Positions 1-64,000 of a stretch of 64,000 nt of DNA are shown here, piece by piece. The notes below the pieces were generated by a model. The model was not told where the DNA came from. It saw only the letters and a program-made list of their open reading frames with translations, and did not search any database. The number at the start of each line of letters is the position of its first letter. The stretch's first letter is position 1. The DNA is from Opisthorchis felineus (lineage: Eukaryota > Platyhelminthes > Trematoda > Opisthorchiida > Opisthorchiidae), in contig SJOL01006484.1 of the NCBI GenBank assembly GCA_004794785.1, forward strand, positions 920,221 to 984,220, read 5' to 3'. The position numbers and the translations under genes were made by a program.

Positions 1-480
1 ATTAGCTACTTCCGGGCCGCAACCTAGAGAGAACACAAACGGTGAATACGTTCGGACTTCGCTCTAGAGCATTATGTCCTTTTCGTTGCATGGAAGATGT
101 TCGTCGATGACTGTATTCCGCAAAGTACTCCATACAAAGTTGAAGCAATCAAATATACTAGGTCTGGTCCTTCTTCTGCAGCCTCATGCTTGACGATATG
201 ATGGATACGATGGATACTCAGATCCATATGGGTAGAATTCTGCCAGATGCCTTGCTGGCTGGATTTGAGTACGGGGATGGCATCGTTCTGTTTCACCTCC
301 AACCAATGTTTTGAAAAGCAGAGTGAATTTTGCCAGGTAAGCTATGAATCTTTAAAATGTAAACATTTATCGCGAGATCGGGTCAGAGAAACCCTGGCTA
401 TCTGTGCAAGACGCTATCTACTCGCAACCCACTTCAGAATGTACACTCAATTTTCACGCTGCTGTTGAGGTCATTTACAG

Positions 481-804
481 GATAATCAAAGTTGCTACTC
501 CACCTGTATCATGCTGGAAGCCAACGGACAGTGGTTATTTAGTGATAAGAACGCTTCTACTGCACAACCTAGCAATATCAGCAAATGTAATCTATCTGGT
601 TGGGGAGCGGGTGGCAACCCTCAACTACGGTTAAAGACAACCATAAACAGCATAGCTTCCATAATTCCAACCAGTAGCACTCTTACAATTGCTAGCCTTC
701 TATTGATTTCTATCTTTTTCCCCGTGGCAGCCACTCAGATGACACCAAGAGACATTCAGTCAAAGGAAGACAGCAATGGTGAGCACCATAGCGGCGATGA
801 GTAG
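481..804 (+). CDS. Possible terminal exon, membrane protein of unknown function
   Basis: An open frame of 107 codons begins directly after a good splice acceptor (a T-rich stretch ending TTTACAG at 480) and runs to a TAG stop. The first part has three cysteines, at about residues 5, 9 and 39, and several N-glycosylation sequons (NQS, NAS, NIS, NLS). A hydrophobic stretch follows at about residues 68-92, then a short acidic, polar tail ending HHSGDE. This is the layout of the end of a type I membrane or GPI-type surface protein. I recognise no family. No upstream exon could be paired with it because the window starts 480 bases earlier. It lies opposite the left-hand part of the galactosyltransferase gene, so it may be a chance ORF in an intron. 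Acceptor, stop and protein layout are seen; that it is a gene is inference. Confidence 0.25.
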   Translation, partial: DNQSCYSTCIMLEANGQWLFSDKNASTAQPSNISKCNLSGWGAGGNPQLRLKTTINSIASIIPTSSTLTIASLLLISIFFPVAATQMTPRDIQSKEDSNGEHHSGDE

Positions 805-1249
805 GGTGAGTGAATGTGAGCTCAATTGATATGTGATGCTGTGAGCTACATTCGTTCTAGGTGTTAACAGGAATTGCCATTGTGGGTACGTGGAGGTAGG
901 TGATCTGATGAGAGCTCGTTTGGTTTTGGCTACTTCTGGATTAAAAGCAGAAACGTACCAAGCCATAAACATAAAAAGCTGACCTTTTTATTCGACATAG
1001 GCGTCTAAATTTAGAGGCGACTGGGACTTAGGTCGCAAATCTAATTTTTCTTATTGTCTGTTGGATAATACTTCATTATCACTTTGAGTTGCCTGTGACA
1101 GAGGATTTTCTCTATGGTAGGTCTCATCCGCCTCCCGTTGGCCACTAACTATGGCCTAAAATGTGAAAAGAACTAAGGCCATCGGGTAGAGGCGCCCGAT
1201 GGGGAGTGACAGTACGCTGAACCCTGTCGTGGGGATTCTACTGCATTTA

Positions 1250-1365
1250 GTTATTCACTCTCACTCTCTCTCACTCACTCACTCACTCACACGCACTCAT
1301 TTATTTATTTATTTATTTATTTATTCGTTCGTTCGTTCATTCATTCATTTATCCATTCAGTTGTT
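1250..1365. repeat. Compound tetranucleotide microsatellite
   Basis: A run of CTCA/TCAC units (about 1256-1300) passes into TTTA units (1302-1324), then TTCG (1325-1336), then TTCA (1337-1348). Each block differs from its neighbour by one or two bases of the four-base unit, which suggests spread of variant units by replication slippage. Confidence 0.9.
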
Positions 1366-1529
1366 TCATTAATTTTCGCTTCACTGTCCGTCTAGACCCC
1401 ACTGGTTTTCTAACCTGATTTTTGTCCATGCCACAAATTCGGTACGGCTGCTGCGGCTGTGAGATTTCATAAGCGCACACGGTCGGCTATCAGAATGCGC
1501 TTCTCGTGAGGCACACGGTGCAATCTTCC

Positions 1530-1559
1530 CACGTCAGGTCACGGTGATGACCTGACGTG
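1530..1559. repeat. Perfect 12-bp inverted repeat containing AGGTCA half-sites
   Basis: Arms CACGTCAGGTCA (1530-1541) and TGACCTGACGTG (1548-1559) are perfectly complementary around a six-base spacer. Each arm contains the nuclear-receptor half-site AGGTCA, in inverted orientation with six bases between, and a TGACGTG motif like a CRE. The repeat is seen; a regulatory role is inference, and it could equally be a repeat remnant. Confidence 0.45.
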
Positions 1560-3027
1560 AAACCCATGCGCATGCATTCAGGTGAATTATATCCCCACGG
1601 CAAACATTTAATGTACCTTGGGTATCCGACGTATCAGCGAGCTTCCTACCAAATGATATGGCCGCGGCTTGATTGGACCCATTTCTCGTTGTATGCAGTA
1701 AGCATAGTGTGCTTGCCTGAGATCCTGGAATACTTGGCGCTGAGGCGTCAGAACTGGCCGCTTGTGACAACCCGCATCGTCTCATGTCACCAGCAATAGA
1801 CCGTATAGAACTAAGAGGAGCTGAACGAGCTTCTAATAGGTGTGGAGATAGCCAAAAGTTGTATATTGTCGAACATCCAGTAAGTCCTTCTGTCAAAGAG
1901 GGACTGATGTGACGGATGTGTATGCTCTGAGTCTCGCCTTCAGTCTATTCACAATACTATGTAGATGATTCAATGGTTTGGTTGTCCTGACCCAAATTTG
2001 AAAACTACGTTTCATTGGTTGTTCATGCTCCAGGTTACCTGTTCATTTCATCCAAATACCCGGGGTTTGACAGAGCCCTTGGAAGGTCACGTCATTTCAC
2101 CTGTGCAAATTAACACATTCCATATGAATGAAATGTACAGGTTTCGTGCGTTGGTAAGAACGAAGGCGCTTTGGTGAAATATGTAGTCGGCGTGCGATTA
2201 CCACCGTGATGTTATTTTTGCCATTGCTTTGTGTGAATTAATGCATGGGAAAGGGAGGATAAGCAGACCAGGCCAAAGAATATTTTTACTGAAAAGATGC
2301 TGATAGGTTGGCAGTCTGTGGACACCCTAGGCAGCAGCATTTTGATCCTTCAGGTGCGATCCGCCTGTCTACAAAGTACAGTAACTATTTGGATGTGGAG
2401 TTTTTAATTAATCTTCTATGAATCTCCTCAGCGTCAAAGGTAAGCCTCCTCTCAGATCGAAATCCTGAATAATTTTGCCCGCTGTGGTCGAAGATTCGAG
2501 CACCAAAACTCGGTATAATTAATGTCGTTTTTTCATTCTTATCCAACCAAACCATGTGTCCCACAAAATGCTCAGACTTTTCGAATTCATTCGTACATGA
2601 TACATTGCGGGTTCCCCTAAACCAATAAGCAGACTGGTTATTCTAACCAAGAAGCAAGTTCACTGACTAAGTCCTCAGTCAGTTATTCTTTGGCGACATA
2701 CTTCACCAGGACTTGAATGTGATCGGATTCTTCAAGGGAGAATGGAAACTAGGAGGTCTAACCCGAACAAGCTACCTATGGGGGAAGGCTACATTAATAG
2801 GTCACTTTGGCCAGTAATTCAACGACTGTCGACTGAAGAACGCGAAAATTGAGCTGGCTACCTAGTCGAGGGCTACTTAATCTGACCACCAGCGCACTTC
2901 TAAGGGTCTGAGGCCGTAAAGTTGGTATCTTCACTTTGTATATTTATCAAGGCCCAACAAGCCAGACGTATGTGGTTGTCTATTCTCCGTGGCAGATCGA
3001 CATTCTGTTTGGTTGATATGCGAGCTC

Positions 3028-3230
3028 GATATAGCTCACTGGTTAAGGCGCCAACTTGTGGACCGGAAGGTCTGCGGCTTGAACACACTCTCATCATCTC
3101 GACTGCACCTGTCTAAGAATGGGCAACCTGACAGTATCTCAGCCCTCGTGCCTCCTTTCCTTGGCGTGGCAGCTAGGTACCGAACGATACCGAACGGTAC
3201 AGTTGAACGACTGATGCTTTAGATGTGTAA
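3028..3230 (+). mobile_element. tRNA-derived SINE, family 2, decayed copy
   Basis: A tRNA-like head (TAGCTCACTGGTTAAGGCGC, then a degenerate B-box CGGCTTGAACAC near 3073) is followed by the body seen in two other copies (10320-10590 minus, 59131-59280 plus). Shared words are GGGCAACCTG.CAGTAT and CAGCTAGGTACCGA. Such elements are transcribed by RNA polymerase III and moved by a LINE partner. The tRNA half is eroded, so this copy is probably inactive. Confidence 0.6.
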
Positions 3231-4383
3231 TCTTAACTGACTATGCACTCACGTCTGTGTAGACCAAAGTCATACGAGAAGCTTTATTTGCAGGGAGACA
3301 TCTAAGGATGTGAATCGTTGACTTTAATTTTGTGCTTGCTGTTTTACACATGCTTCTTTTTTTCCAGAACAACACAGCAAGTCAAGGAGGTGGCAGAATA
3401 AATTTTCGGAATTAAATGTAACAAAACCAGCACTTTGTGAAAGGTGCACGAAAGGGTAGAAAATTGATCATCTCGTTACCTCGGTGGTGAACCTCATCTG
3501 ACCTGACTTAGAATTACTGAAAGTGGGTGCTGGTATTCAGAGTGGGCTGCGAAGCAGACAGCAAATGGACAGGCAGACTTTTCGTACAGTAAACCAAAGT
3601 CGCTACATTGGGCAAGCCCTGTTTCCTGTCTTAGCAACAAACAAGCTTTCTTGATTTTCTGAGGTTCCATTGGGGTTTCAATAAGCAAGATATTAATAGT
3701 AGTTCCAAATATCGTATCTGGAATTTCGTCCACGCTCGTTTACAAGTGTGTCACTTAGTGTTTGTTTCTAGTACGACTAGAGTGGTTTCGGGACCGATTT
3801 TATTTATTCCTAAATAGTCATTTCAAAGAAATGAAATACACCATTCAACAGAGAACGAGATTACGTACTATAAAAGTACGTATGCCAAAAACATCACAAA
3901 GGGTCCGACTTCCCCACAGAAACTTTTGACTTACCATGTCACTTGATTTTAATAGTGCTGATTCGAATACCAATTTTGGTGAAAATAAAGAATGTTCACG
4001 CGCAGTAAAAAACGTCGGATCATATTTTGCAGAAAATGTAAGGATCCAAAACGGGCCTTAAATTGTCCACATATGGGATAAGTGTTCATCGAGTTGCCTT
4101 TCACAAACGAGAGGTTTTACGAGGATATTAATTGAGACGTAGCGGTGGAAAAATCGTTGAACTGTGTACGTTCAAGTGTCTAAAACCGTAATTGTGCAGA
4201 CTCGCTAAACAAATAGGTGAGCCCTAGGCCTTCTATGGTATATTAACTCAGATTTTGAACTGAATCGTCAAAATCCGAGAAGAAAATAGCCTTGATTGTA
4301 CCGAAATCATATATGCGATTAAGCTGATATTTCGGTTAGACCAGTAATGACTGCAGGTTAGTAAAAGGTTGTCCTTTTTGGTG
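3231..4383. other. Non-coding stretch, nothing recognised
   Basis: AT-rich sequence with no supported gene. The 79-codon minus-strand frame at 3494-3733 has no splice support and does not resemble the missing end of the galactosyltransferase. Confidence 0.45.
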
Positions 4384-4635
4384 CAACACCCTGCTTACAA
4401 GGTCACTGAAACCTCTTCAACAGCCCATTGTCGGTTTCACCCTTCTTCAGGATCATCAGGGAGAGGAAAGTGGTGTCGTGGCATGGAAAAAATACTTTGG
4501 ATCTTGGATATCCTTGCAACTGAAACATAAAACGGTCTTTGTGAAGCATACACAGTCGAGGAAAACCGTGAACTAGAGATTCGGCTGGGATTCAGCTAAA
4601 TCTCCTGTTGATAACAAGTGAATTTACAAATGACG
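4384..4635 (-). repeat. Hammerhead-bearing interspersed repeat (family FB), copy 1
   Basis: The core of family FB is read on the minus strand at about 4384-4470, with CTGATGA and an intact GAAACC ribozyme-core segment. The hexamer that is ACCGGT in other copies is changed here. It is followed at 4520-4635 by the second module of the family (words such as ACTGAAAC, GAGATTC.GCTGGGATTCAGCT). Both modules recur near 26.6, 29.9, 31.8 and 34.9 kb. Confidence 0.6.
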
Positions 4636-4675
4636 GTACTTTTACCAGCTTTATCCATTTGTCTGGATAACTTAC

Positions 4676-4817
4676 ACATTTTAACGTCCTCTTTGTCTTC
4701 GTCTGTGGTTGGACAAACTGGGTGCTGATCAATGGCTTGCTCAACAATTCGCTTCAGGGCTTCGCGCGTGAGAACATAACCGGATCCACCGGAAAAATAG
4801 CCGCCTGGACAGAGAGT
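4676..4817 (-). CDS. C1GALT1: Core-1 beta-1,3-galactosyltransferase, exon 3 (partial gene)
   Basis: This 142-bp exon encodes residues 178-224 of the conceptual protein, including GGYFSGGSGYVLTREALKR. That is the glycine-rich segment which in the GT31 T-synthase family follows the DxD region and helps shape the substrate pocket. It ends in DKEDVKM, matching the family's 'ED...G.C' helix that comes next. The acceptor is a good pyrimidine tract ending CGCAACAG (minus strand) and the donor is T|GTAAGT. The entry phase is 0, matching exon 2; the exit phase is +1. The remaining third of the enzyme (family motif near RERFHPF, and the cysteine-rich end) was not found in 1-4675, so later exons should lie left of the window. 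Exon borders are seen; family assignment rests on motif recognition. Confidence 0.85.
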
Positions 4818-5427
4818 CTGTTGCGGAAAAAATGAAGGAGACTGGTCGATGACTGAGTTTCCTCAAAGCTTTATTGAATACATACAAAAGTGAATTGTTT
4901 TGTCTCCTCCCCCAAACGTAGTTTAATTATATCTGAATATGGCTTGAGCACCATCCGACTCCCTGACGTTTGGTACCAAAGTAACCCGTCCTAATCGCAA
5001 ATTCTCGTTTCGTCCCAGATAAAATAAAACAGCAGTTCCCTGAATTCAATTTATGGGCACATTTATCCACCATATTTTTGGAACTTGCCAACACCATGCT
5101 CAGCTGAAAAGCCTCTGGAGGCTAGAAAGCGTTGTCTGCACTCACTATAAGGGAAATGTTGATTTCTCGTGTGAGTAGAATGTACTGGGTCTTCGAAGTC
5201 AATCCAACAAGCATTCTTTCCTGACTGAGAATCCATAGGTGAAGTAGCAGGACCAGTTGCATGAGGTTTGGTCAATAGTTTTGATTGTTTCCGCTGGTCT
5301 CATGCATGCCGATGACATGCGTGAAATGAAACGATTTCATGGTACAGACCATAACATAATTTGATTAGAGGATTCTTTGGTTGCTGATCAGGTGGCTGTT
5401 GATCTGTTCGCCGATCTTGGCAACTGG

Positions 5428-5473
5428 CTTGCAAACGTTTCGTCACCATACGAGGAGACATCATCAGCTGCGC
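5428..5473 (-). ncRNA. Hammerhead ribozyme-like motif, Penelope type, copy 1
   Basis: On the minus strand: CTGATGA (5467-5461), one extra base, a stem GTCTCC...GGTGAC, then GAAACGTTTGC. CTGATGA, a hairpin stem and GAAA are the conserved hammerhead core. ACGT is a palindromic minimal stem III, leaving GTT as the cleavage triplet. Stem II has one U-U mismatch. The same motif recurs at 38.2 kb on the other strand, with flanking words shared (TTTGCAA, GGCGAAC). Penelope-like retroelements are known to carry hammerheads of this minimal kind in their terminal repeats. Activity is not claimed: the upstream base next to the core disturbs stem I. Confidence 0.45.
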
Positions 5474-5499
5474 CGTTGGGTGGGTTCTGGACTTCGTAA

Positions 5500-7400
5500 A
5501 ATCCAACTTCCAGGCCGGTTGAGTAAGCGGTATGAGGAATAAGACGTAAGCATTAGCCAGTCCAATCCACCACTCGAGTCTTATCAAACTAAAGAGATTA
5601 ATTTAGACCATTTTGACCTTTGGAACTCTACGGAGGCCCGACTTACGCAGGAAAGCTTGCTTCTCTCTGCGGCAATAAAAAATATCCACACACTCGATTG
5701 TGGAAGAAAACTTGCTTCGATTTCTAACTGGAAGCAGATGGACTGATTTTTTCACCAGAATATATCACGTCACGTTTGGACAATAAGTTGACCATCCTCG
5801 TTGGGTTTCATGGCGTGGTCTTGCATCAGCAGAGTGTCAGCGCCTCTTGCTTTTCCTCATTCGTAAACGGGCCTTTTTATTTGCACCCTGTCCTCAGACT
5901 CTCGCGCACCATGCATGCAAATTGTAGCTACGTGACAAAAGCCGTTTCACAGTTCACAATATGGCCTGGTGACTGCCGCTCTCGCGACATGAAAGAATGC
6001 CGTTCACGTCTTGTAGAGCAAGATTCATCTTACCTTTCATTACCAATCCACATACGATTAGATATGGAGCGGTAGAGGCTGTCAAAGTAGACGAAAGAAA
6101 AACACACCAAGAATTTCAATCAACTGGAAAAAGTCTGGAACAGATTGAAAAGTCAAGCCCTTCTAAAACACCGAGAATTGTTGAAAATAATAGTCTCATG
6201 GTCACAAACCACAAAGTATGCTACTATTTCGGTTTTTTAAATAATATTTTGGAGTAAGTTTATATTAGTGATTAGTGTCCTGTGCAGATATCATTGTTAG
6301 GTTTTCTCTCTCTATCATGCTCGAACACCTAGTGGTTTTTAATACACCTCGATGTAGCATTGGGGTTGCACACCTAACTATTTTTGACAGGTGTGATATT
6401 CCTAACTTTGTTACGTAGATCAGACTCTTTCTTAGCACTAAGGTAGTTGACAAGGCTTCACGAAATCCAAAATTTCACATACGTTCACTTCATGATCGAG
6501 CTCACTAATTGGCCTATACTCGGCCTCTCACTTTGCCATGACAACGTTATTACCGACTGAATGCAGGAACTTGTAGGAAAAAAAATTATTTGTCATTATA
6601 TGCCTGCCTTTTCCCCATTAAGTTTATGTTCATTCAGTGCCTTTCTAATAACATCTTGAAAACAAGGCAAACACACCTAAAATACATACGGGCACCTTCG
6701 AACAGAAAATGTAGCGAAACTTTAGCAGGTATTCATTGCTGTGGTCTCACAGAGTGTAAAAATTTTTATTGGACAATTTCTGCCTAGACCTCGGTGCCCT
6801 GGCGGTACCTCTACAAACGCACAACCATGAATCGCCTAATTAATAATGACCTAATGTCACATCTGTCGTCGACTGATGCCAGTAGTCGCGTCGTCTTACT
6901 CGCTGCATACAGCAAAGTGGGTAATCGAAAACAGACCACTTCTGACGCCGCCATTTTTCTCTTCCCCTTATGCGTTCTTTTCCCCCCTCAATCCGTTTTC
7001 ATCGACATCTCCGCAGGCCCATTCTTATGGACTGACAGATCAGCTACCGTCCATTGCTGTTAACTACAATATATCGACTGTCATGGTCACAGACACTTCG
7101 AAACCATTCTTCAAACCTTGACGCTCAGTTCATCTAGCAGACTTCAAAGTTCACACTCTAAAACCAGCCGGACAACAGACTGCTCCTGTATGTACGCTGG
7201 ACTAGCTTCCTATTGATGTTTACTGTTTCTCTGAAACGAGGATTCAAGACCCAAGTACGGTTGTTGACCTGATCTGCTCATGGGTTTCCCCTCGCTACCG
7301 GTTGCTCAAATCTGGTGATCCAGAAGTCGCTGCGACCGGTTCTGCTGGGGTTAGTATTACTTCAAGCCAAGGAGCTGAAGGGTTTCTACCAGACGGAAAA
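5500..7400. other. Non-coding stretch within intron 2
   Basis: Several overlapping ORFs of 60-99 codons occur on both strands (for example 5776-6075 plus and 6265-6453 minus). None has recognisable domains or paired splice sites. No other structure seen. Confidence 0.4.
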
Positions 7401-7408
7401 ATTCATAA

Positions 7409-7577
7409 GCGTCCAATGTGCGCTGGTGGAGTGCTGCTAGCACTCGCCCTGCGTATCAGATGTGCGCAGTTCAAACCCCGGCACGGCCAAGGATATGCAC
7501 TTCTGTTGAGCTCTAATAGGGGCAAAACGCGAGTCCAGTGGTTCGCCCAACTTGGTGTGGGTTCACCAGTAAAGTAA
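7409..7577 (+). mobile_element. tRNA-derived SINE, family 1, copy 1
   Basis: Matches 52205-52376 along its length. The head GTGCGCTGGTGGAGT and the box B-like GTTCAAACCCCGGCACGGCC form a tRNA-like polymerase III promoter. The body contains GAGCTCTAATA and GAGTCCAGTG and ends in GTGTGGGTTCACCAG. Two diverged copies 45 kb apart in the same orientation show it is interspersed. Reading frames across it are by-products of the repeat. Confidence 0.7.
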
Positions 7578-10319
7578 TTTATCTAGCTGGATGGCTATAC
7601 AAGTGCTGGCGGATTGGTGAAGTAGGAACTCAGTTCCCAAACTGGAAAGACCAGAACCCCGCTTGGTGGCCGCCATCACCTGTTGCTCCAACGTGGCATC
7701 GGTCTATCTATCAGATGTGCCGTGTACACTAAAGTAGTGTGATCCATTCTAATTCACAAATCAGAGGTATGGCCTACGCGCACAGAAGACTAACCAGTAT
7801 TTTTTCTGTCCTAGTATTGGTGTTCTTTGAAGCACTTCTATGATCTAATGGGAGAAGTCTAAAGATTAGATACACCAGATCGTCTAAGTGAAAAAGGAAC
7901 CTACTCTTGGTATATCAACTAGTCGTACTTTATGAGTTGCTCTGGTTAGATAACGACGTTTTTTTTTGTTAGGAAACTGTCTGCGTCAAACAGCCTTTTT
8001 TGTCCATGTAAAAATGACCCGAAGGCGTTCCTTTCAGTGCGTAAATATCCCAGCCCACAAGTCACCAGAAAAAGTACCGGTTTTCCGTCAGTCGGCTGAT
8101 AAAAGCAGTTGCTTTCAAAGTCCGACTGTCTTTTCTTATTCCCCCATGCTGGGCAAAGAAAATTATGGTATCGGGATCTAAATTAGTGCACGGTTGGTGG
8201 GCAAAGACTGAACGGAACCAACGATGCATAACGAAAGATACTATGTGGCACAAAATGTAGCCAATTTGTTGCTTATCACCCCGGAGTGATCTGACATCTT
8301 ACCTCAGAGACAGCATATCAGTGTTCTCATCGGTTTGTGAAAAAGTGCCAGGACGGCGTACACAAATGTTCTAGACAATGGCTTCGCAAAACTGTGATCT
8401 GTTAAGTAGGATGTGATTTCCGACTGGACATAATAGACAAAACTGGCATTCTTCTTCTCCGCAGGGAGAAACGTTTGATGTAAGAGGGATTAGAATTGGG
8501 CACTGCCTTTTCAAATTATTGTTGGGGCTGACTTTTACCCGTTAAGATGATAAAAGTTTCACGTGACCTATCTTCGGTAATATGCCAATCTAAGAAAGAG
8601 GACAAAAATCTGAATGGTATTTGGATTTTATAAGGAGGAAATCCGGAAATCGTTAAAGAACATGGATGGTGAGCGAGTGTGGAATTGTTGGCCAAAGCGT
8701 CACGTGCATCCACTCTACTCCTTTGGTAAACATGAATACAGGGGAGATGCCACGTGTGTCTGAACCTTTCAGGAAATAACCAGTCGATTTGTGTAAATTT
8801 TGACAGTTGACTTTAATTTAAAACTAGAACTGTCATTCTCTTCTATGTTAGCGACTACCGGCAACCCTAATGAAATCGCAATCCTGTAAATATTCTGAAC
8901 TGAAACGTATTTAATTCGAATTCGGACGAGTGCGATTAAAGCGTACACGGATGTATAACAGATATTTCATTTGTGGAGAGTAATTTCAGGTGGTTTTATG
9001 ATGGATAAGCATATTTACGGTTGAACAAGGTGAGTTGGTTTTGGGATTCACTGGTGCAGGTGAAAGAACAGAGGTTCTTCTGAGAAAACGCAACCGATGT
9101 TTCTTTAAACGGAGAGTTAAAATACGTTGTGCAGCTGCGGAGCTAGAATACGACAAGGCAATTGCGGCATATCGTATGAGTGAACTGTGTGTTGCGGAGA
9201 TATCAAAAGCAAAACCTAAGTGACACCAAAGCTGCCGAACCGACCAAATGAATTGGAATTCTCATTGATCTAAATCTGCTTATTTGCACAACACAGACAC
9301 AGGAGCCGTTTAGAGTGGTTTCAATTCCGACCGTGTTTTACCGCTGTTTCCGAGTTTATCTTGAGGTGGTTATCTGAGTAACAGGCCAAACAAGTGTTAG
9401 CAACGGTTTTCCAACTAAGCGGTTTTTCTGTTTGCGCACAGTAAACAGTGTTTACTTCCCTTGACGAAGGCCCTTAAAAGTGCGATTGTTTCCAGCAAAG
9501 TTCGTAAAGTAATCGGTGCTTCATGTGCTGACTGTTAGTCCTAGTTATCGACCCTCATAAAGAACCTGACAATAACTTAGCCACGGGAGCGGAATGTGGG
9601 CGCGTCATTAAGAAAGCCGTGATCGGATCTTATGGACATCAGTGGAGCAAAAGGCCTTTTGGGGCTGCACTGACCAAAACCGCCGAACCATAGAAAAAAA
9701 CCGGTTTTCTGGTTCCATGAACCACTGGGATTAATTCAAACAACCAGCGTTAATTTAAATTAGCAAATATATATGATGTATTTGCTTCTTCCTCTCCAAT
9801 GATTGTCTGTTGGTCTGAATAAGTTGGGAAAGTTAAGGTCTCCGAACTTTCGGTTCTTTGTTATAAAAAACGGCACCTCCTAACTCTGAAAGGGTATTAA
9901 TGTGGGTTACGCGGTATAATGCCGCACATCTGTATGGTTCATTGCTGGCCAAATGACTGAGTCCTCTAGATCAGCTTGGAACCCCCTCCAAGGCAGTGAA
10001 TGCGTAACACACTCAAACAACAGAACGAGACCATAAACATTCCTTGATGCCAAGCAGGAAGCGCACCCGAGTTGTCTACATTTTCTAATATTTCGACCAT
10101 ATGCTGCTTTAGGTAGCTAACAAAAAAGACAGGAAAGTGCAGGTGAAGCCAGCTAATACGGAAAAAGCCGAGGAGCACCACTGTTCTTTTTCTTACTCAT
10201 TGGAAATTCTCAGCTGCAGGCATATCACGAAGCTCCAGAGAGATTCGAACTCAAAACTTACCGGCTGGTAGTTGAAGACTAAATCACCTGGTCAAGGTGA
10301 ACCATCCACCTAGGGAAGT
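7578..10319. other. Non-coding stretch within intron 2
   Basis: No gene supported. A 62-codon plus-strand frame at 9035-9223 has an acceptor-like GGTGCAG and a coiled-looking end (ELEYDKAIAAYRMSE), but no partner exon and no family match that I recognise. Confidence 0.4.
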
Positions 10320-10590
10320 TTAACTATCATCATTATCATCATCATCATCATCATCATTCTACAACATTTTTGTTCATCGGTGATTTGGGTAGGTGATATA
10401 GAGAGTTGCGCATTGGAGGCGGTAGCTTATCATTGGGGCAGTTCAGGAAGGAGATACGAGGGCTGGGGTACTGCCAGGTTGCCCAAGCCTAGACAGGAGC
10501 AGTAGAGATGCTGAGGTTGGATTCGAACCATGGACCTGCCGGTCCGTAAGCTGGCGCTTTAACGACTGAGCTACCTCTAGCTCTTTTCAG
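10320..10590 (-). mobile_element. tRNA-derived SINE, family 2, best-preserved copy
   Basis: On the minus strand the head has a good A box (TAGCTCAGTCGT, 10573-10562) and a perfect B box (GGTTCGAATCC, 10529-10519). The tRNA-unrelated body follows (GGGCAACCTGGCAGTA, CTCCTTCCTGAACTG), and the 3' tail is an ATG-type trinucleotide run at about 10358-10326. This is the standard polymerase III SINE layout. It begins only about 13 bases beyond the stop codon of the adjoining LINE, on the same strand. Confidence 0.75.
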
Positions 10591-11154
10591 CAGGAGGGTT
10601 AGCTATGCATTGAAGGAAACAGCTTTAATGAATGCTCGCCATTGAGCATCCGACTGGGCCACGTCTGACAATGTCTCTAACCAATGATGTGCCCCGTCCC
10701 GGGTTCCTCATCCAGGGGGATGGCAATACCAGCGCAGTTAAGTTTGCTGGTAATTGCTTTCACGCTCCGCTGCTAGGTCACTGGTTGACTTCCCCTGGTT
10801 CGTTTTAACCCTATGCATGATTGTGTAATAGAGGCTTTTGGAGGAATTCGATCAACTGGCATATGGAGCAGGTGACCAAACTAGCGCAACCTATGGAGCG
10901 CGGTCGGTTCATCTGTTGTTGGCGAGTTATTCCTTCCAAAAACCATCCGATCTACTTCAGCATTACTGATCTGGTCTTCCTACAAGGTTTGAGCAATGCT
11001 TCGAATAGATCGATGACCAAATATCAAAAGTTTTTTGACTTCCTATGCGCACTGAGGCCAGGTTTCTGACCCTTGTAATAATATGTAGCACTCCGCAGCT
11101 TTGTAAGCTCTATCCCTGACAGATAAGCTGATGTAACGCCACAAGCAATACAAT

Positions 11155-11511
11155 TCAAGAAGCTGCTCTGGCCCTCCCGATCCGGATGGAAATATCATAT
11201 TTAGATAGACCGCCGGAAATGATACAGCTGCCCGAGTAGAAAAATTTGTCTACTACTTCAGTCGGCTCATCCGCAAGCATGAGGTTAGGGTTCGACACCA
11301 TCAAGTCTTGCAGTAGCACTTTACCAGGTATGAAGCCCATAACAAAACGTGTGGCAGAATTATTTTGATAATTTATTGTTGTCCGCATTACAAAAGCATC
11401 AAATCCAAGAAGGCCGATGTTGTCCGTGTATTGGGTATCTGTGAGCGAATAACCAGGGAGCATTTCGACCCCACAGGCGCTATAGACTGGAATTGAGTCT
11501 TTCATGATCAC
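11155..11511 (-). pseudogene. LINE reverse transcriptase palm/thumb, longest surviving frame
   Basis: A 118-codon frame covers the catalytic YADD position (here YTDN, codons 29-32), the LLQD...NP.L.LADEP.E block and the FxYLGSCIS-type block (here FFYSGSCIISGG), ending in IRIGRARAA. A short deletion lies before VLLQD. It has no start of its own: the ATG is an internal methionine of the decayed polyprotein. The altered catalytic motif makes reverse transcriptase activity impossible. Confidence 0.8.
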
Positions 11512-13171
11512 GTCAATGAAAAACTTGAATGAAAAAGGTGAAAGAGGAAGTCTTGTCTGACATTACTTGATGTAATGAACTCAGGCGAGAGATTTCCATA
11601 GACCTTCACAAGTCCACGGGAGTTGACATACAGTGCCTTACGGAGGGTCAGAAATTTATAGGGGGCATCGCTGCATAGACATCTTCATAGGGCCTGACGA
11701 CCCACAGATTCAAAGACAGCTTTCAAGTCAAAGAAGACCACTACTGTTTGTTACTGGAAGCGGTGTCCCTGTTCCGAAACCAGTCGGAGGGTGAATATGT
11801 GATCGATGCATCCTCTTACAGGAAGGAACCCAGCTTGGTTTTCACGGATCTGTCTATCCCTGTGTTCAGTCAGCTACGAAGGATATGACCAGAGAGCACC
11901 TTCGGTGCCACAGCTACCAGGCTGATGCCACGGTGGTTTTTACACGACATCCGCGTACACTTTTTGAAGATAGACATGACTGTCGATGTGCCCTATTCTG
12001 CAGGTACTCTCTATTCACTCGGTATAGCATCAATGAGTTTTTTCAGATGAATCACCTGGGGGTTTCCGCCATTTTGAAGGGGGCTGGATACAGACCGCCC
12101 GGTGCTGGTGCCTCCTCATGTTTCAGTACGGATATTTTGCACCTTATTTCCTCTTCTGACGAATGATTAAGGCATACATTCCATTGGCCTGTACGAGCTG
12201 TATCCGAAAGCTGTATTGCAGGAGGCAGCTAAACTGTCCCTCAAAGTGTTCGGTCCATCTTTCCAGTCGACGTGAATAATTGAGCCGCCTATTTCACTTA
12301 TCCTTTCACTGAGAGTCAACTTCTTTTGGCCGCTCGGCCCTACTGAGTGGTATGGGGCACGGCTGTTTCCGGTGGCAAAAGCCCATCAAAGCTCTTAGCG
12401 TTTCCTTACCCTCTTCACTATTTGGCGTTTGAGAGGTTTGCGTGCGCCATTGCACTCGTTGCCCGTTGATGGAGCCTTCCTGGAATTATTCGAGGCTAGC
12501 TATACGATGATATCCAGTGGTCAGTTAACCGTATTGGAGAAGTCGAACAGATAGGGCTGAATGCCGCTAGCATATCTCCTTTCATATTTTGCTGGTTTTC
12601 ATTCAAGTGATAGTTACCAATACTGTGCTGGTTTACTGTAGACAGCAGTTGAGCAAACTCAAATCGATACTGCTGAGCTACATTAGTTCTCCGAAGATGG
12701 ATTGACATGTTTTTTGCTGACTTGCAGGGGCCTGATGGTAAGCGAACTGTCAGGCGTGCTTGCACTATGGCGTGATCGGAGTCAAGTTGTGTGCCCCAGA
12801 AGAAACGGCGGTCTTGAATTGTGGTTCACCACCGGTGGCTGATAGCCATGTGATCCATTTGGGTCCATGGTTGATTTGAACTTGGTGGCCGCCAGGTTAC
12901 GCGATGCGAAAGTCATTGCAGGCCAGAAACAATTGATGATCAGCACGCATTTGGAGGAGTGGCCGTCCGTCGTCTGCGCGACGAGCATTAACCTCGAATC
13001 GACCACCCAGATGTGAATCCTAGGATCTCAGAAAAGCTACTTGGGCAATCAAATCGCCCGAAAGGATCGCAATGTCGGTGATTCTTGCTTGAAGAATGAA
13101 CCCGGAGAATTCTCGATAGGTAATATCTTTTTCATCGTTAGAGCTGCAGTCCGTTGAGGCATACGCCGACG

Positions 13172-13441
13172 CTACGAACAGGCACCGCTTTTTACGTCAT
13201 GTGGCATTTGGCTTGATAACCGAACGGCGCAAAGACGGCTGTCCAGTGGAATCCAGTCCATCAAAGCGCGTTCAGTTCTGGGGCTGAGTGTAACTCCCAC
13301 GCCATATAACAAATGAGTCATCGCTTCCGGGTCACCGGACACAGTGAGTGAAATGTGAAAGAGCTGAGTTCGTCCTGGGCGTTTTGAGAAGCATAACCAC
13401 GCTTGAATCTTCCATGCATATTTCAGAGACAAAGCATACAT
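13172..13441 (-). pseudogene. LINE AP-type endonuclease, N-terminal fragment
   Basis: An 89-codon minus-strand frame contains SGDPEAMTHLLYGVGV.LSPRTERAL.DWIPLDSRL.AVRLS, characteristic of the apurinic-type endonuclease of flatworm LINEs. The conserved catalytic aspartate/histidine blocks follow in other frames towards 12780, with LDSDHAIV at about 12770. It is continuous in order and strand with the reverse transcriptase region. Confidence 0.75.
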
Positions 13442-13450
13442 CTATTTTAA

Positions 13451-14397
13451 ATTAGTATAATGTCTCGACAAAGATTGCCTGTTCGCCAGTGGACGTTGAA
13501 AGCTCCTATGTAGAAAGGATCTCGCGGATTTAACAAGGTGTTATTCAGTTTATTGTTAGTGGGCAGTGGGGTGCATGAGGCACATCAGTCGGAAAACTGA
13601 CAATCAAATGACCCAGTAACGCTCGCTTATGTGGTGGTAAGGGTTTGTGGAGGGACGTAGGTGGATAAAGAACTGTGCAGGCAAATGGTGCTTCCAGGTT
13701 GCCCAGACCTAGGGAGGAAGTCTGGTTGAGGAACCTCACCTTGAACTTTTAAATCAAAAGTTTGACTCACAAGGTAGGGAAGAATGTTGGGTTTTCTTCG
13801 GGGACCTTTCCCCTGAACCACGAGGTAGCGATTTTTAGAATTTTCTTTGGAGACCCTGCCCGGTGTCGATGACTCAATAGTCTGACCTGCTCGGCTGCAT
13901 GGGGCTGGCCTAACCCGAGGGCGCAGGGAATAGGGCATTACTACCTCGCTCATAATGCACCTTTTGAGCAGCAGCAGACTCTGGTTTTAAATGTATTTCG
14001 ACCTTACTGAGTAGTGCGCTAGTGGTCACGGTCAACCGTTGGGCAATCGGAATGTGCGATTTTTGGGGCTGACCTTTTCTAACCCGTCCTTCGTCGGGTG
14101 AAGGCAGCATAGCCGCTCCCATGAATATGGACATGCTAGTCACCTGGGGGAAACACCTTACTGCCTTCACACTCCCATCACAGAGGACAGTACGACTTTA
14201 CCCCCAGACCGCCTCGTAGCACGGTTACTCGTAGTACGGGGTCTCGCTGCTCTTGGTCTGACTACTACTCCCCTTTGGTCTTCCTGGCATGGTTGCACCT
14301 TGTGGAACGAAGTCCTAGCCAGCGTAGCCCGTGAGATCATTGCAGCACTCTAGCTCGACCACCATGTCATGGTGGCAACTTTAGTTCTGTCAAGAAG
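13451..14397. other. Repeat-derived flank of the LINE
   Basis: No gene supported. Around 13640-13760 a weak copy of SINE family 2 may be present on the minus strand (shared CCAGGTTGCCCA and flanks). Overlapping minus-strand frames at 13627-14170 could be LINE 5' leader, but I see no domain in them. Confidence 0.35.
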
Positions 14398-14787
14398 GTC
14401 AGATTCTTGAAAATAACCCGTGAGTGCCCGGAACCTACTGGGACCCTAAAACTTCACCAAAATCCCATTTGGGAAGCCGGAAATCATCCAGGACAGTCAA
14501 TTATTCAATCAATTCAGCAAAAGCCGATGAATGTTCAGGCACGCCACAGATGCACGACCGACTATGATAAGTGTTCAGGCATTTCGTAGAAGCACTTCGA
14601 TGTTGATTGGTCTTCACTAAACGCCTATCAGACAGCCTGTATCAATGTCAAAAAAGCGCCCATTAAATAGTACCGGTCCGTTTTAACTTTTGTGCTCACT
14701 TGTTACAATAAAGCTATCGTGTTCTTTGTTGGCGAGTCTTTTCCCGGCACTAAGGCACTGGAGTGGGGACAGCAGATAGATATAACA
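14398..14787 (-). repeat. Solo-LTR-like repeat, copy A
   Basis: About 390 bp matching 21966-22362 in the opposite orientation, end to end. Read on the minus strand it begins TGTTATATCT, has a TATA-like ATTTAA box about 130 bases in, and ends CTTGACA, so it has the TG...CA termini of an LTR. Shared words include GATAGGCGTTTAGTGAAGACCA and CCCAAATGGGAT. No coding region adjoins it and no clear target-site duplication was found, so solo LTR is an inference. Confidence 0.6.
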
Positions 14788-15445
14788 AGGTCACTTGAAA
14801 CTGTTGACTCTGTACATCCAAGTATGTAGCAGCAAAGGAAAATACAGTTGTCAGATGTGTCTGCGAACCCCACTAGTTCCATTCGACCGCACAAAACAGC
14901 TCACAGGATGATGAAAAACCGAACGGAGTGGCACAACCCACAGTAAACTGGAGTGGAATGATCGGTCGAAACACTTCGATCTGACCAAAAGACCGCATCC
15001 GAAAAGTACAAATTGGGTTTATGGGGTTGCTGCAATTCTTCGTTCGAAATTTCCATGCGAACATTTTACTAGCGTTCACCTGCACATGAGCGCTCGGTGG
15101 CCCACGTTCATCTGCTTGGTTTATATTGTATATTTTGGTACAACCACAGACAGACTGATACAAGCAATGATCTGTTGAGTTTTTCCGTTTGACAAGTGGC
15201 AATAAAAGTGCCCCTCGCCTTTGATCCGCCTGCTTGCAGCTGATTCACTGGTGGGATTATGGAGGATAACCTTCCCAATAAAGCTGCACGGGCCTCCTAA
15301 AAGTACTTTATCTCTGCGCAGGTCAGCAATAAATTGCCACTCTCATTACGGATCAATATTTCCTGGTGAACAGTCCAATGAATTTTGCTATAAGGGATCA
15401 GCACAATGCAGAAAGAATGCTGAAGAAGTAAAATTGCAAACGTAC

Positions 15446-15651
15446 CATCCAACGATAGCCCCACATAACTGGCTTTGCGGGGCTGCCATGATTGACTAGA
15501 AACTCGCGCAAGTTCGACAAAAAGGTATATGTGTCGTCATCTGCTTTTAAGAAATAATCGTACTCATCAGCTATCCGATGTACTGCACGAAGGATTTTCC
15601 GCATCTTCACCCACAAGTGTCCACGTACCTCCGGCTCAGTCATGTTGAGAA
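15446..15651 (-). CDS. C1GALT1: Core-1 beta-1,3-galactosyltransferase, exon 2 (partial gene)
   Basis: This 206-bp exon encodes residues 109-177 and carries the family signature: YDYFLKADDDTYTFLSNLR, whose DDD (about residues 146-148) binds the Mn/UDP-galactose complex. Downstream comes KPVMWGYRW, equivalent to the 'PIYFG' strand of T-synthase. NMT near its start is a possible N-glycosylation site. The acceptor is TTCTTCTGCATTTCCAG and the donor ATG|GTACGT. Entry needs two bases to complete a codon begun by exon 1; exit is phase 0, as exon 3 requires. In animals the enzyme adds galactose to Ser/Thr-linked GalNAc in the Golgi, converting Tn to core 1. It is the strongest coding call in the window. 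Confidence 0.9.
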
Positions 15652-15799
15652 CTGGAAATGCAGAAGAAACATGGCGCTGACAAAACAATATTTAGGATAA
15701 ACAAACCATCTGAACAACGAAACATACGTATATCATATGGGACTTGCATGGCTTGCATGCCAACAATAGACTGGTGGTAGCGAAACCATTTTTGCCAGT

Positions 15800-18700
15800 C
15801 AATTAGCAAGTGGGCGGCATGACCCTAAGCCGGCCAAAAAAACTAGTTAAAGGTGAAACCATCAGTTTGGTGAATCCGAATCTGTTGAAAAGCCAAGATG
15901 ACGTCTTACTATCAAATCTGCAACCTAGAAAAGAAAGTTGTCTCAGAATGGACATCAATAAGAGAATAACCCATTCAAGCACCAAACACTCCGATGTCAC
16001 TGAGGTCTGCACAGCACCTTGCAGGTGAGTGGTGGAATGAGGGTGACTACCGAGCTTACGATAATGAAATGACGGTTACCTTGTGTAGACACATACGATG
16101 CCTCTGACCATGTGCAAAACGACTAAAACTTTAGGAGAGTACGAGCTACTGCAAATGATAGTGCCTGTTGGAAGATATGCCGAAACCAAGAGAATTCAGG
16201 TGATATTGATGGCACACAAAAACGTCACTGTGCGTCATGATCGGACAAAAATATGCTGGAGGAGACCAATCTGAGTTTAATTTTGGAGACAAAGTATTTA
16301 ATACTACCATTTAACCTAGTAAAGAGACTAGATGCGGGACTTCCTTCTCGTTAGTAACTGGTGTATCAAAGTATTTCTGGGAGAATTATACGGATCGTTT
16401 TTCTGATGGTGGGGCACGTTTTAAGCTCTGCTCTCAAACAAACCGCTATCTGCAGTCATACTTTTGCTACCTGAGCAAACTCTTTCTGTATTACTCTATT
16501 ACTATTCTACACAACCACACACTTTGGCAGAATTGAGTAGTGTCTTCGACCTCGTCCGGCGGAACGCATCGCAATTTAGATGCAACAGCGTACGAATCAG
16601 CCAGGCCGACCACATCCAAATAAAAATTCAAATCTGGGGGCAAGCGCACGATCGATAACTACCTCAGCGATAGCCCGTCGTCAACTTGGAAGTGGGAGTG
16701 TGTCGATCCGGAGCTGCGTTCCCCATTGTGTAAAGTTAAGGTGCCAGAGTTTGCTCAATCCAATGCTATCAGGGAATGGAAACCAGAACTGTGTGAGCAG
16801 AAGTACTCGTTGACACTCCGTTAGTGAGTGGACCGCATTTGACGTCCTGATAGTAAACACTCTTGTTCTGTTTTATTTATCTGACACTGTTCTGTGGTAT
16901 ACCGCGATATCCGTGTATCGTGCAACAGATCATTTACGTGTGCTTCCTTCAATTTTTTTTGAAGTAAACAAATTGGCAGTGGTCCTTCTGGAAACACGAT
17001 GGCTGGTGGTAGATATATTTGACGTTGAAATTAGCAGGGTTGTAGGAATGATTATTTGACCCACATAATTGTGTCAGGTTTGTGTTGCGTAAGAATGACT
17101 GAATGATGGTTCATGAGTCACAGAAGTAGCTTGCTAAGCAGCGACAGCCTCACCTTCAGTCGGTACCCGTTGTTCTCTGTTATCGGCGCCATTTTCATCG
17201 ACTTTAAACACAAAGCCAAACCAACGGTGACCAGACCGGTCAGGTGTGTGTCTGAGGTGCAGATTGGCGGTGAACAAAAAGATCCACAACTTGCACACAG
17301 AACGACAAACTTGAGTGGCTGGAATCCGAGATGGATTTCCCGGCCAACAGCGATTGAGGCACTGGACTGACGTACACGACTGGTAAACAACTGCCAATTC
17401 GTGCCATCTGGACTTCGACGGTCTTGAAGTAGCTTGGTGCCATTCTTGTAAGGGCGCTTTGTCGTATTGCTACAATCGGGTGAGCACAACATATGTAACT
17501 GTGTGCAACTGTCCCGAATTTGTGAAGCCTATAATTCACCCAGAACATCTACTGGATGGTGTAAGTAAGCGACACGCACTTTTATGTCCTCTACACTTAT
17601 TGGTGTGATGTTGTTGGACTTAACTCTTAGAAAGTGGATTGCATAACATCTTTTGATAGGAAAAGAAAGAACAAAGTGAATCCAGCGTAATGGCATCCTT
17701 TGTTCATTAGATTAGAATTTGGACACATCCACGACTAGAACTGCATAAACCATGAATGTTCAAAATAAGTGCAAAACAAGAACAAGTACACTCGCATCTC
17801 AAGAAACATCACCTACGTCTTCACACACTGAGAGCACACTGATGTATCCGGAATGAACCATCTTGGTTGGTGCGAGTTTAACTTAACTATGCGGCGTGTA
17901 TTAACATGCGATTGCCACTATGTTGAATTGAAAAAAATCTACCGAACACTTTGCTTCGATGTATTCCACGTTTGAAATAGCGCATTTCTCCCGTGCATTT
18001 GCACCGACAGTGCGGATTTTCCAAAGCGGAACAAGCCTCATTGAAGTCAGCACAAAAATATGTCTTATCGACCCAGTCCCCGTAGCTCAAACTTCTACAG
18101 TTGTTAACCACAACCTGGAAGAGTAGTGGACACAAATGGGTCCTTGACGTGATGCAGACGATTTTATCTTTTTTGTAGTTTTGACAGGACATGCAGCAAA
18201 CAAGCTGCCTTGTAGTTAGTTGGGGTCAATTTTCAAACTTTTGCTCCGTAAGAAAGGTTGTTTTAGAACTAGATGGTTTCGGGATTTGTAGATTCCGCGC
18301 TCACCCTCGTCTGAACAGTTGTCCTCCTGTATTGGAGCAATCATTCTGGTGAGCCCACACCAAAGGGGGGAAGCAATGGACTTCAGTTTCGCTTTCATTA
18401 GGGCTCATTAGCAGTGTATATCATTGGCCGTGCCGAGGTTTGAACTCCTTGGTTCATGACTCCATTTTCGCCCACTGCTTGATGTGAAGACAAGTGGCAT
18501 ATGATACCATACCTGGTCATTCAGTGAACCGCAATCCTGATTTTTCCTCAAAAAATGGAAAAAAAATTGACCAAAAATCCTTGCAATGATCATAATTCCG
18601 CATTATTCTAACTGTCCTTACAATTCTGCACATATACTACTGGCTCAAAAGTTGTGATTAGTAACACCTTCTTGAATAAAAACGAGGAAATTTTAGTCTG

Positions 18701-21700
18701 GATCGGTTAATTTTTAACCAAACAATACGAGGCGTTTTGGTGGGTAGTCTTGTGCCTTTCGTGAAAGAAATTTTTGTTAGAAGATGGCGTGTTGCTTGAC
18801 TTGTTAACTGGAGACCTGCCTCAATCTGTTCATGCCAAATAATATGCACTTTTAAATCCATGACGTTACAATCCAGTTCCGTAATGTGCATCAATCGATC
18901 GCCTTGTCCCAAATTACTTCACACTAATAATATTCAGTAAAGATGAATGTACAGTCTGTAAATGGCATACGATCAAAAAGACGAGATGAACGTTTGCGAC
19001 AAAGCCTTGCACGGAAGGATTACATGCATAATCAAAGATTTCCACCCTGCTTAAGCAATTTGACAATACCACACAACCTGGAATTTTCAACCAAGGACTG
19101 TAAAATTGCAATGTGCAATTGGTACACGTGTCTGATAAATCTGATCATTCCATCGTACCACACTGCTAGGTAAGTCGCACTAATACGCTGACAAAAGGCC
19201 CGATTAGGCGGTATTAGCAAAAGTTCAGGGCAAACTGACTTGGACCGATTGATTGAATGATACCTGAGAACAGTCCACTTTGATGTACCTGGGCGACAGG
19301 TTGTCTAACTTGGCGCGGCAGCGTAAGGCTTTTAACAAGGTTGTTCGGTTTTGAAACGTATCGCATACTGTCTCGAAAGTGCTGTTCATCATGATGGGCT
19401 TAGCACAGGCCACTGTGCAGTTGTTGACGGATAGTGTGCATGTTTTAGTCTCAATGCTCCACCCGATTCATTGGGTGGAATATTATCAAACACTCAGTTC
19501 ATCAACGTTCTCAGCTGAGGAAATGCGTAAACGGGGACCCGAAAATGGCCATTCCCATAGTATGCCACTAAAACCATATAACATGATCAATCAAGTCTTG
19601 TTTATTCATATCAAGAGAGTACAGCGAGAGCTCGGCTTACTTTCTTTTCATATGGTGCTCACCGTGGCCATACGCAACATCTACATCGTGCCATCAACAA
19701 GACCCAGAAAATACGAGTAATGCACAACTTGACCAATACCCGAGGAACCCCTAGACTTGCCCGAGCTATAAACAGCGGCCGAATGGATTGGGAATTCGTC
19801 GTCTAAGTGCTGGGTTGTTGACCAGAGTTCTGTGTCCAAAAGTAATACAAACGCTGGATTGGTGCTGAATGCAGATACACAGAATTTCAAATGTGTTATA
19901 TTTTTAGCACACTCTCACTAGCTAGATTCCACCACAATGCGCTCCAAAACTGAATCAAATCAGCCAAGGTTTTGTGAAAAATTCGGTTTCAAAACTTTCA
20001 CCGAAAATTGCTATACAAAGCAGACTTGGCAGGGTATTCTAAGCTCATGTAAAATAACTGAAAAAAGCTTTGCTGTTCGATCAAGTTGCAGGTTATGCAC
20101 CAAACAATTACTCTCCGCTGATCCTCTACTGGAAAAATCTTTCCTGGAGAAGATAAAAATTGGTCGCCCCTGCGTTGGGAGCTGTTACTACTAGGGGGCG
20201 CTGTGTCCATGAAAAGCGTGGTATGAAATTGCAAAGGTAAGTGCTCTCTTCAAAATCAAGAGTTCTGCTACCGATATTAATCAAATAGTCATCAAGGGTT
20301 GTCAAATTTTCTGGTGGCTTGGCCAAATCATCTAAAACATCTACGGCCTCTTCCGGGAAATCATTGGCTCTTTTCATTGCCCGTTCCGTCAGCGTGCTGA
20401 CCAAGTAAAGCAACCCTTTTACTGAACTTCTTCCATGTCATTGGCCGTAACTCAGCTTTGATTATGGAAGTCATTCATGCACTGAAGGTCCGTGTCTGAT
20501 CAATGACAAATATGCAAACATTTGAACCTACCATACAATGCTTAATTTGGTAATATGCGTCCAACACGCATAGAAAATGCAGTACCATCATCCCCGCCTA
20601 CATCGAACAAGCGAAATTTACTTTGATGTTCGAGGAAATATGAAAACCAGGTTTTTCTAAACATAGCACAGTGGCTGAGGCCCATACCGTGTTTCAGGAT
20701 AAAAGTATCGAGCGACAGCCATGCTGCTGAATATCGAGTCTGGGCGGCTGCAAATCAAGCCATCCAAAAAGTTGGCTCATTCTCACGAAGAAGAGAGCCG
20801 AAGTAAGTAAATAGCAACTTGCAGTGTATAAGAAGTTCCCTTACCGACTTTTTCATAATGTGGTCTATTTGGTCGCGAGAATCGATCAGTATAGAAAAAA
20901 CGGTGTAACAGGTACTCGCTGCTCTTCGGTTCCATGCATACAGTGACCACATCCAGTGGTTGCAGCTGAAATAATGTGTCTGAGGGCAAAAGGAACAGTT
21001 CGATGTTGTCTAGAGAAACAGTGGGATGAGCTGTGTAGTTGTTTAGTTGAAAGCTTACTACAATACCATTCATTTCTATGTACAGTTTCGCTGGTAAGGT
21101 GTTTTATTTACCCGGTGGGAATATCCCTGCCCATTCATGCCCTCCTGTCGAAATTACACTAGAATATTTAAGTGGCCTGGTTGTTTTCCAAAACACCTGT
21201 GACTTCCAAATCTGAAGCAAATGTACAAGTAGCGTAAACGGGCTCAAGCCATCGACCTTCTGACGGCGGGATGGGTGATCTACCCATTGAATTACCGTGA
21301 AAGGTCGGGCTTCGACAAGTTTATGCATCTGAACTTTACAGCTGATTCGCCGCACCTATACCAAATGGAAGGAAAACTGATATCAGTCAAGTCAATCACG
21401 GCTCATTATTTGTCCTCCACAGTGAGCAGGAAGTTGATATCGTCCAAATGTCCGAAGAGAGCTGGTGTAAATTATTAGAAAGTGGAGGGGGATTTGACAG
21501 ATCATGAAATGATAAGTTCAGCATGAACAAAAAGGTACCCTTGAGATTGGCGGCACAGAGTTCCCGCATTCTGCGTTACAAACAAGCACCATCGTCATTG
21601 TTCTTCTGGAATGCTTAACGCCGATGCCTTCATATCTTTCCAACATAAGTTCCTACCTTAGGAGTGCATGGAAAAGTAAACCAGTTAAATCGCAGTCGAA

Positions 21701-21960
21701 TGCATACTCCCCCACAGAAAGCGAAAACCAGCCTTCAGTTAAAGGTGGTGGATACCTCATCGATTCACCAGCCAGATGGAAAGTCTTTAGGCTGTTTTTT
21801 GAAGAGTGGACAACAACCCATTGCTTGCCGTGGACATTCTTCATCCGAGTTTCCTCGCAAGACTGTGCCTTTTTTGGGATCACTGGACCCGATACCTTAG
21901 GAACTGCTGACTAATGTGCTCGTTCAAGCCACAAGAAACTCACTAACGCGGATGCTAAAT
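15800..21960. other. Intronic sequence without a recognised gene
   Basis: Many 60-125-codon frames overlap on both strands. A few have splice-like borders: minus 17154-17289 (donor GAAG|GTGAGG), minus 17887-18114 (cysteine-rich, acceptor CTCTTCCAG), minus about 20270-20397 (acidic helical). None connects in phase to another or to a family that I recognise, so none is called as a gene. Confidence 0.35.
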
Positions 21961-21965
21961 CTTCC

Positions 21966-22362
21966 TGTGTTATATCTGACTGCTGTTCCCGCTCTGGTGC
22001 CTAGTGCCGGAAAAAGACTCGCTGACAAAGAACGCAACAAGCGAGTGCATGCAAGTGTAAAAGTTACAACGGCCTCGCGCTATTTAAAGGGCACTTTTTG
22101 ACATTGATCCAGGCTGTCTGATAGGCGTTTAGTGAAGACCAGTCAACATCGACTGTGCTTCTATGAGATGCTCGAATACTGATCATAGTCGGTCGTGCTT
22201 CTGTGGCGTGCCTGAACACTTATCGGCTTTTGCTAAACTGATTGAGTGCTTGACTGGCCTGGATTCTTGTCGGCTTCCCAAATGGGATTGTGGTGAAGTT
22301 TTAGAGTCTCAGTAGGTTCCGGGAATTCAGGGGTTATTTTCGAGATTCTGACCTTACTGACA
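21966..22362 (+). repeat. Solo-LTR-like repeat, copy B
   Basis: About 395 bp, the inverted partner of 14398-14787. It starts TGTGTTATATCTG, has TATTTAAAGGGC as a candidate TATA box at about 22080, and ends CTTACTGACA. Several small indels and point changes separate it from copy A. No internal retroelement coding sequence follows it. Confidence 0.6.
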
Positions 22363-23871
22363 TTCTCTCGCTGGACAATCATTTAGTCCATTGGCGTCCT
22401 ATTTGGCCTCTTTTTTAAGCCTAATATGTACCCACGTTCTACACATTTTGAGATAGTGACAATGTACCTTACTGATTTCCAATCTCCGTTTATTATTTTT
22501 CAGTGTTAAGTACTTCACGAATCCCCAACCCAGCCTAACTGGATTGACAAGAAACGGAAGCTGCTAAGCGTCCAAAATTTGGAGCTTGCAAGCATCTTTA
22601 TTGCGATTGTGGTAGCGCTTACTGATGCTGATTTGTGCCGCTTGAACATAATAAGTCTATCGATATCTGAAAGCTGGTGTCATAACGACGAAATCTGCTC
22701 GTTGTTTAGTTCTGTTCGGAAAACAACTTTGCTGTCGATCGTTTGCAAACACACATATGTCAAGTTTGGGTGCAGTTATGACAAACGATAGACCACCTAC
22801 ATCCACCCTACTGTTCCTGGGTGGTCTTGGATTGTAAGTCACAGGTTGCTGAGAGTTAACTTTGAGTAAAGACCAATACCGAGTAATCGCTCCAATATCA
22901 TATTCGAGGGTTTTGAGGTTGTTTATCATCCACCTGTTCATACAATCAATGAATGAAACCAATGAAATATTATGCACGTGATAAACGGATAGCCACTAGC
23001 CCACAAATCAGACATTAGTGTTGATCCTGATAGAAGTGGAATTCACTCAGAAACTCATTGAATGTAGGTCATTGTAAAGTTTGGAGGAGTGCTGTTTCAA
23101 AACTACAGAATTTCTATTGGATTTGCGAAGTCTCATGAAACCGTCCTTATGAGTGGACGGTTCATTACGTGAAGGCGCTTTAAGAAATGAGGATTATGTG
23201 TGGGTCAGTGTTTCCTTCGCATGTGTGTAATTCCACAAGAATGGTAGAATAGCTTGACCATCTCCACTGATGAAGGACAGACTACTTCTAAAGAGAGGTG
23301 GTTCTAAGAGGGGAGCAAACCGGTCACGCAGTTTGTGCAGTTTCTATCCGATAGACAGGGCCACGGCTTTGGCTACTCACAATGGCGACAACAGCGTGCA
23401 TTCATCTGGAAGCTGCCAAATTGATCACCAGTATTGCCAAAAATGTCATTGAACCAACGGGAGAGAGAGGATCAAAACCTTCGTGCTGCAGCCATTGGTG
23501 GTGGGAATAATCTATTCCGTGGAAGTGATATTTTTGGATGTCATATTATGCGGCATACTTGAATGTAAAAATTCGCAGAAAATAAAGGTTCAGGTGTTCA
23601 AAAACACCGTCGAATTTTTCCGATAAGTGTTTGGGAAGCGTCACATGTAATTCTGTTATTTTGGTTAGTTTTTATCTGGCTAATATTTTAATTAATTGGG
23701 TGAGGCGAAAATAATTCGCTTTCCTATTTGTCTGTGTCAAGCGAATCTGGATGCTGGCTGACAAACACCATAAGGCGACTGGAAAATTCTCCACCGAGCT
23801 CCTTTCACCTGAACATCTACTGGTTAACTGGCATTAGTTCGACCACAGGCTGACAAACAATCAAACTTCTC
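22363..23871. other. Intronic sequence without a recognised gene
   Basis: Two overlapping frames on opposite strands (22579-22791 plus, 22657-22977 minus) are similarly open, so neither is favoured. Nothing else recognised. Confidence 0.35.
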
Positions 23872-24065
23872 CCCATTTGCACACAAATTTGGTTTTGACA
23901 GGAGACTCAACTGAATCCAGCTGAGTCTCTGGTTTGTGATTGTCCAACTTCGGTTCAAGAAGAACATAAAGTTGGCGGAAACTCGGTGACTGCGCTTACC
24001 GAAACCGATCGAAGTCTGTCGAACAGTTTTCAGCAACCTTATGAGTAGTGTGATACGTCTAGAAA
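23872..24065 (+). repeat. Family FB repeat, copy 2
   Basis: Shares with other copies TTTGGTTTTGACAGGAGACTC, GTTCAAG.AGAACATAA, GGAAACTCGG.GACTGCGC and TTTTCAGCAACCTTATGAG, ending at ACGTCTAG. The ribozyme-like core is degenerate here (CTGATGA is missing). Confidence 0.65.
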
Positions 24066-26611
24066 ACACAATTCTCATTTTTTCTCGCTTACGTGTTTGG
24101 CCTCCTGTATGAAAAAGCAGTGAGCGCCACTCAGCCTACCGTGTGTGATGTCTGGCTGAGAGTGCAACATGCGCCATACGCGAAGGTTCTAGACTATGCA
24201 CAGGTGGAGCAGTAGCTGTCTACAGTCTTTCTGCTTCGCGAGATTCAGTTAGATCCTGTTCAGCTTCCTGCAATTATAAGTTATACGTGCAAGATTCCGA
24301 ACGATTCCACAAAGCAAACAGCATACGGTTCATTAAAAATTAGCATCCAACGAATATGATAAGCAACTCACAAGTAGTATTTGGTCAGTGCTTTTTGTCC
24401 TCGGTTATGGCAAACCAGAGGCGGCATTTCGGTTGTTCAAGGGTTCTTTCTATAAAGACACATTTCTTAAAAACACCAGGTGGCTATAAATATATCAGTG
24501 TGAAGGAGGAGTTGTTGGGCCCTCAACATACGAGCATCTCTTTGTTACGACCGAACTTGCTGGCTACCCCTGAAAACGCAATACGGAATGACCACTGTAC
24601 CATCGTTACATAACCTGCAATAGTATAATACCAGCGCTCGACAATGAGCAGAACGAGGTGGAAAATAGTGAATGCGATGCTTAAAGTGTTTGACTGCAAT
24701 TTTTACAACAGAAAGTGATGTGCATGGAAAACCAAGGGACCAGATGTCTTATGACACCAAAAGCTGAAAAATTCGGCGGACAAAGCCTGATGGTCCGGTG
24801 CGGAAAGCACGGGATTCCGGTTAAAAACACTACAGGAAGTCACCTCCTTCACAGACAGTCCTTTTTATTTCCACATGAGGGATTAATTACGCCGGATGGA
24901 TATACGGTTTTAACTAGAAGCACTGGGTATTTATGTCGCCGATTGTACCAAGTTGTGAGCTGTTTGCCCTGTACCTGTTTAAGTGATCCCACAACTTCCG
25001 TTAAGCGGTTGTTCTAGTGAGTCCTCGCCAAATAACGAAGCACCCAGTTCGTATTTGACACACTCTAAGACTCGTTTCCCATGCATATCTTCGGACTAAT
25101 CGGGATCGTAACCCGTCATGTGACATACGAGAAGTATGTTGCTGCTACTTTTACACATCAAAGTTGTTATTACGTGTGAATAGTGGAATGATGTTCAGGC
25201 TCAAGCCCTGTGTTTACTAAGCTGCATTTCGATACAACGGATGTGATTCATGGCTGATGAGCACCAATGAGCACAAAAGCCAAGTCCAGTTCTTTCCTTC
25301 TCTGTTATGCGTACAAACCAAAACACTTAGGCTAGGACTGAGGGAGGACCGTTCACGCAGTACATACTTGGAAATAAGCTAGGCAAAGTGAAAATGAATT
25401 AACCCGCCAAATACATGTTATCATTGAGCCCTCCTAGTCAACAAATACCCCAGCACTATTTTGTTTTGGAACGATCCGCGAAGTGTTCGTTCAGAAAGAT
25501 TCACACTAACAAGAATGTCGAGGTCAAAGTAACGTTCATATTAAACCTCGCATTAAACCTAGTAACATTTCATTTCCGGTAGTGCCGCTCTTCTGACCAG
25601 GTAAGTAAAACCAACGATAGCTCAGAAGTAGTTGCACTCGTGTGACCTGGTCTATTAGCCTTCATGTTTACTCCTCAGTCACCGGGATGGCATCCTGAAA
25701 GTGTGTACCGAATGAATCCATAATCTGGTCACATATTAATGGTCAGTATGTTCCGCTAATTAATTCGACATGTAGTGAGCAAATGGCAGCAAATTTTCTC
25801 TAATTTATCCACAAACTATACAACAGAAGAGGCTCAAGAATGACCCAAAGTAACGGCAACAGGCTAGTGAACTACATGAAATCGAAAACATGGCTGTTAC
25901 AATCCTTCAATACCTATTTGCTTGTCCAAATATTTACCGCAACCAAAGTCTACCAGGGACAAACTGAGTAATATAAGTTGTTGAAATTTCGTCACAGTGA
26001 AGTTAAATCAGATGAGTAGAAAACAAGTACGATGCCTTCCCTCTACATAGAACATCCGTTGGACCTACCAAAAGCGTTTTCTCTTGCCGGAAATCCTCGC
26101 TGGAGGGAATTCAGTCCTCGTGACAACTACCACGTCCAAAACGCCATGCAGTGTTTTCAGGGTTGATGGCCTCATTATCCGACCGTTCTTGAACCCCATT
26201 GTTTTTTACACGGAAAGTTTAAAGTCAAAACATAACATCGTGGAAAAAGATGTTGGAATCCGACGCTTCCGTTGCCAAGGGCAAACTTCTTGGAGGGCTT
26301 CTAAAATCAATTAATCATTTTTATTGCTTTGCCCTTCGGTCTGACTTAACGGAGCGAAACAAACGCGAACGTTTGTGGGCCCTGGATGAAAGTAATTTCG
26401 ATTGAAATGTACTCCTCAACATCACCCTTATTCTGTGGGTTTATGTGCGTCGATTTCATCACCCATTGTTCCAGTGAGACTGGAGCTAGCAAAAATGCCC
26501 TTTTTGGTGTTATGGAGAACGCGTTGTGAGATGAACAAAGTAGTCCGAAGTCTTTTACTCATATTCCCACAGATCAATCAGTAGGACAGAACAAAATGTG
26601 ATACCGAGTTG

Positions 26612-26895
26612 ATAGAACATACCACTCATAAGGCCGCTGAAAAATCTTCAGCAGCTGATGACCGGTTTGGCTCTTCTTGGAACTTATCAGGTAGGTGCTA
26701 TCCTCGAATCTCCGTCAAGCTTGAACCCAAATTGTGCACGATTTGCGAAGTACGCGCATTTGCAGACTAAGTCGTATTAGCTGGGAGACTCATATGAATC
26801 CCAGATGAATCTCTCGTTCATGATACTCTTCAGCTTAGTTTGACGCACAAAGGCCGCCTTATGTTTCAGTTGGTACGATATTCTAGATACAGTAT
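26612..26895 (-). repeat. Family FB repeat, copy 3
   Basis: Contains both modules on the minus strand: TTATGAG at the outer end, ACCGGT, CTGATAA (CTGATGA mutated at one core base), then the second module with AGCTGGGAGACTC and GTTGGTACGATATTC towards 26890. The C-terminal half of the 134-codon minus-strand frame here (26777-27181) is repeat sequence. Confidence 0.65.
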
Positions 26896-27628
26896 ACCTG
26901 AAATTCATTTGAAGAGTAACATAATTGTTAGGTTCACTTGAGTCTCTAGAGTGATTTGCATAGAACTGTAGTTCGTCAGTGACATAGACTGTTTTCCAAG
27001 CCTTTTTGAAATGAAAATTAATTTGATGGAATGTGACATTTTGTGATTCATTACGAAGGGGATTGGGGATAGTGCACCACACTAAATGTGACACCCACAT
27101 GATGGACATTGCTGTCATGGTGTACCGTGAGTTGTGACAATGTGATGGCTTAGACAAGGTGTTTGTGTGAACACTGGTCAAAATTTAATATGACTATTGT
27201 CCCCTACGTTTATTGTGTGTAAGCACATGCTTCTTATTGGTTGAATGAAAGATACTAGAATACTTGAAATACCCTCTCCTTCAAGTTCTCAACCTTCAGT
27301 TTAATTACAACTGACAAAAGACATACTGCGATATTCTCTTCAGTAATGGATATAAAGCATGTGACTTGTGTAAAATAAGGAGTAGAAATATTGTTGAGAA
27401 GACGCTGCGTGGTGGGTTTTTGTAAGTTACCTGACCAACGCTTCAACTATTCTTATGCACATGGTCGGGGCTGGTTTGATTTGATCGGCACTACTTTGCT
27501 TGTCTGTAAAACCTTGGAGTTTGTGTTGCGCAGCAAGATTCGGAATGAATTGAACGGGCCAACTCGATGGCCAGTATCCATTGGATTTATGGCTTGATGG
27601 TTATCCTGAAAATCACCGGGTTACATAC

Positions 27629-27756
27629 CTCGGAATGGGCTCCGCCGCGCTCCTCCAGATATTTGTCTGTTCCGCCAGTACAAGATTCTCCACAGTCTCG
27701 TACAATACACGGGAAGCACTTTTGTGTAGAGCAGGTCTCCTGGTGGTCAGCATTAC
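27629..27756 (-). other. Exon-like cysteine-rich frame, unknown
   Basis: On the minus strand an open segment lies between an acceptor (TATTTCACCCGAGTCACAG) and a donor (GAG|GTATGT). It encodes a stretch with CSTQKC.PC..DCGESC spacing and an EERGGAHSE end. Splice borders are good and the composition looks protein-like, but it sits inside the galactosyltransferase intron, has no partner exon and matches no family that I recognise. It could be a nested gene's exon, an alternative exon or chance. Confidence 0.2.
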
Positions 27757-28734
27757 CTGTGACTCGGGTGAAATACAGACACGCCCCAAAGCGCAAGTGG
27801 ACTTGTGTCATAAGTCCACACTCACTTGTTTCCTATCAGTCCTAATGAGATGGATAAAGAGATACTATTTCATACCATAAATTTATCAACTCGAAGGTGA
27901 CAGATCCGACCAAGATCATTCGCCTTTTTTTAAACAAGAACTGTTGAACTTTCTTCAATTTTTCAGAATGAAACGACGAACTGTGGTAAATTTAGTGCAG
28001 ACCACAGCACCTATGTAGTTGGAGGTCCTTAACCCTTGGCATAAACTTTGCAGTGCTGCTAAATACAAACCGATTCGACCGCGCAAGCAGTTTTCCATAA
28101 ATTTGGGGGCATGAACGTTGCGAATTTAATGAATGTCGATCAGACAGTTTTATTCCTATACGTGAAGGAAAGAAAATCACTGGCTCGAAGACTCATGGTC
28201 CGTAATCATCCCTGACTGGCCAAATACTCTCATCTGGCAGTATCTCTGCTTCCTTTCAGTTGAACGATGCCACAACTGAACGATGATCATATCGGGGCCT
28301 TTTACTTCCAGTGATGTCTGTTCTGGACCAGAATAATATGTGCATAATGGGCATTTGACATCTGGTACTCGACAGTCGTCACCGACATCGTCCTACACGA
28401 CTGTCCGTTCAGCCACACTGTCAGCTGCCGTCGCAAACAACAACCAATGTGTGTTCATATTATCACTTTCTAGCCCCGTCCTTTTAGGGGCCAGCCGAAA
28501 TACCTGGAGATAAAGAGCTTGTTCTTTGGTGTGTGATGTATTCCACTATTTGTCCCATGAATATCATTTGTGTCTTCACGCACCCACTCTCTCGTGCCAA
28601 TAAGCTCTAGGCATATTCGCGTATGGCTCTATAAGTTGTGGCATGTCGCTAGTCGGAAATTTTTAAAATGATATAAGGAGTGAACAAATAAGTTCTCCTT
28701 ATGAAATCACGTAGAAAAATCATCCTTCAAATAA

Positions 28735-28910
28735 ATGAACTGTACAAAGGCCTCCTCATGATTCAGCTGAAAACATATTCAAGATACCGACGTATGAATC
28801 AGTGCTGCTCATATGATCAGTGAAAACCATGAAATGCCATCTACTGGTTTCACCTTTCTTGACACTCGTCAGACAGGCGTAGTTCCCGAATCTTTATCAA
28901 CTTTATCTCT
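28735..28910 (-). repeat. Family FB repeat, copy 4
   Basis: The minus-strand core at about 28810-28905 keeps GAAACC, but CTGATGA reads CTGACGA and ACCGGT reads ACCAGT. The second module's GATTCAGCTGAA and the ATATTCAAGATA words precede it. Decayed. Confidence 0.55.
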
Positions 28911-29894
28911 TACGTGAAAACTAAGCTGTACATATTCTGCGATAAACATACATTGCGTCAGAACCCACAGAAGATATACGTTGCGATTTCTTAACACTGC
29001 TTTTACCCTCTTCATTAAAACGAACGTAAAACATGCATACTATGGTAGAAACAGTGCTGAACAAACACTGTTTGATTTCTGCCCTCCATAAACGAGTGCA
29101 TTGACTGGCTAATCTGTATGTCCCCATGCAGCTGCAGAGACGTCTAAGTTGGCAGGACAGAAAGATCCCTAACTGGACGTGTGGCAGAACACAGTTCAAA
29201 GTGTGTAACCTAGACGTCGTCAGGATAATCGTCGGGTCAGTGGTCAAAGCATCACCCTGCATCGTCAGTAGCCAGACGTGTTGGACGCTGGCTATCGGCA
29301 TGGCCCGGTCAGCACATTCTGAATCTTGCTGCGCAACCCAACCCCCAAGGTTTTAGAGATAAGCGAGGCACTGCTTATCACATCAAACCGACTACGAGCA
29401 CAACAATAATTGAGGCGAACAATTTGGTTACCCTGACACTGATTCGATGACTTACGGAAATCAAACAATCAGTTTCTGCCCAGCATTATTTCTATAGCCT
29501 GTTTTATTTCTACGATTGAGAAGTAAAGTAAATGTTATTATATCGCTGAATACGCCCTGTGTCAGTTCATATGAGACGGATGAAGGTGACACAATGTTCG
29601 AAACATATTTGCAAATTAAGTTGGTGTTAACGGGAGACTCACCCAAATTTTATCTAATACTTCATTTATAATATTCTTCAACGGGGGGTTGCTGCATGAG
29701 GCTTGTCTCACGTTTCAGCTGGGAAAATTCTCAAGCGTCGAAATATTTTCCCTTGCCGAAAGCAGAGCGAATGCGGTCCTGGGCTGCCCGGAATTCGCAT
29801 CGATCTTATGCCTCACATTGAAGTCAACAGCACACAATTTTCGGCGATTACTGTCCCATTTCCAATAGGCTGGTAACAGAAAAACATGTTGCAT

Positions 29895-30475
29895 AGACGG
29901 GACACGCTACTCACAAGGTTACTGAAAACTCCTCGACAGCCCACAACCGGTTTTGCCTTTCTTGAGAGTGATCAAGTAGGCTAAGTCCCCAAGTTCCCGT
30001 CAATCTAATGTTCTTTTTGAAGGTAAATTTTATGCAGCTCGCAAAATGCACTCAGTTACAAACTAATTACTTTTTTACGGGAACTGAATCGCAGCTGAAT
30101 CTCTCGTTTTTGGTGTTCTTCAGCTGAAATTTAGGTCTCTTGTGAAAACCATGTCAACTTGCAAGAGAGTGCATTTCGCAAACTACGTCCAATTTGAGTT
30201 CAAGCAGAATATATGGTTGATGGAGAATCTGGAACTATGTCTGCTGGATGAGCCCCAAGGAGGATGAAGCCGGTTGTGGGCTGCCGAAGAGTTTTCAGCA
30301 ACCTTATGGGTAGCGTGTTCCGTCTAGCCGATATATGGCGATATGTCGAATACCGTACCAACCGAAACTTGAGGCAGCTTTTGTGCGGCATACTCAGTCG
30401 AAGAATACCATAAAGGATAGATTCAGCTAAGATTCAAGTGAGTCTTCTGTTATCACTAAAATAACCCGCAAATGC
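29895..30475. repeat. Family FB repeat, copy 5, full fold-back
   Basis: Two arms of about 210 bases (29895-30107 and 30121-30325) are inverted copies of each other, ending AGACGG and CCGTCT, around a short loop (ATCTCTCGTTTTTGG region). Each arm carries the GGGCTG/CAGCCC and AACCGG blocks of the hammerhead-like core. An extra second module follows to 30475. The arms have diverged by many substitutions, so the element is old. Confidence 0.7.
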
Positions 30476-31754
30476 GTGTATTTCACGAATATTGATTTGA
30501 GCACCAGTACATTGAAGGTCCAGCGAACTGAGGTCCAAAAGTTGAATAATTGAATGGTAGCGCACGAATCATCAAGATTCTCTTCACAATCAAGATCCTT
30601 TACCGAGCGAAAACACCAAAATACCTTAAGTCAGCTATATCGCTGGTCAGGTGGTGTGCATTCAGTCAAAATTGATCCATCTGGGGAATATGACTGTGCT
30701 CTCTAATACATTTCAATAGAAGCTTTGCCTCTTTTGAGGTTGGATCGAATGCGCTATGCCTTGTGTTTGCGAAAAACTCAGAAGTTTTCTTTCCCTGGAT
30801 CAAGTGCACCGCTACTTTTATTAAACCATCTGTAATCCAGTTCGTCCTACCAAAAGAACACAAGCAGCGTACAGGCGCACAGACAAATATAGTCCAGTTT
30901 CTCATCCCAGAGTAAGGCTGCCGCACTGAATCCGGAACAGTCTTCCGCTCACCAGTCATCGCGTCACTGAGGTGCCATTCGCTGTCTGTTCATCCGTCAG
31001 AAACCCTTGTAATTACTTATACACACACAGCTCGACTGTAACAAAGGAGGGAGGCTCACCACACTTACCGCACTCACCTGTAACTCTGAGCATTTGTTCT
31101 ATGTGCTCCCATAGTTAGCAGCATCTGGCTGTCCCATTTCAGTACATCGAATCATATTAGAAAGTGGGCCCCTACGACATAGCACACTTGGTCAAACAAG
31201 TCCCGGTCGTGACTATGAATTCCTATAAAAAGTTGGCATCCCCAAATTGCCACGGCGTGAAAGGCAGAAGTACCCAGCCTGGTACCTGGTCCCTAACGCG
31301 CACATAAGAGACCTGCCCACCCCCGGGTGTTAAACGTCTGTCACGGTCTCTAGTACGGCCCTGTCACCCTAATTTCAAACAACGAAATGGCTACGTAACG
31401 CGAAGTGCACAGATCGTTGTTGTAGTGAGCTTGTCCAGACTTGTGTATAGGTTCCTGTCCCTTTCAGAAATCTAAAGATTGGCAAGTCCCAAGCTATGCA
31501 TGACATTTGTATGAGGAATTGGTAGGAACATATAGAGAAAATGTCATTCCGTTGAATAAACAATTTTGTGTGGCATTCATAAATGAGTTGCCAAAATGCA
31601 CTTGGTAATCCGTCAGAGAAAGATTGTAAGGGCACAGTAAGCGGAACAACTACGTCTCAGGGGCCTGCGTTTCGCAGAAGGCCAGGATTTACACCAGATG
31701 TCGATCGAAAGACTGACGCAATACGCAGTTGTGAATTATAGTTTTATTAGTTTT

Positions 31755-32215
31755 CTTGAGTAAAACTCTTCGACAGAAATCTTGTGAGCAACCTTAAGAA
31801 CATCATACACGAGAGATTCAGCTGGGTTCCAGGTGAGGCTCCAGTCGAAACCAAACTGATATGCAGATGGGTGTGTAACTCAAATTTCGTGCAGTTTGGG
31901 TTCAAGTAGAACATAAGGTTGACGGAAACGTGGGGACTGCGCCTACCTGATGAGCCTCAAAAAGGGTAAACCGGTCGTGGGCTGTTGAAGAATTTTCAGC
32001 AACCTTATGAGTGGCGCATTGCGTCTAAACTTTGTGAGTAATTTCATTCAAGATAGTGCACACTGATATCTTGAATGTCGTACCTACTAAAGTATGAGAC
32101 GTCCTCTGTGCGGCAGATTCAGTTGGGGAATATCATAAACGAGATATTCAGCTGGGATTCAGCTGGATCTCCCTTAAATACCAAATTGGGGGTGGAAATG
32201 AGTGTATTTCGTCAG
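31755..32215 (+). repeat. Family FB repeat, copy 6
   Basis: Shows the second module (GAGAGATTCAGCTGGGTTCCAGGTGA), the core (31941-31982) and the outer end GCAACCTTATGAG...GCGTCTA, then another second module at 32090-32215 (AACGAGATATTCAGCTGG, AAATGAGTGTATTTCG). The best evidence that two modules alternate in tandem. Confidence 0.7.
31941..31982 (+). ncRNA. Hammerhead ribozyme-like motif in family FB, copy 6
   Basis: Stem I GCCTAC (31941-31946) pairs with GTGGGC (31977-31982). CTGATGA is intact (31947-31953). Stem II GCCT/GGGT encloses CAAAAA. The palindrome ACCGGT and cleavage triplet GTC follow. One base of the GAAA core segment is missing (AAACC), so this copy is predicted weak or inactive. 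Confidence 0.45.
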
Positions 32216-32499
32216 TTTTAATAGCTCTTGAATGATGAACAAACTTGGAACGCTGATGCCACGTGCACTGCACTCAGTAGCTTTGTTTGGTTCATAAAGT
32301 GGGGCTCAGATTTCAGAGACATGTGCAAGCATTTGATTCCCCTTTCCACAGTAGGGTCGAACATGTGAAAACACTGAGTCCACAAAGATGTCACAACAGG
32401 TGGAATATATTAAGAAGTCAGATTAATTGTAGTGTTTCGATTTACTTCAGGAGTCTTTACGAATCAAACGATGTCTTCCGTTCTTGATCTGACATGAGT

Positions 32500-32660
32500 T
32501 ATAGGTTGACGACAACTACTGGACAATTCACTATCATCAGGTGGACTTAGTCCTCAACTTTCCAGCAAACATACTTGAAGACAAAGTGGTGCTTATTCAG
32601 AGATAGAAGCTTATCTACTGAATCTGTCGTTTTTGATATCGTGAACCATCTTAATCTGCA
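32500..32660 (-). repeat. Family FB repeat, partial copy
   Basis: Only the outer-core word ATCAGGTGGACTTAGTCCTC and a diverged second module (CTGAATCTGTCGTTTTTG) remain. Too eroded to judge the ribozyme core. Confidence 0.35.
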
Positions 32661-34908
32661 AGATTTCTACTCCACATATAAGGTCCTAATCACAGTTTGC
32701 AGACAAAATATCGGGAACAAATTACCATAGAAAAAGAGGTGACCAGCAAAATTAATGAATAGGTTGTACAGAGAATTTTCACAAAATGTAGGAGCGTGTG
32801 GGCACAATTAGGGAGGGAGAGAAGTCGAGTGCATCCGATGTAACAGGGTGACCGTAAACGACTTTGCAACTCATTTTGAAAATGAGGACACTGACACGAC
32901 TTCCTAATATCTTGATTTTCCGCCTCATGAGAAATCTTGAATGTCATCAGGTGGTTGAAGAGCTGCAACCACCAGTTAGTGAGCTTTGTTGGGAATTCTG
33001 TGTGACTGCTCACGAGTTGGTTGAACCAACAGTTTAGTGCCCGCCAAGAACAACTCGAGTCACTAAGCGCAAATGGTGGTGATTTTTCTTGAGTTACCGT
33101 GTCTTTCGATTTCGAGAGACTGATCTAAAACTGTATCCGATTACTTAACTGTAGAAGGATGGTTGTCACTCAGGTCGGCCTGAAGACTCTCTCGTCAGGT
33201 TAACGTAGGAATGCAAAAATAGGTCTGGTATGTGATGCAAACGACCATTGGAAAAGACCAGAGGCTCAAACCTCTAATGTAGCAGTTACGTATCTCTACA
33301 AAATCTGAGCAATTCACTCCTTGACTAAAACACCTGGTGAGTTTGTTACAAGGACCCAGACACGCAGACATTTCCGTCGCATGAGGGACTGCGTATGTGA
33401 GCCTGCCTGCCGTACCCTCAAAGTTCGTGTGGGTGCTTGAGGGGAGACGCCACATTATTCGACCTGTTAAAGGGATGGGGTCAAATTGTTAAGGCAAACT
33501 TGACGACAGATGTTAGTCCTCTCTGAGGAGAATCCAAATGTGCAAGGGCGCTGGACCCCAGATGGTCTAGCTGGAGAGCTCAAATCAGGAAGGTGAGTGG
33601 ACGTTCAGCTGGGCATGTAAAAGCGATCGATAGGCGGGACTGTAAGAGACACCGTAACGGTCTTGGTTTGGCTATGAAAGCAATCACGGGGCATTTTTGC
33701 TGGCTTCCCGCTTTCTGGCTAAATCAGGTCACAATCCACCTCAGAGACTGAGTCCGACAAGTGTAATTCTTTTGAGAATTTCCCTGCTGCTGTAGGCAGA
33801 ATTTGGTATACTACATTCAATCAACAACGCCAATTCCCATATCTGCTCTAAATGAGAACCTACATTAAACGGTTGGAATTACTGTTGCAAGGTTCCTCTG
33901 GATCTTTCGCATGATCTGTTGAAAACGAAGACTGCAAAGAATGAAGTGATTCATGGTATTTGAGACCTTGATAGACAAGGCAGCATGGCTTGTTTACCTG
34001 TATTGCAGATCCACTTCGTGGATTCGTGGACACACATGAAGAGTGACAGGTCCTGTGCACGCGTCCGTCCATTTTACCCTTGCTTAGTTATTAGTTCGAA
34101 TGCTGGTCTCAGATCCAATAGCGCGACTACAAACAGACTGGGTACGAAAAGTCGCACATGACTGGTTTTGTTTTCTGGAGTGTGTTGGCATCAGGAAAGT
34201 CACCTGGTGCATTCCATGAACTAACGCATCTATGTGCGTTCGGCCCATGCATATTTTCCAGGGTACACACAAGTGTCACTCTCTCAAAAGGCTGAGAAAC
34301 CCGTGTTTTAAAGCTGGCGTTCTCGACTTTCAAAACTGAGTGGACATTCGGCTAAGCAAATACAAAGGATCTACAGGTGGGCAGTTTCTTGCATGAGGTA
34401 ATGTATTCAGCACTTCTGCCAACTTTATCTGTTTTAGCCGAACCATACCAGTGGCTGTTGATTAGAGCTAAAACCACATTCCGCAGTGCACCAAAAATGG
34501 ATGTGATGCAGGAACGAATATGTAACAGTTGAAGAATTTAATCTCTATTCAGTTTCTGGACAACAATAAAGGTCCGTGTGGCTTTATTTCCTGTGGCTTT
34601 CTTCCCGTGGCTTCTTTCACTTCCCCACTCGCACAAAAGTGGTTCTTCATGCAACCTGTCTACTTCACTCGAAGCGGTCCTATTAGGTTTACTAAAAAGA
34701 ACGAAATTTGTGGTCCGATTACTGATACCGTACACTTTTTTTATGATTATTTACGTGGGAACAGAGCTCGTGCTAGCATGTTACCCATAAGGAGGGAAGT
34801 TTTTCAGTGCACTATCAAATGTTTCAGAATATTTCCTTAGCCGATCACAACCGGTACATTTTAGCTCTTCCGCAGTCCCACCAAAAAAAAACGAAAGGTT
34901 TGAACTAG

Positions 34909-35195
34909 CGAAATACACTCATTTGCAAACAAATTTGGTTTTGCGAGAGACTCACCTGGAGCTCAGCTGAATCTCTCGTTTGTGGTGTTTCCAGTTGGGC
35001 TCCAGGTGAGTCTCTCGCAAAACCAAATTTGTTTCCAAATGAGTGTATTTCGTTGATTCCGTGCAATCTGGTTTCAAGCAGAACATAAGGTTGACGGAAA
35101 CTCGGGGACTGCGCCTACCTGATGAGCCCCATTAAGGGCAAAACCGGTCGTGGGCTGTCGAAGAATTTTCAGCCTGCTTATGAGTAGTGCCTTAC
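34909..35195 (+). repeat. Family FB repeat, copy 7, with long palindrome
   Basis: Begins with a near-perfect inverted repeat (34909-35052; arms about 62 bases, few mismatches). The core follows (GGTTGACGGAAACTCGG, then the hammerhead-like motif at 35113-35155) and the outer end near 35190. The high arm identity shows this copy is younger, or more recently rearranged, than copy 5. Confidence 0.75.
35113..35155 (+). ncRNA. Hammerhead ribozyme-like motif in family FB, copy 7
   Basis: Stem I is six pairs, GCCTAC (35113-35118) with GTGGGC (35150-35155). CTGATGA spans 35119-35125. Stem II GCCC (35126-35129) pairs with GGGC (35136-35139). Then AAAACC where the active consensus needs GAAACC. Stem III is the palindrome ACCGGT, and GTC (35147-35149) is the cleavage triplet. 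Only the G-to-A change at 35140 departs from a complete core; copies at 4.4, 28.8 and 37.2 kb keep GAAA at this position. Confidence 0.5.
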
Positions 35196-35583
35196 GAATA
35201 GAAAGATTTGAATATTTATGTTGGCTAATTAATGTAGGGGATATTTAGCTGCACACGATGAGCTGTCCTCTTGTCTCCTTCTGTGGTCAGTTAGCGAAGT
35301 CACCTCCATCACAAATGAAAAAAAGCGGTGAAGCAGGCAGGAATGCCATTCCCACTTTTGGGATTGCTTAATATAACACAACAAGTTCAGATGGCATCAA
35401 ACTAGGTGTCCTGAATCCGCCTGTTTCACCTATCCGTTGGCTGACTGTCAGACGGAATTTGGTTGCTTCATTTGCCTTATCCACTGTAACCGCTCTTATG
35501 CAAGGTGTGTTGTTCAGAAGTTTGTCAGTGTGCAGTCATCCTAATTAACCGATTGCTGATAGAGCGGATGCTTCTTCGCTGTT

Positions 35584-35604
35584 CTGACCTATTCAATAGG
35601 TCAG
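35584..35604. repeat. Perfect palindrome
   Basis: CTGACCTATT and AATAGGTCAG are complementary around a single C. It lies 126 bases before another perfect hairpin. Function unknown. Confidence 0.5.
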
Positions 35605-35729
35605 GAGTCAGTCTGGTTGAACCACTTAATCATCACTCTTATGATTTGGTCAGGATTACTATCCGCTCACTTGCCTGAATCCAGCAACGAAGAAACTGGT
35701 AGGAGATTTCTTGAAGTGTACGCAACCGG

Positions 35730-35756
35730 AATCGCCCCATAGTCGATGGGGCGATT
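35730..35756. repeat. Perfect 11-bp hairpin
   Basis: Arms AATCGCCCCAT and ATGGGGCGATT enclose a five-base loop AGTCG. GC-rich compared with its surroundings. No terminator-type context applies in this genome; function unknown. Confidence 0.5.
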
Positions 35757-35799
35757 ACCTAAGAAGTTGAAGCATCCCTCGTGTAGCCAAGTAGAATTA

Positions 35800-37170
35800 T
35801 TTGGTTAACATCAAAACCTTCCACGAAGAACTTTGCTCGCTCTTACTTCCTCTAAGTTATGAATAGCAGAGTTTTGTCTCGCTCAGAGGCTGATGCAGCT
35901 TTCTAGCCATAGGTGTCAAGTTCCGAATAAACGGTTGGCACACAAACTAACGAAAGCACTACTTGGATACTACTTGGATGCCAACCGATATTCCGATCAC
36001 TCATGTTTATTATTCTTAGGACAAATGAGTCCCTCATCCGTGAGAAAGAGGAAATGCACCAGTTATATATTTCTCCACCTCAATTGCGCTTCTTGAAGCA
36101 TTCTGGTTTTTTGTTGAAATATCCTGTTATTTGTTCTTTGGTTCCACACAAATCAGCAGTTATAACCTCAGAATCACAACAAGAGACCGTACGGGAGAGA
36201 GTCATTCTATTGTCACGCGTTGAGAGCCTAATCCATCTTATCGGTTTGGTCCGTCATGTCGTTCTGGATCATGGAAAAAGATAACAATTGTTGATAGTGT
36301 ATTGGGTATGTGAAAAGTTGGGAAGTCCAGCAGAATGGAACAACCTTTGCTTTTCAGGCCACAACGAATAGACTTCACCTCGACAGCTTCTGTAGCATCT
36401 AACCATATACATGTTTGGATATGTTTTTTTCGGAGCGTGAGACACCTGCAGGACTTTAGCAATCCAGTTTTTCAAACATCTGACTTTCCTTCTTCTGATT
36501 GGCCAGTGCTATTATCCACGAACTACCGCGACTGAGTACGATGTGATCAGCACTGGCAAGAAATATGCGAGCACATTTTGACTCATTTTCGGCTATCCAC
36601 TGGAAACAGTGTTGTCGCAAATTGCTACTGAATCGTATCAGCATTTACTATGTCGCTTAGACTAGATACTGGAAACGGGCTGAAAATAACATATACAACG
36701 CGATGCGGATCAAGGTTACGAAGAGTAACCCAGTAGTACCACTCCTGGTAAAGAAGCTGGACCTGGGTACAAATGGTACCGACCAGCGGTACTGAGTAGT
36801 CAACGTCTGATGTCACTCAGTTCACCACTAAAATGACAAAATTTATACCTGCCTAGAAGAACTTACTACTTGCCAGAGACATGCGGGACGCTGTTAGACT
36901 GTGTCGAAACAGTTCTAAAATAGCTGGATTTTCCTTTAAGGCTGAATTAGCAAATGAATCAAAGCCAAACGAAGTCGTGTCAGTCAGCTCGCTGTTGAGC
37001 GCTACATCCGAACCTGATGAAAGGTTGGTTAGCTCCTCATATAATCACCGAATTCAACACAGTTTGCACTGCTGGGGGAAAGTCGTTTGCAGTCTGTAAC
37101 TGCTATTGCTGATCGCTTCGCGTCAAAAGATGCAATTCTAAGTAGCTTTCGTAGTCAAATGAGGTACTCT
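35800..37170. other. Intronic sequence without a recognised gene
   Basis: Overlapping frames on both strands (36003-36284 plus, 36238-36462 and 36269-36475 minus) without domains or linked splice sites. Nothing else seen. Confidence 0.35.
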
Positions 37171-37179
37171 GCATGTTTA

Positions 37180-37362
37180 GACGTAATGCACCACTAATAA
37201 GGTTGCTACAAATTCTTCGACAGCCCACGACCGGTTTCGCTCTTCTCTAGGTTCATCAGTTGGACGTAGTCCCCGAGTTTCCGTGAACCTTACGTTCTAC
37301 TTGAACTCAAATTGCACGAAATTAGCGAAATACACTCATTTGCACACGAATTTGGTGTATGC
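37180..37362 (-). repeat. Family FB repeat, copy 8
   Basis: The minus-strand core runs from the outer end (TAATAAGGTTGCT) through AGCCCACGACCGGTTTCGC to GTCCCCGAGTTTCCGT. The AAATACACTCATTTGCACAC word of the palindrome arm follows near 37330. It is truncated after TTTGGTG, where unrelated sequence begins. Confidence 0.65.
37221..37265 (-). ncRNA. Hammerhead ribozyme-like motif in family FB, copy 8
   Basis: CTGATGA (37259-37253) and GAAACC are both intact here, with ACCGGT, the GTC triplet and the GTGGGC strand of stem I. Stem II is disturbed (ACCT...AGAGC) and the upstream strand of stem I has two changes. It complements copies 6 and 7: the core bases lost there are present here. Confidence 0.45.
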
Positions 37363-38230
37363 TTCGGAACAAAACAAGGCACGTTAGTCACCAAGGTATT
37401 GCCACCGCTATGGTCGACTCCTTCTGTATATACAGCCCTTGGTTCCATTTCCTGTGGTAGTGGATTCAGGTAATTGCAGCATCTTACAGGTCTTTGCCCT
37501 GTACACGTTATGAAACGCACGCGCCAGGTTGACAAATGGACCAGTTTCACGTAAACGCTGAACTATTGAAGTTAATATTGATCGTGCAATCGTCTCCGAA
37601 TTTGAATTTGGGGACGGAGACGCGGACTTATCCAAACGTAGCTAGGTCTAAATAGAGATGTCTTCAGCTTGATTGAATCAAAGTTGCCTCTCAGCTCTAC
37701 CTAGGTAGATGACCTAATTACCTCACGTAAAGCGACGATCAAAATGAAGGTGGTGCACGAAGACAGTGGAACTTTACCTGTATGCGTACGGACTGGGTTG
37801 CAGATGTAGATGACTACAGATTTGGTAGCATAGTAGGCGTCTTTAACAGTTGACTTTAGGTTCTGCTACACCAGATATTCTAAAATTTTAAATTCAGGTA
37901 AACTTCTTCTTTTGGGACCGAAACCTGATGTGCCCCTCTACGAATTCCTAGGGGTATCCGTTTGCGTGAAATATCTCCTCCAAGTACTTCAGTTCTGCGT
38001 CTGAGCAATTTTGACGGATACTGAAATAATGCATTATTTGGCAGAGCAAGAGCCTGAAAGAAGTGTGAGGCGTTGGCAAATTTATTGTTCCCAGTCATTT
38101 TGTGTAAGAAGGCTAAAAAACTTCGGGTCTGTATTTCCAACACATGATGAAGAAGACACTTTGCATCCAGTTGACATGAAATACCGTGTTTTACCCACTT
38201 TGTGCAAAGCAATTAAAGTAATCCTAACAA

Positions 38231-38273
38231 CGCACTGATGATGTCACCTCGATTGGTGATGAAACGTTTGCAA
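38231..38273 (+). ncRNA. Hammerhead ribozyme-like motif, Penelope type, copy 2
   Basis: CTGATGA (38235-38241), one extra T, stem II GTCACC (38243-38248) with GGTGAT (38255-38260) giving five pairs plus a G-T wobble, then GAAACGTT (38261-38268) with palindromic stem III ACGT. GCA before the core pairs with TGC after the cleavage site (38269-38271). Flanks (CAAATTGCC, CGGCGAACAAAG) match the 5.4-kb copy in inverse. Best-preserved core of this type in the window. Confidence 0.5.
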
Positions 38274-38399
38274 TCAAATTGCCCAGCCCAGCCCGGCGAA
38301 CAAAGCAACGACCAGGGAGACACTGTTTAGGAGTTTGGTGTTACATATCTTGATTAACATAACGACCAACGTCGTGCGCACAAGACGTATTGGCCCAAG

Positions 38400-41230
38400 C
38401 CATTCGCTTACTCGAGTGTGCCTTCGGTTTTCGTGCTCTGTTTGTTATACATCTGCAGATATGTAGGTCCGAAATGGTGATGTCGAATAGTCTATGTATT
38501 TTTGTCGATAACCGAGTGAAGATTAAGAATCACCAGCCATTACTTGAAAAGACGTTTAGGGTGGTTCTACTCAGTGAGAGAGTGGTTTTGAACATAGATT
38601 CAGATGTCATCTTTGACAAAGCTCTGCAAAAGCACCACCAAGTTGTATGGCTGGCATCTGGTCTACTTTTAAGGATATACGTATGCCTTGAGAAGTTCCA
38701 TCGTTAAAGCTTTTACCTTGTTTTACAGGACGTGTTTTATGGCTTCAGGAAACCTGCCTAGGGAACATTGGAATGAAATGTAAACCGCAAACTGGGAGTT
38801 ATTGGTATAAACGTCAAGACGAACTAGATGAAGTTAATGAACGGGATTTGGTCTACAGTGCACTGCAAGCTCTATATCTTTCTGAGGCTTGAAGGCTTTT
38901 CGCCTGGTTTCATTGATCTGCTACGAAAATCCGTGTCTCCTGCTGTTAACAAACCTGACCTTATTAGCATACGAGTTGACAATCCAAACAAAGCAGCGTT
39001 ACCCACTGAAGTGTTTTACTGGGAGAACGTTTGACCCAACGGGGACAGTCATTTTGAAACTAGGGTCGTTTCTTGAACTTGGACAAGCGGTGTGTTATTT
39101 AACGCGCGGTAACTAGAACTCGACTGTTCGGTCAGGAATAGTATAACGAGTGGATTACTGGTGTAGTAAGCTTTATACACCACCAGCGATGCCATCAAAC
39201 ATCACCAAGGATGAAAATCCTGATGAACAAACTAACAATCAACTTAATGTTCCACCTGAAGAAGGTATAATCTACACATGGCGAGATAAAAATATTATTT
39301 TGTATTCATGAGCCTCATAGGCATAATCGAGTCTACTTCGAACTGAGTCATCAAAATAATAGTTCAAATATATGGGGCAAATCAAGGGGAACATATCTAA
39401 GTCGGAAATATACAGGATTAGCACCATGACGTTTTGCAAAGTTTTACTTTTACTGCATGAACGATTGGTCTCATTGTCATTCCAGGAATGATACTCCCGC
39501 CGCATTCGCTATTTGGTTACAATTACTGAGATGCTGCCCTCCGTTTTGTCCGCCCCATTGATTCCGACCTGCTTTTTCATTCGAGTTTGAGTCGGTGTCA
39601 TTTGATGCACTACCGGTGTCGACACTAGTGTAGTTAGGGGATGTCATACGTATTGCAAACCACCGCTTCAAATGGTCGAGGATTCTTGTAATTTTATGCC
39701 ATAACAATGAAGGCCCACGTAGCTCACAGTCAGTGTGTGCTGCATTATGCATGGTGAAAGTGTCTGCCTTTGTTGCATTCTGCACCAAACATACATTCAG
39801 TTCTATGGGAACCAATCCACATGAAATGTACTATTTATAGTAAAAGTTCTCATGACTCAGATTTGTTTCTTGCTTTCACCTTAAGTTGGTCGCAGAGTGC
39901 CATTGCTTTCTGCGTCGAATAAGGGAACAAAGTAGGACGATAATAGGATTACGGTTCTACAGAATACAAGGGCGTGAAGAGCGCACAGTATTCCACACAG
40001 GTAGGGGCTTACACGCTTGCGACCAGCTGTAATGATTTACAGGAGACTGAACCGAAACCGAAACACACCACTCGATTAAGCACAAAATTCTATACCAGGG
40101 ATGTTCGCACTTGTAAATGCGCATAGTGAACTAAAATTCCAGTTGAGTCTTTCTATCTGGAGTCAGCACTGACGCCAATAAATGCACCCATTTATTCAGG
40201 ATACTTCCAACTAACCAAACTGCCCAATATTCGTTTTATTTTTAGGCAACCGATTTTGAAGGATATCATGAAGTAGTATGAGCATTGAAAGGCTGTGACT
40301 TACTCTCCAGACACGTTAGATTTCACAGCGGTTAGAGTGACAAAAACACCAGTTGAGGTTGAAATATTGGCCGTATCATGGGATAACCTCGTACGGGCTA
40401 AAGCAGCAACCCACTATTCGTAGGCAAAAGTTCAATATACAATACCTCTAAAACGAAGCAGCGGAACTAATCCTTGTCCCTAACTCTGTAAATATGGAGA
40501 ACCAAGACGTTCTTCGATTGTCCAAGCATCTAGTGTGTGCACGACGGTCTAGTGCACTCAGGTCTTAGGAACACAAGTTTATGGTCAGCTGGCTCATGTG
40601 TTCCACCATAACACGGAATAGTGTCTCACTGCTTTTTGAAAACGATACCGCAAGACTTTCCGTATTCAGTCTTCCGCGCAGTAAGTTATTATACCAACCA
40701 GTAGGTTCACTGATCGTCTAGAAGTTGAATGTAGTTTGCAGCCGCTTATGTGAAAGCAATGAACAACTACAAAATATTCATCAGCATCTCCAAGGGCCGT
40801 TCTATAGACGGGCGAACCATGTAGACGCATCACGGAAAACATGAAAAGTCATCACAAACACAGCTACCAAGAAAGCCAAAAACGTTCGCTGTTTTACGCT
40901 TGCTATAGAAACCGTGAACACATAGACCACGACGGAAATCAGTGTCTTAGGCTACACTAGACTTGATAGCCCAGTGCATAGGATAGTAGTCTTGACGAAA
41001 AGCAATGTGTTTAGCCTCGACGGACACTCACGTTTGAGAAGCTGTTTGTTCACTTTAAATTCGCCTGCTGTTTTACAAAAACGAAACGCGCTTACAATAG
41101 TTGGGTTACAAATGACAAGATTGTAGCTAAATCAAGTGATATAGAACGTACTATTGGCTTCAGTCTCATCTCTCGCTAACAAGATAATAATTTGCAATTG
41201 AGTGCTCATATTCCCACTCGTTCATTTTGG
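38400..41230. other. Intronic sequence without a recognised gene
   Basis: A minus-strand frame at 39477-39815 (112 codons) has a polar, Asn/Gly/Ser-rich second half and ends at a TGA stop. No splice site or homology supports it. Otherwise nothing recognised. Confidence 0.35.
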
Positions 41231-41235
41231 TATTC

Positions 41236-41345
41236 AACTTCGAAATAAGGTTGACGGAAATCCGGAAATGGGTCTGACTAGTTGACCCAGTAAAACCTGC
41301 AGGGAGTTTTTGAATAGTCTGTTCAATCTTATTGGTAGTGTCGTA
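41236..41345 (+). repeat. Family FB repeat, partial copy
   Basis: AAGGTTGACGGAAATCCGG is clear; the ribozyme part is eroded (GTTGACCCAGTAAAACC) and the outer end TCTTATTGGTAGTG is recognisable. Inactive remnant. Confidence 0.4.
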
Positions 41346-41424
41346 TCAAGGAAAAGACTTCGGTCTATTGGATACCGGCTTTTCTGAAGTAAGAGGCAAT
41401 TTTTGCGTGACGCATTTAAATTGG

Positions 41425-41490
41425 GTGGCCAAGTGGATAAGAATGTGGACTAAAATTTCGACTACTCGGGTTTGGATCTCACATCGGCGC
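41425..41490 (+). repeat. tRNA-like remnant, probably a SINE head
   Basis: GGGTGGCCAAGTGGATAAGA resembles the D-arm of a Leu/Ser-type tRNA, and CGGGTTTGGATCTCAC resembles a T-arm/B box with changes. No clean acceptor stem can be drawn, so it is not a tRNA gene. Confidence 0.3.
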
Positions 41491-43491
41491 CTTCGTATTG
41501 GATGCCGGTCTCCGTCCTGATGAACCGTACACACGCTGTCTGAGAAATGGAGTTATGAAAAGAAATTCCGACGCCAACATGAGAGAATAGCATAGACGAG
41601 AGATTGGCGTGTGTCGCCCGTTGACAGTGTCTCAATTCGGGAATCATTCTTTAACTCCACATATTCCAACTTCGAAAAGGGTGAAATCCGTATTGAGCTT
41701 TTGGTGGGTAGTATCAAACCAAGGAATAATGGAGCCGACATTACTGCAGGAATAAGAAAAACAGACGACCGTAAAGGCTTGAAAATATCCGCATTATCGT
41801 GTTTACGTGCACTTTAGGAATTCCGACTACTTCATTCTTATATCGTCCGGCACTCGTCCGTAGAGTTGATACATTCTATATATAGCTGTGCAACTGTTAG
41901 TGGTGAGTGATATCTGATGATGTTTTGTGACACAACTGACTTGATCCGAACGAAGAGAGGTTACCTCAACGCCTCCGAGGGAATTCAGCGTTCCAAGGCC
42001 CAATCTATGAATCCAACCGAATTCCTAGCGTTTGATATAGTTTTTGGTCATGTTCAATAATGCGGTTGTAACGTGAAAAGTGGTAAACTGATACTCTTGA
42101 GCACTGGCGCATGTTCACTCAAAGTTCTCCTTCGATAAAAGACAACTCAACTAATATTTCTGCTTGTCTGTTGAGCAGTAACATCCCATACATATCCTAC
42201 GGACATCACATTTGAAGTGATAGGACTATTCGTTTTGCTTACTGTATCGTTCTGGTGGGTTCCAGTGAATCGGTTCGGATGTCACCACTTCAAACCGCGT
42301 ACTTAACCAAAAGCAACGGATGGATAGACGAGGACGACAACTAGCACCAAAGGCTGCATAACGAATAAAATGTGCCAGTAACTTGTAATCGGCGTAACCA
42401 GCTCGTTTACGTTGACCACATTTTAGCGAGAAGAGTGACTGACATTATCAGATAGGAAACAGAAATATCAGTTTAAATGTGGACTGAATTCCTACCCATG
42501 CAGCGAACACTGTTGACGCGTTCGTGGTGCGTGCTCTCCTGATGTTGGGTGCGAAATCCGATTAAGTGCCGGATTTGTCTCCGAGTCCTGTTGCTCAATG
42601 AGACCTCGGATTTCGATGTGCTCTCTCGACTGCCAACTCGCGCTTCACCAAGGTCAGACGGACACGTTGTAAAGAAAAATTTATTTAATTGCAGTACTGA
42701 ACTTGAAAACCCTAACTCTTACTCTTTTGTGCAATTGGACAAACTCGAGCATTTATAAACTTGCTGTTGAACAGAGCCTATGGGCGCTGAGAACACCAAC
42801 TTCATATCTGACAAAAATCGAAAACCCATAGCGGCGCAGGTTTCAGTAAAAGAGAGAATACTGACGACAAACTCTGACTAGAAAATCTTAGACTGGTGAC
42901 ACCCAACAAAACAGATAGTTAACTGGAGCACTCGGTATTCAGCCACTCAGATTAACAGTGTAGCCTACGGGAGTGCTGATTGTTCATCAATCACTGCTAT
43001 GCACAAGCCTTTCTGTCGGACGCCTGTGCCATGCGTTGGGTCGATATCTGTTTGGGTAACAGACGTAAACTCTTCACTCAAAGCCTGCTGTTATCTGATC
43101 AGGTCAGGCAGCAAGTAATCTGAAATTGATGTACCTGTTGCAAACCAAGGCTGGTGTGTAAGTAGAAAAATAATAGGGCTCCAACATTCCAGATGGTATG
43201 CTCGGAAAACCTCTGGTCATGTCCAGCATTACTGCGTGTGTATTCGGGTTTTATTCAGTGAATGAAGAGTCTGATAATAGTGTGCAAATAAGCCGTCTGA
43301 GCTCTTCGCATGCTCTCAGAATCGGTTTGCTATTGAGAATTTTGTTAGCTCAAACATTCTTGGCGTGGTGTAAATTTTATTTTTGTAGCAATGGCATTCG
43401 TTTGCTGAAATATGAATGCCAGCTGGTCAGTGTGCTCCATACAGGCTGCTGCTTGAGTGGTCAAACTGTACCATACGGATTGACATATATA

Positions 43492-43570
43492 NNNNNNNNN
43501 NNNNNNNNNNNNNNNNNNNNNNNNNNNNNNNNNNNNNNNNNNNNNNNNNNNNNNNNNNNNNNNNNNNNNN
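43492..43570. other. Assembly gap (79 N)
   Basis: Unknown bases between CATATATA and a TA repeat. Reading frames that cross it are artefacts. The gap probably marks an unresolved TA tract or hairpin. Confidence 0.95.

Positions 43571-43632
<62 letters not shown>
43571..43632. repeat. TA dinucleotide repeat
   Basis: About 31 TA units directly after the gap, so the true length is unknown. Confidence 0.95.
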
Positions 43633-43635
<3 letters not shown>

Positions 43636-45388
43636 CTCAGCCAAGTCGGTAAAAACTTGGGTTCACTTAGGACATATCTATTACCAACCCGCATTGGTGT
43701 AATGCCATCCATAACTGTGAAGCAACATCCAGAGGATTCCCTAAAAAAGTGAACGGAGGAGCACATGTGCTGGAAAATTTCAACTCTGAACGACCCGTTG
43801 GAAAAGTTCGACCGTAATGAAATAGTCCATAGAACACACACACTACTGCCCAAAGAGTTAGAAGATCTTAGTAGTACTGTCCAGCTCGTGGCCATTTGAA
43901 CCAAATTACTAATATCGATCAAAGTGATGCAGCCGAACAACTCATCAGAACTGTTTTGTGTTGGGAGAACATGAATTCTAATAGAAGTGATTTCTGATTT
44001 CAGTTAACTGGATGAGGCTGTTGGGATATTGCGAAAACTCAGAAGTACTGTGTTAGTTATCCCTAACTTTAGTTACAAAAATCTCATAGGCACCACTTAA
44101 CTGAGACTAATTCGAATACAGCGATAAGAAATCAGAATGCTGTTCTTCCTGTCTTTTCGACTGTTCCTCTTCAGCCTTGAGAATCCTCACGGTATTCGAT
44201 CAAGCACTCTCCATGTTGCATCTCGCCGATGCACGCAGAGTTTGCCCCATCTCAACGATTTGATGAGTTCATAGTTAGTTCGAGTGGTCCTGCGTAGCTT
44301 ATTGTCTACAGACCACGAAAACCAGAGTACTCCGCTACAAAATGACTCGTCTAACAGCGATCAGCTATTTAACACAATGACATGACTGTGTGCGCCATTG
44401 GCAACTGCCAGTTTATTCGTCCCTCCGGAATTAAAATGGCGATTTGTTTGATCTGTCCTCAACTGCAGTGCCTAAGGAGTACCGCGCAGCGCTATCACCA
44501 ACTCCACGTTCTATCCTGTAGTTAATTTTAAGAACCTGAGTGAATGATAATATCGCAGCATTTATTCTCAAATTTCGCATTCACACTTTCGCTATCCCTA
44601 ACATTCGGTTGCTCCTCTTTAGAGGGTGTCAACTTCATTTCTTTTCCGCATTTCAGCCTTTGTAGCCTCCTCTTCTGTACTGAGCATAGCCCCATGCTTT
44701 CTATAATCAAACTCAAGGAGTTGATGTTCTACAAGGAAATATGTAATAAGAGGTCACACTCTATTCTGGAGGAGCTAGGATTTGTTTATGGCTTCAAGCT
44801 GAAACGGATATTGAAACAACACCGATGCATCTTCTTGGTAGTAGTGCTAAGAATCAAACTATTTCACAGTTTAAATCTGATGGACGGCACATGCAACCAT
44901 ATAGCTTTTCTGTCCGCCTCTGATGACACCCGAAGGAAGGTAGCTGCACGGTATGGTAGTACTATGGTCACTCCTACCACAGGAATACTGTCTTATGGAT
45001 TGGCTTGCTATCAGCTATAAAAAGGTACTTTAGGGTTGATGCTAAAGAGCTGTGGAGGACAGTCCAACGAACCACACTAAAAAAGAAGAGTGGCGAAGTG
45101 AAACTGACTAATCCTAATGAGTGAGCAGCCCTAAGGAATGTGCTGATTAACACTAAATATTCCAGTATTTTCGTGTTCGGATCAGAATGCTTGATCAGAC
45201 TGAAAGCTGACCACTTAAGTAGTCGGACTTCGTATGTTATTAACGTGTGGTGAACTAAGTGTGAGCGTCCGCATCTGCTAAACACGTGACCACGCACTTT
45301 CAGACATTGTACCGAGTCGGATCTAGACTGAGTGATGGGACAACGGAGGTTTGAAAGCAGTGTGTTTGACTCAGCAGTCTAGAGCGCA

Positions 45389-45390
<2 letters not shown>

Positions 45391-45445
<55 letters not shown>
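45391..45445. repeat. TA dinucleotide repeat
   Basis: About 27 TA units, 1.8 kb from the other TA tract. It directly adjoins the LTR-like sequence that starts with TGTAATGTACGG. Confidence 0.95.
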
Positions 45446-45448
<3 letters not shown>

Positions 45449-45860
45449 ATGTACGGTAATGTTTCGGGGAGGACACCACGGCGGATTGGCGCTTTGGCCT
45501 TTCCCACGGTTACCCGTTTATGTCCGCAGGACAGAGGTTGCAATAAATCGTTGGTGGCAGAGAACAGCAATTTAGGCTCTCCAGGGTAATCGACTGTTCT
45601 CAGACAGGTCTCCTTCAGAAGACTTCCTTACTGTACTGACTTATAGGCCAATTGGATAACCTGCTTTTCAGAAGGCCATGGGTATCCTAGACTCTGCTGT
45701 CTGTTCCTGACGAGCCATGAATCAAGGAGAAGTGAATTTTACGTTGCCAGAAAAATACGAATTGATGCTGATAACCAAACTGCCGATGAAAACCAAAGAA
45801 AACAGACCAAGTAAATTAACCTTACTATCAGCGCTCTATCAAATGACCTGCAGGTAATAG
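45444..45860 (+). mobile_element. LTR retrotransposon remnant: LTR end, primer site, gag start
   Basis: A short LTR-like segment has AATAAA at 45542-45547. A primer-binding-like TGGTGGCAGAG follows at 45552-45562. At 45716 an ATG opens 46 codons starting MNQGEVNFTLPEKYE, similar to the 'FTLPEKFD' start of gypsy-type gag proteins, then TAA. This order (polyadenylation signal, primer site, leader, gag) is that of an LTR retrotransposon. The rest is missing or unrecognisable. Family is uncertain. Confidence 0.4.
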
Positions 45861-46252
45861 CGCTTTACAAAATTCACACCACATATGCTCGTGTTTCTAT
45901 TAGCTGTCCCTTCGTAAGCAACTTGCTTTAAGCAAGTCGAAATAAAGAATGGCGGTAAATCCCGAGGAGTTTGGTAGCATTTCAGAACACTTCACAGCAT
46001 TTTTCTGGAATATAAGATGCCCAATGACATCTTTCAGGGCCACATCAGTGTTTCAACTGAGGCTCCAAAATGTGTCTTTCTTACGAACACTGGGTACCTA
46101 CGTAACTACCTAGCGATGACTTCAAGAAACCATCTGAGCTTCCAAGATTCGAAAAGGACGGTTTGAATCTAACTGCCATGACTCACATAGAAAAAGATCT
46201 ATTTCTGGATGAACAGATATATGGAAACGGGGGAAGAACTTAATCCACTTAC

Positions 46253-46577
46253 CCAAGACGGACAGATTCGGATGACTGACGGTGCTGGTGAAATAGAATC
46301 CATCACATCGACGAGCCCAAGTGTTCTGGACATGAATAGCTTTTGTGACGTAGTTTAATGGATATGTATTAATGTAACACAATATCCGTGGTTTTCTCAT
46401 CGTGCTCCAGGGATAGATAATTCTGGAAACTTTGGTAACAGCACAACTAATTTGTTTCTGCGTTCCTGTCCATTGAAGTATGCAGAAAGATAGATGCCCA
46501 AATATCATACCAATTAAAAGAGGAAGGGAACTCCTAAGCCAATGGCTGGCCGAACAATGATGTCTCCTTGTATACAT
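46253..46577 (-). CDS. C1GALT1: Core-1 beta-1,3-galactosyltransferase, exon 1 (start of gene)
   Basis: Encodes residues 1-108. MYTRRHHCSASHWLRSS is a short basic cytosolic tail, and residues 18-36 form a hydrophobic signal anchor, so this is a type II Golgi protein. After a short stem comes RKPRILCYINTYPLNYVTKA, then HVQNTWARRCD, the family's first catalytic-domain block. The donor is TTGG|GTAAGT, and one base is left for the codon completed by exon 2. The start at 46577 was chosen because it gives a tail of usual length. An in-frame ATG at 46631 would add 18 residues and cannot be excluded. The stem (about 25 residues) is short for the family. Candidate CCAAT promoter lies 100-260 bases upstream. 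Confidence 0.85.
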
Positions 46578-46664
46578 CAGGCATTGGATCTGAGAGTGAT
46601 TATCCTTGCAGTGGTTTATCGTGATCAGCACTTAACAGAATCGTACTACTTCACTGGTCCGCTA

Positions 46665-46850
46665 GCGCCATGATGTGATTGGCTGGTTCAGGAGACAGAC
46701 CGCATTGACACGTGAAGTGGTGTGCTGTGCTGGGCAGCTAATCAGCCAATAGGAGTGCGGAAAACACGTACATCTCATTGGGTGACAGCGCGGGCGCCCC
46801 AAAGTCTGGCTCAGTGTTGTCAGTCTTGGTGATTGGTGTTCAGCCATCTC
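46665..46850 (-). promoter_or_regulatory. Candidate promoter with repeated CCAAT boxes
   Basis: Four CCAAT motifs occur in 160 bases: sense to the galactosyltransferase at 46836-46832, 46781-46777 and 46682-46678, and reversed at 46745-46749. A GC-rich patch (GCGCGGGCGCCCC, 46788-46800) lies between. The density stands out from the AT-rich surroundings, and the position just upstream of the presumed start codon fits a core promoter of NF-Y type. No TATA box seen. Inference from motif and position only. Confidence 0.4.
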
Positions 46851-46859
46851 CATTCAATT

Positions 46860-49800
46860 TGGATTTCGCTGCACTGGGGCTAATTTGTGTAGCTTCGTAC
46901 TCTAGAGGTTGACCAAGTTTGATCGGGTTGGTTGTCCCACCTAGGTGACTCAATCGCACGAAGCAAACTCACCAAGCTGCACTCAAACATAATTGAAGTA
47001 CCTTCAACTAGTTCGTGGGTGGTCTGGAACTCGCGTCTTCCACACCAGACTAACCCATTTTTGCACTGAGATATGTGACCCCAGAGTTGAAAATTGGCAC
47101 ATTCCGCGTTTTTATGCTTTGAACATTTTCGATGGAAACATCGTGGCTTATTGCTATTTCTCCTCATTCATGCTGCTCATACTCCAACCAATCCTTCACG
47201 AAAAGTGCGTTTTACACGTCCCTTCGTAACCATTCATCTGAAGAAAAGTTGCGAATGACAAGCGCATTCTGCTATACTGGAGAGTGGGCCATAAATCAAA
47301 ATGAAAAGCAATCTATGTCTCAGATTAATGACAGTGTTGGAACAAGTGTCAACATAGCAAAGTTCGTTATATGCGGTGGTTGTATTTCAAAGGTCGTTTT
47401 TTATACAGACTTATCCAACCGGTTTTTTTGAAATCAATACTTCTGGAGCTTTTTGTTCCACAAATTGATGTACCAGAAAGTAACCAGTGTTGTTTGCTCT
47501 ATTCTCCACCATTGCTCAACTCAATTATTGTCGCTCTAAATTTTGCTATCTCTAGCACGGTCAGTCAGAACGAGTTGAATAAGATGATTTACAAGCATTA
47601 AGACAGGAGTGCTATTTGTTGTCTTCATTGTGCTACCACTCTACATAAAGCTTTCTATTTTTCATTACTAGTTGACAGTTTGCGCTATTCTTATGATGCT
47701 TCGTCGAAGCTGTCCGCATTTCCTCTTTCGCCGTTTTACAAGTATTCAGTCCTAAACAGGGTGAGACCCATGGTGACAGCACCCTTTTAGACAGGAATTC
47801 TCACGCAGCCGGATACTTTTCTCCGGTCCGGATTTTCTCCCGCTAGATTACCTTTAGTAAGATAAGTTCCAGAGCGAAAGGCGATTTACAAAGATTCGCT
47901 TCGGTCCACCAAGTTGTCCACAAATGACCAGTATCGTCTGAACAGTCTGCAGCCATCTATTGTTCAGCTAACCACGTCGATATAACAACATTCCGAAGGC
48001 CTGGGTTGGGTATCACTCAGCGGGAGACACAGGTTTTGAGGGCTTGGAGCTTCAATCCTGCTTACCAAGACTTTCATATGCACTAGATTGAATTCTTTGC
48101 TCCCTGATCTTTGTTCATAAGGCTGTGGGGGTAATGGAGCATGTCTTCTAATGGCTGCATTATGTCACTTTATGTACATGCACACCTTTCTTACTGTTTG
48201 TTCCGTATTTTAGCTACAGTTCGTGCATATGGCTTGGTAAGATATTCCATGGTCATTGTTAGGGCACATTAGTTAGCAAAGTTATTGATTATTTGTTGAT
48301 TTCTTATTTATGGCTTCATTTAGAACCCGCCTAAAGCTGTTTGTGTCACACCTTATTGTGCAACTACATTTTCTAACATCACACGAATAGGAGTGGAGCT
48401 GGGGATAATAACCTAGGTAAAGCAAGGCTGCGTGCTTTTTCCTGCAAGGCACTTTAAATAGTTGAACGCATCATCACTTTTACTCACCACTGTCTACAAA
48501 TTTTATCAGAAGGCACCAGCTTTCCGAGGTCATTTGTTTCAATAACCCCAACACCCGCGTATTTATGTATCCGTCCCAAAGGGGCTGTACTAGCAGTAGA
48601 GCTTCACTGTCGCTGATGGAGAAGTTTTCGCAAAGTAAATGCAGATGTTACGATTTAAAGAAAGTTGAGAAACAGAGGTGGATCTATTGACCAGACTGGA
48701 CCACTTAGACCACTTGTGGTTTGTGACAGTGATTTTCGAGAAAATTATGGACCCCAAAAAGATCAAACCTTTGTTTTTACAGCCGGCAGTGTGCTGGAAA
48801 CATACGAACAAACACAACGAGCACCTGGATTGACCCATCAAGTACAGCCTCCTACCTCTGTTGGAAATTCAAAAAAGCTAAGTGAATTTGGTCGTATTAC
48901 ATAGTTGATCGTAGTATGAAAATAATTGTTTGCTGAGCATAAGTAGTCGCTGGTGCGTGCCGTTCCGAGCACCCGAACCGTATTAAAGCAGTGTATTATA
49001 TCACCTTCGTCATCCGCTGTCTTTTCACTTCCGTCCCAATGTGATGGCTTTCGTTTCCGACAAATCATACATCAGTTTTACTATACAACAAACTCTTCTG
49101 GAACGATGACTTCCCAATCGGTTCGAAACGTTTTCTAATTAACTAAAGATCATAAACAGTCCCTGCGCACAGGGTCTAAAGTTTTAGGTGTTATTTGATC
49201 AGACATTCGATGGAGACCATTCGTAAATAATCAAGGCAGTAGTATGGTGACATTCTGTTTCGTGGATTGTAATAATACAGGTCACAGTACCTCTCCTCCA
49301 TTGGCAGAAAGATCAAAGTTGTCTTTACCTTAACATAAGACATGAATAGTGGTCATTTGATGTCTAGATGAGGCAGACGAGCCAAGAACCACTTAGGTCG
49401 ATGCAGAAGAATAACCTAAGTCATGGCATGAATGATGTTTGTGGTGATCTTCAGAACAGAGGAACTAGTCCGAATAGTTGAAAACCACTGAATTACCACA
49501 CTCACGACCCACCCTGTAACTGTTCCCTCTGCATGGAAACCTATTCTATTGTTGCCCTAGGACTACGTCTCTCTGTCTAATCACCACTCTCTAATGCAAC
49601 TGAATTCGGTTATATGTTTTGAAATCGTATGAGCAACAGAATTTTTTCCCCATACTAATGCGCGTTGTTATCTGCCTTTGAGTTCGCTTGTTTTCCCTCG
49701 ATATTTCTTCTTTGTGAGTCATATGCTGGTGAAAAACACAACACGATCTGTGCTGTAGGCGTTGGTAGACACAGCGAGAACCGCACTGTCTTAAAGGCCT

Positions 49801-52200
49801 GGCCGTGCGTCGGAGAGGATTTTCGATGTAGTAACGAGTGGAACGGAGAGTCTTTAGAGTGGGATAGGGTATGGCCGTATCCATACGAAGTCCGTTTGCG
49901 GTAATACGGCGTCGGTTTTAGTTACGCATAACCAGAATATTTACTGGTGACAATTACGTTCCTTTTTAAATGAAGTTCATAATACCTCATCACATAACAG
50001 TGCAGTCTTACCCAGTGTTTTATCCACAGTTTTTCAAACTCTGATTCACTTGCGACCTCGTTACTTGCAGTCTTTTCCGAAAATTGCAATACTAATATGA
50101 TTTATATGGAAGTTGACTATTTCGCTATCGGTTCCGAAATTACAAGCAAATCAAACTAACAAAATACCGCTAAAAAGAAGAGCACTCCCACTGAATCACC
50201 CGGGAGCTATTTCGATGAGAAAAATGGGGAATATCGAAGGAAAGCCGTGCATTTAAATGACATCTTCATGACAAAGGGGAAGTGTTTGCAATAGCGCTGG
50301 CCTTGCCGTCAGACGTGCATGCAGGGCTTGCGCGTATCAACTGCGAAAGCACACAGTAGACGAAAGAAAACAGTTGATATGCATTTTATAATAAGTGGTG
50401 GCGTCATTCCTAACACAAATGGACTTGTGGTTTAAGTTGTCCTTCACACAAAAAGTGTTCACATGTTGCTCCTTCTTTATTTTTTAGGTTCAGTAGGAGT
50501 GAAAACTCCATACTTCAGATCATATGACAAAGCCTGGATCCCTGTCAGTAGCATGTGTTGCAAGCCGAAAAGAAGACAACGAAAAAAAGCGAAAAACTCA
50601 GAAAGTTGGTATTTTCTGGTGAGAGGTTATAGCTAATCGAAAGTTGAGCAAGGGCAAAGATCCCTGTATTTATAAAGGCTGGGTGGGGTTAGTCCTGAAA
50701 ACTGGATTTACGATTATCACCTTTGATTGGCTTGGTACGTATTCTCAGCAAGAATCCTAAAGTTAGGTTTAAAGTTTGACTGCTCCCAAGTAGTTAATTC
50801 TGTGATAATTTCATCTCACTGGCTATACTGAAAAATCAAGTTGCCGTATCTGGTAATGTGTTTCATTGGAAGTAGTTCGGATGCGTTGATTGTCTGTTGA
50901 TCAGACGATAGCTGATCTGTGTACAAACCAAGTGCCAAACTCGACGAAGAGATTAGCTGCCACCTGATCAGCTGATAACCCAGCCGACTGTATGGATCCG
51001 TGCTACCAATAGCGCAGTGGGTTTTTTTAGATAAGAAACATAATTGGATATGATCACTGAAAGAGGATGGGTAATCTGTGGACAACCAACAGGTGAATTT
51101 GTCTCATTAGAGACACACGGGTTTTGCATATTATTCGTGGAAGTGAACATGTGTATGCAAGGCTGAAGTGAACGACAGTCCTACTGTTGATCTGGTTGGA
51201 CTTCCGTCAAACGCACTGTGCCGTGCACAGTTAGACGAACGAACGAATTTTATGACGTGCTGTGCAGCACAATTGCAATGTTTCCGCAGTATGGTGCGCA
51301 TTTTAGGTTAGCTGATGAATGCACCGTAAAACTTCCCTCTGGTCCGCTATTTTTTCTTTAAAGAACACTGGAAACTTCTGTCTGTCTCTCCAAATAAACG
51401 GCCCATTGCATTTGGTGCGCAGTGGTCACCAGGCATGTTGGCATAAAATCGATAGACTCTCAGCTGTGTTTCCCGGCTGCTATACATTCGTCTTAAACTC
51501 TCAGGATGCTTGGATGTTCTGCACATCACCATTGACAGGAGCAGTTTCGGATCTGAAAATAATAATTGAAAATTCTTGGTTCTTAAACTTGCCACCTAGT
51601 TTTTTGTCACAATGTTACAAAGCTAGGAACTGGGGGATTTACGTGCACACTTTTCAACTCGAAAAGCAGAAGATAACGATTGCAAGGTAGTTTCTAAAAC
51701 TCACTTCCCGTCTAGTCCGTAATTAGGCCAATTAGCTGAGCGATTCCACTTAGTGGGCATTTATCATGCCCAAACGCTATGACAACCATGAAATATGGAC
51801 ACACGTGAAGGCTGCTCGACCTCAGGTAGGTTGTATACCTGTGACAACTTGGTCGCAGACCGATCGCAACCACCTGAGCAGGTCAAACAACCTCATCGTG
51901 GAAACATTTTCCATGAATTCCGGGCTAAAAATGCGAATCCACACACCGATTCTGTTTTGAATGATCGGGACACTACTAAATTGATCGGCAGTCCAGTCTA
52001 GTTCTGAGTGGCCGCCCATTAGACCAAGACCAGAATGTAATTGCAAAAGTTTTATCCACGACATACAAAATGCGGCGTGACCTTTCAAAACGGAAGCATG
52101 CTCCAGGATGAATTGGTTTGAGCAAACCGAAAATTTAATTCAATAGGACATTTAGTTAGTCGTTCGATGAGTCCCGCACACCAATCACGTCGCTCAAGCG
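46860..52200. other. Upstream intergenic stretch, no gene recognised
   Basis: Many frames of 60-123 codons overlap on both strands (for example 51319-51690 plus and 51347-51595 minus). Some look protein-like, but none has a domain I recognise or a chain of phased splice sites. Distal regulatory sequence for the gene to the left is possible; none can be shown. Confidence 0.35.
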
Positions 52201-52204
52201 TGAG

Positions 52205-52376
52205 CGTACAACGTGCGCTGGTGGAGTAGTGCTAACACGCTCGCCTCTCATGTCAGATGTCCGGAATTCAAATCCCGGCACGGCCATTGGATATGCCCTG
52301 CTGATGAGCTCTAATAAGAGCGAAACTCGGGTCCAGTGCTTCCCTTTGGTGTGGACCCACCAGAATAATTACGCCA
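52205..52376 (+). mobile_element. tRNA-derived SINE, family 1, copy 2
   Basis: Head GTGCGCTGGTGGAGTAGTGC, box B-like AATTCAAATCCCGGCACGGCC, body GAGCTCTAATAAGAGCGAAAC and end GTGTGGACCCACCAG match 7409-7577. This copy keeps the tRNA-like part better than the other (GCTAACACGCTCGCCTCTCA). Confidence 0.7.
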
Positions 52377-52949
52377 GAACAGGAGGGCGACCGTTCAAAC
52401 GAGAGTGGTGTGAATATGGACATTTGGTTAAGTAAAAAGGCAGTGGTTGCATAAAAGGAGATGCCCTAGAAAGGGTGGTTGCCAGTAAAGAAGAAAGAAG
52501 ATTACATCTAAGATGGTCAAATCGTTTGACTGCGATTAAGTGGACTGTCAAGGCGCTTCAGCTTCAGCCATCCAAGCAAACTGGGGGGAAGCAGTAAAAC
52601 AAAATGAATCATGCTGCTGGTGGGATATATTCAGCCTATCCGTAGATAGTAATTCAAGGAATCAAATTAACTTAGCGGACCCGCTCCGACTGTTTTGTCG
52701 CTGTTAGAAATTCAATCACTAGTGCATGAACATCAAGCGTCAGGAGGGTGAAAACCACAGAGGCTGTTTGACTTCCAGTATGGTCACCGACGATAAATGG
52801 GTCAACTGTGACGTCATACTTAGGAGATTGGGAGTGCCCTTATTGCCCGGCTGATGTGAAATTTACACTGTAGTTATGCTTGCCCGTAAAGAAACCACTT
52901 GGCTGATTTTTTCAGAAGGGCTTGGTAAACAACCGGTAGTTTTTTATTT

Positions 52950-52994
52950 GGGAAAAGTTTTGCTTCTGACACAAAAGCTTCATCAGGCCATGTG
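52950..52994 (-). ncRNA. Hammerhead-like motif behind a Penelope nuclease fragment
   Basis: On the minus strand: CTGATGA (52986-52980), one extra A, stem II GCTTTTG with CAGAAGC (seven pairs including one wobble), then AAAAC where GAAAC is expected. The same 'core plus one base plus stem plus (G/A)AAAC' layout occurs at 5.4 and 38.2 kb. It lies about 350 bases downstream of the GIY-YIG reading frame on the same strand, where Penelope-like elements carry their terminal-repeat ribozyme. Confidence 0.45.
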
Positions 52995-53339
52995 AGCAGG
53001 TCACCAAGTTGGCCAGGTTTTTGAAGGCAGACGGAGAACCAATCGGTAAGACGTCTTCATATTAACGCACTAGATCAGTGTTGAGTGTCAATTAATGGCT
53101 CCTGTCGGCTAGTGTGGTTGCCAAAATCTTGCGTTGTTGGGTTGGGGGAGTTTCAAATTAGATCCGATCGTGCTTGGTTTCTTTATCTTCCACTTCAGGG
53201 TGCTTCAACTGATGATTCACCGCGGGTGCCACTGGTAGATTTCGTTGGTCTTTTTGGGCTTGTGAGTGTTGCCTCAATTTAGTTGGGGGAGGGAAGGTGG
53301 GTGAGGTTAACTGGAATTCAGATGATAAAGGCATACCAA

Positions 53340-53741
53340 ACGTGTCAGCTCGACTGATCCACAGCCGTTCTCCACATGCTTACCAGTTCCACGCCTTCTG
53401 TTCTGTGAACACTGAGAGGCTTGGTGACTTCCACCGCCTCGGTCATCGGTCTCTGTGACGTGGACGTAGCCCTCGCCACAAAACCTCAACATTTTCCAAA
53501 TCTGTTTTTCGTCCCGTGTTTAGTGCACGTTCCACAGTTGCCGAATCTTTTAGTAACGCTCGGTACTCATCAGAGTTTCTCGACTTCCTGTTAATTTTCC
53601 TCCTATGCTGTCCGATTCTGGTGTGAAGTTCCCTGGCCGTCTGTCTATATAGACCTTAGTGCAGTCGTTACACTTAATTTGTATATGAGCCAAGTGAAAT
53701 CTTGACTTTGGCTGACAAAAAGTGGGACTTTTAGAGGGCAA
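53340..53741 (-). pseudogene. Penelope-like element GIY-YIG endonuclease fragment
   Basis: Minus-strand frames read IKCNDCTKVYIDR (53741-53550; the VYIG nuclease motif with G lost), then after a frameshift KINRKSRNSDEYRALLKDSA, TGRKTDLENVEVLWRGLR and a further shift with MTEAVEVTKPLSV...VELVSMWRTAVDQSS before a stop. The CxxC-like 'KCNDC' before VYI and the downstream histidine-region order are those of the Penelope-type GIY-YIG domain, which nicks the target for reverse transcription. At least two frameshifts; no upstream reverse transcriptase could be recognised to 54500. Dead fragment. Confidence 0.7.
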
Positions 53742-54657
53742 AGGTTAAGTCTTGGACTGAGAAATCCAGGTACACACGACAGGAGCAAAAGGTACGTCTT
53801 ACGTCTGCTTCAAGCCACCGAGTCCAGGAAGGGTGGTTTGCCAGCAGGGCTACCCAGCGTGGTTGTTCTCCGTCACACTTATGCACTTGAACTGTGCCCA
53901 TAAGTCGTCACAACTCTACCCAACAGTATGATACTTGAAAAATATCCGTGTCAATTTTGAGGGGGTGTTTCCACTTCTACAATGGGCCAAGAATGATTTT
54001 GTGTAGATGTTCAAAAGGCTTTGGAGTAAACTGATAGAATAGCGTGTACCTAAGTATGACGTGGTGCAAATATCTCTGGCGTCTCAGTTGGTACATCTCC
54101 CATTGGTTAGGTGGGGAAATGGTTGTGAGGCCACACTTCGCTCAAGCTATTGGTATGCCAAATTCTCATTTCGGAGGAGTTCATTTCTGAACCAGTGCTT
54201 GTGGCTCACACAATCATACATTCAGTTTTTGTAATTGTTATCTCGGTGTGCTCATGTAACTCTACTTCAGTTTCTGAAAACTGCAACTCTTGACGATATC
54301 CCTGGTGTATAGTTTTGTACTGAGACAGTTTCCAGGGCACCAACGAGCCGTATGTGCGAGCGGCGTGCACAACATGGTGACTTTTGCAGTTGGTGAGCAG
54401 TGGTTTTCTTTCCTAGCTCCCGTAACGTGCTCGGAGAATGTTCGGCCGCTGACCCCGAATAAAACATCTATACATTAATATATCCGGTGGGGCTAATGGA
54501 AGATTTCATTCAGTTTAGAGTGTCCCACTCGTTCGTGATTTTTTTTCGACCGGATGTACTTTGGACGGTGTGCCGAGTTTAGTGAGACTGGTGTACATTA
54601 TACGTAAGTAATGTTTAGTCACGATTGATACTACCTATAGGATCTCGACAAATAGTT
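53742..54657. other. Non-coding stretch upstream of the Penelope fragment
   Basis: Reverse transcriptase would be expected here if the Penelope element were complete, but no motif could be read in any minus-strand frame. Nothing else recognised. Confidence 0.35.
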
Positions 54658-54840
54658 TCATTTGTTTACAGATTTGATTTTGACAGGAGACTCAAATAAA
54701 TCCAGCTCGACCACCCGGCTATAATGATCCACTTCTGTTGAATGTGCTCCACCAGACCGCTTCATTTTTCAGTTGGTACGATACTCAATATATCGCTGTC
54801 GAAGAGTTTTCAACAACCTTTTCAACAACCGATTTTAGGG
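54658..54840 (+). repeat. Family FB repeat, partial copy
   Basis: TTTGATTTTGACAGGAGACTC and CAGTTGGTACGATACTCAATA belong to the second module. GTCGAAGAGTTTTCAACAACCTT is the outer end of the core. The ribozyme segment between them is deleted. Confidence 0.5.
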
Positions 54841-57800
54841 AAGGAACTGGTTAGGAATTTTAAGGTCTGATTCTTCATCTAACGAAGTTTGTCTTATTCA
54901 AAAAATCATCTTACTACTGGTGAGTATAGTGTTTCTCCGCTAGGGAACTTTCGTGGGTTTTGATCAAAGCCGTCTGCTTTCGAAGAAGGGATAACCAACC
55001 GAGGTAATCAACCGAATTTCTAGTTTTATGTGACAACGTAACAAAACTCAAGTAAGCTATTCAATTTTTTAGTGAATGTTCTATATTATTCTCTCTATTC
55101 GGGCCTGTACAAATTATGATTCGCATAAAAAATCAAGAAAGATAGGTTGCTACTAGCGATATGAATGCCCAGTTCGTTCACAAAATCTCATTAACGGAAT
55201 CAGATACTCCGTGGTTTTCTCGTGATCTTAAAACAGCCTAACATTACCCTGTATTCACTGTTTCGCCTCCCTCTGAGCTGTTTGGTTGGTCATCAGTAAA
55301 TTCATCATCAAATAAGGGATACTGTTTGCGAAAAAGCAGTGAATATAAATTTCCTGAAAAATCAAGGTTGTTTCGTTCAGTAGTCAGTTGAGTCGATGAG
55401 GTGCACAGTCGGTGAATTAAATTTGATGAACTTAGGTTTTGCCAATGTCATAGTGTTCTTAAACGCCTGTGTTGTTAGAACAATTGATTTATACTTACCG
55501 TAATGGGGGAGGTGAATTACTAGCATCTCTGAAAATGGAGGTACTCGTTTACGATGCAGCATAATCGAGCAGGACTTATTCGTAGTAAGTTTTTCCCCAG
55601 GTAACACGGGGCTTAGAGGGGAATTCGGGTTCAGAATAATCCACCCTGCTTCAACCAGGACGCCTCAAGGATGCGTGAAATGGGACGCTTTTTAGACTGA
55701 ACAGAACGATTTTGCAATCGAGAAGCAGCTTTGTTCGTGCGAAGTGGTCGCATAAGGACCCGAACAATTCAACCGAATTACGATCCGAAAAACTGTGCTT
55801 TCTTTGAATGGCTAACCCCTCAATACTTGTAAGTGTTCCTAATGTTGACGGAAAAACCGGAATAACCAGCGTTTTACTGTTATTTTAAGAACATGACGTA
55901 TTACATACCAGTCATAGGAACACCGTTTTATGCAAAAAGTTCAGATGTCATAGTCACTAGGCGACATCAGGTACGCACACGGGGGGTAACCAGTAGAATT
56001 GAACTTCATCATCAACTCATCAACGATAAACGGAAATCAAGTATCAAGCCGAAAATTTATGCATTTCTAGGTTTCAGCGATACTAGGATACTGGGATACT
56101 AGGGAGCGAACAGTAGTACCAGAATTGCCGAACATTTCTAGTCTCCTGGGAGGGGGTTCAAACAGTTTTCCCGTCATTCCAAAGGACCAGGGCATAGTGG
56201 TCCTTTTCAGGGGGTGGGAGTTTCCTAGTCGGGGGAACAAAGTTGGAGTCCAATACAGACAGGGGGTTTTGCCTGATTAACCGTCGATTAAGGCAGACGA
56301 CCCAGTAACAAACGAGCCATGGGACCTAGTTTTACCGGTCTTTTAATATAAAGTTGTGGCCCGACCACAAAACGAGGGTGTTTACGTCTTTACTGAAACA
56401 TTTAGGTCAACACAAAGGGATCGGACGCCTGGTAATTTTGTTAACAGTTTCAGACTTCTACCTACGGACCACGAGTCCACCGGCTATTTCCGAACAACTG
56501 GTGAAAGGGATCTGACGTCATTTTCTTGATCTAACATATAGTTAACCACTTCAGATATTCAGCTGACTACTGGTGAGTAGTGAAGCTCGTCTGAGTGGTC
56601 ACCGATTCACGCGTAGAAGATGGGCGTGGGTTTGACAGGTAACGCCTGTACATTGTCGATTCTAACATGCCCACGTGGTGAGTCACAGTACAAATGACAG
56701 CTTTCGAAATCCGACCACACCACATCAACCTTTAACATGATGATCATCAGGTGGTCCTCTAGGATAGACTACCAATCAGATAAAAATTGTTTAGTCACCA
56801 GTAGTCAGTTGATTAACTTAATCGGTCGAATGATAGACCGAGAATTACACCTTAAACCAAGTTCACCCGTCACAAAAACTGGTGACTGGACGCATGGTCC
56901 ACATGAAACAACCTGAAAACGCATTGGTAGCATTCCCCAAAGCCATTGTTATGTCTGAGTTTTCTGAAATGGCTGAACGTGCCGATGTCACTGAAGTATT
57001 GAGATGGCAGTGCATTTGCTATTAGGTGTTAATACATGAATGCCACAAGCGAAACCTTCAAAATACCGTGCAGATTACAATCATCAACTGGCACTCAGGC
57101 ACTCAAGCAAGTAAACTGGACAGATTTTGTCGACGTTTCAACCTCAGTGAACCGAACGACTTGAACTCTGGGAAAAATATTTGAGTGGCTACTTAGTTAG
57201 AAGGATATGTGGGTGAATCACAAGTGCGATACAGCTTTGAAATTGTAAAATATAACTGTCTACATCTTGCTTTCCATCGCATCAACCATGTATCGGGTCG
57301 CGATATTGTAGTAAACGGCTTGATGTAATTGGGCTACTTAACGAGGGAGCGCGCCAAAACGTGGGTTGAAGTGATCGATGGAGCAATATGACGGACATAC
57401 CGCTTCTTTTCGGGACTCGTACTCCAAAGGTACAATCTGCATGGAGTCACCAGTTCGCAGTGGAGCTGCCAACCAATGTTTAATTACATTTGTAATTACA
57501 ACCCATTTTATAGTGCCTTCCGATGGTGTACTCCGTATGCGCTTTTCAGACAAAAAGAATAAATCTCCGAGAAGGCTCGACAAGCGCTGTATGAAAGAAA
57601 TGCCCCAATGAATTTATAGCCTTCTTTAGAGAAGAAAAGGTTAACTTTACTTAGGAACCGAGGTTCTGGAACCGTGTTACATACCGCCCAGACCATTAGT
57701 CTGAACATTCAAAGTAATAATTCGACAAAAATCATTCAAAAAGCGACATTTTCGTTATGAATCTTATTAGACCGCTCAATCACTTGAAAACAGTCTTGCA

Positions 57801-59130
57801 AGCCAGATGAGATGAATCCAATTATCACACGTATAACCACATTAGACATGTATTCCTTTGCCAATTGAGACGACAATTATCTTTTATCTAATGGATTTTC
57901 AGCATGAAAAAAATCATATTTCTGACAAGAAGGGAAGGCATTTCATTACACAGGAGGTGCTCCCGCTTCTAAATGAGTAAACGACAAGTCAAACTCTGAT
58001 CGTGAGCACACTTTAGCATGGTTTAGATCAACATCAGCAAACACACTGATTAAAAGGAGATATGTTGCCTTAGAAAGTCAAAACCTCGAGCTTGTGTTTA
58101 CTACTATATAAGCCGGGTGTTTTACGTAACAAGATTCGCTCATAACAAGCCGAAATTTCAGGCCAAAGTTTCAGCCGAAGTTTCAGGAGAACTCAAGGCT
58201 CCCGAATCTGACTTCAAAACATCCGCTTCCGGAGTTCGATTAAAAACTCGAGATTTTATGCATGGAATGTAAAAAGTGGAATCAAATCTCATCTTCCTTT
58301 AACTGTGACAGCCAGCATATTTTGTCAACTAAGCAGCAAGTAGGCCATAGTTTTCCCTTTTCGAGTATCATTGCAGTTTTTCCTTTTTAGGGGAAAATTT
58401 TCCGGAACAGATTTTCCTAAAAATGAAACAATTTAGTTACATTCAACAACAGATCAAGTGACGCTAGCTGTGTGGCTAAAGGATGGGTGATATCTAAGCT
58501 TAAGTTATCCACATTGCTGGTCAGCCACTCTGGTAGTTTAGTTGAATCTGAAGGTTTGAATCATCTCAGATATTCGTGAGACAGGCACTGCTGACCAAAC
58601 TTAACAAGGACAACACAACTTTATGTGTTTTTCCGGATTTTTCTCGTAGGAAGAAAATTCAACGGTCGAGTGACTTACTTCTGAATCTCATTTGAAAGAA
58701 ACACGCTATGTGTAAGACTTAATTTCACCAGTGGTACGGGTGTTCTGCTTGCCATGTCGTTGAACTATGGTTAAATTGTCGCAATTACCGTAACATTTTG
58801 TCAGAATGGTCAGACGGAAATGCATGTTTACGTCAGGTTCGATGACGAATTACGGGACTGAGCTGGCAGATCTGGCTTTTAAGCCGAGTGTGTTTACACC
58901 ACTCATTCCCTGGGCGCAACCCACTGAGACGTAACACTTGCATCAAAAAGATAATTTTTGGAACAGAGTCCTTTTTCGTTGCATTCCTTTTTCAAAAGAT
59001 GATTCCAAAGAACACAAAAGGAAACGCTTTCAGGTTACCCAGATATCTGAAATAGAAGACACTACAGAAAAAATTCTGCTTGCTACTGACTCACACTTAT
59101 TGGTGGACTATCACTTTAAAAAAGATTAGG
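54841..59130. other. Intergenic stretch, no gene recognised
   Basis: AT-rich sequence with short overlapping frames only (for example 57338-57583 minus and 57378-57611 plus cover each other). A 14-bp inverted repeat lies at 56563-56808 and G-tracts cluster at 56148-56266. Confidence 0.4.
56563..56808. repeat. Inverted repeat pair enclosing 218 bp
   Basis: CTGACTACTGGTGA (56563-56576) and TCACCAGTAGTCAG (56795-56808) are perfectly complementary, with further imperfect pairing outside. It has the size of a small MITE-like element, but no flanking duplication or second copy was found. Confidence 0.35.
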
Positions 59131-59280
59131 GCTCACGGAAGTTCCGTGATTCGAACCTAACCTCTGCATCTCGACTGCTTCTGTTTAAGCTCGGGCAACC
59201 TGGCAGTATCTTTTTCTTCGGGTAGCGTGTCAGCTAGGTACCGAAAGGGTGTTACAGCTGAGCGATTATGAGTATTACTT
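59131..59280 (+). mobile_element. tRNA-derived SINE, family 2, truncated copy
   Basis: Starts within the tRNA-like head, with GATTCGAACCTAACCTCTGCA over the B box. The body follows (GGGCAACCTGGCAGTAT, CAGCTAGGTACCGA), matching 3028-3230. The A box is lost. Confidence 0.6.
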
Positions 59281-59588
59281 GGAAAAGTTCTCCAAAGTAC
59301 GGCTGACACAGCAACCAACCACAGCAGTGGACTCTTTTGACTAGAGATGTCTTTGTTGTTAATTTGGCCTTGAAGATGCATCAACGCCATTTACTGGGAC
59401 AGTTCATAGCTGAAGTAGATATTAGAAGTGACAAAGTTGAACGGTAGGTTTAAACAACGCACCATAACCCTTGCCTTATTCTAGTTCTGAACAAACTCAA
59501 TTGCTTTTGCCGTGTTCGCAGAATAGGTTTCTTGGTATTCAGCCGTGATTGGTGGTTGCTAGTTGAGTTTGGTTAGACCAAAAATACC

Positions 59589-60506
59589 ACTATTTCTTTT
59601 GGCTTGGTTGTCAGGGCCTGACAACCATGGCACAGGTTAACTAATTTTCACGAGCGTATCAGGAGACAAGACAACAGGACAGACGTTTGTTCACAGGCGC
59701 AACCTAGTTCTCACACGCGATAGTTTACATGCCATGTTGATTCGGAACCGCAACTCATTTCGCAATCCCCCGTTTGTTGTGCTGCTTTCCCTGGCTAACC
59801 CGTGTCTCGAGCGTGGGAACCAAGCAGACGTTTTTGTGGTTCGTGCGGACCGATCCTTCTTGTTCATCATTTGATAGAAAAATCCATGTTTCGACCACTC
59901 GTGCGCATCTAATTAATTCGGCCTTCTCAACTACTTGGTGGTTTGTTTCACGCCATTGAATCTGGTCTGTCTTTGCTGTTCGAACACGTGTTGCTTCCTG
60001 GTCTGCTTGGCCGCCACTCTGAGGCAGTGGCCTGATAGTTGTTGATCCCGGCTTTATTCTGATTTTTCGTTACACTGCTTTATTACTCACCATGGTATGT
60101 GTAAACCATGGATATGCAAGTGTGTTAGATATCTGGGACCTGGAAGAATCTATTCCACTGCCGTAAAAACTTCCGTCATCACCTCGGTCCCGAAACTATG
60201 CAATACAGTTTTATTGGTCGCCTTCCTACAAGTACTGGGCTTCGTTGAGGCAAAACTTTCGAAGTTTGTCTAGAACAGAGCACGGTGCTGTGATATGTTG
60301 ATGGATCCTTTAACACCTTAATAGCCGTACCGTTCGGAAACGCGGGTTTGTTTTAGTGCACCAAAGGCAGTTCTGCTAATGGTCTGAAGCAGACTATTTT
60401 TAGAACGCTCACTGATATACAGAAGCACTTTTTACTTGTGATTTGAGATCGCTTGGACATTGATTGAATAAGGACTTATCTGACGGCGGGAAATCTTTTC
60501 TTGACA
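59589..60506 (+). repeat. Possible 5' LTR of the gypsy element
   Basis: Begins TGTCAGGGCCTGACAA, a near-palindrome of the kind found at LTR ends, and ends TTGACA immediately before a primer-binding-like sequence. Terminal TG...CA fits an LTR, but without a second copy in the window the borders are inference. Confidence 0.35.
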
Positions 60507-60518
60507 TGGTGTCAGAGA
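60507..60518 (+). promoter_or_regulatory. Primer-binding-site-like sequence
   Basis: TGGTGTCAGAGA matches 10 of 12 bases of the initiator-methionine-tRNA primer site TGGTATCAGAGC and follows directly after a CA. It lies just ahead of the gag region, as it should. Confidence 0.4.
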
Positions 60519-60785
60519 TGAGCTCGGTAGCCACTGGAGGGTATCCAACTGACTATTCAGCCACCAGCACTGCTGAATGTCTTACTAGACCAAACTCATG
60601 GAAAACAGGGAACCCTAAAAGCAGAGCTGTGATTACTCCCTGGTTTTGAATCCCTTCGACACAAAACCAGATGGACGCCATCTGTCATCGTTTCGGCATC
60701 TAGTTGCAGAAAGCGGTTGGCCCATTATCAATGCACTCTCTTTTAAAGGTAACAAAGGCCCCAGGGATCAAACAACCTAATCACC

Positions 60786-61015
60786 GAATTTGAAGAGTAC
60801 TGTCTCGACCAGGTTAAAGCAACGTTTGAACGGTTTCAGTTTATCTCGTTGAGGACAGCTCCCAGAAGAAATTATTGATCAATACGTTTTGGAGCTGAAG
60901 AACCTTATCAAGTCCCGCCGTTTTTGCAACTGCTTCATTCGCGACCCTGTGAGTTCAGGCGTTCGTAATGAAGAGATCACAAGAAGCCTTCTCAAATACC
61001 CTCAGCCTTTGTGAA
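60786..61015 (+). pseudogene. Gypsy gag capsid fragment
   Basis: Frames read EFEEYCLDQVKATFERFQF, then after a stop PEEIIDQYVLELKNLIKSRRF, then IRDPV.SGVRNEEITRSLL. This is the pattern of gypsy capsid proteins ('ERF.F..R.Q..GE.ID.YV.ELK.L...C.F...IRD..V.GI'). Interrupted by at least one stop. Confidence 0.7.
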
Positions 61016-61101
61016 GTCAGTGCGTCAATATAAGCCACAGTGGATCCGCTGCCGAGAGCCTCACTTGTGAACCTGGTCCAAAGTAGCTAGACGCGTTTGT
61101 T

Positions 61102-61786
61102 ATGAAAAATTCAACGGCTTGCGGTTTTTGTGAGATTACACACCCACAAATGAAAGATAACTATTCGTTGTGGGGCGGGCGTGCTGCAAATACGGGAGGC
61201 GAAGTCATTTTTTATGTAAGTGTTGACCCACTGCCGTTTAAGTGGTCGATGCAGAATCAGCGGAATGTGTTATCAACAGAGTGCGGAGTCCATGCTAACC
61301 CGCTTTTTGGAACACCAGCACTGTCGATGTCGGTTGAAATCGGGCGCCTCCGTAAACTCCATCCCCGACAGTTACAACCGAGGCCTGTTGTTCTCACCTG
61401 CGGACGTGAACCTACAAATGTGGAACGGAACACATTCCGAGTTAGTCGTAAAGACGCGCCTGGTTGTGGAAAATCCCATAAACGGGTAACAACGTCCCGT
61501 AGAATTCCTGGTGACAATGAGATATCTAAAGCTAATTTTTGGTGTTTCAGCGATCGAGGGATTAAATTTCATTACCGTTAATTGTGATAATTTTGTTTGT
61601 ACTCTGCATCCGGACACCGTTATTGGGCGGTCTGCCTCCGTACTTTCCGATGAACTATGTTTCCCCCCACGAGAAGCCAGATTGCCCATTACAAGCAATG
61701 TAGTTCACGTAACATTGCCAGTAAGCGCGGTTCCAGTTGCGTTACTTGAAGTGTTTCGTATCGAGTTGCATCACAGCGTCAGTTAA
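61102..61786 (+). pseudogene. Gypsy nucleocapsid and aspartic protease remnant
   Basis: The frame at 61102 begins with a broken CCHC-like CGFCEITHPQMKDN. In the frame at 61220-61489 LKSGASVNSIPDSY stands where a protease has D(T/S)GA, so the catalytic aspartate is lost; VNLQMWNGTHSELV and RLVVENPING follow. The next frame (61511-61786) gives LIFGVSAIEGLNFITVNCDN, the 'LLG' end of the protease. Three frames are used, showing frameshifts. Confidence 0.65.
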
Positions 61787-61869
61787 CGAGCCGACAGATT
61801 GGGATGAAATCAGACAAACTGTGACTCTCCATCCATCCTAAGCCGTTGAATTCTACGCCGTAAACAATA

Positions 61870-62285
61870 TGGACTCTCCATGCTAAATGTTATACACCCA
61901 AGCTTATGTCGGGGTAAGCTATTCACCAAGTTTGACTCATCGTTCTGTTTCAATAACCAGCCCAGCTACCTAACCTTATTCGGTACCAATTTCGGCTGAT
62001 TCCCATGGCTACGCCTCCTAATCGATTTCAAGGTGTCAAAAAAACTGTTGATTTAAGCCTTTGACAAACTTATCAGAGCGATCCGTATTGCTGTTAACCT
62101 ACAAATATTTGGGTAAAGAACACGACTCCAAATCAGATTGCTTCCTTCATTGTTGTGTCGAACAAGGTATTCGTCTATCTCTAAATAAAGTAGGATACCG
62201 GACTGAGTCTGTTGCTTTCCACGGATATACGCTCGCAGATCTAGAATGCCTAATCCAAATGATACCAGAGTGGTCTTCAGGCTGA
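61870..62285 (+). pseudogene. Gypsy reverse transcriptase, internally deleted
   Basis: GKLFTKFDSS is the first catalytic block. QPSYLTLFGTNFG and WLRLLIDFKVS follow it, then directly CCVEQGIRLSLNKVGYRTESVAFHGY from the end of the palm/connection. The FVDD-type catalytic motif between them is missing, so about 50 residues are deleted. Several stops. Confidence 0.7.
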
Positions 62286-62453
62286 ACGGCGTGGTCAGTC
62301 ATCTCAGTCGTTTTCTATACCAAGGTTGGCATATTTGATGCAGCCCAGTCGTTTCCTGACACACAAGCTGTGCCGCGGAAATGGGGTGAATAGCATCAAA
62401 GGGTGCTCGAATAGATAGCACAAGCGTTACTGACGCATCTGTTTTAGCTTAGT

Positions 62454-62660
62454 ATGATCCAAATCAGCAGCTACTCACTCAGTAGCCAATCCGTTTGGGG
62501 AGCAATACTGCTTCGACAAGGCCGGCTAGTAGACTATAGTAGTTTCAGCCTATCGAAAGCCGAACAGAACTGCGCACAAATAGAACAGGGAATGCTGACA
62601 GTCCTTTTCGCCGTAGAACGTTTCAACACCTGTACGTTTTGCAGAAAGACGGACCATTAG
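62454..62660 (+). pseudogene. Gypsy RNase H fragment
   Basis: Reads VWGAILLRQGRLVDYSSFSL and SKAEQNCAQIEQGMLTVLFAVERFNT, the classic RNase H tether region of Ty3/gypsy pol (GAVL.Q...P..Y.SR.L..AE..Y..IE.E.LA..FA..RF). The leading catalytic aspartate is eroded and the end drifts out of frame before 'TDH'. Confidence 0.75.
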
Positions 62661-62759
62661 CTTTGCAGTTCCGTCGCCAGAGAAACAGGATTTAAGTTGC
62701 AGAGCTTTTGCAGAGGATGGTTACAGAAACACAAGAGTGTGACTGCAAATTTGCATATA

Positions 62760-63550
62760 AGAAAGTAGCCAAATGTTCATTGCTGACACGTTTTCTAGAG
62801 CTTACGACCATGGAGATAACCAGAGTCAATTGCTCGAACTAGTTAGTTCTGTTGACACGAGTTCCGTCCCAGACGAGAAGTTGTAAGAGATTAGAGAAGA
62901 CGCTGAAAGAAATCCATTGTGGACGATACGATTCACAGACCTCAGCCAGCCACAAAGTAGCAGTGTCCAGTAGAAATCAGGATCTTCTTCAAGGACTGAC
63001 GTTCTTTGGCGATCAAGATTGGACTGATAACCAAGGGTAATCAACCATGTATACGGAGTAGTCTCCAAGAGGTCCCGTCAGCTGTTTTTCTGGCCAAGAA
63101 TAATGAGCCACATCAAGGAGCATGTCTCAGTGTGCGTCGTCTGTCGGACGGTTGACACAAGACAAAGAAAAGAGAACTTCGCAGCCGACCATTGCAACTA
63201 GTAGCAACAGACCTCTTCTTATGCAATCAAACGCATTTTCTTGTGAGGGTTGACCAGCATAGGGATTTTTTAAGTTGACCAGCTGACCAGCACCATGACC
63301 ACGTTAGTGAGGTCTCATTTTTCCACGATATGTGATTCCCGACATTATTTACGCCGACGATGGTCCTAATTCGTAAGCACGGGGCTTAAAACCGTTTCAG
63401 AAAAGTGGTGTTCTGTGGATCAAACCAGCAGTCCTTGCAACTGCACCAACACCATCAGTAAGATACAGTCTAGTACAGGGACTACACTGCTGGAGGACAC
63501 GTACATTGCTGTCTACTACTGCCCGCTCTTTGGATCCCAAAGCCCTTAAG
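62760..63550 (+). pseudogene. Gypsy integrase remnant
   Basis: FIADTFSRAYD (about 62775) is the usual junction of RNase H and integrase. FFWPRIMSHIKEHVSVCVVC with an HHCC-type CxxC appears at about 63090-63150. Degenerate core sequence follows (DLFLCNQTHFLV, then R..H..NRFRK), with stops. The catalytic D,D-35-E residues cannot be placed reliably. Confidence 0.6.
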
Positions 63551-64000
63551 TCAGAAGAAGCGGTTGAATGAACGGAAAATATGTCAGAAATACTTTTACG
63601 ATAAACATACAAAAGCTTTGCAAGAACTACACGCCGGGAGGAATTTCGGGTGGAGTATGTGGAGCAGCAGTCTAACTAATGGATTAACGTTACGATACGT
63701 GCAAAATGTGAGTTTCATACATGCGGCGTAGAGGTGGACAGAGGAAGTGAATTCACTTGCGAAAGCAGTTGCCCGAATGCGGGGCAAAAGAAGACATACG
63801 AACTGATGAAGGCGAATAAACCGGAAGTGGACAACCTTATCAAATATGGAAGGGTGTGAAATGCTGCAAGCTCTTGCAAGCTCCACGAATCCCAGCGCTT
63901 TGAGGTTTGCAGGTTTGTTTGAGTGCAGCGAATGCTGTTCTGCTATTGGCCAGAAAATGACTGCGTTTTGACGGACGGCGGATACATACTAGGATGCTTT
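63551..64000. other. Right end of window, nothing recognised
   Basis: Short frames only. No second copy of 59589-60506 is visible, so either the 3' LTR lies outside the window or my 5' LTR call is wrong. Confidence 0.35.

Follow-up and report, generated by a model that had tools for sequence, protein, structure and literature searches.

A decayed hammerhead retrozyme in Opisthorchis felineus and a foldback insertion signature common to Penelope-like elements and a hammerhead SINE

The hammerhead-bearing repeat at 34905..35200 (plus strand) of the window, the 64-kb stretch of Opisthorchis felineus DNA analysed here, is probably one decayed copy of a metazoan non-LTR retrozyme, a noncoding and non-autonomous element of high copy number that is mobilised by Penelope-like elements (PLEs). 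The kind of element is already known. What is new is its foldback insertion signature, which is common to the PLEs and to a hammerhead SINE of the same genome. The earlier note had interpreted this DNA as an unclassified repeat family with a hammerhead core; the interpretation is supported overall, with the hammerhead repeat family standing and the word "unclassified" giving way to non-LTR retrozyme. If the proposed mobiliser is correct, the hammerhead marks RNAs that parasitise PLEs, and a single machine would explain the spread of both the retrozyme and the hammerhead SINE. The shared outward foldbacks would be the genomic footprint of that machine, which makes the question of the mobiliser directly testable with a PLE protein that is active in vitro.

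Foldback insertions and their ends

The copy at 34905..35200 consists of an inverted tail (unit 1–76) joined to unit 15–223, which carries the hammerhead. Comparison of its flanks, together with the sequence, identifies a target-site duplication with GAAAGGTTTGAA on the left (34893..34904) and GAAAGATTTGAA, with one mismatch, on the right (35201..35212). The inverted halves form a long hairpin at 34917..35044 that is MIR9555-like in Rfam, below the gathering score. The matches of this region to MIR9555 (59.3 bits) and mir-2941 were rejected as miRNAs, since they overlap the foldback hairpin and are sub-gathering; a hairpin that scores as a miRNA precursor is a possible source of false miRNAs in annotation. 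The window also carries an older copy of direct form at 31809..32218 (plus strand), made up of unit 5–295 in pieces followed by unit 3–82.

Target-site duplications of 9–19 bp, called from a flank match scoring 9 or more, were found in 23 of 37 elements and in 3 of 222 mismatched-flank controls. The 37 elements come from 35 loci and include one that is counted twice (L012 is the same as L036), so that 22 distinct elements of 36 are duplicated. In 14 of the 37 the flank comparison gave no clear duplication, which counts against the retrozyme reading. Because the query used to fetch the copies was itself a foldback, ending at unit 223, both the frequencies of forms and the proportions of ends are biased. 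In this set one end lies at unit 71–83 in 21 of the 22 duplicated elements; the other lies at 210–233 in 18 and at 191–194 in two, and the remaining two elements are of direct form. No end falls within 15 positions of the predicted ribozyme cut, which follows unit position 172 (ends were taken from BLAST and may stop short in old copies). The outer pieces are on opposite strands in 20 of the 22 and face outward every time, i.e. they stand in the order minus, plus, with both RNA 3′ sides toward the genomic junctions. There are also like-with-like pairs that have no clear duplication: two end near unit 80 on both sides (L040, L042) and one ends at 211 and 219 (L022).

Copies that were encountered incidentally in the window and in 18 longer loci, and were not chosen by shape, provide 15 body matches that reach at least unit 190. 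Ten of these end at 205–233, one at 268 and four at 293–296; with the three that run on into another unit set aside, the count is 10 of 12 at 205–233, one at 268 and one at 293. As read from these alignments, insertions end preferentially around unit 80 and at 210–233, away from the cut at 172.

Penelope-like elements, the hammerhead SINE and the mobiliser

PLEs are plentiful in the same genome. A piece of PLE reverse transcriptase gives at least 150 matches (150 scored of 2873 candidates), many of which sit in open frames of 500–900 aa. Those at C1498:562667 and C733:254272 fall within open frames that are 4871 and 5323 residues long and may represent PLE units in tandem with no stop between them; on C860, PLE matches are 2781 bp apart, a multiple of three. 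The PLE minimal hammerhead, CTGATGA...GATGAAACGTTTGC, has 498 exact genomic copies and none in the control. Searched as a regular expression, it occurs in both PLE end regions, in two of five further PLE loci, one of which has a variant end, and at position 38235 of the window, a count of seven hits in which two loci are included twice. The window hit belongs to a PLE remnant at 38228..38320 (plus strand, CTGATGA at 38235), the outer limits of which were set by eye. Minimal hammerheads of PLEs are reportedly the subject of work by Lunse et al. in 2017. Rfam gave no match at E ≤ 1 in the five 9.9-kb PLE loci, and the two PLE end regions matched neither Rfam nor the R1 model; the R1 model does find a retrozyme copy in L053. 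A search of six GIY-YIG loci for the retrozyme unit returned two weak matches, both in L046.

The SINE lies at 52204..52418 (plus strand) and combines a tRNA-like 5′ part with an intact-core hammerhead at 52289–52343. We call it Sm-alpha-like for this layout and not from a sequence alignment. Rfam model HH9 scores 36.3 bits on it (E 1.7e-5), the gathering score of 52 not being reached. A model built from the retrozyme hammerheads, among the rows of which this site is absent, scores 27.7 bits (E 2.2e-6); the SINE is a different element. It has at least 47 genomic matches at 90–100% identity (40 scored of 4621 candidates), and inspection of a sister copy by eye reveals a B-box string as well as a stem I of six pairs. 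Retrozyme, SINE and PLE remnant place three hammerhead families within one 64-kb window.

Opposite-strand neighbours no more than 600 bp apart face outward in all three families: in 8 of 8 cases for the retrozyme (among 100 matches listed of 3113, with 15 same-strand pairs besides), in another 8 of 8 for the hammerhead of the PLEs (among 100 listed of 498, with one same-strand pair besides) and in 7 of 7 for the SINE (among 47 matches, again with one same-strand pair besides). Where the opposite-strand partner of a SINE copy is partial, as in six cases, it extends to query 221–234, which is the usual 3′ end or close to it. The common signature thus appears to be one of outward foldbacks in all three families, joined by preferred ends on both sides in the retrozyme and the SINE.

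PMC11167929 describes a PLE protein that in vitro cuts both target strands, extends each of them and begins to copy its own RNA at two adjacent internal sites. Mutation of the PLE hammerhead had no effect on insertion in vitro according to the same text (PMC11167929), and the insertion step may therefore do without the ribozyme. The main text of PMC7229834 names PLEs as strong candidates for the mobiliser of metazoan retrozymes and leaves the enzyme open. Here, foldback insertions with fixed ends suggest that the retrozyme borrows the enzyme of Penelope-type elements, and the agreement between the outward foldbacks and the behaviour of the PLE protein in vitro points to insertion of retrozyme, SINE and PLE by PLE machinery. 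The full claim, that the PLE enzyme inserts the circular-type retrozyme, the Sm-alpha-like tRNA SINE and the autonomous PLEs alike, through a reaction that involves both target strands and internal priming and so differs from the one used by LINEs, is put forward tentatively, at somewhat less than an even chance.

Insertion of the retrozyme by this route would begin with multimeric transcripts that cut themselves, probably by means of hammerheads pairing across two units, and ligation would turn the cut monomers into circles. Both target strands would be nicked by a Penelope-like reverse transcriptase, and on each of them copying would start at one or the other of two fixed internal sites. Joining of the resulting two cDNAs, often in the strong hairpin predicted at unit 6–40 (−24.9 kcal/mol), would give foldbacks, and one-sided priming would give direct copies. 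The unit and the two PLE end regions have no significant sequence in common (best E 0.89), which counts against this route at its recognition step. A literature search covering titles and abstract openings, with subscription papers mostly outside it, found no foldback signature in retrozymes, which is weak evidence.

An alternative, which we consider unlikely, is that a LINE moves the retrozyme and that the foldbacks are ordinary 5′ inversions produced by twin priming. Duplications of 9–19 bp are typical of LINE insertions, and twin priming also yields outward-facing halves. Against this reading, twin priming should scatter the second end over internal positions, yet 18 of 22 ends in the biased sample lie at 210–233, 10 of the 12 incidental ends lie at 205–233, and the partial SINE partners stop at the usual 3′ end of that element or close to it.

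The 307-bp unit, its arrays and its known relatives

In the window and the fetched loci, the retrozyme unit is about 307 bp long and stands single or in tandem. Its G+C content is 46.6%, and it is noncoding, the longest ATG frame being an antisense one of 63 aa; it has no long frame of the kind that encodes reverse transcriptase and GIY-YIG in a PLE. Consensus patterns for the A and B boxes of pol III find neither in the unit, a weak test in that the strict pattern for the B box fails on the window SINE as well. The circular unit is predicted to fold at −100.0 kcal/mol, whereas 100 dinucleotide shuffles average −77.9 (z −4.0), with a paired fraction of 0.64 that is not unusual (shuffle mean 0.61). 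A motif shared by the two ends of the unit was attractive and was dropped as non-significant, 416 of 2000 shuffles showing a likeness as high.

The closest known systems are the metazoan non-LTR retrozymes, which the main text of PMC7229834 (Cervera and de la Pena 2020) describes as noncoding tandem repeats of 150–450 bp with a type I hammerhead, a GC content below 50%, duplications of more than 4 bp and co-existing PLEs, platyhelminths being among the named phyla. The O. felineus unit is noncoding and tandem and is like them in hammerhead type, unit size, G+C content, duplications and co-existing PLEs; it is unlike them in that its insertions are foldbacks and have two preferred ends, and that main text nowhere uses the word "inverted". 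Its stem III, ACCGGU, is a palindrome with one A–U pair and a CCGG tetraloop, i.e. of the newt-like minimal type. The same source describes the newt and axolotl satellite hammerhead HHR_Amex1 as having a single-pair stem III, a palindromic tetraloop and a 330-bp unit, and as cleaving much better in dimers (PMC7229834). The two share the one-pair stem III and palindromic tetraloop, a likeness of layout and not of aligned sequence, and differ in host group and unit length. The minimal hammerheads of PLEs (PMC6155905) are similar in their short palindromic stem III and, in the present analysis, in their outward pairs and their presence in the same genome, but the 307-bp unit has a longer stem I and no reverse transcriptase frame. 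Finally, Sm-alpha and Sj-alpha are SINE-like elements of schistosomes (PMC6155905, PMC8490949), which the 52.2-kb element resembles in its tRNA-like 5′ part and type I hammerhead; the 307-bp unit differs from them in that consensus patterns detect neither box in it.

The subtype string of the unit occurs at 386 genomic places, and among the 100 listed the spacing in arrays is 307, with up to 11 units in a row. A few neighbouring cores, among the matches listed of 3113, are 293, 304 or 309 apart and not 307. In all five arrays examined the interior units are of one subtype and the edge units are older and divergent. Some of the older edge-unit changes are common to both edges (L031 4849–7383, L040 3954–4982, L034 4371–5229). 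The homogeneous interiors could result from homologous integration of circular copies, from homogenisation or from assembly gap filling, and in one locus (L038) a run of N adjoins the array. Since the interiors may be artefacts of the assembly, their identity is given no weight in favour of a circular RNA template. A kinesin motor exon (L033 2286–2546, Pfam E 3.6e-22) lies near one retrozyme array.

Interiors of one subtype with older, divergent edges, and the spacing of 307 (among 100 listed of 386 places), would also be expected of a satellite spread by unequal exchange and segmental DNA events, in which the ribozyme is a fossil with no current role. This is very improbable: dispersed single copies that are duplicated at both ends point to retrotransposition. 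Still less credible is a foldback or MITE-like DNA transposon that carries a hammerhead by accident, for which hairpin ends and inverted halves speak; against it, direct-form copies (L035, L036) have no terminal inverted repeats, the duplications vary in length over 9–19 bp, and tandem units exist.

Integrity of the hammerheads

The hammerhead core that the earlier note had placed at 35113–35155 and 31941–31982 is present base for base in a direct reading of the sequence. At the first site, on the plus strand, the 5′ strand of stem I, GCCTAC (35113–35118), is followed by CTGATGA (35119–35125), by stem II, GCCC/GGGC (35126–35129/35136–35139), around the loop CATTAA, by AAA (35140–35142), where the G12 position is an A (35140), by ACCGGT (35143–35148) with C17 at 35149, and by the 3′ strand of stem I, GTGGGC (35150–35155). 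The second site has the same layout, is one base short at G12, and has GCCT/GGGT as stem II. A type I hammerhead has CTGATGA, GAAA, three stems and a cleavage triplet, and with G12 gone neither site is a complete hammerhead. Both are probably inactive themselves. In its full extent the first hammerhead occupies 35105..35162 (plus strand), keeps stems I and II with G12 changed to A, and has its predicted cut after 35149.

A family model made of 41 distinct hammerhead copies finds 11 sites in the window at E ≤ 0.1, including the SINE site at 52289, which is outside the family; five rows of the model are window copies, so their scores are not independent. Besides 35105..35162, the matches comprise remnants at 31933..31989 (plus, G12 lost), 30231..30288 (plus), 29932..29989 (minus), 28829..28886 (minus), 4416..4473 (minus), 37216..37273 (minus, GAAA kept and stem II damaged) and 26647..26704 (minus, found by the Rfam search as well). 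Weaker are a remnant at 23986..24023 (plus, E 0.022) and a partial match at 32519..32554 (minus, E 0.00031), which misses the inner part of the ribozyme and may be due to chance. The family-model alignment agrees with the earlier description of the copies at 4.4, 28.8 and 37.2 kb as retaining GAAA and having damaged stems.

Intact relatives are abundant, and the complete hammerhead that had been inferred as the ancestor of the family is borne out by them. One identical intact 58-nt hammerhead makes up 41 of the 89 hits retained from the window and the fetched loci, a set that is not a census, as loci overlap in part and hits not spanning the query were dropped. In the 630-Mb genome, a pattern that fixes the exact core and the 3′ strand of stem I but lets stem II vary has 3386 occurrences (1679 + 1707), and its reversed version has none; with stem II exact and stem I free, there are 3113 cores. 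A whole-genome search with the window copy gave at least 105 matches from 40 scored of 3204 first-look candidates. The intact genomic copies have the three stems, the cleavage triplet and the opening at stem I that characterise type I hammerheads.

The Rfam models, proposed earlier as a check, gave no match at the gathering score in the window or in 12 loci, although a fully intact copy is present in 11 of these. Of three window copies scored by HH9, the one at 35104–35168 reaches 30.0 bits (E 0.0018) and the other two reach 25.2 and 20.1 bits, against a gathering score of 52; in the loci with an intact copy its best score is 36 bits against 52 (E 2e-6). This shortfall is not taken as a refutation because stem III carries a loop in the best-fitting Rfam model, and this ribozyme has no such loop. 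The low scores of the window copies are what a chance resemblance to a hammerhead would give, an explanation to which we attach almost no probability in view of 3386 exact cores against zero in the reversed-pattern control and of the HH9 E value of 2e-6 in the intact loci.

Covariation in the stems, the second check, also went against the hammerhead, with none beyond shuffles in the 41 family copies: the score is 0.100 compared to 0.095, 83 of 500 shuffles being as high, and 92.1% of cells are paired compared to 92.0%. Nor does the isolated hammerhead fold better than its shuffles (z −0.62), which likewise counts against it. The absence of covariation is not treated as a refutation, since dispersed repeat copies decay neutrally after insertion. 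Genome-wide, the third pair of stem II is C–G in 3113 cores, U–G in 112, C–A in 140 and U–A in 11. The double change to U–A is expected 5.0 times if the two positions are independent (Fisher p 0.023), a weak excess at most, and the broken C–A pairs are not rarer than the U–G wobbles. These counts fit neutral decay of inserted copies and are no demonstration of selection on the stems. The G12 column of the 41 distinct hammerheads from the window and the fetched loci contains G in 24, A in 14 and C in two and is missing in one, while the AAAC that follows is invariant. In 11 of the 14 rows with A at G12 the preceding base is C, and decay of CpG would be the simplest reason for the change.
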